The notes under the pieces: generated by a model
Told to the model about the DNA's origin: nothing
What the model saw: only the letters and a program-made list of their open reading frames with translations
Databases searched by the model: none
Part shown: one piece after another, positions 1-64,000 of the stretch
Layout of the letters: each line of letters starts with the position of its first letter
How positions within the stretch are numbered: position 1 is the stretch's first letter
Made by a program: the position numbers and the translations under genes
DNA from: Bacillus sp. REN16
GTDB taxonomy: Bacteria; Bacillota; Bacilli; Bacillales; Bacillaceae_L
Length of the DNA: 64,000 bases
Direction of reading: 5' to 3'
Assembly: GCF_020731355.1 (NCBI RefSeq)
Contig: NZ_JAJFZK010000004.1
Span: 248,001-312,000, forward strand

Positions 1-632
1 TTTCCCATTCCAATAATCATCTCGCTTGCTAACTTCGTTGCTTGCTCCTCAGTGATTTTCGTTTCCTTCACAGCCGCATCTACAAACCGCCTTAACAAGT
101 AGGTGAAAAACGCAGGACCACAACTAACGATATCAGATGCAACTCTTGTGATTTCATGATTTATGTGAACCGGGCTGGAAATTTGTTCAAAAAGAAATTC
201 CAAATAATCTTTAAATCTGCTGCTAATCCTCCCGCCAAAGGTAAATAAGGAAACACCTGTAAGTGCACGGTTGGTAATACTCGGAATGATTCGTGCCACC
301 TGGCAGTTTACAAGTGATTCAAGCTGTTCAACAGAAATCGGACTAGTAATGGATACAATACATTTGTTACTCGTTAAGGAAGAGGATAATTGGTGTAAAA
401 GGGGGTGAATCTCTAATGGCTTCACACAAATAAATATTAAATCGCAAGCCCTTACAACCTCTTCATTTGAAGAAGCAACCGTAATATCTGGTAAGGAGTT
501 TTTGATGACTATTGCTTTTTCAATTGTACGATTCGTAATGATTAATTTGGAAGGCGGAATAGCGAGAGATTCAACAAAGGACTCTATCAAAATTTTCCCC
601 ATATTTCCTGTACCAATAAACCCTATATTCAA
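1..632 (-). CDS. comER: ComER, late competence protein of the ProC family (3' end outside window)
   Basis: The protein resembles pyrroline-5-carboxylate reductase (ProC). It opens with the dinucleotide-binding pattern NIGFIGTGNMG and later shows a CVKP segment and a CGPAFF segment typical of ProC. The start is a TTG at 632, preceded by an AAAGGAGGG ribosome site at about 639-647. The gene is divergent from comEA, as in B. subtilis, where comER lies next to the comE operon; its own role in competence is not established there. About 210 codons are visible and the C-terminus lies outside the window. The alternative is a second ProC paralogue, but the position next to comEA favours ComER. Confidence 0.85.
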   Translation of the reverse strand, partial: MNIGFIGTGNMGKILIESFVESLAIPPSKLIITNRTIEKAIVIKNSLPDITVASSNEEVVRACDLIFICVKPLEIHPLLHQLSSSLTSNKCIVSITSPISVEQLESLVNCQVARIIPSITNRALTGVSLFTFGGRISSRFKDYLEFLFEQISSPVHINHEITRVASDIVSCGPAFFTYLLRRFVDAAVKETKITEEQATKLASEMIIGMG

Positions 633-733
633 GTTCGTCCCTCCTTTACAGACTATTCTCCTAACACAATATGTTTTTCCATACCAAAATATGATTGCAA
701 ATTTCCTAGGCTAAGAAGAAAGGGCGGTTAATC

Positions 734-1339
734 ATGAGTATTAAAGATAATAGAATAAAATTATTAGTCATAATCTGTGGAATTTGTCTTATTATCTTCG
801 TTGTTTTCTATTTTATTTTCGGCAGAGAAACAAATGCTGAACCTAACATTGAAGAAGAGGAATTGCTACTTGAACCGGTAATTGAAGATGTCCCTGTTGT
901 GGAAGAAGAAGTTAAGGTCATACTTGTGGATATAAAGGGTGCAGTACATAATGAGGGTGTGTTTGAGGTCCAAGAGGGGATGAGAGTTAAGGATGTCGTT
1001 CTAATGGCTGGAGGCTTTACTGAGGAAGCGGAACATGTCCAAGTAAATTTAGCCGAGCGGGTACAGGACGAAATGGTCATCTATGTGCCACGTATTGGTG
1101 AGGAGATTACAATCGGTACAAGCGGTCATTCACAAAAGGACGAAGGTAAAGTCTCACTTAATAAAGGGACACAAGCAGAACTTGAAACGTTATCAGGCAT
1201 TGGGCCATCCAAGGCAGCAGCGATCATTTCTTATCGGGAAGAACATGGGCCTTTTAAGCAACTTGAGGACCTGCTTGAAGTAAGTGGAATTGGAGAAAAA
1301 TCCTTTGAAAAGATTAAGGACCAGATTAAATTAAATTAA
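734..1339 (+). CDS. comEA: ComEA, membrane-anchored DNA receptor for transformation
   Basis: ComEA binds double-stranded DNA at the outer face of the membrane during natural transformation and passes it to the ComEC channel. The 201-residue protein has one membrane helix (about residues 9-30), an acidic linker, an SLBB-type domain (about 60-123) and a C-terminal helix-hairpin-helix DNA-binding region (about 138-200) with two hairpins, LSGIGPSKA and VSGIGEKS. The length is normal for the family. It is the first gene of comEA-comEB-comEC and divergent from comER. No clear ComK box was recognised in the short upstream region. Confidence 0.95.
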   Translation: MSIKDNRIKLLVIICGICLIIFVVFYFIFGRETNAEPNIEEEELLLEPVIEDVPVVEEEVKVILVDIKGAVHNEGVFEVQEGMRVKDVVLMAGGFTEEAEHVQVNLAERVQDEMVIYVPRIGEEITIGTSGHSQKDEGKVSLNKGTQAELETLSGIGPSKAAAIISYREEHGPFKQLEDLLEVSGIGEKSFEKIKDQIKLN

Positions 1340-1430
1340 CTATATTTAGCAGCTGCTGAATATGATTTGACGAAATATGCGGATAACCGATAAAATAATT
1401 GTAGGATTTTGTTGAAGGGGTGGGGAAGTT

Positions 1431-2000
1431 TTGAATCGAATCAAATGGGATCAATATTTTATGGCTCAAAGCCATTTACTAGCATTAAGAAGTACATGTA
1501 CACGATTAACGGTTGGAGCAACAATTGTTCGAGATAAGCGGATTATTGCAGGGGGATATAATGGTTCCGTTTCAGGAGGAACACATTGTATAGATGAGGG
1601 CTGTTATGTTGTGGACAATCATTGCATAAGAACTGTACATGCTGAAATGAATGCGTTATTACAGTGTGCGAAGTTCGGAGTTCCAACAGAAAATGCGGAA
1701 ATCTATGTCACACATTTTCCATGCCTCCAGTGTACAAAAGCTGTTATCCAGGCAGGAATCAAAGTTGTATATTATGCAGAGGATTATAAGAACCATCCTT
1801 ATGCTATCGAATTGTTTGAAAAATCGGGTGTAAGAGTTGAAAAGGTTCCACTTCATGAAATGGTGATTGACTTAAAATCAAGAGAGAAATTATCATTTGT
1901 AAATGAATTAATTGAGAAATTAACGGATTCAGGTGCGGAAGATAAAGAGATAAAGGAATTGCATGAACAAGCTGCCACACTTTTTTCAAATATCGGTTAA
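1431..2000 (+). CDS. comEB: ComEB, dCMP deaminase family protein
   Basis: This zinc-dependent deaminase converts dCMP to dUMP. The second gene of the comE operon encodes it, although it is not needed for transformation in B. subtilis. The 189-residue protein carries the zinc site as H70-A-E72 and a P-C98-x-x-C101 motif. The start is a TTG at 1431 after a GGGGTGGGG ribosome site. The 3' end overlaps the start of comEC by 38 bases, so the two are probably translationally coupled. Confidence 0.93.
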   Translation: MNRIKWDQYFMAQSHLLALRSTCTRLTVGATIVRDKRIIAGGYNGSVSGGTHCIDEGCYVVDNHCIRTVHAEMNALLQCAKFGVPTENAEIYVTHFPCLQCTKAVIQAGIKVVYYAEDYKNHPYAIELFEKSGVRVEKVPLHEMVIDLKSREKLSFVNELIEKLTDSGAEDKEIKELHEQAATLFSNIG

Positions 2001-4332
2001 TGCAATCAGGAAGTATGGGGAATACGTCAGAGGGAAGCTTGTCTATTTCGCTTTCTTTTCAATATTGGGAATAGCAATCCCTTATACTTCCTTTTCTTGG
2101 TTTAGCATTCTTCTTACTCTGCTCTTATTAGGTTTTATCATCTTTCGCCACCATTTCTCTCTTATTATCCTCAGTATTTTCACTCTATTTTCCTTCATGT
2201 GTATTTTCATCTATGTTGATTCTATGAATCAAACAAATCTGACATCTGTAACTACGACAATTAATGCTGAAATCATTGAGTCTCCGGATATCAATGGGGA
2301 TAAACTCTCCGTCATTGTAAAAACATCGGAAAAAGAAAAGCTCCTCCTGGTATATTATATTGAAACAGAAGATGAAAAGTATCGACTTAGCCAATCAGTC
2401 CAAATGGGCTTGGTGTGTACCTTTAATGGATCTCCAAAAAAACCTCAAGTTTCAAGAAACCCACATTCATTTGATTATCAGAAATATTTACATTCTCAAA
2501 AAATCCATTGGATCTTTGAGACAAATGCGCTAACTCCCGAAACATGTTCTTCCCAGGAAAAGTGGTCAATGGGTCGTTGGCTGCTAGAAACTCGTGAAGC
2601 TGGAATTCATCAAATTGATACACATTTTGAAGGGTCAACAGCGGGGATTATCCAAGCCTTAATATATGGAGAAAGAACAAATATAGAGAACGATATCGTA
2701 AATTCCTATCAATCACTAGGTTTAATTCATCTATTAGCGATATCTGGACTCCATGTAAGTCTGATGACAGGGATGTTTTATTTTTTATGTATTCGATTTG
2801 GAGTGACGCGGGAGTCAGCTTCCATTCTTCTCCTATGTTTATTGCCTGCCTATATCGTGATTGCAGGTGGATCTCCTTCAGTTATTCGCTCTGTGCTGAT
2901 GTGTTTGCTGATGCTAGCGACCATCATGTGGTGGAAAAAGAGCAGTATGCTAGATGTGATTAGTTTTGTTTGCATTTGCATGCTTGCGATTAATCCGTAC
3001 TATTTAGTAAATATCGGCTTTCAATTATCCTTCATGGTTAGTGCATCTTTGATTTTATCCTCAAGAGCCATTTTTAAACACTATCCCAATACGTTTACTT
3101 CCTTATTTGCGGTCTCGTTTTTATCGCAAATTGCCTCGTTGCCCATTTTACTATTTCACTTTTTTGAGTTTTCATTGTTGAGCCTGCCGTTAAATATGCT
3201 TTATGTTCCATTATATTCTGTGATAATTTTACCCTTCGTGTTATTTACTGTGGTTTTATTAGGAATATTTGAACCGGTAGGGCAATTATTTGCAATTATT
3301 CTTTCTTGGATGCTTGAAATCGTAAATCAAGCCACCGTTTGGGTCTCACAATTTTCATTCTCTATGTTAACACTAGGAAAACCTGGGTTAGTTTTACTGC
3401 TCCTTTATTGTGCCTCCGTTTTCTATTTTTTAATTTGTTGGGAGAGAAAGAAAAGAATTATTCAATGGTCACTTCTTGCCCCAATAGGGGTTTTAATCCT
3501 TCATCTAGTCATGCCATATTTGAACCCATATGGTGAAGTTACAATGATTGATGTCGGGCAAGGGGATAGTATTTATATTGAACTCCCATTTCGAAAAGGG
3601 GTCTATTTAATTGATACAGGGGGAGCGATTCAATTTGAACAGGAACCATGGAGGAAAAAAAGAAGGGAATTTTCGACTGCTGATATCATTATTCCCTTCT
3701 TAAAATCAAAAGGTGTACGCTGCCTGGATAAGCTTATCATTACACATGGTGACCAAGATCATATCGGCGGTGCAAAAGATTTAGTTGAAAAAATAAAAAT
3801 AAAGGAAATTGTCTTAGGAAAAAACAAACAGGATACTAGTCAGGAAGAAGAGTTGAAACAAGCCGCTGTATTAAAAGGAATTCCTATTCATTCAGTAGAA
3901 CGCGGACATAAATGGAAGGACGGTAAAAACACTTTTTATATCCTTGCCCCAAAAGGAAATGAAATGAAAGAAAATAATAATTCCATTGTCATTTATACAA
4001 AGCTTGGTGGTCTTAAGTGGTTATTTACAGGGGATATTGAAAAAGATGTGGAGCAGGGTCTCATCAAAAATTATCAAAATTTAAGGGTAGATGTGTTAAA
4101 AGTTGGTCATCACGGAAGCCAAACATCTTCAACGAAGGCGTTTGTAAAGTCTTTAAATCCTAAAATTGCCTTAATCCCAGTGGGGGTAAACAATCAATTT
4201 AATCACCCGCATCCAGACGTTTTAAATCGTTTTAAAGAGGAAAATATAAAGGTTTATCGAACAGATTCGGATGGCGCCATTCAATATCGATATTTTAAAA
4301 ATTCAGGAACCTTTATGCGCACAATTCCATAA
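1963..4332 (+). CDS. comEC: ComEC/Rec2 DNA-uptake channel
   Basis: ComEC is the membrane channel through which one DNA strand enters the cell. The 789-residue protein has N-terminal membrane helices followed by an OB-like soluble part, a central polytopic competence domain (about residues 225-510), and a C-terminal metallo-beta-lactamase-like domain. That domain has the metal motif THGDQDH at 594-600 and VGHHGS near 712, and may degrade the non-transported strand. The ATG at 1963 is within comEB and is preceded by AAAGGA; no closer in-frame start precedes the first membrane segment. Length is close to the usual size. Confidence 0.95.
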   Translation: MNKLPHFFQISVNAIRKYGEYVRGKLVYFAFFSILGIAIPYTSFSWFSILLTLLLLGFIIFRHHFSLIILSIFTLFSFMCIFIYVDSMNQTNLTSVTTTINAEIIESPDINGDKLSVIVKTSEKEKLLLVYYIETEDEKYRLSQSVQMGLVCTFNGSPKKPQVSRNPHSFDYQKYLHSQKIHWIFETNALTPETCSSQEKWSMGRWLLETREAGIHQIDTHFEGSTAGIIQALIYGERTNIENDIVNSYQSLGLIHLLAISGLHVSLMTGMFYFLCIRFGVTRESASILLLCLLPAYIVIAGGSPSVIRSVLMCLLMLATIMWWKKSSMLDVISFVCICMLAINPYYLVNIGFQLSFMVSASLILSSRAIFKHYPNTFTSLFAVSFLSQIASLPILLFHFFEFSLLSLPLNMLYVPLYSVIILPFVLFTVVLLGIFEPVGQLFAIILSWMLEIVNQATVWVSQFSFSMLTLGKPGLVLLLLYCASVFYFLICWERKKRIIQWSLLAPIGVLILHLVMPYLNPYGEVTMIDVGQGDSIYIELPFRKGVYLIDTGGAIQFEQEPWRKKRREFSTADIIIPFLKSKGVRCLDKLIITHGDQDHIGGAKDLVEKIKIKEIVLGKNKQDTSQEEELKQAAVLKGIPIHSVERGHKWKDGKNTFYILAPKGNEMKENNNSIVIYTKLGGLKWLFTGDIEKDVEQGLIKNYQNLRVDVLKVGHHGSQTSSTKAFVKSLNPKIALIPVGVNNQFNHPHPDVLNRFKEENIKVYRTDSDGAIQYRYFKNSGTFMRTIP

Positions 4333-4359
4333 GATAATGTAGAGCAGAGTACGAAAAGA

Positions 4360-4380
4360 GACTGCCGCGTAAAGGCAGTC
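4360..4380 (-). terminator. Terminator after yqzM
   Basis: A perfect 7-bp stem, GACTGCC/GGCAGTC, has a 7-base loop. Read on the minus strand it is followed by TCTTTTC, so it best serves yqzM. It may also slow transcription leaving comEC. Confidence 0.6.
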
Positions 4381-4411
4381 CCTGTGTTTGACAGTATGTA
4401 TTCTGTCGGTA

Positions 4412-4546
4412 TTAAGCTCCGATAACCTTAATTAAAGTTGCGATAATGAAAATTGTAGCGAAGAAGCCAAATGATACAACAAATGCTACCCCAGCATCTA
4501 CAACGTCATTTCGTGTGTTTTTAATATTTTTTTCAAATTCGTTCAC
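4412..4546 (-). CDS. yqzM: YqzM, 44-residue single-helix membrane protein
   Basis: This very short gene encodes 44 residues. A hydrophilic N-terminus (MNEFEKNIKNTRNDV) is followed by one hydrophobic helix ending in KVIGA. The start is a GTG at 4546 after a strong AGGAGGGG ribosome site at about 4554-4561. The small YqzM family occurs at this place, opposite comEC and holA, in Bacillus. Its function is unknown. Family assignment rests on position, size and N-terminal sequence. Confidence 0.85.
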   Translation of the reverse strand: MNEFEKNIKNTRNDVVDAGVAFVVSFGFFATIFIIATLIKVIGA

Positions 4547-4950
4547 GCCTAACCCCTCCTAAACAGTTATAGTATAGCCTAACTACCCAAAAAAATCTAT
4601 ATTTCCTTTAAAAAGTTGGATTTGTTTTACAAAAATAGAAAGCGGAGTGTAAGAAAAATCCTTTTTTCCCTATTATCCAATACTCTTCATTTATTGACAA
4701 CACTTGTCACAAATAGTTCAAAAAAACAACGTAAATCTTAATAGTACATAAGCCAACATCGCCGTAATGATCTGATCAAAAATTATCATTACCAGGCAAG
4801 ATTCCCGGGGCTTGTTTGGTAATGTTTCATATAGATTGGGAATTGGCAAAGACCAATTCCCTTTACTGTTTTATCTATCTATTGAAAAATACCCAAATTC
4901 CCTATACGATGAAATAGGTAGATGAAGGCATACAGTGGAGAGGAATATGA
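4547..4950. other. Gene-free stretch between yqzM and holA with two hairpins
   Basis: No convincing reading frame was found. The first half is AT-rich and should hold the yqzM promoter. The second half has two stem-loops in series: 4787-4800 with 4811-4824 (14 bp including two G-T pairs, 10-base loop), and 4838-4846 with 4853-4861 (9 bp, 6-base loop, then TTTACTGTTTT). They lie in what would be the holA leader. Confidence 0.6.
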
Positions 4951-5967
4951 ATGAATTTAGAGCTTTGGAAAAAAATTAAGAAAAAACAATTGGCACCTGT
5001 CTATTTATTACATGGATCGGAAAATTTTTTAATCCAAGAAACAAAGGATCTGCTTATTGAATATAGCATTAAGGAGGAAGAAAAGGATTTTAATTTATCG
5101 GTGTTTGATTTAGAGGAAACGCCAGTTGAAATAGCTTTAGCTGATGCGGAAACACTTCCTTTTATGGGAGAAAGAAGGCTAGTTATTTTACAAAATCCTT
5201 CGTTTTTAACGTCTGAGAAAAATAAGGACAAGGTTGAACATAATGTATCGGTCCTTGAGCTTTATTTGAAAAGTCCTGCTCCTTTTACGATTCTTGTATT
5301 TACAGCACCCTATGAAAAATTAGATGAGCGAAAAAAAATCGTCAAGCTTCTAAAAGCGAATGCGGAAGTACTGACTGTTAATACATTATCCGAAAAGGAT
5401 TTACATAGCTGGATCACTGATCGGGCAACTCAGCATGAGGTCACAATTCGCCCTCCTGCCATTCAGGAACTTTTACACGTAGCAGGGACGAATCTCATGA
5501 ATATTACACAAGAAATGGATAAAATGTGTTTATACCTGGGGGCAAATGGAGAAATTACCGAGGAAACGGTTCATTTGCTTGTACCACGATCCTTGGAACA
5601 AAATATTTTTTCCCTTATTGATAAAGTAGTTAATCGTAAACTTGATGAGGCATTACGTATCTTTTACGACCTTCTGCAGAATAAAGAGGAGCCGATAAAA
5701 ATTTTATCCTTGCTCGCGACTCAGTTTAGGTTAATTTTTCAGGTAAAGGAGCTTTCTAGACAAGGGTATGGACAACAACAGATTGCGGGAAATTTGAAGG
5801 TTCACCCATTTCGTGTCAAGTTAGCTGGTGGACAATCTAATTTATTTTCACAAGAAGAGCTGCTAAAAATTATGAACCAGCTTGCTGAAGCGGATTATGA
5901 AATGAAAAACGGTAAAATGGATAAGAAATTGATATTGGAATTATTTATTATGAAATTGGCTAAATAA
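4951..5967 (+). CDS. holA: HolA, DNA polymerase III delta subunit
   Basis: HolA is the delta subunit of the clamp loader and opens the beta sliding clamp on DNA. The 338-residue protein has the expected N-terminal YLLHGSE segment, in place of a full P-loop, followed by the AAA-type fold and a C-terminal helical collar domain. Length matches the family. The ATG at 4951 follows GAGAGGAATATGA. It is transcribed alone towards rpsT and shares a two-way terminator with it. Confidence 0.95.
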   Translation: MNLELWKKIKKKQLAPVYLLHGSENFLIQETKDLLIEYSIKEEEKDFNLSVFDLEETPVEIALADAETLPFMGERRLVILQNPSFLTSEKNKDKVEHNVSVLELYLKSPAPFTILVFTAPYEKLDERKKIVKLLKANAEVLTVNTLSEKDLHSWITDRATQHEVTIRPPAIQELLHVAGTNLMNITQEMDKMCLYLGANGEITEETVHLLVPRSLEQNIFSLIDKVVNRKLDEALRIFYDLLQNKEEPIKILSLLATQFRLIFQVKELSRQGYGQQQIAGNLKVHPFRVKLAGGQSNLFSQEELLKIMNQLAEADYEMKNGKMDKKLILELFIMKLAK

Positions 5968-5972
5968 TATAG

Positions 5973-6000
5973 AAAAGCGGAATGCGCTGGAGCTAGACAA
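5973..6000 (+). repeat. Family D interspersed element, short form
   Basis: The sequence AAAAGCGGAATGCGCTGGAGCTAGACAA begins six bases after the holA stop; in full form its two halves are the two ends of the long family D element at 9548-9669. It looks like an internally deleted copy. Confidence 0.6.
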
Positions 6001-6013
6001 TGCCAAATAAAAA

Positions 6014-6036
6014 AAACGACTCAATTCGAGTCGTTT
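6014..6036. terminator. Two-way terminator between holA and rpsT
   Basis: The stem AAACGACTC/GAGTCGTTT (9 bp, 5-base loop) is flanked by A-runs on the left and TTATTTATT on the right, so it can end transcription from both converging genes. Confidence 0.85.
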
Positions 6037-6066
6037 ATTTATTGTCTGCGTCTGTGCTATTCGGTA

Positions 6067-6333
6067 TTATGCGTTAACTTCGTTAAGTTTTTTAGCTAGA
6101 CGAGATTTTTGACGGTCAGCAACATTTTTATGGATAAGACCTTTACGAGCTGCTTTGTCAAGTTTGCTAGAAGCAGTAACAAATGCTGCTTTTGCATTGT
6201 CAGCGTCGTTATTAGCAACTAAAGCTTCAAAGTTTTTAACAGCAGTACGCATTGCAGACTTTACAGTTGCGTTTTGAGCACGGCTTTCATCATTAGTTTT
6301 TACTCGTTTGATAGCTGATTTAATATTTGGCAT
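6067..6333 (-). CDS. rpsT: Ribosomal protein S20
   Basis: This primary 16S rRNA-binding protein of the small subunit has 88 residues and is rich in Lys, Arg and Ala. It starts [14 protein letters not shown], the usual S20 N-terminus. The ATG at 6333 follows GCAGGAGGTGAAAG; an upstream in-frame ATG would add eight residues and has no ribosome site. Its position between holA and gpr, on the opposite strand, is the Bacillus arrangement. Confidence 0.97.
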
Positions 6334-6525
6334 ACTTTCACCTCCTGCGAATATCAAGATGATCTACACGTTCAATCATTTACGCAGAAGAAATCCTCTT
6401 TCCACCGCCAAATGATCAGAATACAGTCTTTGATACTCTGATGTTACAACAAAAGTTATTCTATCAAATTGACTGTGATAATGCAATACCAATCTATTTT
6501 CCATAAGATAAAAATTGCATGAACC

Positions 6526-6555
6526 GCATTTCTAGGGGTAAAGCTATACATACTA
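6526..6555 (+). promoter_or_regulatory. Candidate forespore (sigma-G/F) promoter of gpr
   Basis: GCATTT at 6526-6531 and CATACTA at 6549-6555 are 17 bases apart. The -10 fits the CATnnTA pattern of forespore sigma factors, and gpr is a forespore gene in B. subtilis. The -35 is only partly matched. Confidence 0.5.
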
Positions 6556-6578
6556 TGTGAAAAATGGAGGTTTTTGGA

Positions 6579-7706
6579 ATGGGAGAACAACTAGATTTAA
6601 CAAAATATTCAGTTCGAACTGACTTAGCCCTTGAAGCAAGCGCAATGGCCGTAGAAGAACGAAATAAAACCTTAAAAGAAGACCAACAGCCTGTATCAGA
6701 AATAGAGGGAGTCATCATAAAAGAAAGACAAGAGGATGGCATTACCATTTCAACTGTTGAAATTACCGATGAAGGTGCAAATGCAATCGGTAAGAAAAAA
6801 GGCAACTATTTAACATTAGAAGTACAGGGGATTCGCCAAAAGGATTCAGAGCTTCAACAAAAGGTACAAAGTGTATTTGCGAGAGAGTTCAGTCATTTCC
6901 TTTCAAATCTGAATATAGGAAAGGATGCAAGCTGCTTAGTTGTGGGGTTAGGAAATTGGAATGTCACACCAGATGCGCTTGGACCAATGGCAGTTGAAAA
7001 CTTGGTCATTACTAGACATCTCTTTCAACTTCAGCCAGAAAATGTCCAGGATGGTTTTCGTTCTGTAAGTGCGATTGCACCTGGGGTGATGGGTTTAACG
7101 GGAATTGAGACCAGTGATATTATCTATGGGGTGATCGAAAAATCAAAGCCTGATTTCATTATTGCCATTGATGCACTGGCAGCACGTTCAGTAGAGCGGG
7201 TGAATTCAACAATACAAATTTCTGACACAGGAATCCATCCGGGTTCTGGAGTGGGGAACAAGCGAAAAGAATTGAGTAAAGAGAGTTTGGGGATTCCCGT
7301 AATCGCCATCGGAATACCAACCGTAGTCGATGCTGTTTCGATTACAAGTGATGCAATTGATTTTATCTTAAAGCATTTTGGTAGAGAATTGAAGGAAGGA
7401 GATAAACCTTCACGAGCTCTAGTTCCTGCGGGTATGAGCTTTGGAGAAAAGAAAGTTTTAACAGAAGATGATCTGCCTGGTGAAAAGGAACGAAATACCT
7501 TCCTAGGAATTGTTGGAACACTGCCAGATGATGAGAAAAGAAAGCTCATTCATGAAGTGTTGGCACCGCTTGGCCATAACTTAATGGTGACCCCAAAAGA
7601 AGTGGACGTCTTTATTGAAGATATGGCAAATGTTATAGCCGGAGGCCTTAATACAGCATTGCATGGTGAAATTGGTCAGGATAATTCAGGAGCTTATACG
7701 CATTAA
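6579..7706 (+). CDS. gpr: GPR, germination protease
   Basis: GPR is the endoprotease that starts breakdown of small acid-soluble spore proteins during germination. It is made in the forespore as a zymogen. The protein is 375 residues. Its first 15 residues end in YSVRTD and are followed by LALEA, which matches the self-cleavage site that removes a 15-residue propeptide in B. megaterium. The ATG at 6579 follows TGGAGG; an earlier in-frame ATG at 6564 overlaps the ribosome site and is rejected. It precedes spoIIP, as in related genomes. Confidence 0.95.
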
Positions 7707-7739
7707 AAAGAAATGTGCATGGCCCCTGGAACTAGACAA
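7706..7739 (+). repeat. Family D interspersed element, degenerate short form
   Basis: Just after the gpr stop, AAAGAAATGTGCATGG and CCTGGAACTAGACAA resemble the two ends of family D with several changes. The match is weaker than at 5973. Confidence 0.4.
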
Positions 7740-7782
7740 TAAAAAATGAGGCAGATTCTAGCAATTCAGTTCTACTAATTGA

Positions 7783-7813
7783 TGTTTGTTCATATCAATA
7801 TGATAGACAAACA
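7783..7813 (+). repeat. Inverted repeat before the spoIIP ribosome site
   Basis: TGTTTGT-TCATAT-CA-ATATGA-TAG-ACAAACA forms a 13-bp stem with one 3-base bulge. It ends one base before the TTGAGGAGG ribosome site of spoIIP. Confidence 0.6.
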
Positions 7814-7828
7814 TTGAGGAGGTAGAAT

Positions 7829-9025
7829 ATGAAGAGTTTTCGGGCTCAGGGAATGATGATCTCAATTCAAGGAACTAGCATCGTGAAAGGGATTCTATTC
7901 CTCATTTTTAGTTTTATCTTATTGTTTACGATTACGGGAGCGATTGTCTCTCTTAAACCAGAGTATAGAATAAGTTCTTCTTCTATTAGTAATGTGGCAA
8001 CAAATCTTTCAGGAGAGGCTCTTGTTCATTTATTGGGATATGAAAATCATTATTTCGTTCAGGGATTGCCTGAATCTACAACGAAGCCAGACTACCTGGG
8101 GGCTGTATTTAAAGTAGCAACTAACCTTACATTGGATGACCCACGGAGCTTTTTAGGCAGAGAACTGCCTGGCTTCTCTCTATTTGATGGCAAAATTCTA
8201 GTAGCGGGTGAGGGAACAAACTATACTAATATGCCAATAGAATCTCCACCGCCTTTGGATGTTTTATTAGATGAAAGACAGGTGGCCACTCAAAATGTTG
8301 AACAGGCTGAGAAGCCTTCTGGACCTGTACCTCCCCCAACGATGACGACCGGTGATAAAAAAGTTGCCTATATTTATCACTCACATTCATGGGAAGCCTA
8401 CTTTCCGCATTTAAAAGGGGTGGATACCTCGAATGCGAATAATGCTTCACATCCTGAAGTGAATGTAACGAAAGTGGGGGAAATGCTGAAACAAGAACTA
8501 GAGGCACGAGGAATTGGAACTGAGATAGACAATCGAAATATGAATAGTTATTTAAAGCAAAAAGGCTACAATTACTATACAGCTTATAAAGGCTCGGGTG
8601 AACTGGTGGCAAGTGCAATGGCTAATAATACTGATTTAAACTACTTAATTGACATACATCGGGACTCACACCGAAAAGAAGTAACAACAATTACAATTAA
8701 CGGAAAATCCTATGCCAAGATTGCCTTTATTGTGGGAATCGAAAATCCGCATTTTGAAAAAAACTTAGCCTTGGCTCAAAAATTGCATGAAAAGTTACAA
8801 GAAAAATACCCTGGTTTAAGCAGGGGGGTATTAGACCAAGGTGGACAAGGCAATAATGGGGTATATAACCAAGACAAGTCGGAGAATGCGATGCTGATTG
8901 AATTTGGCGGTGTTGATAATAATTTTGAGGAACTGCGCCGTTCGGCAGCAGCCATTGCGGACGTATTAGCAGAATATTACTGGCAAGCTGAAAAAGTAAA
9001 CGCGAATGAAACGAATAAGCAATAA
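7829..9025 (+). CDS. spoIIP: SpoIIP, peptidoglycan hydrolase for engulfment
   Basis: SpoIIP has amidase and endopeptidase activity and thins septal peptidoglycan with SpoIID and SpoIIM when the mother cell engulfs the forespore. The 398-residue protein has an N-terminal membrane helix (about residues 18-42), a linker, and a catalytic domain. The domain has YHSHSWEAY near residue 182 and DIHRDS near 274, both expected metal and active-site regions, and an EFGG segment near the end. The ATG at 7829 follows GAGGAGGTAGAAT. Confidence 0.95.
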   Translation: MKSFRAQGMMISIQGTSIVKGILFLIFSFILLFTITGAIVSLKPEYRISSSSISNVATNLSGEALVHLLGYENHYFVQGLPESTTKPDYLGAVFKVATNLTLDDPRSFLGRELPGFSLFDGKILVAGEGTNYTNMPIESPPPLDVLLDERQVATQNVEQAEKPSGPVPPPTMTTGDKKVAYIYHSHSWEAYFPHLKGVDTSNANNASHPEVNVTKVGEMLKQELEARGIGTEIDNRNMNSYLKQKGYNYYTAYKGSGELVASAMANNTDLNYLIDIHRDSHRKEVTTITINGKSYAKIAFIVGIENPHFEKNLALAQKLHEKLQEKYPGLSRGVLDQGGQGNNGVYNQDKSENAMLIEFGGVDNNFEELRRSAAAIADVLAEYYWQAEKVNANETNKQ

Positions 9026-9050
9026 TGCGATATAAATGAAGGTGATTCCA

Positions 9051-9404
9051 ATGGTTAAATTCATGATGAAATGTTTCTTGATTGTGACCGTTCTCCTTTT
9101 AGGAGTTCTGATCGGTATGCAGCAAGCGAATGAAGGTATGAAGAAAATGAGGGGCTATAATGACCCCTCTCTTCAAGGTGCCTTTCATATATCCGATGAT
9201 AACGGTGAAGTTGAAGCATCCGTCTTAGGTCGAAAGGTTACCAGTCATGACCTAGAACAAAAACAAAAACAATTGGAAGAAGTAGAAGCCTTTAACCTTT
9301 TTTCAAGCATAGGTGAAAAACTAGGAAATGGGATTAGTGCTCTATTTGAAAAAATCATGGTAGCCATTGGAAACGGAATCGGGAGTTTGCTGGATAAAAT
9401 ATAG
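9051..9404 (+). CDS. yqxA: YqxA family protein
   Basis: This 117-residue protein has one N-terminal membrane helix (about residues 5-22) followed by a polar region and an amphipathic C-terminus rich in Gly and Ile. It follows spoIIP at 25 bases, as yqxA does in B. subtilis, which suggests co-transcription in sporulating cells. The ATG at 9051 is preceded by GAAGGTGAT. An in-frame ATG at 9036 lies upstream of this site and is less likely. No function is known. Confidence 0.8.
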   Translation: MVKFMMKCFLIVTVLLLGVLIGMQQANEGMKKMRGYNDPSLQGAFHISDDNGEVEASVLGRKVTSHDLEQKQKQLEEVEAFNLFSSIGEKLGNGISALFEKIMVAIGNGIGSLLDKI

Positions 9405-9407
9405 GGG

Positions 9408-9440
9408 GAGCTTGCTAAATAAAAAGCAAGCTCTCTTTTC
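9408..9440 (+). terminator. Terminator after yqxA
   Basis: GAGCTTGCT/AGCAAGCTC (9 bp, 8-base loop) is followed by TCTTTTCTTTTTT. Confidence 0.9.
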
Positions 9441-9466
9441 TTTTTTATGATTCGATTTTTTCTTAA

Positions 9467-9495
9467 TTGAATGTCGCACAAGAGTTCTGTATAAT
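9467..9495 (+). promoter_or_regulatory. Sigma-A promoter of lepA
   Basis: TTGAAT at 9467-9472 and a perfect TATAAT at 9490-9495 are separated by 17 bases. The transcript would run through the family D element before reaching lepA. Confidence 0.7.
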
Positions 9496-9547
9496 CTAAT
9501 CTAGTGTATGCTAAAATTTTATAAGATATTGTACGATTATTTTACAA

Positions 9548-9669
9548 TTGTCCAGCTCCAGCGCCTAGCCCCTCGAGGTCATAAGCCAACCCGTCAAGAA
9601 GGATAAAAGGCATCCTTCTCGCCGGCTTTTCTTCTGCTTGTCGGGGCTGATCAAGGCACTTGCGCTTTT
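9548..9669 (-). repeat. Family D interspersed element, full-length hairpin form
   Basis: Read on the minus strand it runs from GAAAAGCGCAAGTGCC to GCGCTGGAGCTGGACAA. Nested complementary arms include AGCCCC/GGGGCT, AAGCC/GGCTT and the central AGAAGGAT/ATCCTTCT, so the whole element can fold as one long imperfect hairpin. It ends directly before the lepA ribosome site. Shortened relatives lie at 5973, 7706, 33913 and 38518. Confidence 0.75.
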
Positions 9670-9688
9670 CGTATCAGGAGGATTTTTA

Positions 9689-11512
9689 ATGAACCAAGAA
9701 GAGAGACGTAATAGACAATCCAGAATCCGAAATTTTTCAATAATTGCTCATATTGACCATGGTAAATCAACATTGGCTGACCGCATCCTTGAGAAAACAA
9801 ATGCGTTAACCCATCGTGAAATGAAAGAGCAATTGCTAGACTCCATGGACCTAGAAAGAGAACGTGGCATTACAATTAAACTTAATGCGGTACAATTAAA
9901 ATATAAGGCGAAGGATGGAGAAGAATATACTTTCCATCTTATTGATACCCCAGGGCATGTTGACTTTACATATGAAGTTTCACGCAGTTTAGCAGCATGT
10001 GAGGGTGCAGTACTCGTTGTTGACGCAGCACAGGGGATTGAAGCACAAACCCTAGCAAACGTGTACCTGGCTTTAGACAATGACCTTGAAATTTTACCTG
10101 TTATTAATAAAATCGACTTGCCAAGTGCTGACCCTGAACGGGTGAGACAAGAAATTGAAGATGTGATCGGACTTGATGCCTCAGAAGCAGTTCTTGCATC
10201 CGCGAAAGCCGGAATTGGAATTGAAGATATTTTAGAGCAGGTAGTTGAAAAGGTTCCTGCACCACAGGGTGACCCTGAAGCGCCATTACAGGCACTCATT
10301 TTTGATTCCATATATGATCCATATCGCGGTGTAGTTGCCTATATTCGAATCGTCGAAGGTACTGTTAAACCTGGAGACAAAATTAAAATGATGTCAACTG
10401 GTAAAGAGTTCGAGGTTATCGAAGCTGGTGTGTTCACACCACGTGCAACATTGCGAGAAGAATTAACGGTTGGAGATGTTGGATTTTTAACGGCTTCAAT
10501 CAAGCATGTTGGGGATACACGTGTTGGTGATACGATTACAAATGCTAAAAATGGTGTTACAACACCATTACCAGGTTACAGACGCCTAAATCCAATGGTT
10601 TTCTGTGGATTGTATCCAATTGATACGGCAAAATACAATGATTTACGTGATGCATTGGAAAAGCTTGAATTAAACGATGCTGCCCTACAATTTGAACCGG
10701 AAACATCACAAGCGCTTGGATTTGGATTCCGTTGTGGATTCTTAGGCTTATTGCATATGGAAATTATTCAAGAACGAATTGAAAGGGAATTTAAGATCGA
10801 TTTAATTACAACAGCACCGAGCGTTATTTATGATGTATTCCTAACAGATGGAACTGATTTGAAAATCGATAATCCATCTGATATGCCAGACCCGCAAAAA
10901 ATTGACAGAATTGAAGAGCCTTATGTAAAAGCGACAATGATGGTGCCTAATGATTATGTTGGTGCTGTAATGGAACTATGTCAGGGAAAACGCGGTATTT
11001 TTATCGATATGCAATATCTGGATGAAAAACGCGTAAGCATCGTTTATCAGATTCCACTTGCGGAAATTGTATATGATTTCTTTGACCAACTAAAATCAAG
11101 CACAAAGGGTTATGCATCATTTGACTATGAATTAATTGGCTATAAGCCATCTAAGCTTGTGAAGATGGATATTCTATTAAATGCCGAGCAGGTTGACGCA
11201 CTTTCGTTTATCGTTCATAGGGATACGGCATATGAACGTGGAAAAATCATTGTCGAGAAGCTGAAGGAACTTATTCCAAGACAGCAATTCGAAGTGCCAA
11301 TTCAGGCGGCGGTTGGACAAAAGATTATCGCACGTTCAACTATTAAAGCAATCCGTAAAAACGTGTTAGCAAAATGTTACGGCGGTGACATTTCTCGTAA
11401 ACGTAAGCTTCTTGAAAAACAAAAAGAAGGTAAAAAACGAATGAAGCAGGTTGGTTCAGTCGAAGTACCTCAAGAAGCATTCATGGCAGTATTAAAAATG
11501 GACGACAAGTAA
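9689..11512 (+). CDS. lepA: LepA / elongation factor 4
   Basis: This ribosome-associated GTPase acts on elongating or initiating ribosomes and is related to EF-G. The protein is 607 residues. It shows the P-loop AHIDHGKST (about residues 20-28), switch [10 protein letters not shown] and NKID, followed by domains II, III, V and the LepA-specific C-terminus. The ATG at 9689 follows CAGGAGG; an in-frame start at 9638 lies inside the repeat element and is rejected. lepA and hemW are adjacent here as in other Bacillaceae. Confidence 0.97.
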
Positions 11513-11521
11513 TATTGGGAT

Positions 11522-11547
11522 ACCGCAGACTTTTTCTGCGGTTTTTC
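11522..11547 (+). terminator. Terminator after lepA
   Basis: ACCGCAGA/TCTGCGGT (8 bp, 5-base loop) is followed by TTTTCT. hemW begins shortly after, so read-through probably feeds hemW. Confidence 0.85.
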
Positions 11548-11574
11548 TCAATTTTGTAGAAAGAAGTGATTTTT

Positions 11575-12711
11575 TTGGTACAAGCAGCATACCTTCATAT
11601 ACCTTTTTGTGAACAAATTTGTCACTATTGTGATTTCAATAAAGTATTTCTAAAAGGACAACCGGTTGATGAGTATCTTCAATACATGGATACGGAAATG
11701 AAAAATACAATTGAAGCCTATCCGCCATCAATTCTCAAAACCATTTTTGTTGGTGGGGGAACGCCCACCGTCCTTTCCGTTAACCAATTAGAAACATTCC
11801 TTTTTAGTATTAATAAATATTTAAAGCCAAGAAGCGAGAAAATAGAATTTACATTTGAAGCCAATCCTGGTGATCTTTCAGAGGATAAATTAAAAGTTTT
11901 ACTAGACTCTGGTGTCAATCGAATCAGCTTTGGTGTACAAACCTTTGATGATGAGCTTCTCAAAACAATTGGCAGAACACATCGTCGGGAGGATGTTTTT
12001 CACACTCTTGAACTGGCGAAAAAGGTTGGTTTTAAAAACATTAGCATTGATTTAATGTATGCTCTCCCACATCAAACAATTGAAAGCTTTCAAGAATCAC
12101 TCGATTTAGCTTTCACCCTTGATGTAGAACATGTATCTGCCTATTCTCTCATCATCGAGCCAAAAACCGTGTTCTATAACTTGATGAGAAAAGGAAAGCT
12201 TCATTTACCAAGCCAAGAAAATGAGGCGAAAATGTATGAAGTTTTAATGGATAAGATGGAGAAGCATGGGTTCCATCAATATGAAATCAGCAATTTTTCT
12301 AAAGATGGTTTTGAAAGCCTTCATAATTTAACCTATTGGAACAATGAGGAATATTACGGAATCGGTGCTGGTGCCCATAGTTACGTGGCGGGAAAAAGAA
12401 TATCAAATGCCGGTCCAATTAAAAAATATATGACAGCAATTGACGAACACGGTTTTCCGCATGTTGAAACGCATAAAGTAACATTACAAGAAAAAATGGA
12501 GGAGGAACTCTTTTTAGGCTTACGTAAAACAAAAGGAGTTTCCATCGCCCATTTTCAGGAAAAGTTTTCAGTAAGTATTTTTGATGTTTTTGCGAGCCAA
12601 ATTAAGGAACAAAAAGAAAATGGTTTACTTGAAGAAACAGAAGACTTTATTCGGTTAACACATAAAGGGAAATTTTTAGGTAATGACGTTTTTCAGGCAT
12701 TTTTGCTATAA
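11575..12711 (+). CDS. hemW: HemW, radical-SAM heme chaperone (HemN-like)
   Basis: HemW is a radical SAM protein thought to deliver heme to membrane cytochromes; it was often annotated as coproporphyrinogen dehydrogenase HemN. The 378-residue protein has the iron-sulfur site C12-x3-C16-x2-C19. The fourth cysteine typical of true HemN is absent (C19 is followed by DFN), so HemW is the better name. I chose the TTG at 11575, after GAAGTGAT; a GTG at 11566 lies within that site. Confidence 0.85.
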   Translation: MVQAAYLHIPFCEQICHYCDFNKVFLKGQPVDEYLQYMDTEMKNTIEAYPPSILKTIFVGGGTPTVLSVNQLETFLFSINKYLKPRSEKIEFTFEANPGDLSEDKLKVLLDSGVNRISFGVQTFDDELLKTIGRTHRREDVFHTLELAKKVGFKNISIDLMYALPHQTIESFQESLDLAFTLDVEHVSAYSLIIEPKTVFYNLMRKGKLHLPSQENEAKMYEVLMDKMEKHGFHQYEISNFSKDGFESLHNLTYWNNEEYYGIGAGAHSYVAGKRISNAGPIKKYMTAIDEHGFPHVETHKVTLQEKMEEELFLGLRKTKGVSIAHFQEKFSVSIFDVFASQIKEQKENGLLEETEDFIRLTHKGKFLGNDVFQAFLL

Positions 12712-12730
12712 AGTGAATAGGTTTTAATCG

Positions 12731-12759
12731 TTGACAATGGCATATGTATTTGGTAATTT
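12731..12759 (+). promoter_or_regulatory. Sigma-A promoter of the hrcA-dnaK operon
   Basis: A perfect TTGACA at 12731-12736 is followed after 17 bases by TAATTT at 12754-12759. The CIRCE operator lies just downstream, as expected for HrcA-controlled promoters. Confidence 0.6.
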
Positions 12760-12769
12760 AATTATAGAA

Positions 12770-12796
12770 TTAGCACTCGCGATAAAGGAGTGCTAA
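12770..12796 (+). promoter_or_regulatory. CIRCE operator (HrcA-binding site)
   Basis: The inverted repeat TTAGCACTC-N9-GAGTGCTAA is an exact match to the CIRCE consensus. HrcA bound here represses the operon until heat stress. Confidence 0.97.
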
Positions 12797-12811
12797 CAGA
12801 GGTGATGTTCC

Positions 12812-13843
12812 TTGCTAACAGATCGTCAACTATTGATTCTTCAAGTTATAATTGATGACTTTATTAGATCTGCACAGCCAGTAGGGTCAAGAACATTGTC
12901 GAAAAAGAATGGGATAGTGTTCAGCTCAGCAACTATTCGCAATGAGATGGCAGATCTGGAAGAACTAGGTTTTATTGAGAAAACTCACAGCTCATCTGGT
13001 AGAGTTCCATCCGAACAAGGCTATCGTTATTATGTAGATCATTTATTATCTCCAGGTCGATTAACTTTAAAGGAAAAACAGGAGTTAAAGTCCATTTTTG
13101 CGGAGAAGATTTACGAACTAGAAAAAATTGTTCAAAAATCCGCACAGATTTTATCTGAACTAACAAACTATACTTCAATTGTTTTAGGTCCGGCCTTTAA
13201 AGATAATAAAGTAAAAAGGCTGCAAATTGTTCCAATTAACAATGAAACAGCTGTTGCAATTATCGTAACGGATAATGGCCATGTAGAAAATCGAACAATT
13301 TCATTTCCTGAGTCCATTGACCCAAGCGATATCGAAAAAATGGTTAACATTTTAAACGAGCGACTTGTTGGTGTTCCACTTACTGATCTGAAAAATAAAA
13401 TTTATAAAGAGGTTGCTTATCTTTTAAAAACAAATATTCGGAACTATGACAAGGTCATAAATGTTTTGGATAAAACACTTTCACTGAAAACAGAAGAAAA
13501 AATGTTTATTGGCGGAAAAACAAATATGTTAAGTCAACCGGAGTTCCATGATATTGACAAGGTTCGCTCATTGCTAACGATGATTGAAAGTGAGCATGAA
13601 TTTTCGAGACTGTTACGAACCGACAAAGCGGGGATTAATATTAAAATCGGTCACGAAAACAACAATATTGCAATGAATGATTGTAGCTTAATTACGGCAA
13701 CCTATTCCATTGGTAATGAACATCTTGGGTCTATCGCCATTTTAGGACCTACTAGGATGGAGTATTCACGTGTGATTACTTTGTTGCAGCATATTAGCCA
13801 AGATTTCTCAAAGGTCTTGACAAAACTGTACCAAATCGAATAG
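12812..13843 (+). CDS. hrcA: HrcA, heat-shock repressor
   Basis: HrcA represses class I heat-shock genes through CIRCE and needs GroEL for activity. The 343-residue protein has an N-terminal winged-helix domain (about residues 1-75, with [18 protein letters not shown]) and the GAF-like HrcA domain. The start is a TTG at 12812 after AGAGGTGATG. It is the first gene of a seven-gene operon hrcA-grpE-dnaK-dnaJ-prmA-rsmE-mtaB and controls itself through the CIRCE 16 bases upstream. Confidence 0.97.
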
Positions 13844-13870
13844 CTGTGCTTGGCACTGGCTATATTTAGA

Positions 13871-13890
13871 AGAGGGTGACCTTTCCCTCT
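13871..13890 (+). other. Hairpin between hrcA and grpE
   Basis: AGAGGG/CCCTCT encloses an 8-base loop in the 103-base gap before grpE. There is no T-run, so it is not a normal terminator. In B. subtilis the operon transcript is cut between hrcA and grpE; this could be the matching site or a stabilising end. Confidence 0.4.
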
Positions 13891-13946
13891 AATACATATA
13901 CTAGTTATTATGAAAAGAAACTTTCACTTTAAGGGAGGTGAGTGTA

Positions 13947-14543
13947 TTGGCTAACGAGAATGAAGTAGTAAAAGAAGAAATTGAAGTAGACAACGTAAAC
14001 GAAGAACAAGATGTGGTAGAAACGATTGAACAGGCTGAAGCAGAGTTAGTAGAAGAACAAGAAAAAGATGTGAATGCCGAACTTTCGAAAGCCAATGAAA
14101 AAATTGCAGAACTCGAGGCTAAGCTAGAAGAGGCAGAAAATCGCATTTTGCGTCAGGTTGCCGACTTTGAAAACTTTAAGAGACGAGCACGCTTAGACCA
14201 AGAAACAGCTGCTACATATAGAGCACAAAGCCTTGTGAATGATTTATTGCCAGCTCTAGACAATTTTGAAAGAGCGCTTCAAGTTGAAGCAACAAATGAT
14301 CAAGCGAAATCAATTAAACAAGGTGTAGAAATGGTATACCGCAGTATTGTGGAGGCCCTAAATAAAGAAGGGGTAGAAGCAATCGAAGCAGTTGGAGCCC
14401 AATTTGATCCAAATGTTCATCAAGCGGTTATGCAGGTAAGTGAACCTGATGCTGAATCTAATGTGGTTCTAGAAGAGTTTCAAAAGGGATATAAACTGAA
14501 AGATAGAGTTTTACGTCCTTCAATGGTTAAAGTAAACGAGTAA
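13947..14543 (+). CDS. grpE: GrpE, nucleotide exchange factor for DnaK
   Basis: GrpE releases ADP from DnaK and so sets the speed of the chaperone cycle. The 198-residue protein has a long acidic coiled-coil N-terminus (about residues 10-75) and a conserved core containing [10 protein letters not shown] and the C-terminal beta domain. I chose the TTG at 13947, eight bases after GGGAGG; the GTG at 13938 overlaps that ribosome site. Confidence 0.96.
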
Positions 14544-14558
14544 TTTCAAAGTTAATAG

Positions 14559-16400
<1,842 letters not shown>

Positions 16401-16430
16401 ATTCAAAAACGAAGAAGTTAAGCTTAAAAA

Positions 16431-16467
16431 GTCGAAGTCAGGCCTGTCTTGGCTTTGGCTTTTTTTG
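16431..16467 (+). terminator. Terminator between dnaK and dnaJ
   Basis: A 12-bp stem containing G-T pairs (16431-16442 with 16448-16459, 5-base loop) is followed by seven T. It would reduce expression of dnaJ and later genes relative to dnaK. Confidence 0.75.
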
Positions 16468-16492
16468 TTAGGATAGATGTATGGACGTATTA

Positions 16493-16522
16493 TTGCCTTT
16501 TTATAAAAATAAATGATACAAT
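16493..16522 (+). promoter_or_regulatory. Candidate internal promoter before dnaJ
   Basis: TTGCCT at 16493-16498 and TACAAT at 16517-16522 are 18 bases apart, just after the dnaK terminator. An internal vegetative promoter at this place would let the downstream genes be read without heat shock. Confidence 0.45.
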
Positions 16523-16555
16523 ATTCTTTATGTGAATGATGCGGGAGTGGATTTA

Positions 16556-17677
16556 ATGAGTAAAAGAGATTTTTATGAGGTCCTCGGGGTTTCGAAAAAT
16601 GCTAGCAAAGATGAAATAAAAAAGGCATATCGAAAATTATCTAAAAAATATCACCCCGATATTAACAAAGAAGCAGATGCTGCTGATAAATTTAAGGAAA
16701 TTACAGAAGCTTATGAAGCATTATCAGACGACAATAAACGTGCCCATTATGACCAATTTGGTCATACAGATCCAAACCAAGGTTTTGGTGGCGGTTCTGA
16801 TTTTGGCGGTGGCTTCGGTTTTGAAGATATCTTTAGCTCGATCTTCGGTGGCGGAACAAGAAGAAGAGACCCGAATGCACCAAGACAAGGGGCAGATTTA
16901 CAATATACAATGACCTTACAGTTTGAAGAGGCTGTATTTGGTAAAGAAACAGACATCGAAATCCCAAGAGAAGAAGAATGTTCAACCTGCCACGGCTCAG
17001 GAGCAAAACCTGGAACAAAGCCGCAGGAATGTTCACACTGTGGCGGATCAGGTCAAATCAATGTTGAACAAAATACAGCATTTGGCAGAATTGTGAACAG
17101 ACGTGTTTGCCATCATTGTAGTGGCACTGGGAAATTCATTAAAGAAAAATGTTCAACATGCAGCGGCTCTGGTAAAGTGAATAAACGCAAAAAAATTCAT
17201 GTCAAAATTCCAGCAGGTATTGACGATGGCCAACAGCTTCGTGTATCTGGTCAAGGTGAACCAGGTGTGAATGGTGGACCCCCAGGGGATTTATATGTTG
17301 TTTTCCATGTGCGTTCTCATGAGTTTTTCGAGCGTGATGGGGATGATATCTTCTGTGAAATGCCATTAACCTTTTCTCAAGCTGCTTTAGGTGATGAAAT
17401 TGAGGTACCTACCCTGCATGGAAAGGTCAAATTAAAAATTCCTGCGGGTACTCAAACCGGAACGAAATTCCGACTACGAGGCAAAGGAGTACCGAATGTA
17501 CGAGGATATGGCCAAGGTGACCAGCATATTCACGTTCGTGTAATTACTCCTACAAAGCTTACAGAAAAGCAAAAACAATTGCTTCGTGAGTTTACAGAAA
17601 TTAGTGGTACGGGAGTACCTGACGAACAACATGATAATTTTTTCGCAAAAGTAAAACGAGCATTTAAGGGAGAATAA
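16556..17677 (+). CDS. dnaJ: DnaJ, Hsp40 co-chaperone
   Basis: DnaJ brings substrates to DnaK and stimulates its ATPase. The 373-residue protein has an N-terminal J domain with HPD (in KYHPDINK), a Gly/Phe-rich stretch, four CxxCxGxG zinc repeats (about residues 143-215) and C-terminal substrate domains. The ATG at 16556 follows GGGAGTGG; an upstream in-frame start at 16532 adds eight unrelated residues and is rejected. Confidence 0.97.
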
Positions 17678-17710
17678 CCATTTATAGAATTTGGATTGGA
17701 GTTGGTAGTA

Positions 17711-18655
17711 ATGAAATGGTCTGAAATTAGCATTCACACAACACAAGAGGCGGTGGAGCCAGTATCAAATATCCTTCATGAAGCAGGAGCAAGTGGAGTG
17801 GTTATTGAAGATCCATTCGACCTAACAAAGGAAAGAGAAAATGTGTTTGGTGAGATCTACCAACTTAATCCTGATGATTACCCTGATGAAGGTGTTATCG
17901 TGAAAGCCTACCTTCCTGTTAATAGCTTTTTAGGTGAAACCGTCGATGAAATTAAAGAGGCGATTAACAATCTTTTGCGTTTTGATATTGATTTGGGTCA
18001 TAATAAAATTACGATTAGTGAAGTCCATGAAGAAGAATGGGCTACGGCTTGGAAGAAGTATTATCACCCTGTTAAAATCTCAGAAAAATTTACCATCGTC
18101 CCGACATGGGAAATGTATGAACCTGTCAATAGTGATGAATTAATCATTGAACTGGATCCAGGAATGGCTTTTGGAACGGGTACTCATCCTACAACTGTGA
18201 TGAGTATTCAAGCACTAGAACGTACCGTTAAATCGGGGGATACCATAATCGATGTTGGTACAGGATCTGGTGTCTTAAGTATTGCTGCTGCAATGCTTGG
18301 TGCAGACCCCATCAAAGCCCTTGATTTAGACATAGTAGCCGTTGAAAGTGCAAAACTCAATATAAAATTAAACAAGGTGCATGATCAAGTTACGGTCTCT
18401 CAAAATAATCTTCTTGAGAATATCGACGGACCAGTGGATCTCATTGTAGCAAATATCCTTGCTGAAATTATTGTCCGTTTTACAGACGACGCGGCAAAAA
18501 TCCTAAAACCAAATGGAGCATTTATTGTTTCTGGTATTATTAATACGAAAAAACAAGAAGTAAAGGATAGTCTTCTAGCTTCTGGTTTTGTTATTGAAGA
18601 AGTACTTGTGATGGAAGATTGGGTATCCATGATTGCTAGAAAGAAAAGCATGTAG
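17711..18655 (+). CDS. prmA: PrmA, ribosomal protein L11 methyltransferase
   Basis: PrmA methylates ribosomal protein L11 using S-adenosylmethionine. The 314-residue protein has an N-terminal substrate-recognition domain and a Rossmann methyltransferase core with [14 protein letters not shown] near residue 180 and NILAEII near 247. The ATG at 17711 lies nine bases after GGAG; the start at 17696 lies before this ribosome site. It keeps the conserved place behind dnaJ. Confidence 0.95.
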
Positions 18656-18668
18656 GGTGGAAAATTAA

Positions 18669-19412
18669 ATGCAACGATATTTTGTCGACCAAATGAGCAA
18701 AACTGAGGCCACAATTTTGGGTGAAGATGTTCACCATATTACACGTGTCATGAGAATGTCAGTTGGAGATTCCATTTTTTGTTGCTATAATGGAAAAGTA
18801 GCACTATGTGCGATTACTGAAATTACCAATGATACGGTTTTGGCAAATGTTGTAGAATGGGTAGAGAACTCGAATGAGCTCCCCATAAAGGTATGTATTG
18901 CAAGCGGATTGCCAAAAGGGGACAAGCTTGAATATGTAATCCAAAAAGGGACGGAGCTTGGGGCATCTGAGTTTGTCCCTTTTGTTGCGACTCGTTCAAT
19001 TGTCAAATGGGATGAAAAAAAAGGACAGAAAAAAGTGGAACGCTGGGGTAAAATTGCAAAGGAAGCAGCAGAGCAATCACACCGTGGAATCGTTCCCGAT
19101 GTCCGTACACCTTTGACATTTAAAGAGCTACTATCTCTTAAAGAGTCCTATACTTATAAAGTCGTAGCATATGAAGAGGATGCAAAACGCGGTGAAAGCT
19201 CAAATCTCTCTCGTGTTTTTTCCCAATTAAAACAGGGAGACTCCCTATTGGTTGTGATTGGACCCGAAGGTGGTCTAACGGAAAAAGAGGTTTCGACCTT
19301 AATAGCGAATGAATTTATTTCCTGCAGTTTTGGTCCAAGAATATTACGCACTGAGACAGCACCATTATATGTTTTATCAGCTGTATCATATTATTTTGAA
19401 TTAGCGAGGTGA
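18669..19412 (+). CDS. rsmE: RsmE, 16S rRNA m3U1498 methyltransferase
   Basis: RsmE methylates N3 of U1498 (E. coli numbering) in 16S rRNA. The 247-residue protein has an N-terminal PUA-like RNA-binding domain and a SPOUT knot domain with the SAM-binding VIGPEGGLT near residue 197 and RILRTETAP near 222. Its ribosome site is GGGTGG. It is the sixth gene of the dnaK operon. Confidence 0.95.
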   Translation: MQRYFVDQMSKTEATILGEDVHHITRVMRMSVGDSIFCCYNGKVALCAITEITNDTVLANVVEWVENSNELPIKVCIASGLPKGDKLEYVIQKGTELGASEFVPFVATRSIVKWDEKKGQKKVERWGKIAKEAAEQSHRGIVPDVRTPLTFKELLSLKESYTYKVVAYEEDAKRGESSNLSRVFSQLKQGDSLLVVIGPEGGLTEKEVSTLIANEFISCSFGPRILRTETAPLYVLSAVSYYFELAR

Positions 19413-19417
19413 CGACA

Positions 19418-20779
19418 ATGTCATTAGTTGCATTCCATACATTAGGATGTAAAGTAAATCATTACGAAACAGAAGCGATTTGGCAGCTCTTTAAAGAAAA
19501 TGGATATGAGCGTACCGAATTTGAAAGTACTGCTGATGTGTATGTTATTAATACTTGTACTGTTACAAATACAGGAGATAAAAAGAGTAGACAGGTTATA
19601 CGTAGAGCAATTCGTAAAAACCCTGATGCTGTTATTTGCGTTACAGGTTGTTATGCTCAAACATCGCCGGCAGAAATTATGGCAATCCCTGGCGTTGATA
19701 TTGTTGTAGGTACACAAGATCGAAGGAAAATGCTTGGTTATATCGAGCAATACAAGCAAGAACGCCAACCGATTAATGGTGTGGGTAATATTATGAAAAC
19801 ACGTGTATATGAAGAACTTGAAGTACCTTCATTTACGGACAGAACACGTGCTTCGTTAAAAATACAGGAAGGCTGTAATAATTTCTGTACCTTCTGTATC
19901 ATCCCGTGGGCACGGGGGCTAATGCGTTCTCGTGATCCAGAAGAAGTAATTAAACAAGCACAGCAGCTTGTAAATGCAGGATATAAGGAAATTGTTTTAA
20001 CTGGTATCCATACAGGCGGCTATGGTGAGGATATGAAAGATTACAATTTAGCTGCCCTTTTACGTGACCTGGAATCGAATGTAATTGGTCTTAAGCGAAT
20101 TCGTATTTCTTCCATTGAGGCTAGCCAAATTACCGATGAGATCATTGAAGTACTTGATCAATCAACAAAGGTAGTAAGACATCTGCATGTTCCATTACAA
20201 TCTGGATCAAACACAGTGCTAAAACGCATGAGACGTAAATACACGATGGAATTTTTTGCTGAACGCTTAACAAAACTACGTCAAGCATTGCCAGGCTTAG
20301 CGTTAACATCTGATGTTATCGTTGGCTTTCCAGGCGAAACAGAAGAAGAGTTTATGGAAACCTATAATTTTATAAAAGATCATAAATTCTCAGAATTGCA
20401 CGTTTTCCCATACTCTAAGCGTACTGGTACTCCGGCAGCAAGAATGGAAGACCAAATTGATGAAGAAGTGAAAAACGAGCGTGTACACCGTCTTATCTCT
20501 CTTTCTGATCAATTAGCGAAGGAATATGCATCTAATTACGAAGGAGAAGTATTAGAAGTTATTCCTGAAGAACTTGACAAGGAAGATCCAACAAGTGGTT
20601 TATATGTTGGATTTACTGACAATTATCTAAAAGTGAAGTTCAATGCGACTGAAGATATGATTGGTAAAATCGTGAAAGTGAAAATCACAAAAGCTGGTTA
20701 CCCTTATAATGAGGGACAATTTGTAAAAGTTGAAGAAGACCTTCCGATTGAAACAGAAGACGCAAGAACGACTGCGTAA
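19418..20779 (+). CDS. mtaB: MtaB, tRNA t6A37 methylthiotransferase
   Basis: MtaB converts t6A to ms2t6A at position 37 of tRNAs reading ANN codons. The 453-residue protein has an N-terminal MTTase domain with a first iron-sulfur site (LGCKVN, NTCTV, GCYAQ). A radical-SAM core with C153-x3-C157-x2-C160 and a C-terminal TRAM-like RNA-binding domain follow. The ATG at 19418 follows GCGAGGTGA, which overlaps the rsmE stop; the GTG at 19409 is part of that site. It is the last gene of the dnaK operon. Confidence 0.95.
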   Translation: MSLVAFHTLGCKVNHYETEAIWQLFKENGYERTEFESTADVYVINTCTVTNTGDKKSRQVIRRAIRKNPDAVICVTGCYAQTSPAEIMAIPGVDIVVGTQDRRKMLGYIEQYKQERQPINGVGNIMKTRVYEELEVPSFTDRTRASLKIQEGCNNFCTFCIIPWARGLMRSRDPEEVIKQAQQLVNAGYKEIVLTGIHTGGYGEDMKDYNLAALLRDLESNVIGLKRIRISSIEASQITDEIIEVLDQSTKVVRHLHVPLQSGSNTVLKRMRRKYTMEFFAERLTKLRQALPGLALTSDVIVGFPGETEEEFMETYNFIKDHKFSELHVFPYSKRTGTPAARMEDQIDEEVKNERVHRLISLSDQLAKEYASNYEGEVLEVIPEELDKEDPTSGLYVGFTDNYLKVKFNATEDMIGKIVKVKITKAGYPYNEGQFVKVEEDLPIETEDARTTA

Positions 20780-20794
20780 TACAAAAAAAGAAGT

Positions 20795-20826
20795 GAAGTT
20801 AATCATTTGATTAGCTTCTTTTTTTT
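20795..20826 (+). terminator. Terminator of the dnaK operon
   Basis: GAAGTTAATCA/TGATTAGCTTC (11 bp with one T-G pair, 2-base loop in strict pairing) is followed by eight T. Confidence 0.88.
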
Positions 20827-20843
20827 ATCGCATACTATTACTA

Positions 20844-20976
20844 TTTAGTATATCAGCCGTAGTCAGGCTCCGTCTGATATACTAAAAGCCTCCGGCGGAT
20901 GCCACAGATTTTTAAAGGAAGATTTTCGAGCTTGCTCGAAAAAATCTGGGCGCAAATACGCCAAGGCGCATTTGAT
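20844..20976 (+). repeat. Family C structured element, copy 1 (upstream of deoC)
   Basis: A variable outer stem (TTTAGTATATCAG with CTGATATACTAAA, 13 bp) is followed directly by the conserved GCCTCCGGCGGATGCC block. Next come an AGATTTT/AAAATCT hairpin tipped by CGAG-CTTG-CTCG and a CAAATACGCC/GGCGCATTTG hairpin. Copies lie at 46064-46249 and 58101-58221. It ends 80 bases before deoC, in the same direction. Confidence 0.8.
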
Positions 20977-21055
20977 AAAGACTAGCCAACCCAATGCAAC
21001 AATGATATGATGTTAGAGGTACGTACAACTAAAATGATTAGAGGAGACATACATA

Positions 21056-21724
21056 ATGACGAATATTGCTAAAATGATTGATCATACAGCTTTAAAAGCG
21101 GATACAACGAAAGCCCAAATTGAAAAACTTTGTGCCGAGGCAAAGGAATATGGATTTATGTCTGTTTGTGTGAATCCAACATGGGTTGAAACAGCAGCAA
21201 ATCTTTTAAAAGATTCTGAAGTGAAGGTTTGTACAGTAATTGGCTTTCCATTAGGGGCAAGTACATCCGAAACGAAAGCATTTGAAACAAAGGATGCAAT
21301 CGAAAAAGGAGCAACTGAAGTGGATATGGTTATCAATATCGGGGCTTTAAAAGATAAAAATGACGAATTAGTTGAAAAAGACATCCTTGCTGTTGTGGAA
21401 GCTGCAAAAGGTAAGGCACTTACAAAGGTGATTATTGAAACTTGTTTACTTACTGACGAGGAAAAGGTACGTGCATGTGAGCTCTCCGTTAAAGCAGGAG
21501 CAGATTTTGTGAAAACATCTACTGGCTTCTCTACTGGTGGAGCCACTGTGGAAGACATTCGTTTGATGCGCAAAACAGTCGGACCAGATATGGGAGTGAA
21601 AGCATCTGGAGGTGTTCGTGACCTAAAAGGCACCCAGGATTTGATTGAAGCAGGAGCTACTAGAATTGGTGCAAGTGCAGGAATTTCCATTGTAAAGGGT
21701 TTAACAGGATCTTCCGACTATTAA
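21056..21724 (+). CDS. deoC: Deoxyribose-phosphate aldolase
   Basis: DeoC splits 2-deoxyribose 5-phosphate into glyceraldehyde 3-phosphate and acetaldehyde in deoxynucleoside catabolism. The 222-residue TIM-barrel protein has the Schiff-base lysine region [10 protein letters not shown] near residue 147 and the proton-relay region VKASGGVRD near 181. Start ATG follows AGAGGAGACAT. B. subtilis does not carry deoC here, and no other deo genes are adjacent, so it is probably an insertion or rearrangement. A family C element occupies its leader. Confidence 0.95.
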
Positions 21725-21729
21725 AAAGA

Positions 21730-21755
21730 AAGCTGGCCATTGGCCAGCTTTTATC
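21730..21755. terminator. Two-way terminator between deoC and yqeW
   Basis: AAGCTGGCC/GGCCAGCTT (9 bp, 3-base loop) is followed by TTTAT on the plus strand and TCTTTTT on the minus strand. Confidence 0.88.
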
Positions 21756-22680
21756 ATGCAGCTCTGTGTACCTTTGTAATAAAATTTGTTAACACTCCAG
21801 CAAAAGGTAAAAAGAGCAGTGAAGTAAGAACATTAAATATCAAACTTACATGGGCGATTTGAACATCAGGATGTGAGGTTAAAAGCATGGAAATTTGACC
21901 GAGTACATTGATTAACGGGAAAAATAATACCACACCGATCACATTGACCCAAATATGGGCATATGCAGCTAATTTTGCCTCCTGTTTGCTCCCAATACTT
22001 GCAATAAAAGCAGTAATACATGTACCAATATTCGCACCCAGTAACACGGCAATACCAGCATTTAAAGTAAGTAGCTGTTCATTCATAAAACCCATAATGA
22101 TCCCGGTTGTTGCTGTACTAGACTGAATAATAGAGGTTAAAATGGTACCAACACCTACCCCAAAAAGACCACTTTCATTTGTATGCTGAAAAAAAGTATG
22201 AATGGATGGGAATTGTGAGATTGGCCTAGCCAACTGCTCAAAACCATTCATCGCCACAAACATACATCCTAATCCAAATAAAAAAGCACCAAAGCTAAAG
22301 ACCTGTTGATTACTAATAAACAAACATAAAAAACCCACTATTAAAATTGGAACAATCCATTCAAAAATGTCAAAGGTGATCATTTCTGCAGTAAAGGTGG
22401 TTCCAATATTCGTACCAAGAATAATACCAATTGATTGTTTAAAGGTTAAATAACCTGTCGCAATTAATCCGACTACAAGCACCATAACTGCAGAGCTACT
22501 GTGGATAATTGCGGTAATGATCATTCCGGTAAATAATCCTTTTATCGGGTTATTAGTGAAACGAATCAGCCAAACCTTTACTTTATCTCCAGTAAGATTA
22601 TATAGGCCTGTCCTCATCACAGTCATTCCAAATAAAAAAATTGCAATAAATACAGCAAATAACGATATTAGCTCAATCAT
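21754..22680 (-). CDS. yqeW: Na/Pi-cotransporter family protein (YqeW-like)
   Basis: This 308-residue membrane protein has two inverted repeats of the PF02690-type Na/Pi cotransporter fold. They are marked by HSSSA near residue 60 and QSSTAT near 165, and about eight membrane helices can be seen. It lacks the C-terminal PhoU-like domain found in the second homologue at 58944. Its place between mtaB and rpsU matches B. subtilis yqeW. The start ATG at 22680 follows GGGGTGAAAATGC. Substrate is presumed to be phosphate with sodium but cannot be proved from sequence. Confidence 0.85.
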   Translation of the reverse strand: MIELISLFAVFIAIFLFGMTVMRTGLYNLTGDKVKVWLIRFTNNPIKGLFTGMIITAIIHSSSAVMVLVVGLIATGYLTFKQSIGIILGTNIGTTFTAEMITFDIFEWIVPILIVGFLCLFISNQQVFSFGAFLFGLGCMFVAMNGFEQLARPISQFPSIHTFFQHTNESGLFGVGVGTILTSIIQSSTATTGIIMGFMNEQLLTLNAGIAVLLGANIGTCITAFIASIGSKQEAKLAAYAHIWVNVIGVVLFFPLINVLGQISMLLTSHPDVQIAHVSLIFNVLTSLLFLPFAGVLTNFITKVHRAA

Positions 22681-23022
22681 GCATTTTCACCCCTATCTCA
22701 TTGTATGGACAAGGAGTAGTGAAAATGACTACTTCAACTTTTTAATCTTGAATACATGTCCAATCTTATTTGCGAGCAAATTCCTATATAAAGAAAGGAT
22801 TTAACAGGGATAACCGCTAAATTATTTATCAAAACTAATACAAAGACGTGATTTCTAGTGATACTATCATGAATTACAGTTGACCAAAAATCATGCATAT
22901 ATTATAATTGCAAAGTACATGTTTTTTGTTTCGACGATATTTATCGATCGACACTAAGAGAATGTAATAGAACATGTGTCTTAATTAGAGTTAGTGGTTG
23001 TTTTCGGAGGGAGGGAATTAGA
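22681..23022. other. Gene-free stretch between yqeW and rpsU
   Basis: No supported gene was found. It holds the outward signals for yqeW on the left, a small AGTAGT/ACTACT hairpin at 22715-22733, and the rpsU promoter at 22880-22908. Confidence 0.6.
22880..22908 (+). promoter_or_regulatory. Sigma-A promoter of rpsU-yqeY
   Basis: TTGACC at 22880-22885 and a perfect TATAAT at 22903-22908 are 17 bases apart. The leader to rpsU would be about 105 bases. Confidence 0.75.
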
Positions 23023-23196
23023 ATGTCAAAAACGGTCGTTCGTAAAAACGAATCGCTTGAAGATGCTCTTCGCCGCTTCAAACGTACTGTGTCTAAATCT
23101 GGTACTATTCAAGAAGCTAGAAAGCGCGAATTCTATGAAAAGCCTAGCGTAAAGCGTAAGAAGAAATCTGAAGCTGCTAGAAAGCGTAAATTCTAA
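23023..23196 (+). CDS. rpsU: Ribosomal protein S21
   Basis: This 57-residue basic protein starts [20 protein letters not shown], the S21 signature, and ends in Lys/Arg-rich [13 protein letters not shown]. It joins the 30S subunit near the 3' end of 16S rRNA. The ATG at 23023 follows GGAGGGAGGG. It is co-transcribed with yqeY 16 bases downstream. Confidence 0.97.
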
Positions 23197-23212
23197 AAGA
23201 GGGTGTAGTTTT

Positions 23213-23659
23213 ATGAGTCTTCTCGAGCGTTTAAATAGTGATATGAAAACAGCGATGAAGAATAAAGAGAAGGATAAGCTATCTGTTATTCGAATGGTTA
23301 AGGCTGCACTTCAAAATGAAGGTATTAAGCTTGGAACTAGCGAAATTTCAGATGAAGCAGAACTAACAGTTCTTACTCGTGAATTAAAACAACGAAAAGA
23401 TTCCCTCCGCGAATTTAGTAACGCTGGTCGTGAAGATCTCGTTAATAAAGTTCAAACTGAAATTGAGATATTAGAGGTATACCTTCCAGAACAATTATCT
23501 GAAGAGGATCTTGTTGCGATTGTTAAAGAAACAGTACAAGAGGTCAATGCTTCTTCAAAGGCTGACATGGGCAGAGTGATGGCCGCAATTATGCCAAAGG
23601 TAAAAGGAAAAGCTGATGGCGGTCTCGTAAATAAACTTGTTCAACAGCAATTATCTTAA
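23213..23659 (+). CDS. yqeY: YqeY, GatB/YqeY domain protein
   Basis: This 148-residue helical protein is related to the tRNA-interacting tail domain of the amidotransferase subunit GatB. A role in tRNA binding is inferred from the family but not proven. Typical features are [11 protein letters not shown] near residue 28, [10 protein letters not shown] near 90 and a Lys/Gly-rich C-terminus. The rpsU-yqeY pair is conserved in Firmicutes. Confidence 0.93.
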
Positions 23660-23665
23660 CAAAAG

Positions 23666-23693
23666 CACCTTACATCGCGTAAGGTGTTTTTTC
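23666..23693 (+). terminator. Terminator after yqeY
   Basis: CACCTTAC/GTAAGGTG (8 bp, 5-base loop) is followed by TTTTTTCTTT. Confidence 0.9.
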
Positions 23694-23759
23694 TTTATCA
23701 TTACTTATAAAAAAGGCAATCTTTACCACGAAAGACATTGCATAAAAAACCGCAAATAA

Positions 23760-23788
23760 TGAAACCAGATGAGCTTATCAAACGTATA
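23760..23788 (+). promoter_or_regulatory. Sigma-W type (ECF) promoter of nfeD-floA-yqfB
   Basis: TGAAAC at 23760-23765 and CGTATA at 23783-23788, 17 bases apart, match the sigma-W consensus. The equivalent yqeZ-yqfA-yqfB operon of B. subtilis belongs to the sigma-W regulon. Confidence 0.85.
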
Positions 23789-23833
23789 TCATATTATCAA
23801 GATGTAAAATGAATAGAAAGGGGGGAACACAAT

Positions 23834-25174
23834 TTGAAAAAATGGAGAATTCTTTTATTCCTGTCCATTATTCTCATACCACTTATCCTCACACTAGCGC
23901 CAAATAAAAGCTCTAGTGCTGCCGATCAGGTAGTATATATCATTCCATTAGAAGAAACAGTCGAAAAAGGATTAAGTGCATTTATCGATCGTTCGCTTAC
24001 TGATGCTGAGAATAAAGGTGCAGACATTATCATTTTTGAAATAAATACCCCGGGTGGTGCCGTTGATGCTGCAACACAAATCGGGAAACGAATTCAGGAA
24101 TCATCCATACCAACAGTTGCTTATATCAATAATGATGCTATCTCAGCAGGTGCTTTTATTGCATTAAACGCAGATAGGATCTATATGTCTCAAAATGGTA
24201 GAATGGGTGCTGCCGGCATCATTGACCAAGCGGGGAACACAGCAGATGAAAAAGCTGTTTCCTACTGGTTGTCAGCAATGAAGGGGGCGGCAGAAAATAA
24301 TGGTCGTGATCCGATCTATGCTTTAGCGATGGCAGACAAAGAGATTGACCTTCCGGAGCTTGGAGCTGAAAAAGGAAAATTCCTGACCTTAACAGCCAAA
24401 CAGGCCTTGTCAGTTAATTATGCGGAAGGGATCGTAAAGGATAGAGCAGATTTATTAAAGACTTTAGGCTATGAAAAAGCAGCAATTGAAGAAGCTGAAG
24501 TGAGTCTAGCGGAAAAAATTGCACGCTTTATTACAAATCCAATTGTAGTATCGATTTTATTAACAATTGGAAGCTTAGGATTAGTTGTTGAATTATACTC
24601 ACCTGGTTTTGGTATTCCTGGTATAATGGGAATATCAGCGTTATTGCTCTTTTTCTATGGTCATTTAGTAGCAGGACTAGCTGGAATGGAATCCATTATT
24701 CTTTTTGTGGTAGGAATTGTATTCGTTTTACTGGAGTTTGTTTTACCTGGGGGGATTATCGGCTTGATAGGATTAGGTGCTATTTTAACGAGCTTTTTCT
24801 TGGCAGGGAGCAGTATGATGGTCATTGGAATTTCGCTTCTAGTAGCATTAGTAGCAACGATTGTAGTATCAATTATTTTAGTGAAAGTATTTGGCAAGAG
24901 GCTACATGCATTTAAAAAGATTATTCTTTTTGATTCTACCAATACCGAAAGCGGGTATGTCTCAAATAAGAACCGCAAGGATCTAATTGGAAAACAAGGC
25001 ATTGCCTTAACAACATTAAGACCTTCTGGTACTGTTATTATCAATGATGAAAGAATAGACGTTGTAACACAAGGGAATTACATTGAGAAAAATACAAAAG
25101 TGGAAGTTATCAAAACAGAAGGTTCTCGAATCGTTGTACGGGAAGTAACTGAAATTGATAATAAAAACAAGTAG
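23834..25174 (+). CDS. yqeZ: NfeD long-form membrane-bound serine protease (YqeZ)
   Basis: This protein is a partner of the flotillin FloA in membrane microdomains. The 446-residue protein has a signal peptide (about residues 1-28) and a ClpP-like serine protease domain with EINTPGG near 70 and the nucleophile region ISAGAF near 102. Four or so membrane helices (about 230-360) and a C-terminal OB-fold NfeD domain complete it. The start is a TTG at 23834 after AAGGGGGGAA. It is the first gene of a sigma-W type operon. Confidence 0.93.
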   Translation: MKKWRILLFLSIILIPLILTLAPNKSSSAADQVVYIIPLEETVEKGLSAFIDRSLTDAENKGADIIIFEINTPGGAVDAATQIGKRIQESSIPTVAYINNDAISAGAFIALNADRIYMSQNGRMGAAGIIDQAGNTADEKAVSYWLSAMKGAAENNGRDPIYALAMADKEIDLPELGAEKGKFLTLTAKQALSVNYAEGIVKDRADLLKTLGYEKAAIEEAEVSLAEKIARFITNPIVVSILLTIGSLGLVVELYSPGFGIPGIMGISALLLFFYGHLVAGLAGMESIILFVVGIVFVLLEFVLPGGIIGLIGLGAILTSFFLAGSSMMVIGISLLVALVATIVVSIILVKVFGKRLHAFKKIILFDSTNTESGYVSNKNRKDLIGKQGIALTTLRPSGTVIINDERIDVVTQGNYIEKNTKVEVIKTEGSRIVVREVTEIDNKNK

Positions 25175-25186
25175 GAGGAAAAAAGA

Positions 25187-26173
25187 ATGCCAACAGGTCT
25201 GATCACAGTATTAATATTAGTTGCACTTGGTATTATTTTATTGGCTGTACTATTTACATTTGTGCCGGTTGCACTATGGATTTCGGCACTTGCTGCTGGT
25301 GTGCGTGTAAGTATCTTTACATTAATTGGGATGAGGTTACGTCGGGTTATCCCGAACCGTGTGATTATCCCGTTAATTAAGGCTCAAAAAGCAGGTTTAA
25401 ATCTTAATACAAACCAATTGGAGAGTCATTATTTAGCAGGTGGTAACGTTGACCGTGTAGTTAATGCATTAATCGCTGCACAACGTGCAAACATTGATTT
25501 AACATTTGAAAGAGCAGCTGCTATCGACCTAGCAGGTCGTGACGTATTAGAAGCGGTACAAATGAGTGTTAACCCTAAAGTTATCGAAACACCATTTATT
25601 TCAGGTGTTGCGATGGATGGAATTGAAGTAAAAGCGAAAACTCGTATCACCGTTCGTGCCAATATTGATCGTTTAGTCGGGGGAGCAGGAGAAGAAACTG
25701 TTATTGCCCGTGTAGGTGAGGGTATTGTAAGCACAATCGGTTCACAAAAAGACCATAAAAAGGTACTTGAAAATCCTGATATGATTTCTCAGACAGTTTT
25801 AGCAAAAGGACTAGATGCAGGTACTGCATTTGAAATCTTATCGATTGATATTGCAGATATTGATATCGGCAGAAACATAGGTGCCGTGCTTCAAACAGAC
25901 CAAGCGGAAGCAGATAAGAAAATTGCTCAAGCAAAAGCTGAAGAACGCCGTGCTATGGCGGTTGCAAGTGAACAAGAGATGCGCGCCCGCGTAGAAGAAA
26001 TGAAAGCGAAGGTTGTGGAAGCCGAGGCTGAAGTGCCATTGGCAATGGCAGAAGCACTACGCTCTGGTAACCTTGGAGTGCTGGACTATACAAATCTTAA
26101 AAACATCATGGCTGACACTGACATGAGAGATTCAATTGGCAGAAGCACAAAAGATCATGATGAAGATAAATAA
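25187..26173 (+). CDS. floA: FloA, flotillin-like scaffold protein
   Basis: FloA organises functional membrane microdomains and affects membrane fluidity and protein secretion. The 328-residue protein has an N-terminal membrane-inserted hairpin (about residues 4-45), a PHB-like domain, and a C-terminal coiled-coil rich in Ala and Glu (about 230-300). The start ATG follows AGGAGGAAAA, 12 bases after nfeD. Confidence 0.95.
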
Positions 26174-26215
26174 TGATCGAAAATAAACCTCAAAAAGTGA
26201 AAGGAGGTTTACACT

Positions 26216-26692
26216 GTGGATTTACTTATACAAAATATAATTGAAAAGGTTATGGCAAATCCTTGGATTCTTATTATCATAATTGGATTAGCTGTTAATA
26301 CGTTTAAACGTTTTGCAAGCGGTGAAAAAGAGCCAACACCTCAAGTCCCATTGCCTAAACAGTTCAATCCGTTTGACCAAGAACCAAAACCTGTAAAGGA
26401 AGTTCAACAGGCGGAGTCAAAGTATGAATTTGAACCTAAAGAAGTGCCAGAAACTTCTGTTTCAAATACATTCTATGAACGATATCAAGAGCTTCAACAA
26501 AAGGGAACCTATAGTGAAACAACAACCCAGGATGAAGGGCAGCCTGTCCTAGAAGTTATCAAACCGAGAGCTGCTGCTTCAGGGCAAACGGGCGTCAAAA
26601 GCTTTTCGAAAAACAAGGTCGTCGAAGGGATTATTTGGTCCGAAATTCTAGGTCCTCCACGGGCAAAAAAACCGTACCAAATCCGACGTTAA
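26216..26692 (+). CDS. yqfB: YqfB-like single-pass membrane protein
   Basis: The 158-residue protein has one N-terminal membrane helix (about residues 14-29), then a polar, Pro/Gln/Glu-rich region and a basic C-terminus with SEILGPPRAKKPY. The start is a GTG at 26216 after AAAGGAGGTTT. As the third gene of the nfeD-floA operon it corresponds to B. subtilis yqfB, which is also in the sigma-W regulon. No function is known. Confidence 0.75.
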   Translation: MDLLIQNIIEKVMANPWILIIIIGLAVNTFKRFASGEKEPTPQVPLPKQFNPFDQEPKPVKEVQQAESKYEFEPKEVPETSVSNTFYERYQELQQKGTYSETTTQDEGQPVLEVIKPRAAASGQTGVKSFSKNKVVEGIIWSEILGPPRAKKPYQIRR

Positions 26693-26707
26693 CATCTGTA
26701 TTATCAT

Positions 26708-26853
26708 ATTTTAAAAAAGGGGGATGAAAAGGACCGAGAATTTCAAGGCGGCGCAGCTTTGAGTACCGGAGCGTATGCAGTTAATACGTGAGGAACGGAG
26801 AAGCAAGCCAACACAGAAATTCGATGTGTCATTTTTATCCCCCATTTAAAAAT
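26708..26853 (+). repeat. Family B interspersed hairpin element, copy 1
   Basis: The core runs from AAAAGGACCGAGAATTTC through GCGCAGCTTTGAGTA and CGTATGCAGTTAATACG to AATTCGATGTGTCATTTTT. It is enclosed by complementary arms (26708-26725 with 26837-26853) ending in GGGGGAT/ATCCCCC. Other copies at 35150 and 49701 have different but again complementary arms. Confidence 0.8.
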
Positions 26854-26860
26854 GTTCTAT

Positions 26861-26900
26861 GAGCCCTCTTTCACTCATAATATGAGTTGAAAGGGGGTTC
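26861..26900 (+). promoter_or_regulatory. Long hairpin overlapping the yqfC ribosome site
   Basis: GAGCCCTCTTTCA-CTCATA pairs with TATGAG-(T)-TGAAAGGGGGTTC with a 1-base turn in strict pairing and one bulge. The AAAGGGGG ribosome site of yqfC is inside the 3' arm. It could be a terminator for the yqfB transcript (followed by TTTGTT) or a block on translation of read-through RNA. Confidence 0.6.
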
Positions 26901-26906
26901 TTTGTT

Positions 26907-27191
26907 ATGCCTAAAAACCTAGGACAACGCATGAAAAGATGGATCACAAACAAGATGGAACTTCCTGCTGACGTTATGATGGATCTTCCAAGAATCACGA
27001 TGATTGGACAATTACATATTTACATAGAGAATCACCGAGGACTATTGGCCTTCTCAGATAAAGAGGTGCGGCTCTTACTGAAACAAGGACAACTTCTGAT
27101 TAAGGGAAAAGCATTTGTGATTAAAACCATTTTACCTGAAGAAATAATGCTCGAAGGAAAAATCGAACATGTGCAATATATTGAGAATTGA
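26907..27191 (+). CDS. yqfC: YqfC, sporulation protein
   Basis: This small 94-residue protein belongs to the YabP/YqfC family, shown by PADVMMDLPRITMIG and IENHRGLLAFSDKEVRL. In B. subtilis yqfC-yqfD is transcribed in the mother cell under sigma-E and the genes contribute to sporulation. The start ATG lies just after the hairpin described at 26861. yqfD follows at 29 bases. Confidence 0.93.
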   Translation: MPKNLGQRMKRWITNKMELPADVMMDLPRITMIGQLHIYIENHRGLLAFSDKEVRLLLKQGQLLIKGKAFVIKTILPEEIMLEGKIEHVQYIEN

Positions 27192-27220
27192 TTCAGAATT
27201 GATTCGCTAGGGGGATAAGC

Positions 27221-28408
27221 ATGAAGAACCATTGGATGCATTTTTTTAGTGGAAGTGTCAACGCTGTTATTTCTGGAAAAGGGACTGAGCGATTTATCAA
27301 CGAATGTGTAAGACAAGGTATTGTCGTGTGGAATGTGAAGAAGCCAGGGACCCACACCCTTAGCTTCTCCATGTATTTAAAGGATGTCAAAAAAATTCGC
27401 CGTATTGTCCGGAAAAATGATTGTAAGCTTCGCTTTATTGGAAAAAAAGGCTTGCCATTTCTCATTCAAAAGGCATTGTATAATAGTGGTTTTTTTATTG
27501 GGGCGATATCGTTTTTTATCATTGTTACATTATTATCGAATATGGTTTGGGGCATAAAAGTTGTAGGGGCCAAACCAGAAACCGAGCACCTTATTATTAA
27601 AGAATTAAAAAAGCTTGGTGTCGAAAAAGGAAAATTACAATTCTTTATTGAAGATAATGAATCATTGCAAAGACATTTAGAAGACGCGATAAACGATATT
27701 ACATGGATTGGTGTGGAATTAAATGGGACGACCTATCATTTTGAGGTTGTTGAAAAGAATCAGCCAGAGGCTCCAGAACAGTTAAGCCCACGTGATCTTG
27801 TCGCAAATAAGAAAGCCATAATCAAAAAGTTAATTGTGGAGGAAGGAAAGCCAGTAAAAGCAGTAAATGATCTTGTCAAAAAAGGGGATCTCTTAGTTAC
27901 AGGTAAAATTGGAAAAGAGGGGGAAGAGATCTATGTACCTGCACGTGGAAAAATTTTTGGTGAAACATGGTACAAGGCTGACGTAAAGGTAGATATTACA
28001 ACGAAACTTGAAGTATTAACAGGAGAAAATAAAACTAAGCATTATCTTTTGGTAGGAAATTTACGTATTCCTTTATGGGGTTTTGGCAAAATTGAATACA
28101 AGGAGTATCAAACTGAGTCACAGAAAAAACATGTCAAATTCTTTAACTGGCAGCTTCCGATCGCGTATGAAAAAGATACGCTAAGGGAAAGTGAAAAAAT
28201 TACAAGAAAATATACGACAGACCAAGCCATCGAAGAAGCAAAGCGAATCGGAAGGACCAATTTAGAGCAAGGATTGGACAGTGATGCTGAAATTATAAAA
28301 GAAAATGTTTTGCGTCAATCGATTAACAATGGTAAAGTTGAATTGGAAATAAAATATAATGTTATTGAGAATATCGTAACTACGATACCATTAGTTCAAG
28401 GAGACTAA
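27221..28408 (+). CDS. yqfD: YqfD, sporulation membrane protein
   Basis: The 395-residue protein has an N-terminal soluble part, one membrane helix (about residues 88-108) and a large extracytoplasmic region containing a beta-strand-rich domain. It belongs to the sporulation protein YqfD family and pairs with yqfC. The start ATG follows TAGGGGGATAAGC. Exact role is unknown; mother-cell membrane localisation is likely by analogy. Confidence 0.93.
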   Translation: MKNHWMHFFSGSVNAVISGKGTERFINECVRQGIVVWNVKKPGTHTLSFSMYLKDVKKIRRIVRKNDCKLRFIGKKGLPFLIQKALYNSGFFIGAISFFIIVTLLSNMVWGIKVVGAKPETEHLIIKELKKLGVEKGKLQFFIEDNESLQRHLEDAINDITWIGVELNGTTYHFEVVEKNQPEAPEQLSPRDLVANKKAIIKKLIVEEGKPVKAVNDLVKKGDLLVTGKIGKEGEEIYVPARGKIFGETWYKADVKVDITTKLEVLTGENKTKHYLLVGNLRIPLWGFGKIEYKEYQTESQKKHVKFFNWQLPIAYEKDTLRESEKITRKYTTDQAIEEAKRIGRTNLEQGLDSDAEIIKENVLRQSINNGKVELEIKYNVIENIVTTIPLVQGD

Positions 28409-28411
28409 AGG

Positions 28412-29383
28412 ATGTCAGAAGATTTAGTAATGAGTAAACATCAACTGGAAAACCCAAACGAGGCACTTGTTTTATTTGGAAACAATGACCTCCATTTGAA
28501 ACGGATTGAAGAAGAATTAAATGTCTCAATCATTACAAGAGGTGAGGCAGTTCACGTTTCCGGTGAATTAACTAATGTACAGCTTGTTGAGGAAATTCTC
28601 GAAAAGCTGCTAAGTGTTATCCGAAAAGGAATACTTGTGAGTGAACGAGATGTCATCTACTGTATTCAAATGGCGAAGACTGGAAAATTGGATTCATTTG
28701 AAGAATTATATGATGAAGAAATAACAAAGACGGCTAAAGGAAAATCCATTCGTGTAAAAACGCACGGACAACATCAGTATGTGGCAGCAATCAAACAGCA
28801 TGATTTAGTATTTGGCATCGGGCCAGCGGGTACCGGTAAGACCTATTTGGCTGTTGTTATGGCTGTTAATGCGTTGAAAAATGGACAGGTTAAACGAATC
28901 ATTTTAACTCGCCCTGCGGTTGAAGCAGGTGAAAGCCTTGGTTTTTTACCTGGGGATTTAAAAGAAAAGGTTGATCCATATTTACGTCCTTTATATGATG
29001 GATTACATGATGTGCTTGGAGCAGAGCATACCGAACGTTTAATGGAACGAGGAATAATTGAAATTGCCCCATTAGCATATATGAGAGGGCGTACCTTAGA
29101 CGATGCTTTCGTTATTTTAGATGAAGCGCAAAATACAACGTTGGCGCAAATGAAGATGTTTTTGACACGACTCGGTTTTGGCTCTAAAATGGTCATAACT
29201 GGAGATATTTCGCAAATCGATTTACCCAAGGGGGTAAAATCTGGGTTACATGAAGTAATAAATATTCTGAAGGATGTTTATGGTTCTGCGTTTATCTTCT
29301 TGGAACAGTCCGATGTTGTACGTCATCCTCTAGTAGCACGTATTATTGAAGCGTATGAAAAAGCCGAGGCTGATCAAAAGTAA
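28412..29383 (+). CDS. phoH: PhoH-like ATPase (PhoH/PhoL)
   Basis: This cytoplasmic P-loop ATPase is linked to RNA metabolism by its domain content. The 323-residue protein has an N-terminal KH-like region (about residues 20-75) and the PhoH ATPase domain with Walker A GPAGTGKT at 137-144 and Walker B ILDEAQN near 237. The start ATG follows CAAGGAGACTAAAGG. It lies three bases after yqfD; the ybeY gene, often linked to phoH, lies two genes downstream. Confidence 0.93.
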   Translation: MSEDLVMSKHQLENPNEALVLFGNNDLHLKRIEEELNVSIITRGEAVHVSGELTNVQLVEEILEKLLSVIRKGILVSERDVIYCIQMAKTGKLDSFEELYDEEITKTAKGKSIRVKTHGQHQYVAAIKQHDLVFGIGPAGTGKTYLAVVMAVNALKNGQVKRIILTRPAVEAGESLGFLPGDLKEKVDPYLRPLYDGLHDVLGAEHTERLMERGIIEIAPLAYMRGRTLDDAFVILDEAQNTTLAQMKMFLTRLGFGSKMVITGDISQIDLPKGVKSGLHEVINILKDVYGSAFIFLEQSDVVRHPLVARIIEAYEKAEADQK

Positions 29384-29384
29384 A

Positions 29385-29411
29385 AGACCCATATGGAATG
29401 GGTCTTTTTTA
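29385..29411 (+). terminator. Terminator after phoH
   Basis: AGACCCAT/ATGGGTCT (8 bp, 5-base loop) is followed by TTTTTACC. Confidence 0.85.
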
Positions 29412-29459
29412 CCATTAAAGGAATTGGTAAAATAATCCTTAGAAAAGGAGGTTGAAGAA

Positions 29460-31658
29460 ATGAGGAAAACGACTAAGCTAACGAATAAATTATCCGTTTT
29501 AAAGAGCTATCAATCCTTACATATTTTGATTTATATCCTCCTTGCAGGAATTATGTTCTTAGTGATGTTTAGCAATGTCAAACCAGAAGTTTTGCAATTA
29601 GAGGTGCTGCATCCATCCGAACAAACAATTCGCTCTCCATTAACAATTGAAGATAAAATTGCGACTAAAGCAAAACAGGATACAGCGGCAAAAGAGGTTG
29701 AGGATGTTTTCACGCTTAAATCTGAATACGCAGATAACCAAGTAGATCTTGCTATCTCGATTTTTGACTCAATTGAAGAAACGAATAATGAAGCATCGGA
29801 TGTCTATGAAGCGAAGGTAAAGGAATGGGAAAGCCTCACGGAGGAAGATCGAGGGGAAGATCCAAAACAATTGACTGCTTCAGAAAAATTACAAATGTTA
29901 AAAACTAAGCTGCCACAGGATTTAACAAATCGAATTCCAGATGATGTCCTTACTGCTTTATTAACGGCAACCCCTGATCAATTATCACGTGCAAAGGATG
30001 CCGTTATCACTGCTGTTAATAATGTAATGAACACTAGAATTCCTTCATCTGAGGTAGAAAATGCAAAAAATAAAGTAGTGGAGGAATTACGTTATTCTAG
30101 TGTTGATACAGCGTTAAGAGAGCCAATGAGAGAAATGGCGCGTTTTGCTGTCGTTCAAAACGTCTATTATGATGTTGAAGCCACAGATGAAAAACGCCAA
30201 CAAGCAATCGAAGCAGTTGAGCCTGTGAAAATTCTCCAAGGTCAAATTATCGTGGAAGAAGGACAACTGATCACAAGAGATATTTATCGTCAACTTGAAC
30301 TACTGGGTATGACTAGCACCAATAACCCAATTCAACCGTTTATTGGCTTGGCGTTGATTATTTTGTTAGTAATAGCTGCACTAGTCTATCATTTTCATAA
30401 TGAAATGATTCCTGCCGATCGACATCGGAATATATATTTATCGATTTTTGCGATTATCTTTACTGTTACCATTCTATTAATGAAGGGTATTAGTTTATTC
30501 CAACAAATTGATTATTCCGATATAGGATATATTGTTCCGGTTGCGATGGGAGCAATGTTAATCAAGCTGATAATAAATGAAAAAGTCGCCATTCTCTCAA
30601 GCATGATTTTTGCTGTTTGTGGAAGTATTATCTTTAACGAGGGTGTTACTGGTACTCTCAATTTCACAGCAGGAATTTATTTCTTATTTGCTTGTTTAGC
30701 TGGTGTGTTATTTTTAAGTCAGCATAATCGCAGAGGTAAGATACTTCAAGCGGGGCTCTTTGTGGCTTTAATCAATATTATCGTAATCTTTTCGATTATG
30801 TTATTACAAAATGGCAGTTATTCTAGCTTAGACTATGGTTCATCCATTATTATGGCAGTTTTGTCGGGTGTGATAGCTGCTGTACTAACCATTGGTCTAT
30901 TACCTTTCTTTGAAGCCGGATTTAATATACTTTCGACCATGAAATTAATCGAATTATCGAATCCGAATCATCCGTTATTACGAAAGATTTTAACGGAAGC
31001 ACCGGGTACATATCATCACAGTGTCATGGTTGCAAACTTGTCAGAGTCCGCTTGTGAAGCGATTGGAGCAAATGGATTATTAGCTAGAGTATCATCGTAT
31101 TATCATGATATTGGCAAAACAAAACGTCCACATTTTTTTATCGAAAATCAGATGAATATTGAGAATCCGCATGATAAGATTGCTCCACAGCTTAGTAAAA
31201 CGATTATTACAGCACATGCCACTGATGGCGCAGAAACATTAAGGAAATATAAAATGCCACAAGAAATCGTCGACATCGCTGAGCAGCATCATGGTACAAC
31301 TTTGTTAAAATATTTTTATCATAAAGCAAAACAACAAAGTGATCGGGAAATTCTTGAATCTGATTTCAGATATGAGGGGCCAAAGGCACAAACAAAAGAG
31401 GCTTCGGTAATTGGAATTGCTGATAGCGTTGAAGCGGCAGTACGATCGCTATCAAATCCAACCCCGCAAAAAATTGAGTCACTTGTTAACAGCATTATTG
31501 CCGACCGATTACAGGATGGGCAGTTTGATGAATGTGATATAACCCTAAAAGAGCTCGATATTGTTGCGAAAACACTTTGTGAGTCGCTAAAGGGAATTTT
31601 CCACTCAAGGATCGAATACCCGGCAGAGGCCACAAAACAGAAGGTGAAGGAAGCATGA
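29460..31658 (+). CDS. pgpH: PgpH, 7TM-HD c-di-AMP phosphodiesterase
   Basis: PgpH hydrolyses the second messenger c-di-AMP. The 732-residue protein has an N-terminal membrane helix, an extracytoplasmic 7TMR-HDED domain (about residues 50-285), seven membrane helices (about 293-500) and a cytoplasmic HD domain. Metal ligands include H519/H520 in YHHSVMVAN and H549-D550 in YYHDIGK. The ATG at 29460 follows AAAGGAGGTTG. The 3' end overlaps ybeY by four bases. Confidence 0.95.
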
Positions 31659-32125
31659 GATTAGAAATTGATTTTAACGATGAAATTGGAGAAGTAAAAG
31701 AAGAAGAGAGTACATTAGTGAAGGAGCTGCTTTTCTTAGCGGCTGATAAAGAAGGGGTCAAAGAAGGAACAGAAGTTTCAATCACCTTTGTTGATAATAA
31801 ACGGATTCAAGAAATAAATCGAGAATATCGCGATAAGGATCAACCAACAGATGTGATTTCATTTGCTATGGAAGAAATGGGTGAAGGAGAAATTGAAATT
31901 ATTGGGGAAGACATACCAAAGCTATTAGGCGATATTATTATTTCAATCCCAAGAGCAAGGGAACAGGCTAAGGATTATGGCCATTCCTTTGCTCGGGAAC
32001 TGGGTTTCCTTGCAGTCCATGGTTTCTTGCATTTACTTGGCTATGACCATATGACAAAAGAGGATGAGGACAAAATGTTTTCAAGACAAAATGAAATCTT
32101 AGAGGCATATGGACTTGAAAGATAA
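31655..32125 (+). CDS. ybeY: YbeY, endoribonuclease for rRNA maturation
   Basis: YbeY is a zinc-dependent RNase involved in 16S rRNA 3'-end processing and ribosome quality control. The 156-residue protein shows the signature [11 protein letters not shown] with H122, H126 and H132 as metal ligands. It overlaps pgpH (ATGA) and dgkA (17 bases), indicating tight coupling in the pgpH-ybeY-dgkA cluster; era lies two genes further on. Confidence 0.95.
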
Positions 32126-32495
32126 GCAAAAAAATAAATGGACAAGCTTAATCAAAAGCTTTTCATACGCTATACAAGGATTGCGAGAAGCCTTTTTTTC
32201 GGAACGTAATTTACAAATACACTTTTTATTTTCAATCATTGTTGTCATTTGTGGTTTCCTATTTCAAATCACAAAGGTGGAATGGATGGTTATTTTAGTA
32301 TTGATTGGCGGAATGTTCTCAATTGAAATGATAAATACAGCAGTCGAAAAAGTGGTGGATTTAGTTACAAATGAATTTCATCCATTAGCTAAAAAAGCTA
32401 AAGATATAGCCGCTGGAGCTGTCCTTATTTATGCAATTATAGCTGTGATTATAGGTTTAATCATCTTTTTACCTTATTTACCTAGTTTAATTTAG
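32109..32495 (+). CDS. dgkA: DgkA/UdpK, undecaprenol kinase
   Basis: This small membrane kinase phosphorylates undecaprenol and supplies lipid carrier for the cell wall. The 128-residue protein has a basic N-terminus, an amphipathic segment with [15 protein letters not shown], and three membrane helices. The catalytic region [15 protein letters not shown] is near residues 79-93. The Gram-positive family prefers undecaprenol over diacylglycerol, which is the basis for the name. Confidence 0.93.
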
Positions 32496-32565
32496 AGAAA
32501 ATTCTTACAATTATATAACAAATGATTTAAATCCATGCATTGATTAAAAATATTATGTAAAATAA

Positions 32566-33910
<1,345 letters not shown>

Positions 33911-33912
33911 CT

Positions 33913-33939
33913 TAAAGCTTAATGTGCTGGAGCTAGATA
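33913..33939 (+). repeat. Family D interspersed element, short form
   Basis: TAAAGCTTAATGTGCTGGAGCTAGATA begins two bases after the era stop and matches the fused ends of family D with a few changes. Confidence 0.5.
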
Positions 33940-34080
33940 TCTATGGTGATAAGAAAAAATACACGGATTTACAAAATTTATGTAACATGTTTTTAAGGAT
34001 TTTCGGTCAAGATATTCATACAAGTGAATGAAATTGGAGTAGTCTTTGCTAGTTAAAATAACGAAAGAGGTGGGGTTACT

Positions 34081-34224
34081 ATGTTAGATTTTACCTGGAA
34101 GGTATTTAGTCAAACAGGTAATGTTGATACGTATCTTCTTTTTAAGGAATTGGAACAAGAGAAGACTGAGAGACCCGAAACACAGAGTGAGGAGCTAGCA
34201 GGAATAGAATTTCCAATTACTTGA
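34081..34224 (+). CDS. yqzL: YqzL, 47-residue conserved small protein
   Basis: This short gene encodes 47 residues starting MLDFTWKVFSQTGNVDTYLLF and ending in an acidic tail. The ATG at 34081 follows AAAGAGGTGGGG. YqzL-family proteins occupy exactly this spot between era and recO in Bacillus. No function is known. Confidence 0.88.
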   Translation: MLDFTWKVFSQTGNVDTYLLFKELEQEKTERPETQSEELAGIEFPIT

Positions 34225-34309
34225 CCATCCTTTAAAAGCGTCTTAAAGAGCGCTAAATTTTCGTAACAAAGGTAATTGGTTACCTAGTTGCCAATGGATG
34301 GTGACAGAA

Positions 34310-35059
34310 TTGCTGCAAAAATGCGAAGGTATTATCATAAGAACAAGTGATTATGGTGAAACGAATAAAATCGTAACTTTGTATACCCGCGAATGGGGAA
34401 AAATTGGGGTAATGGCAAGAGGTGCAAAGAAACCGAGCAGTCGCCTTGCTGCTATTACCCTTACTTTTACATATGGACAGTTTTTAGTTCAAAAGACGTC
34501 AGGTTTAGGAGTCTTACAACAAGGTGAAACCATTTCGACCTTCCGATCTATTCGTGAAGATATTTTTTTAACCGCATATGCATCTTATGTAGTTGAATTA
34601 ACCGATAAATGCACGGAAGAAAAGAGAACGAATCCTTTCCTTTTTGAAATGCTATATCAAACATTAAATTATTTAAATGAAGGTTATGACCCTGATATTC
34701 TTTTGTACATCTATGAGCTTAAAATGCTCCCATTACTCGGGTTATATCCTCGACTTGATGAATGTACAATTTGTAAAAATACAGAGGGAGAGTTTGCTTT
34801 TTCGATAAGAGAAGGTGGGCTCCTTTGTCATCGTTGCTATGAAAAAGAGCCATATCACTTGAAAATATCACAAGCAACTATACGATTGCTTCGCTTGTTT
34901 TATTATTTTGATTTGAGCCGGTTGGGGAGTATAACAGTAAAGGATGAAACAAAAAAAGAATTAAAAACGGTCATCGACATGTATTACGAAGAATATTCAG
35001 GTTTGTATTTAAAATCAAAACGATTTTTAGATCAACTCGATAATCTTCGCCTACCATAA
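34310..35059 (+). CDS. recO: RecO, recombination mediator
   Basis: RecO helps load RecA on SSB-coated DNA and anneals strands. The 249-residue protein has an N-terminal OB fold ([18 protein letters not shown]) and a helical C-terminal domain with a four-cysteine zinc site (CTICKN near residue 151 and CHRC near 173). I chose the TTG at 34310, preceded by GGATGGTGA, because it gives the family's usual N-terminus; an ATG at 34298 would add four residues. Confidence 0.9.
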
Positions 35060-35149
35060 GGTAATCTACTTGACATGGTCGTAAATTTGGAATATAGTTC
35101 AATTAAAAATATCGCACGGTGAAGGAAAGTAGTACTTATTAAAGTGTGT

Positions 35150-35291
35150 GTTTAAAAAGGAGGATAAAAAGGACCGAGAAGTTCGAGGCGGTGCAGCTTT
35201 GAGTAGCGGAACGTATGCAGTTAATACGTGAGCAACGGAAAAGCAAGCCAACGAAGAAATTCGATGTGTCATTTTTACCGGACTTTTTAAC
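35150..35291 (+). repeat. Family B interspersed hairpin element, copy 2
   Basis: The core closely matches that of 26708-26853 with a few substitutions. The arms here are GTTTAAAAAGGAGG at the left and CCGGACTTTTTAAC at the right, which are largely complementary. It ends just before the T-box leader of glyQS. Confidence 0.8.
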
Positions 35292-35309
35292 ATCCTCTTA
35301 TAGTTCATA

Positions 35310-35487
35310 AAAGCGAACCTAGGACGGTGGAAGCTAGGGTATGAACAGATAAGGAAGGCGTTCCAGAGTGTATCGTTTGAAAGAGGCAATAATCCTTCAG
35401 TGGGTTTGTTGCAAATAGGGTGGAACCGCGGGTAAACTCTCGTCCCTATGTCTAGAATTAGGCATAGAGGAGGGGAGTTTTTTTATT
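35310..35487 (+). ncRNA. Glycine T-box riboswitch of glyQS
   Basis: The leader has the invariant T-box AGGGTGGAACCGCGGG at 35417-35432. Its specifier loop has GGC, a glycine codon, at about 35357-35359 within AAGGAAGGCGTTCC. A terminator at 35435-35487 has paired arms around CTCGTCCCTATG and CATAGAGGAGGGGAG, followed by a T-run. Uncharged tRNA-Gly would favour the antiterminator and expression of glyQS. Confidence 0.95.
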
Positions 35488-35551
35488 TTATAACAATTTG
35501 TTTGAAATCATGTCCGAAATTTTTCGCTATTACTGTGGAGGTGCAAAATTA

Positions 35552-36442
35552 ATGAATATACAAGAAATGATATTAACATTACAAAAACATTGGTCAGATC
35601 AAGGCTGTATTCTCATGCAAGCCTATGACGTAGAAAAGGGTGCAGGAACGATGAGCCCCTATACATTCCTAAGAAGCCTTGGTCCAGAGCCTTGGAATGT
35701 AGCATATGTTGAACCATCCAGACGTCCAGTTGATGGCCGCTATGGAGAAAACCCAAACCGCCTTTATCAACACCATCAATTCCAAGTCATTATGAAGCCA
35801 TCCCCTGATAATATTCAGGAGCTTTATCTTGATTCATTAATTAAATTAGGAATTGATCCTTTAGAGCATGATATAAGATTTGTTGAAGATAACTGGGAGG
35901 CACCAACACTTGGAGCAGCAGGACTTGGTTGGGAAGTGTGGCTTGACGGGATGGAAGTAACTCAATTTACATATTTCCAACAGGTTGGGGGCATCGAGTG
36001 TAAACCAGTGTCTGTTGAAATTACATATGGAATCGAACGTTTAGCCTCTTATATTCAGGATAAGGAAAATGTTTTTGATCTTGAGTGGACTAAAGGCTTT
36101 ACGGTTCGTGATATTTTTCATCAGCCTGAATACGAGCATTCAAAATATACATTTGAAACATCTGATATTGACATGCTATTTAACTTATTTAGTATTTATG
36201 AAAAGGAAGCACATCGTCAAATGGACGAGGGTCTCGTCCATCCGGCATATGACTATGTATTAAAATGTTCACACACCTTTAACCAGTTAGATGCAAGAGG
36301 AGCCATCTCAGTAACAGAGAGAACAGGGTATATCGGCAGAGTGCGTAATTTAGCACGTAAAGTTGCTAAAACGTTTTATGAAGAGCGGGAAAAATTAGGC
36401 TTCCCAATGCTGAAGGCAAAAGGAGACGATCGTAATGAGTAA
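35552..36442 (+). CDS. glyQ: Glycyl-tRNA synthetase alpha subunit
   Basis: GlyQ is the catalytic alpha subunit of the two-subunit glycyl-tRNA synthetase. The 296-residue protein starts [19 protein letters not shown] and carries the class II core with [17 protein letters not shown]. The ATG at 35552 follows TGGAGGTGCAAAATTA; the longer frame starting at 35498 adds a poor N-terminus. It overlaps glyS by eight bases and is controlled by the glycine T-box upstream. Confidence 0.97.
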
Positions 36443-38513
36443 TCGGGATTTATTGATTGAAATTGGCTTAGAGGAGATGCCAGCAAGGTTTGTAACAGAT
36501 GCCATGAACCAGCTTTCTGACAAGGTAACGAACTGGCTGCTAGAACATAATCTTTCATTTGAGCAGGTCGAACGTTTTTCTTCACCTAGAAGACTAGCTG
36601 TGCTTGTTCATGATGTTGCGGAAAAACAAGAGGATGTTGAACTTGAAGCGAAAGGACCGGCGAAAAAAATCGCTTTAGACCAGGATGGCAATTGGACAAA
36701 AGCAGCGATGGGCTTCACAAGAGGTCAAGGGGCATCAGTTGAAGATATCTATTTTAAAGAGATTAATGGGGTGGAATACGCACATATCAATAAATTTATA
36801 AAAGGTAAAGACACAAAAGAAATCTTAGGTGAGCTTGAGGATGTCATAACACATTTATCATTCCCAAAAAATATGCGTTGGGGTGATCAAGAGCTTCGTT
36901 ATGTTCGTCCTATAAAATGGATCGTTGCTTTATTTGGTGATGAGATTATTCCACTTTCAATCACAAACGTTACTGCTAGTAATAAAACTTTGGGACATCG
37001 TTTCCTGGGACATGAGGTTGAAATTACAGCGCCTAGAGACTATGAAAAACTACTGATGTCTCAATATGTTATTGCTGATTATCTAGAGCGTAAAGAAGCA
37101 ATTACAAACCAAATTAAAATTTTAGAAGAAGATCATAATTGGATGGTTCCAATTGATGCGGATTTGTTAGAAGAAGTAACGAATCTAGTTGAATATCCAA
37201 CTGCATTTTATGGAAAATTTGAAGAAGAATTTTTGAATTTACCAGAAGAAGTGCTAATTACGAGCATGAGAGAGCATCAACGTTATTTCCCTGTAAAAGA
37301 CAAAAACGGCGCTCTTCTACCTTACTTTGTCGCGGTTCGAAATGGTGACCATAAGCATCTTGAAACAGTAGCAAGGGGAAATGAGAAAGTCATTCGTGCT
37401 CGTTTGTCAGATGCAGACTTCTTCTATAAAGAAGATCAAAAATTAAAGATTGATGACTTAATTCAAAAGCTTGATAAAATCATATATCATGAAGAAATTG
37501 GCTCAATTGGTGACAAGGTTAGACGTATTCAGCAAATAACAAAGTATTTGTCAGAGCTTCTTGGAATAGATCGTGAAACACTAGAGAAAGCAAATCGGGC
37601 TGCAGGTATTTGTAAATTTGACCTTGTTACAAACATGGTGTATGAATTCCCTGAGCTTCAAGGTGTCATGGGTGAACGATATGCACGATTAAGTGGGGAA
37701 GATGAAGCTGTCGCAGTAGCCATTAATGAGCATTACATGCCACGATATGCTGAAGACGCTAGTCCTGCATCAACTGTTGGAGCTTTAATTAGCCTTGCTG
37801 ATAAGCTAGACACAATCGTTGGGTGTTTTTCAATCGGCATTATTCCAACGGGTTCTCAGGATCCATATGCGTTACGTCGCATGGCGTCAGGCGTTGTTCA
37901 AATCTTACTTGATAAAGGCTGGGATATTAGTCTTGAAGAGTTATTCGATTACGTATCAGCTCTATTTGTCGAAGCAAATATTGCAAAGCTTGAAAAAACA
38001 GAAATCGAAAAAGAACTTGTTCAATTCTTTAAGTTGCGGATCAAGCATGAATTAAACACTCGAAACATCCGCTATGATATTATTGACGCAGTGCTAGGCA
38101 GCAAGGTTGGAAATGTTAGCCTGCTTATTAAAAAAGCCGAAATGCTGGAAAAAAATAAAGGCCATCAAGACTTCAAAGCAACTATTGAATCATTGGCCAG
38201 AGTATTGAATATCGCAAAAAAAGGTGAAGAAGCTGAAATTAATCCAAGCCTATTTGAATCAGATGAAGAAAAACATCTTTTTGAGAAGTATATAGAGGTT
38301 AAACCAAAGGTAGTTGAAGCTCTGAAAAAACATGATGCAGCAGAAGCCTTCCATTTATTGGCCTCGTTACGAGAGGTAATTGACCAATACTTTGAACACA
38401 CAATGGTTATGGCAGACAATGACGCAGTAAGGAAAAATCGTCTTGCACAAATGGTTCAGCTTTCAGATCTAATCTATTTAATCGGGGATATGAACGCGAT
38501 TATTGTAAAATAA
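36435..38513 (+). CDS. glyS: Glycyl-tRNA synthetase beta subunit
   Basis: GlyS is the tRNA-recognition subunit that partners GlyQ. The 692-residue protein starts [19 protein letters not shown] and has the HD-like region and C-terminal anticodon-binding domain. It begins inside the last codons of glyQ with AGGAGACGATCGTA as ribosome site, so the subunits are probably made in step. Confidence 0.97.
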
Positions 38514-38517
38514 ACAA

Positions 38518-38581
38518 GAAAAGCGTAAGGCGCCTGTTTATCGGCTTATGATCTCGAGCCGATGGCGCCTCGTGCTAGACA
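38518..38581 (+). repeat. Family D interspersed element, medium form
   Basis: It starts GAAAAGCGTAAGGCGCC and ends GGCGCCTCGTGCTAGACA. The interior is a clean hairpin: ATCGGCT with AGCCGAT, continued outward by GGCGCC/GGCGCC. It lies four bases after the glyS stop. Confidence 0.65.
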
Positions 38582-38590
38582 TTAGGGAAG

Positions 38591-38620
38591 CTAGGAGCCC
38601 GTTTGCTCCTAGTCTTTTTT
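38591..38620 (+). terminator. Terminator of glyQS
   Basis: CTAGGAGC/GCTCCTAG (8 bp, 6-base loop) is followed by TCTTTTTTCT. Confidence 0.92.
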
Positions 38621-38720
38621 CTATACACTATACGTAATTATGCAATTAGTATATAATAATTCTAATTAGTATAACCTCATTTAAATTCATTACATAAATG
38701 ATTAGAGTTTACGATTGGTG

Positions 38721-39359
38721 GTGAGTACAATAGAACTAAGTAAGCGGCAAGAACAAATTGTAGAAATAGTAAAAGACAATGGGCCGATTACAGGGGAAGC
38801 GATTGCTGACCGATTAGGTTTAACTAGGGCAACCCTCCGTCCAGATCTCGCCATTTTAACAATGGCAGGCTATCTTGAAGCAAGACCACGTGTCGGTTAT
38901 TTTTATACAGGAAAGACAGGTCAGCAATTACTGGCTGATAAAATTAAAAAAATCAAAGTGATGGACTATCAATCCATTCCGGTCGTGATAAACGAAAGTA
39001 TATCTGTTTATGATGCGATAGTTACGATGTTTTTAGAGGATGTCGGTACATTATTTGTAGTCGATAAATCATCGCTTCTTGTTGGAGTCTTGTCGAGAAA
39101 AGATTTACTGCGGGCAAGTTTAGGTAACCAGGATTTAAAATCCGTTCCTGTCACGATTATTATGACCCGTATGCCGAATATTACAATGTGTGAAAAAGAT
39201 GAGCTTTTACTTGATGTGGCGCATAAATTAATCGAAAAGCAAATTGATGCATTACCTGTTGTGAAACACTCTGACCGTGGTATCGAAGTTATTGGAAGAA
39301 TCACAAAGACAAATATGACAAAAGCCTTAGTGGCCCTCGCTGGGGATGAAATCCTCTAA
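38721..39359 (+). CDS. ccpN: CcpN, repressor of gluconeogenic genes
   Basis: CcpN represses gapB and pckA during growth on glucose in B. subtilis. The protein is about 212 residues, with an N-terminal winged-helix domain (GEAIADRLGLTRATLRPDLA) and two CBS domains (about residues 75-205) that sense nucleotides. The start is uncertain: TTG 38715, GTG 38718 and GTG 38721 are all in frame. I chose 38721 because the family begins with STIEL; the best-spaced ribosome site would fit 38715. It is followed by its modulator yqfL. Confidence 0.9.
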   Translation: MSTIELSKRQEQIVEIVKDNGPITGEAIADRLGLTRATLRPDLAILTMAGYLEARPRVGYFYTGKTGQQLLADKIKKIKVMDYQSIPVVINESISVYDAIVTMFLEDVGTLFVVDKSSLLVGVLSRKDLLRASLGNQDLKSVPVTIIMTRMPNITMCEKDELLLDVAHKLIEKQIDALPVVKHSDRGIEVIGRITKTNMTKALVALAGDEIL

Positions 39360-39385
39360 TTTTTGGTAAGGAGATGGATTAGGAA

Positions 39386-40198
39386 ATGAGAAATCGCGTG
39401 GTATATGTAGTATCTGATTCGGTTGGGGAAACAGCAGAATTGGTTGTTAAAGCGGCAGTAAGTCAATTTAACGGATCTCATACAGATATAAAACGAATTC
39501 CTTATGTGGAAGACACAGCTACACTCTCAGAGGTTGTAGCCCTTGCGAAGCTAAATAATGCAATTATTGCTTTTACCCTTGTGGTGCCTGAACTAAGAGA
39601 TTTCCTGGTGAAGGAAGCAGAGCGAGAAGGGGTAATTGTGAATGATATTCTGGGCCCTTTAATTGAAAAAATGTCAGGCCTTTATGAAAGCAACCCAAGA
39701 TTTGAAGCTGGTCTGGTAAGAAAACTAGACGAAGATTATTTCAAAAAAATAGAGGCAATTGAGTTTGCAGTTAAGTATGATGATGGACGTGACCCAAGGG
39801 GGATACTTCGGGCAGATATTGTCTTGATTGGAGTTTCAAGAACTTCCAAGACACCTTTATCCCAATACCTTGCACATAAGCGCTACAAGGTCGCTAACGT
39901 GCCGATCGTTCCTGAGGTGGATCCGCCTGAAGAATTATTCAAAGTGTCACCGAATAAATGCTTTGGATTAAAAATAAGCCCCGATAAACTAAATCATATT
40001 AGACGTGAAAGATTAAAATCACTAGGATTAGATGACCAAGCAATCTATGCCAACATCAACCGGATTAAAGAAGAACTTGATCACTTTGAATCAATCATAA
40101 ATAGAATCGGTTGTGATGTTATCGATGTCTCAAATAAAGCCGTTGAAGAAACAGCGAATATTATCTTGAATAAAATCAATAAACGCAGAACCAATTAA
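39386..40198 (+). CDS. yqfL: YqfL, kinase-pyrophosphorylase family regulatory protein
   Basis: This 270-residue protein belongs to the family of bifunctional regulators of pyruvate phosphate dikinase or PEP synthetase. It has [13 protein letters not shown] at the N-terminus and the P-loop GVSRTSKT near residue 152. In B. subtilis YqfL modulates CcpN, and the two genes are adjacent here, 26 bases apart. No PPDK gene is seen in the window, so a CcpN-linked role is more likely. Confidence 0.92.
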
Positions 40199-40223
40199 AA
40201 CGAAACCGCTAATTAATAAGAGA

Positions 40224-40252
40224 AAACATATCTCAAAAAGATATGTTTTTTT
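40224..40252 (+). terminator. Terminator after yqfL
   Basis: AAACATATCT/AGATATGTTT (10 bp, 5-base loop) is followed by TTTT. Confidence 0.9.
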
Positions 40253-40531
40253 ATGGCGTTTGTAAGAATTTTATATTATAATAAAAAATTGTGATAAAAA
40301 TACATATTTTTAGGTTTAGAGTTCGACTGGATAGAATAAACTATGTATTGAAGGTTGTCAAGGGTAAGATTAGGAAATAGGTGAATTAATTTTCGACATA
40401 ATTTTCTCATTTCAAAATTTTTCTTCCAAAGCATTACTCACCTAAAGATTGGACAATCACAGATTTTGAACATCTTATTAAAACTTTTCTGGAAAAGAAG
40501 GATTCTCTGGAGTGATGTAGAATAGAGAAAT
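40249..40531. other. AT-rich stretch before yqxD, with a possible gene remnant
   Basis: No intact gene is seen. One short open frame (40402-40515) reads like protein (LPKHYSPKDWTITDFEHL) and is stopped by TGA at 40513, but it has no start codon and I do not recognise it. The rest is AT-rich and may hold the promoter of the dnaG-sigA operon. Confidence 0.4.
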
Positions 40532-40992
40532 ATGACGGAAAAAAGAATAAAATATTTGTTGATGCAGATGCATGTCCAGTGAAGGAAGAAATACTTAGCA
40601 TTGCTGGTACATATAATATCAATGTTGTATTTGTAGCTTCTTACGCGCATGTTATGTCAAATCCCATGGGTGGAAAATGGGTGTACGTGGATGCTGAGAA
40701 AGAGGCGGCAGATCTTTATATTATGAATCATGCAATTAAAAAAGATATCGTTGTTACCCAAGATACTGGCTTAGCAAGTATTTTGGTAAACAGAGGTGTT
40801 ATTGTTCTATCACCCCGTGGGAAAGAGTTTAAGGAAGAGGATATGGATCAAATTCTCCATTTTCGCTTTTTATCTGCAAAGGAAAGACGTAATGGATCCT
40901 ACTCGAAAGGACCAAAACCCTTTACTGAAGAAGACAGACAACATTTTTCTAAAATTTTTAAAAAAAGTTTGTCGAATATTGCAGGATTTTAA
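40532..40992 (+). CDS. yqxD: YqxD (YaiI/YqxD, DUF188) with an apparent 5' frameshift
   Basis: The family is PIN-like and of unknown role. The conserved N-terminal motif KIFVDADACPVKEEI is present in the frame that continues to 40992, but that frame has no start codon before a GTG at 40579, which lies after the motif. The only plausible start, ATG at 40532 (MTEK), is one base out of frame. Adding one A to the A6 run at 40539-40544 would join them. So the gene carries a single-base deletion, is read by slippage, or contains a sequence error. Otherwise the product is a truncated 137 residues from 40579. It precedes dnaG as in B. subtilis. Confidence 0.75.
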
Positions 40993-41032
40993 CTCTACAT
41001 ATCGAATAACTTAGTACTTGGGGATGTTAAAC

Positions 41033-42841
41033 ATGGGGTATCGAATTCCCGAAGAAACAATCGAAAAAATTCGTATATCTGTTGACATTGTTGATATTAT
41101 TAGTGAATATGTTCAATTGAAGAAGCAAGGTAGAAATTATTTTGGCTTATGTCCATTTCACGGTGAAAATACCCCTTCATTTTCTGTATCCCCTGATAAA
41201 CAAATCTTTCATTGTTTTGGGTGTGGTGCAGGTGGAAATGTATTTTCTTTTTTAATGGACTTAGAAGGGTATTCCTTTGCAGAGGCTGCGGCTAACTTAG
41301 CTAGAAAAGTGAACATAGACTTATCAGATTATGAACAGCAAACTGCTGTTTCTAATAAAAGCAATGATGCATCAAAAATGCAAGAAGCGCACGAGCTTAT
41401 AAAGAAATTCTATCATCACCTATTACTTAATACAAAAGAAGGTCAACCAGCATTAGATTATTTAACAAATAGGGGCATTACAAGGGATGTTATCGAAAAG
41501 TTTGAAATTGGCTATGCTCTTGATTCGTGGAGCTTCGCTACGAAATTTCTCCAAAAAAGAGGATTTAAGCCTGAGTTGATGGAACGTGCCGGATTACTTG
41601 TAAAAAAGGAGGATACCGGAACATTCTTCGATAGATTTCGAAACCGTATTATGTTCCCGATTTGGGATCATCAAGGCAAAACGATTGCTTTTTCTGGCAG
41701 GGTGCTTGAAAAGGGTCAGGAACCAAAGTATTTAAACAGTCCCGAAACGATTATATTTAATAAGAGTAAGACCCTTTATAATTTCCATCAAGCAAGACTT
41801 GATATCCGAAAACAACAGCAAGCGGTCCTTTTTGAAGGATTCGCAGATGTAATTGCAGCTGATTCAGCTGATGTTCCAAATTCGATTGGTACAATGGGTA
41901 CATCCTTAACGGATGAACATGTAAAAATGATTAGAAGGAATGTGGAGTCTGTTGTCATTTGCTATGACTCTGATAATGCTGGGCTTGATGCTGCTTTACG
42001 GGCTTCATCCATGTTGGTTGAAGCAGGCTGTTATGTGAGAGTTGCAACGATGCCCAATGGTATGGACCCTGATGACTACATTAAAAAACATGGCGCAGAG
42101 AAGTTTAAAAATGATGTAATAGGGGCAAGTCTTACATTAATGGCATTTAAAATGCAGTACTTACGAAGAGGAAAAAATCTTCAGGATGAAGGAGAACGTA
42201 TCCGTTATATCGAAGAAGTACTTAAGGAAATATCCTCTTTAGAAAAGGCTGTTGAACGAGACCATTATTTGCGCCAGCTTTCGGGTGAATTTTCGATTTC
42301 ACTAGATGCGTTAAAAACCCAACAGCTTCAGTATTATAAATCTGAACGGAAAAAAAGGGATAATTTCTCTGGGAATAGAAATAATACGAAAGCGAAACCT
42401 GCCGTATCTAAACAATTACTTAAAGCCTATCATAATGCAGAACGTTTTTTACTTGCGTATATGCTAAGAAGTCGGGATATTGCCGATAAAGTTCAAGATC
42501 AGCTGCAAGCCGAATTTAATATTGAGGAGCATCAAGCAATTTTAACGTATCTTTACGCATATTATGAAGAAGGTCATGAGCCAGATATCAGCACATTTCT
42601 AACAAGGATACACGATGATAATCTTAAACGAATTGTCACAGATATAGCAATGATGTCAGTTGAAGAAGAAGTATCAGATTCTGTCTTATCAGATTATGTG
42701 AAACAGGTGTTGAATCACAAAAAATTGTCAATGATAAAAGAAAAAGAATCTGAACAGCTTGATGCTGAACGCAGTAAGGATTATTTGAAGGCTGCTACGA
42801 TTGCAAATGAAATCATTCAAATGAAAAAAGCCTTACATTAA
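41033..42841 (+). CDS. dnaG: DnaG, DNA primase
   Basis: DnaG makes RNA primers at the replication fork and binds the DnaB-type helicase. The 602-residue protein has an N-terminal zinc-binding domain (C-P-F-H and C-F-G-C, about residues 40-65) and a TOPRIM catalytic core with LFEGFADV (near 265) and CYDSDNAG (near 312). A C-terminal helicase-binding domain completes it. The ATG at 41033 follows TTGGGGATG; the TTG at 41018 overlaps that site. It is followed by sigA, the classical macromolecular synthesis operon. Confidence 0.96.
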
Positions 42842-42892
42842 AATAGGTTTTCTAACCTCTATGTCTTACTAGTTTTGGAAGGAGGGGAACAA

Positions 42893-44029
42893 ATGGCTGA
42901 AAAGTCTAAAGAAGTTGATACAGAACTAACATTAGAGCTAGTTAAAGAAAAATTAACAGCGCTTGGAAAAAAACGCGGTGTGTTAACGTATGAAGAAATC
43001 GCAGAGCGCATGTCTGGTTTTGAAGTTGAATCAGACCATCTTGATGAATACTATGAGTTCCTTGGAGAGCAGGGGATTGAATTAATTGGTGATGGTGAAG
43101 ACCATGATGCTGATGCAGAAGATGAGGATGATCCAAATGTTCAAGATTTATCCAAGGAAGAAGAATTCGATCTAAATGACCTAAGTGTTCCTCCAGGAGT
43201 TAAGATCAATGACCCAGTGCGTATGTACTTAAAAGAAATTGGCCGTGTGGACCTACTATCTGCAGATGATGAGATTCAGCTTGCTGAAAGAATCGAACAA
43301 GGTGATGAAGAGGCCAAACGCCGACTAGCTGAAGCCAATTTACGACTTGTTGTAAGTATTGCAAAGCGTTACGTTGGTCGTGGGATGTTGTTCCTAGATT
43401 TGATCCAAGAAGGAAATATGGGATTAATTAAAGCTGTTGAGAAATTTGATTATCGCAAAGGCTTCAAATTCAGTACGTATGCCACTTGGTGGATTCGTCA
43501 AGCAATTACACGTGCGATTGCAGACCAAGCTAGAACCATTCGTATCCCGGTTCATATGGTTGAAACGATCAATAAATTAATTCGTGTACAACGTCAGTTA
43601 CTCCAGGATCTTGGACGCGAACCAACCCCTGAAGAAATTGGCGAGGATATGGATTTAACCCCTGAAAAGGTTAGGGAAATCCTAAAGATTGCTCAAGAGC
43701 CTGTATCATTAGAAACACCAATTGGTGAAGAAGATGATTCACATCTTGGTGATTTTATCGAAGACCAGGATGCAACATCTCCATCTGAACATGCAGCATA
43801 TGAGCTTTTAAAAGAACAGCTTGAAGATGTCCTTGATACCTTAACTGATCGAGAAGAAAATGTATTACGTCTCCGTTTTGGCTTGGATGATGGACGTACT
43901 CGTACCCTCGAAGAAGTAGGTAAGGTATTTGGCGTTACTCGTGAGCGTATCCGCCAAATTGAAGCAAAAGCACTTCGTAAGCTTCGTCACCCAAGCCGTA
44001 GTAAAAGACTAAAGGATTTCTTAGAATAA
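42893..44029 (+). CDS. sigA: SigA (RpoD), primary sigma factor
   Basis: SigA directs RNA polymerase to housekeeping promoters. The 378-residue protein has a short acidic region 1.1, region 1.2 ([12 protein letters not shown]) and region 2 with [14 protein letters not shown] for -10 recognition. Region 3 and region 4 with [18 protein letters not shown] for -35 recognition follow. The ATG at 42893 follows GGAAGGAGGGGAACAA. Length matches Bacillus SigA and lacks the large insert of E. coli RpoD. Confidence 0.97.
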
Positions 44030-44049
44030 AACTTTTCATTTACATTTCG

Positions 44050-44087
44050 TAGTTTACTTCATAAAATTGAAGTAAACTATTTTTTTG
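44050..44087 (+). terminator. Terminator after sigA
   Basis: TAGTTTACTTC/GAAGTAAACTA (11 bp, 8-base loop) is followed by TTTTTTT. Confidence 0.93.
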
Positions 44088-44130
44088 GGGTCATTACCCG
44101 TTTTTAAGTATTAGAAAGGTGAACGCTTTC

Positions 44131-44664
44131 ATGAATCAAGACAGAAAAAAAGTTATTATCAACGAAATTATCTATTGGCGTGAAAACAAATTACTTCCGG
44201 AAGCTTATTGTAATTTCCTTCTTTCGTTATATACGGAAGGTGAGGGGGTCGAACCCACTAAGACAACGGCCCCAGCAAAGAATAAAACGACAATTTCGAT
44301 ACTCGGAATTGGTTTACTTTTACCAGTTTTATTTCTTGTCACTTATTTTACTGAAATATCGCCTATATTGCAAATGGTTATAAACTTTATTTTTATAATT
44401 ATCTGTACTTTAGGGTTGATTAGGAACAGAAATAATCCATTTTTTGTACATATTGGTTCCGTTATTCTTGCTCTTTTTATCCTTCTTTTATCAGTGAACG
44501 TAAGTGATCTCCTGTTTAAAGGGCATGAATATTATTTGTTTGGAATTATTTTATTGAATTGTTTTTGTTGGGTAATTGTTGGTATTTTTTCAAAGAAAAA
44601 ATATTTTTTAATCACCGGAATTCTTGGCAGTATTACTTCCGTTATTCTTCTATTTAATTTTTAA
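44131..44664 (+). CDS. Unrecognised polytopic membrane protein
   Basis: I do not recognise this 177-residue protein. A polar N-terminal segment of about 50 residues (KVIINEIIYWRENKLLPEAY) is followed by about six hydrophobic helices and two short basic loops (RNRNN, SKKKY). The ATG at 44131 is preceded by AGAAAGGTGA; a GTG at 44119 is part of that site. B. subtilis has no gene of this kind between sigA and cccA. Its downstream neighbour, an acyl-CoA dehydrogenase, has its own promoter, so a shared function is not implied. Confidence 0.7.
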   Translation: MNQDRKKVIINEIIYWRENKLLPEAYCNFLLSLYTEGEGVEPTKTTAPAKNKTTISILGIGLLLPVLFLVTYFTEISPILQMVINFIFIIICTLGLIRNRNNPFFVHIGSVILALFILLLSVNVSDLLFKGHEYYLFGIILLNCFCWVIVGIFSKKKYFLITGILGSITSVILLFNF

Positions 44665-44669
44665 ATTGT

Positions 44670-44697
44670 TTGAAAATTGGTCGACACCCCTTATAAT
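44670..44697 (+). promoter_or_regulatory. Sigma-A promoter of the acyl-CoA dehydrogenase gene
   Basis: TTGAAA at 44670-44675 and a perfect TATAAT at 44692-44697 are 16 bases apart, 34 bases before the ATG. Confidence 0.65.
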
Positions 44698-44731
44698 AGA
44701 TAGTGAAAACGCATACAACGGGAGGGGTACT

Positions 44732-45871
44732 ATGAATTTCGATTTAACGACTGAGCAAAAAATGATTCAAAAAACGATAAGGGAATTTTCTGAGGCAGAG
44801 GTTGCTCCAGGAGCTGAACAACGAGATAAAGACAAACGTTTCCCAATTGAAGTTTTTCAAAAGCTAGGAAAATTAGGCATGATGGGTTTACCGTTTCCAG
44901 AAGAGTACGGCGGTGCCGATTCAGATACAATTAGCTTTGCAATCGTGGTTGAAGAACTAAGCCGTGCCTGCGGGTCTACCGGAATTACATACTCAGCACA
45001 TATCTCGCTTGGTGGTGCACCCCTATATTTATTTGGAACAGAAGAACAAAAACAAAAGTACTTAACACCAATCTGTACTGGGGAATCGCTTGGTGCATTT
45101 GGATTAACCGAACCAAACGCTGGATCAGATGCAGGAGGAACGCAAACAGAGGCAGTACTTATGAATAACGAGTTTATAATAAACGGAAATAAATGTTTTA
45201 TTACCAATGCAAGCTTTGCAAAGCATCTTGCGCTTACAGCAATAACTGGTCGCAATGCCGGAAAAAAGGAAATCAGCGCGATTATTGTTCCAACGGATGC
45301 AGAAGGCTTTAAAGTAATCGATAATTATGAAAAAATGGGGCTTAATGCTTCAAATACAACAGAATTAGTTTTAGAGGATGTACGTGTCCCGGAGGAAAAC
45401 TTACTTGGCAAACTTGGTGAGGGCTTCAGACAGTTTCTAATCACTCTAGATGGCGGGAGAATCGGAATTGGGGCAATGGCGGTTGGAATTGCGCAGGCGG
45501 CCTATGAAAAGGCGTTATCGTACGCTAAAGAGCGAAAACAATTTGGAAGGTCAATTTCTAGTTTTCAAGCGATACAATTTAAATTAGCAGATATGGCAAT
45601 GAAAATTGAGTTGGCAAGAAATATGGTGTATAAAGCCGCATGGCTGAAGGATCAAAGCCGAAATTTTTCAAAAGAAGCGTCAATGGCAAAGCTATTTGCG
45701 TCTGAAATTTGCATGGAGGTAACAAATCAAGCTGTTCAGATTCATGGCGGGTACGGTTACATGAAGGAATATCATGTTGAAAGATTTATGAGGGATGCAA
45801 AGCTTTTAGAAATCGGTGAAGGCACATCTGAAATTCAACGAATGGTAATTGCCAGATCGCTTGGATGTTAA
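44732..45871 (+). CDS. Acyl-CoA dehydrogenase
   Basis: This FAD enzyme forms the alpha,beta double bond of an acyl-CoA and passes electrons to electron-transfer flavoprotein. The 379-residue protein has the family signatures FGLTEPNAGSD (near residue 127) and QIHGGYGYMKEYHVERFMRDA (near 335, cited as a region only). The likely catalytic-base region GEGTSEIQRM is near 363. It resembles short-chain or branched-chain types (BkdH/AcdA-like); chain length cannot be told. The ATG at 44732 follows CGGGAGGGG. It stands alone between terminators. Confidence 0.92.
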   Translation: MNFDLTTEQKMIQKTIREFSEAEVAPGAEQRDKDKRFPIEVFQKLGKLGMMGLPFPEEYGGADSDTISFAIVVEELSRACGSTGITYSAHISLGGAPLYLFGTEEQKQKYLTPICTGESLGAFGLTEPNAGSDAGGTQTEAVLMNNEFIINGNKCFITNASFAKHLALTAITGRNAGKKEISAIIVPTDAEGFKVIDNYEKMGLNASNTTELVLEDVRVPEENLLGKLGEGFRQFLITLDGGRIGIGAMAVGIAQAAYEKALSYAKERKQFGRSISSFQAIQFKLADMAMKIELARNMVYKAAWLKDQSRNFSKEASMAKLFASEICMEVTNQAVQIHGGYGYMKEYHVERFMRDAKLLEIGEGTSEIQRMVIARSLGC

Positions 45872-45890
45872 ACATAAAAATTGACTTGAG

Positions 45891-45917
45891 CTCCTTTCCC
45901 TTGGGATAGGAGTTTTT
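45891..45917 (+). terminator. Terminator after the acyl-CoA dehydrogenase gene
   Basis: CTCCTTTCCC/GGGATAGGAG (one T-T mismatch, 2-base loop) is followed by TTTTTTAT. Confidence 0.8.
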
Positions 45918-46063
45918 TATCTGTTTGTTTGACAAATTTGTGACGTTTTTGTGTAAAATAATTTTGCAATAATATGTTAATAGGGTTCTTTGTACAATTA
46001 GGTCTTTTACTTCTATCATTTTTCAAGTAAAATAGAGAGTGTTTGTAAAGAATATATATTATA

Positions 46064-46249
46064 TTAACTTTATTCAGCGATTCTTCCGAATTCTGAAGTG
46101 GCAGGATAAAATTAGCGGACCCAAATCAGTTAGGTTTCAAAACCTGGCTGAATAAAGTTAAGCCTCCGGCGGATGCCGCGATTTTTTAAAGGAAATTTTT
46201 CGGGCAAGCCGAAAAAAATCGGGCGCAAATACGCTAAGGCGCATTTGAT
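46064..46249 (+). repeat. Family C structured element, copy 2 (upstream of cccA)
   Basis: The outer stem TTAACTTTATTCAGC/GCTGAATAAAGTTAA is 15 bp and perfect, and encloses 68 bases. It is followed by GCCTCCGGCGGATGCC, then a hairpin with TTTTTCGG-GCAAG-CCGAAAAA and the CAAATACGC/GCGCATTTG hairpin. It ends 37 bases before cccA in the same direction. Confidence 0.8.
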
Positions 46250-46286
46250 TAATGAATTATGTACATAAGGTAAGGGAGGTCAGAAA

Positions 46287-46640
46287 ATGAAAAAGAATCC
46301 ATTAATACCATTTGCTTTAATTGCGGTTTTCGGTATTGGACTTATGTTCCTATTAGGCTTTGTTGGACTAGGTAACATGGACGAAATGGCAAACAAAGGT
46401 GAAGAGGCTCCAGAAACAGCAGCTGCATCCCCAGAAGAGGTTGTCAAGAGTACATGTGCAGCATGTCATGGTCAGGATTTAGCGGGTCAAGGTACTGCGC
46501 CAGCATTGAAAGGTATTGATCTATCTGTTGAAGAAATTCAGGATGTTATCACAAACGGTAGAGGTGCAATGCCAGGTGGCTTAGTTAAAGACGCTGCAAT
46601 GGTAGAAGAAATAGCAAATTGGTTAGTTGAACAAAAATAA
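46287..46640 (+). CDS. cccA: Cytochrome c550, membrane-anchored
   Basis: This small c-type cytochrome carries electrons on the outer face of the membrane. The 117-residue protein has one N-terminal membrane anchor (about residues 5-28), an acidic Ala/Pro linker and a haem domain with C57-A-A-C60-H61. Met95 in GAMPGG is the likely second axial ligand. The ATG follows TAAGGGAGGTCAG. In B. subtilis cccA lies beside sigA; here two genes and a family C element separate them. Confidence 0.93.
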   Translation: MKKNPLIPFALIAVFGIGLMFLLGFVGLGNMDEMANKGEEAPETAAASPEEVVKSTCAACHGQDLAGQGTAPALKGIDLSVEEIQDVITNGRGAMPGGLVKDAAMVEEIANWLVEQK

Positions 46641-46653
46641 ATAATAATAGACT

Positions 46654-46687
46654 AAACCCCTTTACGTTTTATGTAAGGGGTTTTTTT
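46654..46687 (+). terminator. Terminator after cccA
   Basis: AAACCCCTTTAC pairs with GTAAGGGGTTT around a TTTTAT loop and is followed by a T-run. Confidence 0.92.
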
Positions 46688-46706
46688 CTGCCCATCTCAC
46701 CCTGAA

Positions 46707-46735
46707 TGGAAGTTTCCACGCAAAACCTGTATAAT
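46707..46735 (+). promoter_or_regulatory. Candidate promoter of trmK-nif3
   Basis: A perfect TATAAT at 46730-46735 has a weak -35, TGGAAG, 17 bases upstream. It lies just after the cccA terminator. Confidence 0.45.
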
Positions 46736-46771
46736 GAATTTTTAAATAACCTTAAAAAATGTGGTGTTATT

Positions 46772-47476
46772 ATGAATGAAGAGAAGCTATCAAAGCGACT
46801 GGAAACAGTCGCATCTTACATACCGAAGGGGGCTATTTTAGCAGACATCGGTTCTGATCATGCCTATCTGCCATGCTATGCATTTTTAAACGGCATGATC
46901 CAAAGCGGAATAGCTGGTGAAGTAGCAGAAGGTCCCTTACAATCAGCAAAAAAACAAATCTCTAAAAATCAACTTGACCGGGTATTGGAAGCGCGAAAAG
47001 GGGATGGCCTAGAAGTCATCGAACCAAATGAAGTAACGTGTATTACGATTGCTGGAATGGGCGGCTCATTGATACGTTCCATCCTTGATAATGGAAAGAG
47101 CAAACTACCAGGGGTAGAGCGGTTAATCCTCCAACCGAATATTGGAGCTTATACGATAAGAGAATGGCTGATTGAACATGATTGGGAGCTAATCGCTGAA
47201 GAGATTTTAGAAGAAGACAAAAAAATCTATGAAGTATTAGTTGCCGAAAAAGGTAACCCTCAAAAGCCATATAAAAATAAAGAACAAGAATTACTGCTTG
47301 GTCCATTTTTAGTAAAAGAAAAAAATCCAATCTTCATAAAAAAATGGAATCACGAGCTAAACCACTGGGAAAGAATTCTAGAACAATTAAGTGTGGCAGG
47401 AGAGACTACTGAAAATCATCTAAGAAAAGAAGAACTTAAACAAAAAATCAAGATTGTCAAGGAGGCCCTGAAATGA
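46772..47476 (+). CDS. trmK: TrmK, tRNA m1A22 methyltransferase
   Basis: TrmK methylates N1 of adenosine 22 in tRNA. The 234-residue protein has a Rossmann core with ADIGSDHAYLP near residue 25, TIAGMGG near 93 and LILQPN near 115, and a C-terminal coiled-coil. I chose the ATG at 46772 because it gives the family N-terminus (KLSKRLETVASYIP); the frame extends to 46706 without a ribosome site. It overlaps the next gene by four bases. Confidence 0.93.
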   Translation: MNEEKLSKRLETVASYIPKGAILADIGSDHAYLPCYAFLNGMIQSGIAGEVAEGPLQSAKKQISKNQLDRVLEARKGDGLEVIEPNEVTCITIAGMGGSLIRSILDNGKSKLPGVERLILQPNIGAYTIREWLIEHDWELIAEEILEEDKKIYEVLVAEKGNPQKPYKNKEQELLLGPFLVKEKNPIFIKKWNHELNHWERILEQLSVAGETTENHLRKEELKQKIKIVKEALK

Positions 47477-48600
47477 GCAAAATACCAAATGGATTTGAAG
47501 TTATCGAAGTATTTGAACAATTTTCTCCTAAATATTTAGCTGTTGAAGGTGACCGGGAGAAAATTGGCCTTCAAATTGGAACATTAAATAAACCTGTAAA
47601 GAAGATTATGGTTGTGCTTGATGTTTTAGAGGAAGTTGTCGATGAAGGAATATCAAATAATGTAGACCTGATAATCGCTCATCATCCTCCGATCTTTCGT
47701 CCATTAAAAGCCATTCAAACGGATACTCCAGCGGGAAGAATCATTGAAAAATGTATCTTACATAACGTTGCGGTTTATGCGGCACATACGAATCTTGATG
47801 TAGCGGCCGGTGGTGTTAACGATTTATTAGCGAATGCGTTAGAGCTAACAAATGTTGAATTACTGGCTCCTACTTATGAGGAAAGGCTTAAAAAACTGGC
47901 TGTATATGTTCCGAGGGAATCTGCCGAGAAGGTTAGGACAGCATTAGGAGCGGCTGGGGGAGGTTTTATTGGGAATTATAGTCACTGCACGTTTAATACA
48001 GAAGGTGTCGGGACCTTTTTGCCACACGAGGGAACAAACCCCCATATCGGAGAGGTCGGAAATTTAGAAGTAGTAGAAGAAATTAAAATCGAAACAGTTT
48101 TCCCAAGCAGCCTTCAAAAAAAGGTTGTTACGGCTATGCTTCAGGCACACCCATATGAGGAAGTTGCCTTTGACATTTACCCCCTTGAAAATGAAGGGAA
48201 AGTACTTGGACTTGGTCGAGTAGGCTATCTTGAACAAGAGCTGACACTTGAGGAGTTTGCACAGCATGTGAAGGATAAATTAGAGGTTGAAGGAATACGT
48301 GTAGTCGGTTCACTTTCAGATAAAGTAAAAAAGGTTGCCGTACTTGGCGGGGATGGCAATAAATACATTTCGCATGCCAAAAGGGCTGGGGCAGATGTGT
48401 ATGTAACAGGTGATATGTATTACCATGTTGCTCATGATGCCATGATGATGGGACTTAATATTGTTGACCCTGGTCATAATGTTGAAAAGGTCATGAAAAA
48501 AGGGGTAGCAAACATCCTAAACGAGCGTTTTAAACAAAAGAAATTCGAGGTTTCGGTTATCACCTCTGAACTAAATACAGACCCATTCAAATTCTTATAA
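47473..48600 (+). CDS. yqfO: Nif3-like dinuclear metal-centre protein (YqfO)
   Basis: The 375-residue protein belongs to the Nif3/GTP cyclohydrolase I type 2 family. Metal-binding motifs are AHHPPIF near residue 71, AHTNLDVAAGG near 104 and the C-terminal VTGDMYYHVAHDA near 313. Between the Nif3 halves is a CutA/PII-like insert (about residues 130-235), typical of the long Bacillus form. The biochemical role is unsettled. The trmK-nif3 pair is conserved in Firmicutes. Confidence 0.92.
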   Translation: MSKIPNGFEVIEVFEQFSPKYLAVEGDREKIGLQIGTLNKPVKKIMVVLDVLEEVVDEGISNNVDLIIAHHPPIFRPLKAIQTDTPAGRIIEKCILHNVAVYAAHTNLDVAAGGVNDLLANALELTNVELLAPTYEERLKKLAVYVPRESAEKVRTALGAAGGGFIGNYSHCTFNTEGVGTFLPHEGTNPHIGEVGNLEVVEEIKIETVFPSSLQKKVVTAMLQAHPYEEVAFDIYPLENEGKVLGLGRVGYLEQELTLEEFAQHVKDKLEVEGIRVVGSLSDKVKKVAVLGGDGNKYISHAKRAGADVYVTGDMYYHVAHDAMMMGLNIVDPGHNVEKVMKKGVANILNERFKQKKFEVSVITSELNTDPFKFL

Positions 48601-48607
48601 GTAAAAA

Positions 48608-48630
48608 GGTACTCCGTTTGCAGGAGTACC
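48608..48630. terminator. Terminator between nif3 and ispH
   Basis: GGTACTCC/GGAGTACC (8 bp, 7-base loop). On the minus strand it is followed by TTTTTAC, so it mainly serves ispH. Confidence 0.75.
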
Positions 48631-48636
48631 CTTGGC

Positions 48637-49581
48637 TTATTGTTTTGTTTTTACCTTTGGCAATACTTTATGAAGAGGAACTTTTCGAACACGTTCCCAA
48701 GTTTCTTCATTTTCTGGGTCATATTGTTCGAGGAAGTTAATCACTTCTTTTGTAATTGGTGTTGGAGTGGAAGCACCTGCTGTTACTGCTACTTTCTTTA
48801 CGCCTTCAAGCCATTCAAGTTGGATGTCACTTACATCTGCTACACGGTAAGCAGTAGTTCCTGCAATATCCTTAGAAACTTGTGCTAGACGGTTCGAGTT
48901 ATTGCTCATTGGGTCCCCAACTACAATTGTTAAGTCTGCCACCCCTGCTTGTTCCGCAACCGCCTCTTGGCGAACCTGTGTAGCTAGACAAATTTCATTA
49001 TGGACCTCAGTATGCGGGTATTTTTCCTTCACTTTTTCCATAACATCAAGAACATCCCATTGGCTCATCGTTGTCTGGTTAGTGACAACAAGCTTTTCAC
49101 TATTTAACTCCAGGTTCTCAACATCTTCAACGGTTTGAACAAGGTGGACGAAACCAGGTGCTTCACCAATTGCTCCTTCTGGCTCCGGATGACCTTTTTT
49201 ACCAATATATATAATATGGTAACCCTCTGCTGATTTTTCCTTAATTAAATCATGTGTTCTTGTTACGTCAGGGCAAGTTGCATCAAGAGTAACCAGACCT
49301 CTATCCTTCGCTAATTGTTTCACCTCAGGTGATACACCGTGCGCTGTGAAAATGACAGTACCTTCTTTTACTTGATTTAGAATATCTAAACGATTCTCCC
49401 CATCAAGTGTAATAATTCCTTCTTCTTCAAAGGCATCTGTTACATGTTTATTGTGAACAATCATTCCTAATATATAAATGGGTCTAGGTAATGTTTTATC
49501 TAAAGCAGCATTTTTCGCAATTACCATCGCATCCACTACACCGTAGCAATAACCGCGCGGTGCAATTTTGATTACTTCCAT
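48637..49581 (-). CDS. ispH: IspH, HMBPP reductase
   Basis: IspH makes isopentenyl and dimethylallyl diphosphate in the last step of the MEP isoprenoid pathway. The 314-residue protein has the three cysteines of the iron-sulfur cluster at C12 (APRGYCYG), C103 (DATCPDVT) and C198 (EICLATQ), plus the conserved TNQTT near 167. The ATG at 49581 follows AGGAGGAGAAGTGC. ispG of the same pathway lies in this window at 56981. Confidence 0.96.
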
Positions 49582-49700
49582 GCACTTCTCCTCCTAAAAA
49601 ATAATAAATCGGATAGCCGTTACCATAATAACTGGTACTCTCGTAATCTCGTATTTATTATATCTGAGTATGGAGGATAATACAAAGTCTTTTATTGGTT

Positions 49701-49884
49701 GTTCAAAAGGAGGATGAAAAGGACCAAGAAGTTCAAGGCGGCGCAGCTTTGAGTAGCGGATCGTATGCAGTTAATACGTGAGCAGACGATCTTGCACGCC
49801 GGAAAAGTGGTTTTCTTTTCCAAGGAACGGAGGAGCAAGCCAACGCAGAAATTCGATGTGTCATTTTCACCGGACTTTTTGAAC
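49701..49884 (+). repeat. Family B interspersed hairpin element, copy 3 (with insert)
   Basis: The core is as in copies 1 and 2. The arms are GTTCAAAAGGAGG and CCGGACTTTTTGAAC. Relative to the others it has about 45 extra bases after ATACGTGAG, which include their own hairpin GGAAAAG/CTTTTCC. It lies between yqfQ and ispH, both on the minus strand. Confidence 0.8.
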
Positions 49885-49890
49885 TTCATA

Positions 49891-50448
49891 TTAAATGTAA
49901 AGCTTTGGCACTGATTTTCCGGTACCAGTTGCTTTTGGTTTTTCCTTGCCATTTTCTAAATTTGCATCGTCTGAAGTGACGTCAGAAAGTGATATGGTTT
50001 CTTGATCTCCTTCTTCCTCTTCATTTCCCGCGTTTTTTATGGCACTGTACATTTTAATCATAGCTGGAATATTTTTCATTAATGGGCCATATTGCTGAAC
50101 CATTGGAACAACGGATTCTGCCATTTTTAAGGTTTTTTGTACATTTCCCATCATTGCACTTAGGTTCGAGGGATTTGCTAAATTTTGAAGGGTACCGGGA
50201 TTCATTCCTTGTGAAGCATTAAAGAAGCCGGGCATTCCACCCATTCCTTGCATCGGATTCCGCTGCCCCGCACCAGGGATTAATTTTTTTAAAAGACCGC
50301 CTAATCCAGATCTTCCTTGTCCTTGCATGCCTTGCATTCCGCCAAACATACCAGGTGGCCGGTAACCATATTGCTGCGAAAACATAGATGGTGGTCTCAT
50401 TTGTCTCATTGGTCTCATTTGGTTCATTGGTTGTCTTGGATAAAACAT
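49891..50448 (-). CDS. yqfQ: YqfQ/VrrA family protein
   Basis: The 185-residue protein has a Met/Pro/Gln/Gly-rich N-terminal half with short repeats (MRPMRQMRP, GGMQGMQGQG) and a more ordered region (about residues 85-145). A charged C-terminus with GNEEEEGDQE follows. VrrA of B. anthracis, with variable repeats, is a homologue. The gene lies between ispH and cshB as in B. subtilis. Function is unknown, though family members are linked to spores. The ATG at 50448 follows AGGAGGATAAGTAA. Confidence 0.82.
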   Translation of the reverse strand: MFYPRQPMNQMRPMRQMRPPSMFSQQYGYRPPGMFGGMQGMQGQGRSGLGGLLKKLIPGAGQRNPMQGMGGMPGFFNASQGMNPGTLQNLANPSNLSAMMGNVQKTLKMAESVVPMVQQYGPLMKNIPAMIKMYSAIKNAGNEEEEGDQETISLSDVTSDDANLENGKEKPKATGTGKSVPKLYI

Positions 50449-50570
50449 TTACTTATCCTCCTCTCGCATTGCTAAGCCTTAAGTATAAGAATGAGTTTGT
50501 GATAATACCTTGTTTTTAGGATATGCGAAAAGTGGATGAATGTTTTAGCAAATCGATCAATTGGGCTTGA

Positions 50571-50600
50571 TTGGTGTTTTTCCAAGCTTTCCTTTATAAT
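50571..50600 (+). promoter_or_regulatory. Candidate sigma-A promoter of cshB
   Basis: TTGGTG at 50571-50576 and a perfect TATAAT at 50595-50600 are 18 bases apart. The leader would be about 75 bases, which is common for cold-induced RNA helicase genes. Confidence 0.5.
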
Positions 50601-50682
50601 GAATTGTTAGGTTATGATTTAATACATTTAAAGCAAAGATAATCTTACATACAAATTATATTTATATAAATGAGGGATCGTA

Positions 50683-51990
50683 ATGACAGTACAAGAATTT
50701 GAACGTTTTCAATTTCAGCCATTTATACTTGATGCTTTGAAGGAGATTAAATTTACAAAGCCAACTGAAATTCAAGAAAGATTAATTCCAAGTATTCAAC
50801 GAGGCGAAAATGCGATTGGCCAATCGCAAACAGGAACAGGTAAAACCCATGCTTATTTGTTACCCATTATCAATATGATTGACCCGGAAAGACAAGAGGT
50901 ACAAGCGGTTATTACAGCACCCACAAGGGAGCTTGCAACGCAAATCCATCAAGAGATTGGCAAAATCACTAAATTTAGTGAGGAGAATTCAATTACTGCA
51001 AAGTTATTTGTTGGTGGGACTGATAAGGCACGTGCAATTGAAAAGCTAAAAACACAGCCGCATATTGTTGTGGGAACACCGGGAAGAATTCATGATTTGG
51101 TGAAAGAACAGGCTCTTCAAGTATACAAGGCTACTCAAATCGTGGTTGATGAAGCAGACCTGATGCTTGATATGGGCTTTATCGAAGATGTTGACCAAAT
51201 TGCAGCAAGAATGCCCGAAGACCTACAAATTTTGGTGTTTTCCGCAACGATACCTGAAAAATTAAAGCCCTTTTTAAAAAAATATATGGAAAACCCTCGG
51301 TACACCCATGTTGCTCCAGAACAGGCAACAGCGGCAAAGGTCGAACATATTCTTGTTCCACTAAGACATCGAAATAAGTTAAGCTTACTAAAGTCAATGG
51401 TCGAGGCGTATAACCCATACTTGGCGATTATTTTTACAAATACGAAAAAAATGGCGGATGAAGTAGCTGATGGCCTCATCGGAAAAGGGATGAAGGTAGG
51501 AAGAATCCATGGTGACCTCCCGCCTCGTGAACGAAAAAAGGTCATGAAGCAAATAAATTCACTAGAGTATCAATATGTTGTTGCAACAGATTTAGCTGCA
51601 AGAGGGATTGACATTGATGGTGTCAGCCATGTGATCAATTATGAACTGCCTAGTGATCTTGACTTTTACATTCATAGAGTTGGCAGAACGGCAAGAGCAG
51701 GGTATTCAGGAATCGCTGCAACCATCTATGATCCGTCTGATGAAGATGCAATTGTAAGACTCGAAAAAATGGGCATTTCCTTTGTAAATATGGATCTTGA
51801 GAACGACGAATGGATGCATATTGGTGAGCGAAATAAACGAAAGGCTCGAAAAAAGGAAGTCGATGATATTGATAAGCTTGCACAAAACAAGGTGAAAAAG
51901 CCTAAAAAGGTGAAGCCAGGCTATAAGAAAAAAATGAATCAGGAAATGGAAGATTTCAAAAAGCGTCAAAGACGTTTAAAAAGAAAATAA
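50683..51990 (+). CDS. cshB: CshB, DEAD-box RNA helicase
   Basis: CshB unwinds RNA and is important for growth in the cold in Bacillus. The 435-residue protein has motif I SQTGTGKT (about residue 47), PTRELA, the DEAD motif in VDEADLMLD (about 155), SAT, and motif VI HRVGRTAR. A long Lys/Arg-rich tail (about 380-435) probably binds RNA. The ATG follows TGAGGGATCGTA. Confidence 0.94.
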   Translation: MTVQEFERFQFQPFILDALKEIKFTKPTEIQERLIPSIQRGENAIGQSQTGTGKTHAYLLPIINMIDPERQEVQAVITAPTRELATQIHQEIGKITKFSEENSITAKLFVGGTDKARAIEKLKTQPHIVVGTPGRIHDLVKEQALQVYKATQIVVDEADLMLDMGFIEDVDQIAARMPEDLQILVFSATIPEKLKPFLKKYMENPRYTHVAPEQATAAKVEHILVPLRHRNKLSLLKSMVEAYNPYLAIIFTNTKKMADEVADGLIGKGMKVGRIHGDLPPRERKKVMKQINSLEYQYVVATDLAARGIDIDGVSHVINYELPSDLDFYIHRVGRTARAGYSGIAATIYDPSDEDAIVRLEKMGISFVNMDLENDEWMHIGERNKRKARKKEVDDIDKLAQNKVKKPKKVKPGYKKKMNQEMEDFKKRQRRLKRK

Positions 51991-52048
51991 CTGAAATATA
52001 TGGTAAAATAGATTCGTGTACTGTTAAGGGGATTGGAGTGTTTTATGC

Positions 52049-52942
52049 ATGCTTAAATTAGGCTCACATGTGTCGATGAGTGGTAAAAAGATGCTTCTAG
52101 CAGCAAGTGAAGAAGCAGTGTCTTATGGCGCAAATACATTCATGATATATACAGGCGCACCGCAAAATACAAGACGTAAAAAAATAGAAGATTTAAATAT
52201 CGAGGCAGGACAAGCCCATATGAAAGAAAATGGGATTGATGAAATTGTTGTCCATGCTCCATATATTATTAATATCGGTAATACCTCAAATCCAGCAACT
52301 TTTGAACTTGGTGTAAATTTCTTGCGCTCGGAAATGGAGAGAACAGAAGCACTTGGGGCAAGCCAAATCGTCCTTCATCCTGGAGCACATGTTGGTGCTG
52401 GGGCTGAAGCAGGAATAAAGAAAATTATCGAGGGTCTAAATGAAGTTCTGACAAAAGACCACAAAGTCCAGATTGCATTAGAAACAATGGCTGGTAAAGG
52501 TTCTGAATGCGGCAGATCCTTTGAAGAAATCGCACAGATTATTGATGGTGTCACACATAATGACAAGCTGTCTGTTTGCTTTGATACATGTCATACTCAT
52601 GATGCGGGCTATGATATAGTCAATGATTTTGATGGGGTACTGGATCAATTCGATAAATTAATTGGTATTGACCGGATTAAAGTCCTTCATATTAATGACA
52701 GCAAAAATGAAAAAGGGGCAGGAAAAGACCGTCACGAAAATATAGGATATGGTAAAATTGGATTTAAGGCAATTAATTATATAGTCCATCATCCATCTCT
52801 TGAAAATGTCCCTAAAATTCTCGAAACACCGTATGTAGGGGAAGACAAAAACAATAAGAAAGCTCCATATAAGTTTGAAATTGACATGATTCGTCAGGAG
52901 TCATTTGATGAGGACTTATTGGAGAAAATAATCAATCAATAG
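52049..52942 (+). CDS. nfo: Nfo, endonuclease IV
   Basis: Nfo cuts DNA 5' to abasic sites in base-excision repair and is active in spores of Bacillus. The 297-residue TIM-barrel protein has the metal-binding signatures [10 protein letters not shown] (near residue 149), [13 protein letters not shown] (near 178) and [20 protein letters not shown] (near 215). The ATG at 52049 follows TTGGAGTG at a rather long spacing of about ten bases. Confidence 0.95.
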
Positions 52943-52948
52943 ATTGAA

Positions 52949-52976
52949 AAAAGCTGTCTGTGTCGACAGCTTTTTT
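52949..52976. terminator. Two-way terminator between nfo and yqfT
   Basis: AAAAGCTGTC/GACAGCTTTT (6-base loop) has A-runs before and T-runs after, so it can serve both converging genes. Confidence 0.92.
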
Positions 52977-53233
52977 CAACTCGTAAATTTGATAAATAGT
53001 TGGTTTAGTTTTCTGGCAACGTCAGGACTCGTTATCTGGGCAATTTCTCTTAATAATTGATTTTTTTCATCAGGATTAAAGATATTAATATGTTTCTTTT
53101 TGCGAATCAACTTTAACACATTTGTTGCTTGCGCTTTGGTTACATCTATATCATATTGTTTTCCATATTTTATTAAGTCATCTGGTGTTAAAGTTTTTAA
53201 TTTTTGGTTTACGATTTGCTGATAAATATTCAT
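52976..53233 (-). CDS. yqfT: YqfT (DUF2624 family) small protein
   Basis: This 85-residue helical, Lys-rich protein starts MNIYQQIVNQKLKTLTPDDL. Family and position (between nfo and yqfU, on the opposite strand) match B. subtilis yqfT. I chose the ATG at 53233, which follows AAGGTGAAG; a longer frame begins at 53257 inside that site. Function is unknown. Confidence 0.87.
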   Translation of the reverse strand: MNIYQQIVNQKLKTLTPDDLIKYGKQYDIDVTKAQATNVLKLIRKKKHINIFNPDEKNQLLREIAQITSPDVARKLNQLFIKFTS

Positions 53234-53338
53234 CTTGATAATCTTCACCTTCCTCACGTTAGTTTATTTCAACACGAAAAGGTGTGTGCATAAAACAAAT
53301 CAAGAAAAGCCAATACTTTTTCGAATTGGAGTGATGGG

Positions 53339-54208
53339 ATGAACAGAGTGCATAAAAAGGAAAGCGTTTCACGCATTATATTTCGCATGATTATGATTTT
53401 GGTTGGAGCGACTTTTGCCGCCACCTCAATTGAACTTTTCTTAATTCCAAATAAAATTATCGATGGTGGAATCATCGGCATTTCATTAATTGTAGATTAT
53501 TTAACTCCTACCTATATTACCTTTGGTTTTCTAGTTGTTATTTTTAATTTACCGTTTATGTTTTCAGGGTATAAACAAATTGGCAAAACCTTTATGTGGT
53601 CCAGTATCCTTGGAATTGTAGCTTTGGCAATCATAGAAACTTTACTTCACTATGTAAAACCATTTGATATTGAACCCATTCTTGCAGCCGTATTTGGGGG
53701 TCTTCTTCTTGGTACAGGTGTCGGACTTGTCATTCGTAACGGCGGCTCAATGGACGGAACAGAAATTTTATCGATTATTTTAACCAAAAAACTGCCGTTT
53801 TCTGTTGGTGAATTTGTAATGTTTATCAATATCTTCATTTTTGCATTGGCAGGATTTGTTTTTGGTATTGAATCAGCCATGTATTCTGTCTTAGCCTATT
53901 ACATTGCGTTTAAAACAATTGATACGGTCGTTGAAGGGCTAGATGAAACGAAGGCAGCGATTATCGTTTCTGAGCAATTTGATGATATATCAGATGCCAT
54001 TCTTCATCGTCTTGGTCGTGGGACGACGAAGCTAAAAGGCAGAGGAGGATATACGGACGAAGAGAAGGAAGTTGTTTACGTAGTTGTCACAAGACTTGAG
54101 GTAACAAAACTTAAAGGAATTATACAGGAAATTGATCCAAATGCCTTTATAACCATTATGGATACCCATGAGGTAAAAGGAGGCCGCTTTAAATCCGCGG
54201 TCCATTAA
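53339..54208 (+). CDS. yqfU: YitT family membrane protein (YqfU)
   Basis: The 289-residue protein has an N-terminal membrane domain of five or six helices (about residues 13-200) with GGIIGISLI and [14 protein letters not shown] cytoplasmic DUF2179 domain (about 205-285), predicted to be regulatory, follows. Family members are of unknown substrate. The ATG at 53339 follows TTGGAGTGATGGG. Confidence 0.88.
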
Positions 54209-54236
54209 TGGAGAGTAGATTAACACTTTTTCAAAA

Positions 54237-54263
54237 AGTTCTGTTTAACAAACGGGTTTTTTA
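54237..54263 (+). terminator. Weak terminator after yqfU
   Basis: TTCTGTTT/AAACGGG (with G-T pairs, 3-base loop) is followed by TTTTTT. Confidence 0.5.
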
Positions 54264-54290
54264 AAAATGAGTTAATCTTTTTTGATTATC

Positions 54291-54319
54291 TTTACTTTAT
54301 TAAAATCATCCTGTATACT
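54291..54319 (+). promoter_or_regulatory. Promoter of the zinc-uptake operon
   Basis: TTTACT at 54291-54296 and TATACT at 54314-54319, with an extended TG, are 17 bases apart, directly before the Zur-box-like site. Confidence 0.6.
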
Positions 54320-54329
54320 TCATAAAGTA

Positions 54330-54348
54330 TAAATCGGAATGATTCTTA
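54330..54348 (+). promoter_or_regulatory. Zur-box-like operator
   Basis: TAAATCGGAATGATTCTTA resembles the Bacillus Zur box (TCGTAATnATTACGA core), with an intact left half and a weaker right half. It lies just after the -10 of an operon that ends with a Fur-family gene next to zinc ABC genes. Confidence 0.65.
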
Positions 54349-54389
54349 ATAAGATGGAAATAAACAATTATAATAAATGTGGTGATAAC

Positions 54390-55163
54390 TTGACTCAGTC
54401 AAATTCGGTATTAACGATTAAGGAGCTTTCCTTTCGATATGATGAACAATCAGTATTAGAAAACATCAATTTAGTTGTCCCTCGAGGCTCCTTCTTAGCA
54501 ATTGTTGGACCTAATGGCTCCGGTAAAACGACATTGTTAAAAAGTATCCTAGGACTTGTAAAACTTCAAAAAGGGTCGATTGAGTTATTTGGAACCCCCA
54601 TTTCAAATTTTAAAGATTGGCCGAAAATTGGATTTGTCTCGCAAAAAGCTAATAGTTTTAACTCGGGATTTCCGGCAACAGTATTTGAAGTTGTTTCGAG
54701 CGGATTGACAGCAAAGCTTGGATTGTTTCATTTTTTCAAACATGAACACAAGGAAAAAGTAATAGAAGCTCTTCGATCCGTAGGTATGGAGCGATTTTTG
54801 TATCGAAACATTGGCGAACTTTCGGGAGGACAACAACAGCGTGTCTTCATCGCAAGGTCACTTGTAAGTGAACCGGAACTTCTAATCCTTGATGAACCGA
54901 CTGTTGGCGTTGATGCAGAGACGGTTCAAACTTTTTATCATATGCTCGAAGATATTAATAAGAATAAGGGGATTACATTGATATTAGTTACCCATGATGT
55001 TGGGACAGTTTCAGAAAAGGTATCCCATGTTGCATGTTTAAATAAGGAACTTCACTTTCATGGAAGTGCAAAAGAATTTGAACATCTTCATGATCAGGAT
55101 TTATCCCAATTTTATGGACATTCACTTCAAGTAATTACTCATGACCATAATCACGGAAGGTGA
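54390..55163 (+). CDS. znuC: ZnuC-type zinc ABC transporter ATP-binding protein
   Basis: This is the ATPase of a high-affinity zinc (or manganese) importer. The 257-residue protein has Walker A VGPNGSGKT near residue 43, the signature LSGGQQQR near 142 and Walker B LLILDEPTVG near 165. I chose the TTG at 54390, preceded by GTGGTGATAA; the ATG at 54339 lies within the Zur-box-like site. The separate substrate-binding protein is not in this operon. Confidence 0.88.
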   Translation: MTQSNSVLTIKELSFRYDEQSVLENINLVVPRGSFLAIVGPNGSGKTTLLKSILGLVKLQKGSIELFGTPISNFKDWPKIGFVSQKANSFNSGFPATVFEVVSSGLTAKLGLFHFFKHEHKEKVIEALRSVGMERFLYRNIGELSGGQQQRVFIARSLVSEPELLILDEPTVGVDAETVQTFYHMLEDINKNKGITLILVTHDVGTVSEKVSHVACLNKELHFHGSAKEFEHLHDQDLSQFYGHSLQVITHDHNHGR

Positions 55164-55167
55164 AACG

Positions 55168-56010
55168 ATGCTCTCGGATATTTTTCAATATGAATTTTTA
55201 CAAAATGCATTCCTTAGTGGCTTGCTGATCGGATTGATTGCACCATTGCTGGGTGTTTTTATAGTTGTAAGACGACTGTCACTTATTGCTGATGCCTTAA
55301 GCCATGTGACCCTGGGAGGTATTGCGGCTAGTCTGTTACTTGAAAAGAAGCTTGGTTTAGCTGGGCCAATCAATCCAATATACATGGGAATGACTTTTTC
55401 CGTTATTGGTTCGCTTTTTATTGAACGCTTAAGAACGGTGTATAAGCATTATCAAGAGCTGGCAATCCCGATCATTTTATCGGGTGGAATAGGTTTAAGT
55501 GTGATTTTTATTTCCCTTGCTGATGGTTTTAATACCGATCTGTTTAATTATTTGTTCGGCAGTGTAAGTGCAATAAGTCGAGCTGATTTATGGACTGTCC
55601 TTGGGATTACGGTACTTGTTATTTTAATCGTCCTGATCCTATATAAGGAATTATTTCTTTTATCATTTGATGAAGAGCATGCAGCGGTTTCTGGGATCAA
55701 TGCAAAAACCATTCATTTCATTTTTATTGTCACAGTTGCATTAGTGATTGCTGCTTCAATGAGAATTGTCGGGATTTTATTAGTATCGTCTCTAATGACA
55801 TTACCAGTTGCAGCAGCGATTCGGATTGCAAAAGGCTTTAAGCAAACGATTATTCTTTCTGTTGTGTTTGGTGAATTAGCTGTCATTTTTGGGTTAGTGC
55901 TTTCTTATTACCTTGATTTGGCTCCCGGAGGAACGATCGTAGTATTATCCATTGTGATACTTTTAGGTGCAATAAGTTGGAAAAAATGGTGGAAAGGAAG
56001 AATAGCATGA
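55168..56010 (+). CDS. znuB: ZnuB-type zinc ABC transporter permease
   Basis: The 280-residue protein is an ABC-3 family permease with about eight membrane helices and the typical [17 protein letters not shown] segment near residue 37. It begins four bases after znuC (ribosome site GGAAGGTGAAACG) and overlaps zur by four bases (ATGA). With ZnuC it forms the metal importer; zinc is inferred from the Fur-family neighbour. Confidence 0.92.
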
Positions 56011-56420
56011 ATGTTTCTGAAGCGATTCAATTAATGAAGGAAAAAGGATTTAAACATACTGATAAAAGACAGGAAATGCTTGAATTATTTTCTGTTTCTG
56101 ATAAATACTTAACCGCAAAGGATGTTTTGGACGGATTAAAGACAAACTATCCTGGATTAAGCTTCGATACAATTTATCGTAATCTTTCTTTATTTGCGGA
56201 TCTTGGCATTTTGGAAACGACGGAACTTTCAGGTGAAAAACATTTCCGCTTTACTTGTGGCGGTACGCACCATCATCACCATTTTATTTGTCTGGAATGT
56301 GGAAAAACTAAGGAAATTGAATCCTGTCCAATGGATAAAATCGTCGACACTTTACCCGGTTATGATGTAACTGGTCATAAATTTGAAATTTATGGATCAT
56401 GTCCGGAATGCAGGATTTAG
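56007..56420 (+). CDS. zur: Zur, Fur-family zinc-uptake repressor
   Basis: The 137-residue regulator has an N-terminal winged helix (about residues 10-80) and a His-rich metal region (residues 88-92). The structural zinc site is C95-x2-C98 with C132-x2-C135. It is the last gene of znuC-znuB-zur and probably represses its own operon when zinc is ample. PerR and Fur are alternatives, but the operon and the position (yqfV in B. subtilis is zur) favour Zur. Confidence 0.92.
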
Positions 56421-56533
56421 GAACTCGGTTTTAAGTTTATTGGTTCCAAAGTAAATGATTAACAATCATAATTCCTGCTTTCCTAACTCATACTATAAAT
56501 GCTCCTTACCCATAAGGAAAGCGAGGGATAAGC

Positions 56534-56917
56534 ATGGCAGAAGATAAAGACGTAAGAAATTATCGTGACGATAATGATTTTGATTACTACGTTGACCCTA
56601 ACATAGGTGCAAATGCTGACTCAAGCTATAATGAGGAAACGGCGGCAGAGGTTGCCCCTCCGATCAATTATGGAACCACTAGGCGTGAGACAGATCGTGA
56701 TCATACGGTGGATAGAGCAGGTGGAGCAGGTTTAGGCTGGCTCGCTCTAGCTTTATCAATTATTTCGTTATTTGTAATGCCTGTCATATTAGGAGCAGCA
56801 GGTATTATTATTGGATTCATTGCACGCAGACGTGGAGCAACTGGTTTAGGAGCATGGGCAATCGGAATCGGTGCTGTATCGATAATCGTCGGCATCTTCA
56901 TTCTCCCATTTTTTTAA
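56534..56917 (+). CDS. yqfX: YqfX-like DUF4190-type membrane protein
   Basis: The 127-residue protein has an acidic, Asp/Asn-rich N-terminal half and two membrane helices (about residues 70-98 and 104-126) separated by the basic loop ARRRGATG. It resembles DUF4190 proteins and lies at the yqfX position between zur and ispG. The ATG follows AAAGCGAGGGATAAGC. Function is unknown. Confidence 0.82.
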   Translation: MAEDKDVRNYRDDNDFDYYVDPNIGANADSSYNEETAAEVAPPINYGTTRRETDRDHTVDRAGGAGLGWLALALSIISLFVMPVILGAAGIIIGFIARRRGATGLGAWAIGIGAVSIIVGIFILPFF

Positions 56918-56940
56918 CGATTAAAAAATAATAAAAATAG

Positions 56941-56971
56941 GCCCGGCACATACAGTGTCGGGCTTGTTTTT
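56941..56971. terminator. Terminator between yqfX and ispG
   Basis: GCCCGGCAC/GTGTCGGGC (9 bp with one G-T pair, 5-base loop) is followed by TTGTTTTTAT; on the minus strand TATTTTTATT follows. Confidence 0.88.
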
Positions 56972-56980
56972 ATCTTATTG

Positions 56981-58081
56981 TTATTTCTGCTCAGCAGCTT
57001 GTTTTGCGAAGTATTCCTCAGCAAGCTTGTCGATTTCTTTTTTTAATTCATCTACCATAGTTGCCTCAGGTACTTTTCGAACGGTTTTACCATGGCGGAA
57101 CAGCAAGCCTTCACCTCGTGCACCAGCAATCCCGATATCTGCTTCTTTTGCTTCTCCAGGGCCGTTTACAGCACAGCCTAACACTGAAACCTTGATAGGT
57201 GCTTTAATATTTGCAATATACTCTTCAACTTCATTTGCAATTTTAATGAGGTCAATTTCAATTCTTCCACATGTTGGACATGAAATGAGTGTTGCTGCAT
57301 TGGATATTAACCCAAATGATTTTAACAATTCACGTGCAACCTTTACTTCCTCAACAGGGTCCGCACTTAGTGAGACACGAAGTGTATTTCCGATGCCCTT
57401 ACTTAAGATTGCACCTAAACCAGCCGCACTCTTCACTGTTCCAGAAAATAGTGTCCCAGATTCAGTAATACCTAAGTGTAATGGGTAATCAAACGCCTTT
57501 GCTGCTTTTTCATATGCTTCAATTGCAAGTTCTACGGTAGAAGCCTTCATTGACACGATAATATCATGAAAATCGAGATCTTCTAAGATTTTAATATGGT
57601 GTAATGCACTCTCAACCATACCGTCTGCAGTTGGGTAACCATACTTATCAAGGATGCGCTTTTCTAATGATCCCGCGTTTACTCCGATACGAATTGGAAT
57701 TCCTTTTTCCTTCGCTGCTTTTACAACAGCTTCAACCTTTTCTTTACGACCGATATTACCTGGGTTAATCCGAATTTTATCGGCCCCTCCCTCAATCGCT
57801 TTTAAGGCTAATTTATAATCGAAATGTATATCAACTACAAGCGGAATTGAAATTCTTTTTTTTATTTCTGAAATTGCGTTTGCTGCACGCTCATCAGGAC
57901 ATGCTACACGAACAATTTGGCATCCTGCTTCTTGAAGACGTTTGATTTCTGCAACAGTTGCATCAACGTCATGTGTCTTAGTAGTGGTCATACTTTGAAT
58001 AATGACTTCATTATTACCACCAATCGTTAAATTACCAACCTTTACAGGACGTGTTTTTGTACGATGGATGATTTCACTCAC
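56981..58081 (-). CDS. ispG: IspG (GcpE), HMBPP synthase
   Basis: IspG converts methylerythritol cyclodiphosphate to HMBPP, the step before IspH. The 366-residue protein has an N-terminal TIM-barrel and a C-terminal iron-sulfur domain with cysteines in SCPTCGR and [10 protein letters not shown] chose the GTG at 58081 after AAAGGAGCGAT. A longer frame starting at 58105 includes this ribosome site. A family C element ends 20 bases upstream, in the same direction. Confidence 0.94.
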
Positions 58082-58100
58082 GAATATCGCTCCTTTAAAA

Positions 58101-58221
58101 ATCAAATGCGCCCTGGCGTATTTGCGCCCAGATTTTTTCGAGCAAGCTCGAAAAAATTCCTTTAAAAATCTGTGGCATCCGCCGGAGGCTTACTTTATTC
58201 TGTCAGTTTTGCAGAATAAAG
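58101..58221 (-). repeat. Family C structured element, copy 3 (upstream of ispG)
   Basis: On the minus strand the outer stem CTTTATTCTG/CAGAATAAAG (10 bp, 9-base loop) is followed, after TAA, by GCCTCCGGCGGATGCC. The CAGATTTTT...AAAAATCTG hairpin tipped by CGAG/CTCG and the CAAATACGCC/GGCGCATTTG hairpin come next. It abuts the ispG ribosome site. Confidence 0.82.
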
Positions 58222-58338
58222 ATAAAGCTTTTTAATCACTTATATAAGAGTAATCCTTTATTAGAAAAATATCTAGTCTAAAGAATCATTTACCTGCCTA
58301 TTTTACAGTTGAAACAAAAAATTGACAAGAAAAGCTTG

Positions 58339-58674
58339 TTATTCATTTGTATATAGGGGGAATTTATAGGTTTTTCCAATCTGAAGAAGCTCGGCTTTAC
58401 TATCAGGGTTAAGCTCTTCAAAATCCTTAATTACCGATTCAATAGAAGTGATCTTCTGCCCTTCATTCATTTTTTCAACGATTGATAGCAGCGTGTCACC
58501 TGGTTTTACTGTGAGTTCCTTATATGGATCACTTGGGTGGGGAGCAACGACTTCTGTTCCTGCTATTACCTCTACCGCTTCATTTTTTGCAACTGGTAGA
58601 GTTCCAATTTTTACATCGTAATAAATAATATATAAAATAAATGCAATTGCTAGAAATGTGAAGAATCGTTTCAT
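58339..58674 (-). CDS. yqfZ: YqfZ-like LysM domain protein
   Basis: The 111-residue protein has an N-terminal membrane helix or signal anchor (about residues 2-19) and a C-terminal LysM-type peptidoglycan-binding domain (about 56-105, VKPGDTLLSIVEKMN). I chose the ATG at 58674, eight bases after ATGGAGG; the in-frame ATG at 58689 is part of that site. Its place upstream of ispG matches B. subtilis yqfZ, a sporulation-associated gene. Confidence 0.85.
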   Translation of the reverse strand: MKRFFTFLAIAFILYIIYYDVKIGTLPVAKNEAVEVIAGTEVVAPHPSDPYKELTVKPGDTLLSIVEKMNEGQKITSIESVIKDFEELNPDSKAELLQIGKTYKFPLYTNE

Positions 58675-58943
58675 ATCTAAAACCTCCATTAGGTCTATTT
58701 AATACAGAATATGCGTGGCTCACCTTAATATTCCATAATTAATAGAATGGGGAAAAATTTAATAGGGTAGCTAGAAATGCATACTTTTACGCGGGGAGTA
58801 AAAAATATAATTACGAGATAGAAAAGAGTCTAATGTTACAGGTTTGTAAATTTACTTTATATTACCTTTACATAAAAAATAGACTGCGTTACTATTTTTA
58901 ATGGGTTTGCTTACAAATTTAAAAAATAGTAGGAGTTGTCATA

Positions 58944-60578
58944 GTGGAATTAGACGTTCAGAGTATGATATTTCAGTTTATAGGTGGTCTCGGTATCTTT
59001 CTTTTTGGTATCAAGTATATGGGGGATGGCCTGCAAAAGTCCGCGGGTGATAAACTGAGGGATATTTTAGATAAGTTTACAACCAATCCATTCATGGGTG
59101 TTCTTGCAGGTGTTTTTGTAACATGTTTAATCCAAAGCAGTTCGGGAACAACAGTTATCGTCGTAGGGCTGGTTAGTGCTGGTTTTATGACTTTACGACA
59201 AGCAATCGGTGTTATCATGGGAGCAAATATCGGAACAACAATTACCGCATTCATTATTGGTATTAAAATTTCCGATTACGCACTCCCAATTATCGCTGTC
59301 GGGGCAATATTACTATTTTTCTTTAAAAATAAGAGGGTACATAATTTTGGACAAATTGTCTTTGGGTTCGGATCACTTTTCTTAGGTTTAGAGTTAATGG
59401 GAGATGGAATGAAACCTCTCCGTACCCTAGAAACATTCCATGATTTAACTGTTAGTATGAGTTCAAGCCCTATTTTAGGAGTTGTTATAGGTACAGTATT
59501 TACTGTCGTTGTACAAAGTTCGAGTGCTACAATTGGAATATTACAGGGATTATTCGGTGAAGGTTTATTGGAACTTAAGGCGGCTATTCCAGTTTTATTT
59601 GGGGATAATATCGGAACAACCATTACTGCTGTATTGGCCTCAATTGGAGCATCTGTTGCAGCTAAACGAGCAGCGTTTACACATGTTCTCTTTAATATTA
59701 TTGGATCAATACTTTTTTTGTTGTTCCTTGGACCGTTTACAAAGTTAATAGGATATTTACAAACGACATTACATTTAAATCCTGAAATGACAATTGCATT
59801 TGCTCATGGTACGTTTAATGTGACAAATACAATAATTCAGTTCCCATTCATTGCCGTTTTAGCATTTATTGTAACAAAGCTAATTCCTGGTGAAGATTCG
59901 ATTATTGAATATAAGGCGAAACACTTAGACCCTGTTTTTATTCAACAATCACCAGCTATTGCATTAGGTCAGGCAAGAGAAGAAGTTGTTCGAATGGGTG
60001 AATTTGCTGTTAAAGGGCTAGAAGAATCCAACACCTATCTTAATCAAAAATCGCAGAAGTTTTCGGATACTGCACTACAAATTGAAGATGCGATTAATAA
60101 TCTTGATAAAAAAATTACGGATTATTTAGTGAAAATTTCATCAAGATCGCTTTCACCTCAAGAATCTGCACTACACTCATTGCTTGTAAACTCTTGCCGT
60201 GACATCGAAAGAATTGGGGATCACTTCGAAAACGTTGTGGAATTGGTTGACTATCAAATTTCAAACAAAGTGAAGTTAACCGAAGGGGCCATGGAAGATT
60301 TAAATGAAATGTTTAAATTAACTACTGATACTGTAAGTGAGGCCATTCAATGCCTTCAGAAGAATGATCGTACTGTTGCAATAGATGTCGTCAAACAAGA
60401 GGAAAAAATCGATTCGATGGAGCGTTCATTACGAAAAAAACATATTCTACGTTTAACTGAAGGAAAATGCAGTGGTCAAGCAGGTATCGTATTTGTTGAC
60501 ATTATTAGTAATTTAGAGCGAATCGGCGACCACGCTGTAAATATTGCTGAAGCCGTTCTAGGCGAAACACATCTTTAA
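58944..60578 (+). CDS. Na/Pi cotransporter with PhoU-like domain
   Basis: The 544-residue protein has the two-repeat Na/Pi cotransporter domain (QSSSGTTVIVVG near residue 66 and VQSSSATIGIL near 190, about nine helices to residue 310). A C-terminal PhoU-like helical domain (about 345-540) with DIERIGDHFENVVE and LERIGDHAVNIAE follows. The start is a GTG at 58944 after AGTAGGAGTTGTC. It is the longer NptA/YjbB-type architecture, unlike the shorter protein at 21754. It is absent from this place in B. subtilis, as far as I recall. Confidence 0.9.
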   Translation: MELDVQSMIFQFIGGLGIFLFGIKYMGDGLQKSAGDKLRDILDKFTTNPFMGVLAGVFVTCLIQSSSGTTVIVVGLVSAGFMTLRQAIGVIMGANIGTTITAFIIGIKISDYALPIIAVGAILLFFFKNKRVHNFGQIVFGFGSLFLGLELMGDGMKPLRTLETFHDLTVSMSSSPILGVVIGTVFTVVVQSSSATIGILQGLFGEGLLELKAAIPVLFGDNIGTTITAVLASIGASVAAKRAAFTHVLFNIIGSILFLLFLGPFTKLIGYLQTTLHLNPEMTIAFAHGTFNVTNTIIQFPFIAVLAFIVTKLIPGEDSIIEYKAKHLDPVFIQQSPAIALGQAREEVVRMGEFAVKGLEESNTYLNQKSQKFSDTALQIEDAINNLDKKITDYLVKISSRSLSPQESALHSLLVNSCRDIERIGDHFENVVELVDYQISNKVKLTEGAMEDLNEMFKLTTDTVSEAIQCLQKNDRTVAIDVVKQEEKIDSMERSLRKKHILRLTEGKCSGQAGIVFVDIISNLERIGDHAVNIAEAVLGETHL

Positions 60579-60592
60579 TATTCTAAAACATG

Positions 60593-60632
60593 AAATACAA
60601 GGCAAATTTCAATGCCTTGTATTTTTTTGAAG
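60593..60632 (+). terminator. Terminator after the Na/Pi-PhoU gene
   Basis: AAATACAAGGCA/TGCCTTGTATTT (12 bp, 8-base loop) is followed by TTTT. Confidence 0.93.
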
Positions 60633-60645
60633 GGAGGTAAGCAAA

Positions 60646-61128
60646 ATGGGATTACTAATGTGGGCGATCATCATTGTATTGTTTGTAATCGCTTTTGTAG
60701 GACTGGTATATCCAATCATTCCAAGTGTACTGTTTATTGCTGGCGGTTTTTTGGTTTATGGTTTTTTTCAAGGCTTTGATTCATTCACAATATGGTTCTG
60801 GTTAATTGAGGGGTTGTTTCTGCTTCTATTATTGGGGGCGGATTATGCAACCAATTTACTAGGTGTTAAAAAGTATGGCGGTAGTAAGGCTGCTGTGTGG
60901 GGAAGTACGATCGGACTTTTAGTTGGACCATTTGTGATACCGGTTTTTGGTATAATCATCGGCCCATTCCTTGGAGCATTTCTAGCAGAATTACTCGTAC
61001 ATAAAAAGGATCTAAAGAATGCTTTTAAAAGCGGTATTGGGTCTCTCATTGGTTTTCTAAGTGGCGTTCTAGCAAAAGGAGTCATTCAAGCCATCATGAT
61101 TATCTATTTTTTCATTGTCGTGTTTTAG
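60646..61128 (+). CDS. yqgC: YqgC-like DUF456 membrane protein
   Basis: The 160-residue protein is very hydrophobic, with about five membrane helices, and has the glycine-rich segments [13 protein letters not shown] and [16 protein letters not shown] of DUF456. It lies before sodA as yqgC does in B. subtilis. The ATG follows GAAGGGAGGTAAGCAA. Function is unknown. Confidence 0.87.
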
Positions 61129-61198
61129 TATAAATTTTTCGTTTCAAGGGAACTTTAAATCTGGTGTTGTGTACTAATCAAATAGTAAAGCATTTTAT

Positions 61199-61227
61199 TT
61201 GAAAGATTATACTTATTTTGGTAATCT
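61199..61227 (+). promoter_or_regulatory. Sigma-A promoter of sodA
   Basis: TTGAAA at 61199-61204 and TAATCT at 61222-61227 are 17 bases apart. The palindrome at 61244-61263 would lie shortly after the transcription start. Confidence 0.6.
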
Positions 61228-61243
61228 AACAAGTGAGGGCTAA

Positions 61244-61263
61244 TGAAAACGAATTCGTTTTCA
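61244..61263 (+). promoter_or_regulatory. Perfect 20-bp palindrome upstream of sodA (candidate operator)
   Basis: TGAAAACGAA/TTCGTTTTCA is an exact inverted repeat without spacer, 39 bases before the sodA ATG. Its place just after the promoter suits a repressor site. The regulator is not known to me; the ends resemble LacI-family half sites. Confidence 0.55.
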
Positions 61264-61302
61264 AAAGGTTCAAATATTACATATACTTTAGGAGGAATAA
61301 AC

Positions 61303-61911
61303 ATGGCATACGAACTACCACAATTACCTTATGCTTATGATGCATTAGAACCACACATTGACAAAGAAACAATGAACATTCACCACACTAAGCACCACAA
61401 CACATATATTACAAACGTAAACAATGCGATTGCTGGCAAAGCTGATTTAGAAAGCAAATCAGTTGAAGAATTAGTGTCTAATCTTGATGCTGTTCCAGAA
61501 GATATTCGTACAGCAGTAAGAAACAATGGTGGTGGACATGCAAACCACAGCCTATTCTGGACAATTCTTTCTCCAAACGGTGGCGGTGAGCCAACTGGTG
61601 AATTAGCTGATGCAATCAACAGCAAATTCGGAAGTTTAGATGCATTCAAAGCCGAGTTTACAAAAGCAGCTACAACTCGTTTTGGTTCTGGTTGGGCTTG
61701 GTTAGTTGTTAACAACGGTGAGCTTGAAGTAACAAGCACTCCAAACCAAGACTCTCCATTAATGGAAGGCAAAACTCCAATTCTTGGTCTTGATGTTTGG
61801 GAGCATGCTTACTACCTAAACTATCAAAACCGTCGTCCTGATTACATTTCTGCATTCTTCAATGTAGTAAATTGGGAAGAAGTAGCAAACCGTTACAACG
61901 CTGCAAAATAA
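61303..61911 (+). CDS. sodA: SodA, manganese superoxide dismutase
   Basis: SodA converts superoxide to hydrogen peroxide and oxygen. The 202-residue protein has the metal ligands H27, H82, D164 and H168 (DVWEHAYYL) and the [11 protein letters not shown] signature. Residues near 149 (NQDSP) and GGG favour manganese over iron. The ATG at 61303 follows TTAGGAGGAATAAAC; the in-frame ATG at 61243 overlaps the palindrome and is rejected. Confidence 0.96.
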
Positions 61912-61938
61912 ATAATGTGGGCTAAAGCCTTAGGTGAA

Positions 61939-61967
61939 AACCAGTGGATTCTTCCACTGGTTTTTTT
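61939..61967 (+). terminator. Terminator after sodA
   Basis: AACCAGTGGA/TCCACTGGTT (10 bp, 4-base loop) is followed by TTTTT. Confidence 0.95.
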
Positions 61968-62017
61968 GTATGCATAGACTCAGAGCTGCTTTCTACTGAT
62001 CTTGATCTTATTATGTG

Positions 62018-62999
62018 CCGGAATCGTGCCCGATTGTCGAAGGGAAATCCCAAAAGGGTAACGCAAGGGCCGGAATCGTGCCCGATTGCCGAAGGGAAAT
62101 CCCCAAAGGGTAACGCAAGGGCCGGAATCGTGCCCGATTGCCGAAGGGAAATCCCCAAAGGGTAACGCAAGGGCCGGAATCGTGCCCGATTGTCGAAGGG
62201 AAATCCCAAAAGGGTAACGCAAGGGCCGGAATCGTGCCCGATTGCCGAAGGGAAATCCCCAAAGGGTAACGCAAGGGCCGGAATCGTGCCCGATTGCCGA
62301 AGGGAAATCCCCAAAGGGTAACGCAAGGGCCGGAATCGTGCCCGATTGTCGAAGGGAAATCCCCAAAGGGTAACGCAAGGGCCGGAATCGTGCCCGATTG
62401 CCGAAGGGAAATCCCCAAAGGGTAACGCAAGGGCCGGAATCGTGCCCGATTGTCGAAGGGAAATCCCAAAAGGGTAACGCAAGGGCCGGAATCGTGCCCG
62501 ATTGCCGAAGGGAAATCCCCAAAGGGTAACGCAAGGGCCGGAATCGTGCCCGATTGCCGAAGGGAAATCCCCAAAGGGTAACGCAAGGGCCGGAATCGTG
62601 CCCGATTGTCGAAGGGAAATCCCAAAAGGGTAACGCAAGGGCCGGAATCGTGCCCGATTGTCGAAGGTAAATCCCAAAAGGGTAACGTAAGTTCCGGAAT
62701 CGTGTCCGATTGTCAAAGGTAAATCCCCAAAGGGTAACGCAAGGGCCGGAATCGTGTCCGATTGTCAAAGGTAAATCCCAAAAGGGTAACGCAAGGGCCG
62801 GAATCGTGCCCGATTGTCGAAGGGAAATCCCAAAAGGGTAACGCAAGGGCCGGAATCGTGCCCGATTGCCGAAGAGAAATCCCCAAAGGGTAACGCAAAG
62901 GCCGGAATCGTGTCCGATTGTTGGAAAAGAAATCCCAAAAGGGAAACGCAAGGGCCGGAATCGTGCCCGATTGCCAAAAAGAAATAAAAAATGGTAACT
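62018..62999. repeat. GC-rich tandem array, 52-bp unit, about 18 full copies
   Basis: Units begin CCGGAATCG at 62018, 62070, 62122 and then every 52 bases up to 62902; the last, partial unit starts at 62955. The unit runs from CCGGAATCGTGCCCGATTG through GGGAAATCCC to GGGTAACGCAAGGG and is about 60% G+C in an AT-rich chromosome. Each unit can form the hairpin CGGAATCG-TGCC-CGATT(G)CCG. Units 1-12 are nearly identical; units 13-19 are increasingly changed. All three minus frames lack stops, so long frames there are by-products. Confidence 0.95.
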
Positions 63000-63185
63000 T
63001 TGTTTCCGCAAACCCAAGTTATCGGTATATCATCTTATCGCAAAACGATAAATGGTATACCGCAAACTCCATAGAGGTATATCATCGAGCCATAATTCAA
63101 ATAATGATATACAGCAAATGGGGTAAAGGGTATATCACTATGCAACTTTGGCTTTTCTTTGTATATCTCCATTTTTTTATCGCAC
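63000..63185. repeat. AT-rich degenerate continuation with the same period
   Basis: GTATATCATC at 63025, GTATATCATC at 63077 and GTATATCACT at 63130 are 52 and 53 bases apart. In the middle of the first two units AATGGTATACCGCAAA and AATGATATACAGCAAA are also about 51 bases apart. The region lies directly after the GC-rich array. Confidence 0.65.
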
Positions 63186-63220
63186 AATAATGAGTGTAGT
63201 TAAAAAAGGGGAGTCAGCAA

Positions 63221-64000
63221 ATGTTTCGTTTTCAAAAGGTACTCGGTGATGTACCCATACACAGGGATTTAATTTTGTTACTGGTCATTGGTGGTTTATA
63301 TGCACTAAGTATCGCTTTATCAAACACATTTGTGAATGTGTACTTATGGAAGCAGTCAGGTGATTTTAAAGATCTAGGCTTATATAATTTAGCAGTCGTC
63401 GTTTTACAACCATTAACCTTTATCCTTGCGGGAAGATGGGCAAAAAAAATAGATAGAGTGATCGTACTACGGCTTGGAGTTTCATTCTTAGCCATTTTTT
63501 ATATCACCGTTTTATGGATAGGTGAAAGTGCTTCACACTATTTATTGCTTTTAGGAGCACTGCTTGGGATTGGCTATGGTTTTTACTGGCTAGCCTTTAA
63601 TGTCTTAACCTTTGAGATTACAGAGCCTGAAACACGTGATTTTTTCAACGGCTTTTTGGGGCTGCTTGGTTCCTTTGCGGGGATGCTAGGTCCAATTGCA
63701 GCGGGAATCATCATTTCTTCAATGGCGAGTTTTACCGGATACACCGTTATTTTCGGAATTTCTTTAGGGTTATTTATCGGTGCTGTTGTGCTTAGCTTTT
63801 TCTTAAAAAGGCGAAGTGCTGAAGGGGACTTTTTATTTAGGCGAATTCTTTCAGAACGAAAAAACAATTCAAATTGGAAGGGTATCCTCCATGCTCACTT
63901 TTTTCAAGGTATTCGTGAAGGGACCTTTGTATTTGTCATCTCGGTGTTTGTATTTGTTGCAACTGGCAGCGAGTTGGCCTTAGGGAAATTTGGTTTAATC
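63221..64000 (+). CDS. yqgE: YqgE-like MFS transporter (5' part; runs off window)
   Basis: 260 codons are visible without a stop. The protein starts MFRFQKVLGDVPIHRDL and has membrane helices at about residues 16-38, 50-70, 82-100, 105-130, 145-168 and 172-193. The typical MFS loop AGRWAKKIDR lies near residue 70. It belongs to the major facilitator superfamily; substrate is unknown. Its position after sodA fits B. subtilis yqgE. The ATG at 63221 follows AAAAGGGGAGTCAGCAA. Confidence 0.85.
   Translation, partial: MFRFQKVLGDVPIHRDLILLLVIGGLYALSIALSNTFVNVYLWKQSGDFKDLGLYNLAVVVLQPLTFILAGRWAKKIDRVIVLRLGVSFLAIFYITVLWIGESASHYLLLLGALLGIGYGFYWLAFNVLTFEITEPETRDFFNGFLGLLGSFAGMLGPIAAGIIISSMASFTGYTVIFGISLGLFIGAVVLSFFLKRRSAEGDFLFRRILSERKNNSNWKGILHAHFFQGIREGTFVFVISVFVFVATGSELALGKFGLI

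Follow-up and report, generated by a model that had tools for sequence, protein, structure and literature searches.

The window, by which we mean the whole 64,000-nt stretch of DNA that was analysed, ends with the superoxide dismutase gene sodA and a yqgE-like gene, and the spacer between these two genes is occupied by a large tandem array (Table 1). A TRF run over the window returned this single array, with a period of 52 bp, 18.4 copies, 95% matches and 0% indels, which bears out the original prediction of about 18 complete 52-bp units between sodA and yqgE. The conserved cores of the units are spaced by 52 bp starting from 62022, with a final step of 53 bp, and a decayed final unit carries the array, assigned to a family that we call F1, on to ∼62999. 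The 17 full units fall into 7 sequence types, two of which make up 12 of the 17. Identity at lag 52, computed over 156 bp, was up to 0.987 inside the array, while its maximum in the rest of the window was 0.417; a chance origin of the periodicity is thus excluded.

Table 1. Features of the sodA–yqgE region, with an example of the 20/40-bp arrays found elsewhere
Feature	Position	Strand	Basis
sodA, Fe/Mn superoxide dismutase (Sod_Fe_N and Sod_Fe_C); flank, outside the array	61303..61911	+	domain matches
Hairpin ACCAGTGGA-TTCT-TCCACTGGT with T-run, 3′ of sodA; kept in relatives without the array	61940..61967	+	sequence
Tandem array, family F1, 18.4 units of 52 bp, consensus GCCGGAATCGTGCCCGATTGTCGAAGGGAAATCCCCAAAGGGTAACGCAAGG	62017..62973	+	TRF; strand shown is leading, local GC skew +0.092
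Conserved core AATCGTGCCCGATT, first copy; inverted repeat AATCG-N4-CGATT; recurs each 52 bp up to 62959	62022..62035	+	core positions
Second conserved block AAAGGGTAACGCAAG, first copy; offset 31 bp from the core start in each unit	62053..62067	+	sequence
Degenerate units on the yqgE side; one 53-bp step; last unit fades into AT-rich DNA	62898..62999	+	sequence
Second short repeat of other sequence, arms GGTATATCA ... GATATAC/GGTATACC, with GCAAA; copies from 63024, 63076 and 63129 (steps 52 and 53 bp)	63024..63150	not assigned	sequence comparison; no TRF call
yqgE-like MFS gene (MFS_1); flank, extends past the window end	63221..64000	+	domain match
F3 class, 20/40-bp arrays, motif TTTGCGTC (GACGCAAA on the leading strand)	G000 C23, e.g. 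49940-50414, 55895-56427	motif TTTGCGTC lagging, 16/16	survey

Units were more uniform in the sodA half of the array (0.98) than in the other half (0.93), with the degenerate yqgE side at 0.78, in agreement with the earlier remark that near-identity was greatest toward sodA. The same source had described a ∼1-kb GC-rich block in AT-rich DNA; the block is GC-rich indeed, although the quoted G+C of about 60% was slightly high (56.2% in the array versus 37.8% in the remaining window). The flanks, a terminator-like hairpin with a T-run upstream and an MFS_1 gene downstream, were as predicted, and the units do contain the anticipated inverted repeat.

One could ask if an array of this kind is an artefact of draft assembly. 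The assembly consists of 73 contigs, and for an array of 1 kb its exact count of copies may be wrong; however, the array lies inside a 362-kb contig, has unique flanks and contains 7 unit variants, and related unit repeats were found in independent assemblies, one of them on a 4.55-Mb contig (G005), so that an artefact is extremely improbable. The array is authentic and previously uncatalogued; it is also ordinary for the class of 52-nt satellites discussed below.

Palindromic repeats and regular spacing are common to this array and to CRISPR loci; here, however, all 52 bp are repeated, spacers included, and arrays are many per genome. With no unique spacers present, CRISPR membership was rejected, as it had been in the original prediction. 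Polar growth of the CRISPR type was considered separately: the sodA array looks polar, yet of 26 arrays 13 had their more uniform side toward the origin and 12 toward the terminus, and this mechanism was rejected as well.

The short repeat situated between the array and yqgE has a relative in another species, where, at another locus (L127, 7525-7741), a related 53-bp array adjoins an F1 array. Since such an array lies beside an F1 array there as well, this repeat family and F1 co-occur. A 53-bp family, TGGATAAAATTAGGAAACTGCGAACCAGCAAAACCGCGAAAGAAGCCCGCATC, also adjoins F1 units in three species, with similar flanking genes (L128, L129 and L130).

We considered possible products of the array. 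A 345-aa ORF is open on the minus strand (61980-63017), its frame being a product of the repeat composition; in fact, the minus strand at this array is open in all frames because it is pyrimidine-rich. A coding role was rejected: consensus units of several other arrays have minus-strand stops, and Pfam gave only spurious repeat hits for the 345-aa ORF, none of them significant. ORFs like this one are likely to get annotated as hypothetical proteins.

A source of repeated RNA was one of the three roles suggested originally. The transcript (a sponge or a repeated small RNA) would be strongly expressed and hence kept co-directional with replication, like rRNA genes; the leading-strand orientation of F1 described below would fit, and 52-nt satellites of Bacillus coagulans were detected in RNA-seq (PMC8161180, PMC8625621). 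However, predicted folds of one- and two-unit stretches, on both strands, were no better than folds of shuffled sequences (z-scores from −0.7 to 1.0); no compensatory changes in the hairpins were seen across 21 diverged units; and at the array we found neither a promoter-like site nor a terminator beyond chance. The Rfam search produced no match to the array, only a sub-threshold snoRNA hit outside it, and with no curated family and no covarying helices membership in a class of structured RNAs was rejected. Moreover, the orientation of the arrays tracks replication, not neighbour genes. The suggested RNA role thus gained no support, and we consider a transcribed repeat RNA improbable.

Comparison with relatives, whose genus, judging from the sequences, is probably Ferdinandcohnia, showed that in seven other genomes of the genus the sodA–yqgE spacer is without the array but retains, in conserved form, the sodA terminator and the stretch preceding yqgE. 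In four of the seven (L137, L138, L139 and L140) the spacer is filled by other repeat elements. The array is therefore species-specific and resides in a tolerant spacer. The occupant in these four is a dispersed element of ∼110–180 bp (AGCTTTAGGCACCATCGG... and GACGTTTGCCACAGGACGTGG...), seen on contigs C34 and C23 too. At other loci, related species carry arrays in similar flanks, with copy numbers that differ.

A DNA search of the array's own genome revealed two more F1 arrays, more diverged. With a profile built from 21 core-to-core units we detected F1 units in seven of the nine genomes of the genus, as arrays at other loci; eight genomes from the rest of the family had none. Matching 52-bp units appeared, among 249 genomes of the order that were searched, in three further families. 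Exact double-core matches in GTDB contigs came only from Fredinandcohnia onubensis (two records) and Bacillus timonensis. According to the original prediction, a conserved function would be unlikely if relatives lacked both this array and any other array of the unit. The relatives lack the array at this site, yet arrays of the unit family are present elsewhere in their genomes, and so the idea survives.

What F1 units retain is two blocks, the core (89% identity between units) and the second block (80%); identity in the spacers is 42–43%. Steps of exactly 52 bp made up 94–98% of the total, with 74 of 79 core-to-core steps of this length. For a second 52-bp family, F2, 86% of the core steps were exactly 52 bp and 97% fell within 51–53 bp; over the two families, spacer identity between units was 39–43%. 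Within arrays, the diversity of block columns (0.18) was about half that of spacer columns (0.38). As the conserved blocks and the constant step persist while the spacers are near-random, both the blocks and the length appear to be under constraint.

An unbiased TRF survey of 742 kb of this genome showed 52-bp arrays of several sequence-distinct families along with many 20/40-bp arrays. The 52-bp arrays were intergenic relative to the called genes, the sole overlapping ORF (90 aa) being supplied by the array itself. One of them (G000 C23:153700-154448, 14 copies) has a unit that consists of a strong hairpin and a T-run, GGTCTTCATCACCCCGATGAAGACCTTTTT; in the lagging direction it resembles a terminator. 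Matches to the F2 profile were distributed over 53 of 396 genomes and 26 of 135 genera of the order.

The arrays are oriented with respect to replication. Orientation was scored against the local GC skew, used as a proxy, in 8–16 kb around a site with the array masked; the scored sites included arrays as well as single or partial unit matches, and belonged to three unrelated families (two of 52 bp and one, F3, of 20/40 bp). With F1, F2 and F3 pooled, orientation was fixed in 93 of 94 sites, which are partly non-independent, some loci being orthologous between species; we estimate the number of independent loci as at least 60. For F1, the strand shown here (GCCGGAATCGTGCCCGATTGTCGAAGGGAAATCCCCAAAGGGTAACGCAAGG) was leading in all 30 sites. 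The F2 sequence GGTCTTCAT...ATGAAGGAC was lagging in 47 of 48 sites, 20 of these in other genera, and at the single exception the local skew was −0.003, i.e. essentially zero. The F3 motif was lagging in 16 of 16 sites. On the long main contig of one genome (G335) the F2 strand flips somewhere from 2.28 to 2.40 Mb, which is what a terminus should produce. In 3-kb contexts, which are noisy and include some sites outside the genus, 13 of 16 agreed and three disagreed.

Direction of the flanking genes does not follow the same rule. The 5′ neighbour was co-oriented in 14 of 27 F1 sites and in eight of 16 F3 sites, and six sites hold their polarity against both neighbour genes; the direction of flanking genes thus does not explain the orientation, and transcription was rejected as its cause. 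As a control we took the dispersed intergenic repeat AGCTTTAGGCACCATCGG/GACGTTTGCCACAGGACGTGG on two contigs that it shares with the arrays: its orientations were split 11:6 (Fisher p 3e-5), and it is not oriented. Replication polarity, together with the conserved blocks and the fixed step, is an observed property of these arrays.

How does this bear on a purely neutral minisatellite, another of the originally suggested roles? An array produced by slippage or unequal recombination, with its orientation set only by strand-dependent sequence stability, would be expected to differ in copy number between species at orthologous loci, as is the case, and to settle in a tolerant spacer such as the sodA site with its other repeats in four relatives; besides, 30 of 31 arrays have a purine-rich leading strand. 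Neutrality is, however, hard to reconcile with blocks conserved across loci and genera and with an almost complete lack of length drift in units whose spacers are near-random. As to orientation, strand-dependent hairpin stability was rejected as its cause, because the energy of DNA hairpins favours neither strand consistently. Strict polarity adds to the poor fit, and we give neutrality little chance.

The remaining role in the original prediction, an array bound by protein in connection with the nucleoid, replication or segregation, fared better: of the three it was the DNA-level option that was best supported. In its functional version, a cellular DNA-binding protein or translocase would read helically phased sites along the path of replication or segregation, and selection would keep both orientation and step; 52 bp would correspond to five helical turns and 20–21 bp to two. 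Strict polarity, conserved blocks combined with free spacers and a fixed step, the palindromic core and the intergenic location all speak for such an array. At the same time, F1 arrays are missing from two of the nine genomes of the genus and their positions are not conserved, which implies that cells can do without them; the analysis yielded no candidate protein; and, given the different sequences of the families, a single sequence-specific protein could not recognise every one of them. We regard selection for a function of this kind as unlikely, though it deserves more credit than either the RNA or the neutral reading.

The explanation we put forward, tentatively and at slightly less than an even chance, is a non-coding 52-bp satellite that spreads and/or expands via the single-stranded lagging-strand template at replication forks. 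The units would be DNA elements, neither RNA nor protein genes, each a module fixed at 52 bp, or about five turns of the helix, that carries two conserved recognition blocks, of which one is a small inverted repeat; the length of the spacers would matter and their sequence would not. Arrays would enter, or survive in, intergenic regions in one orientation to the fork only; the F1 strand shown here, always leading, would also be the one that lies exposed as template for lagging-strand synthesis. Spread or expansion through the exposed template could proceed in the manner of IS200/IS605-type elements, with the blocks and the 52-bp step making up the recognised module. At sodA–yqgE, a unit would have arrived in this species only and grown to ∼18 copies in a spacer with a terminator on one side and a promoter on the other, a place where it would be harmless. 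Both the single-stranded template as the route and a protein that reads the blocks are parts of the mechanism that we infer.

Insertion of IS200/IS605 elements into the lagging-strand template is documented (PMC6006769). A Y1 transposase gene (PF01797) was present in 50 of the 53 F2-bearing genomes versus 242 of the 343 others (p 8e-5, with relatedness ignored). This association and the IS200/IS605 precedent argue for the lagging-strand template. On the other hand, none of the Y1/RAYT genes of the genus (20 loci) had units or a 52-bp array of any kind in its flanks, and one genome with large F2 arrays (G006) has no Y1 gene; both observations weaken the lagging-template explanation. Another genome (G007) has a Y1 gene and no F1 units. 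The lack of polar growth in the arrays, and of a consistent strand preference in hairpin energy, counts against the explanation too. Single-stranded insertion alone, furthermore, does not explain the 52-bp and 20-bp lengths that are common to three families of different sequence.

REP/BIME elements with their TnpA-REP (RAYT) proteins resemble the arrays in that they are short intergenic repeats with inverted arms forming tandem clusters, and an orientation bias would be expected from any single-stranded mechanism tied to the lagging strand. RAYT/REP membership was nevertheless rejected in view of the flanks of the 20 Y1 loci; the array-rich genome devoid of Y1 genes is a further difference. 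We know of no fixed 52-bp period in REP clusters. KOPS/SpoIIIE recognition sequences and Chi sites are replication-polar chromosomal motifs, as the arrays are; however, these are single motifs of 5–8 bp found chromosome-wide, unlike 52-bp tandem arrays present in a minority of species. MIRU/VNTR minisatellites are similar as intergenic tandem repeats of ∼50–100 bp with variable copy number; to our knowledge, neither replication polarity nor a unit length kept across genera has been described for them.

The closest known system is the set of non-coding tandem repeats of 52 nt and 20–21 nt described in Bacillus and other Firmicutes by Subirana and Messeguer, with constant length and several families per genome (PMC8161180). 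Like those satellites, which have periods of 51–53 bp (not a multiple of three) and at least four units, the sodA–yqgE array is 18.4 units of 52 bp. Further likenesses are short characteristic sequences common to arrays of one genome, often with their reverse in the unit; several families of the same length per genome together with a 20–21 bp class; non-coding, intergenic placement, as seen here in the 742 kb; and partial conservation with variable copy number between related genomes. Two sequences of the F1 unit, GAATCGTACCC and GGGTAAGCAA, are shared with Bacillus indicus family 7_52_18, and the F2 hairpin GTCCTTCAT/GTCGTTCAT is contained in B. coagulans 8_52_18 and B. litoralis 42_52_9 (all three in PMC8161180, Table 1).

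The published description differs from our results in two respects. (i) It claims no sequence conservation between groups, whereas we saw F2 in 26 of 135 genera and F1 both in the genus and in three other families. As F2 is present in 53 of 396 genomes and motifs are common to the B. indicus, B. coagulans and B. litoralis families, the statement needs correction; judged by these sequence matches, the cross-genus F1 and F2 families correct the published description and do not exclude membership in the class. (ii) PMC8161180 is silent on the leading strand, orientation and intergenic position, while the families studied here are strictly oriented. The replication polarity is thus absent from that description of 52-nt satellites; an earlier mention may exist in a J Bacteriol 2020 paper, which lies outside this comparison.

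Bacterial satellites with a constant 52-nt unit have remained a puzzle from the time of their cataloguing: their function was given as unknown (PMC8161180), and nucleoid binding or small RNA was proposed with no means of choosing. The strict orientation to the fork, which three families keep in many genera, narrows the possible answers to a process at the level of DNA, linked either to the fork or to segregation of the chromosome; the conserved cores provide bait sequences for direct tests. For specialists, the polarity and the cross-genus conservation of units should be of interest. It is possible, though we hold this with less assurance than the mechanism proposed above, that the 52-bp and 20-bp satellites of Bacillales form one functional class of replication-polar DNA, made up of modules of fixed length which spread through the lagging-strand template or act on it. 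If true, this would amount to a new type of satellite, either mobile or chromosome-organising, whose families are common to several genera.
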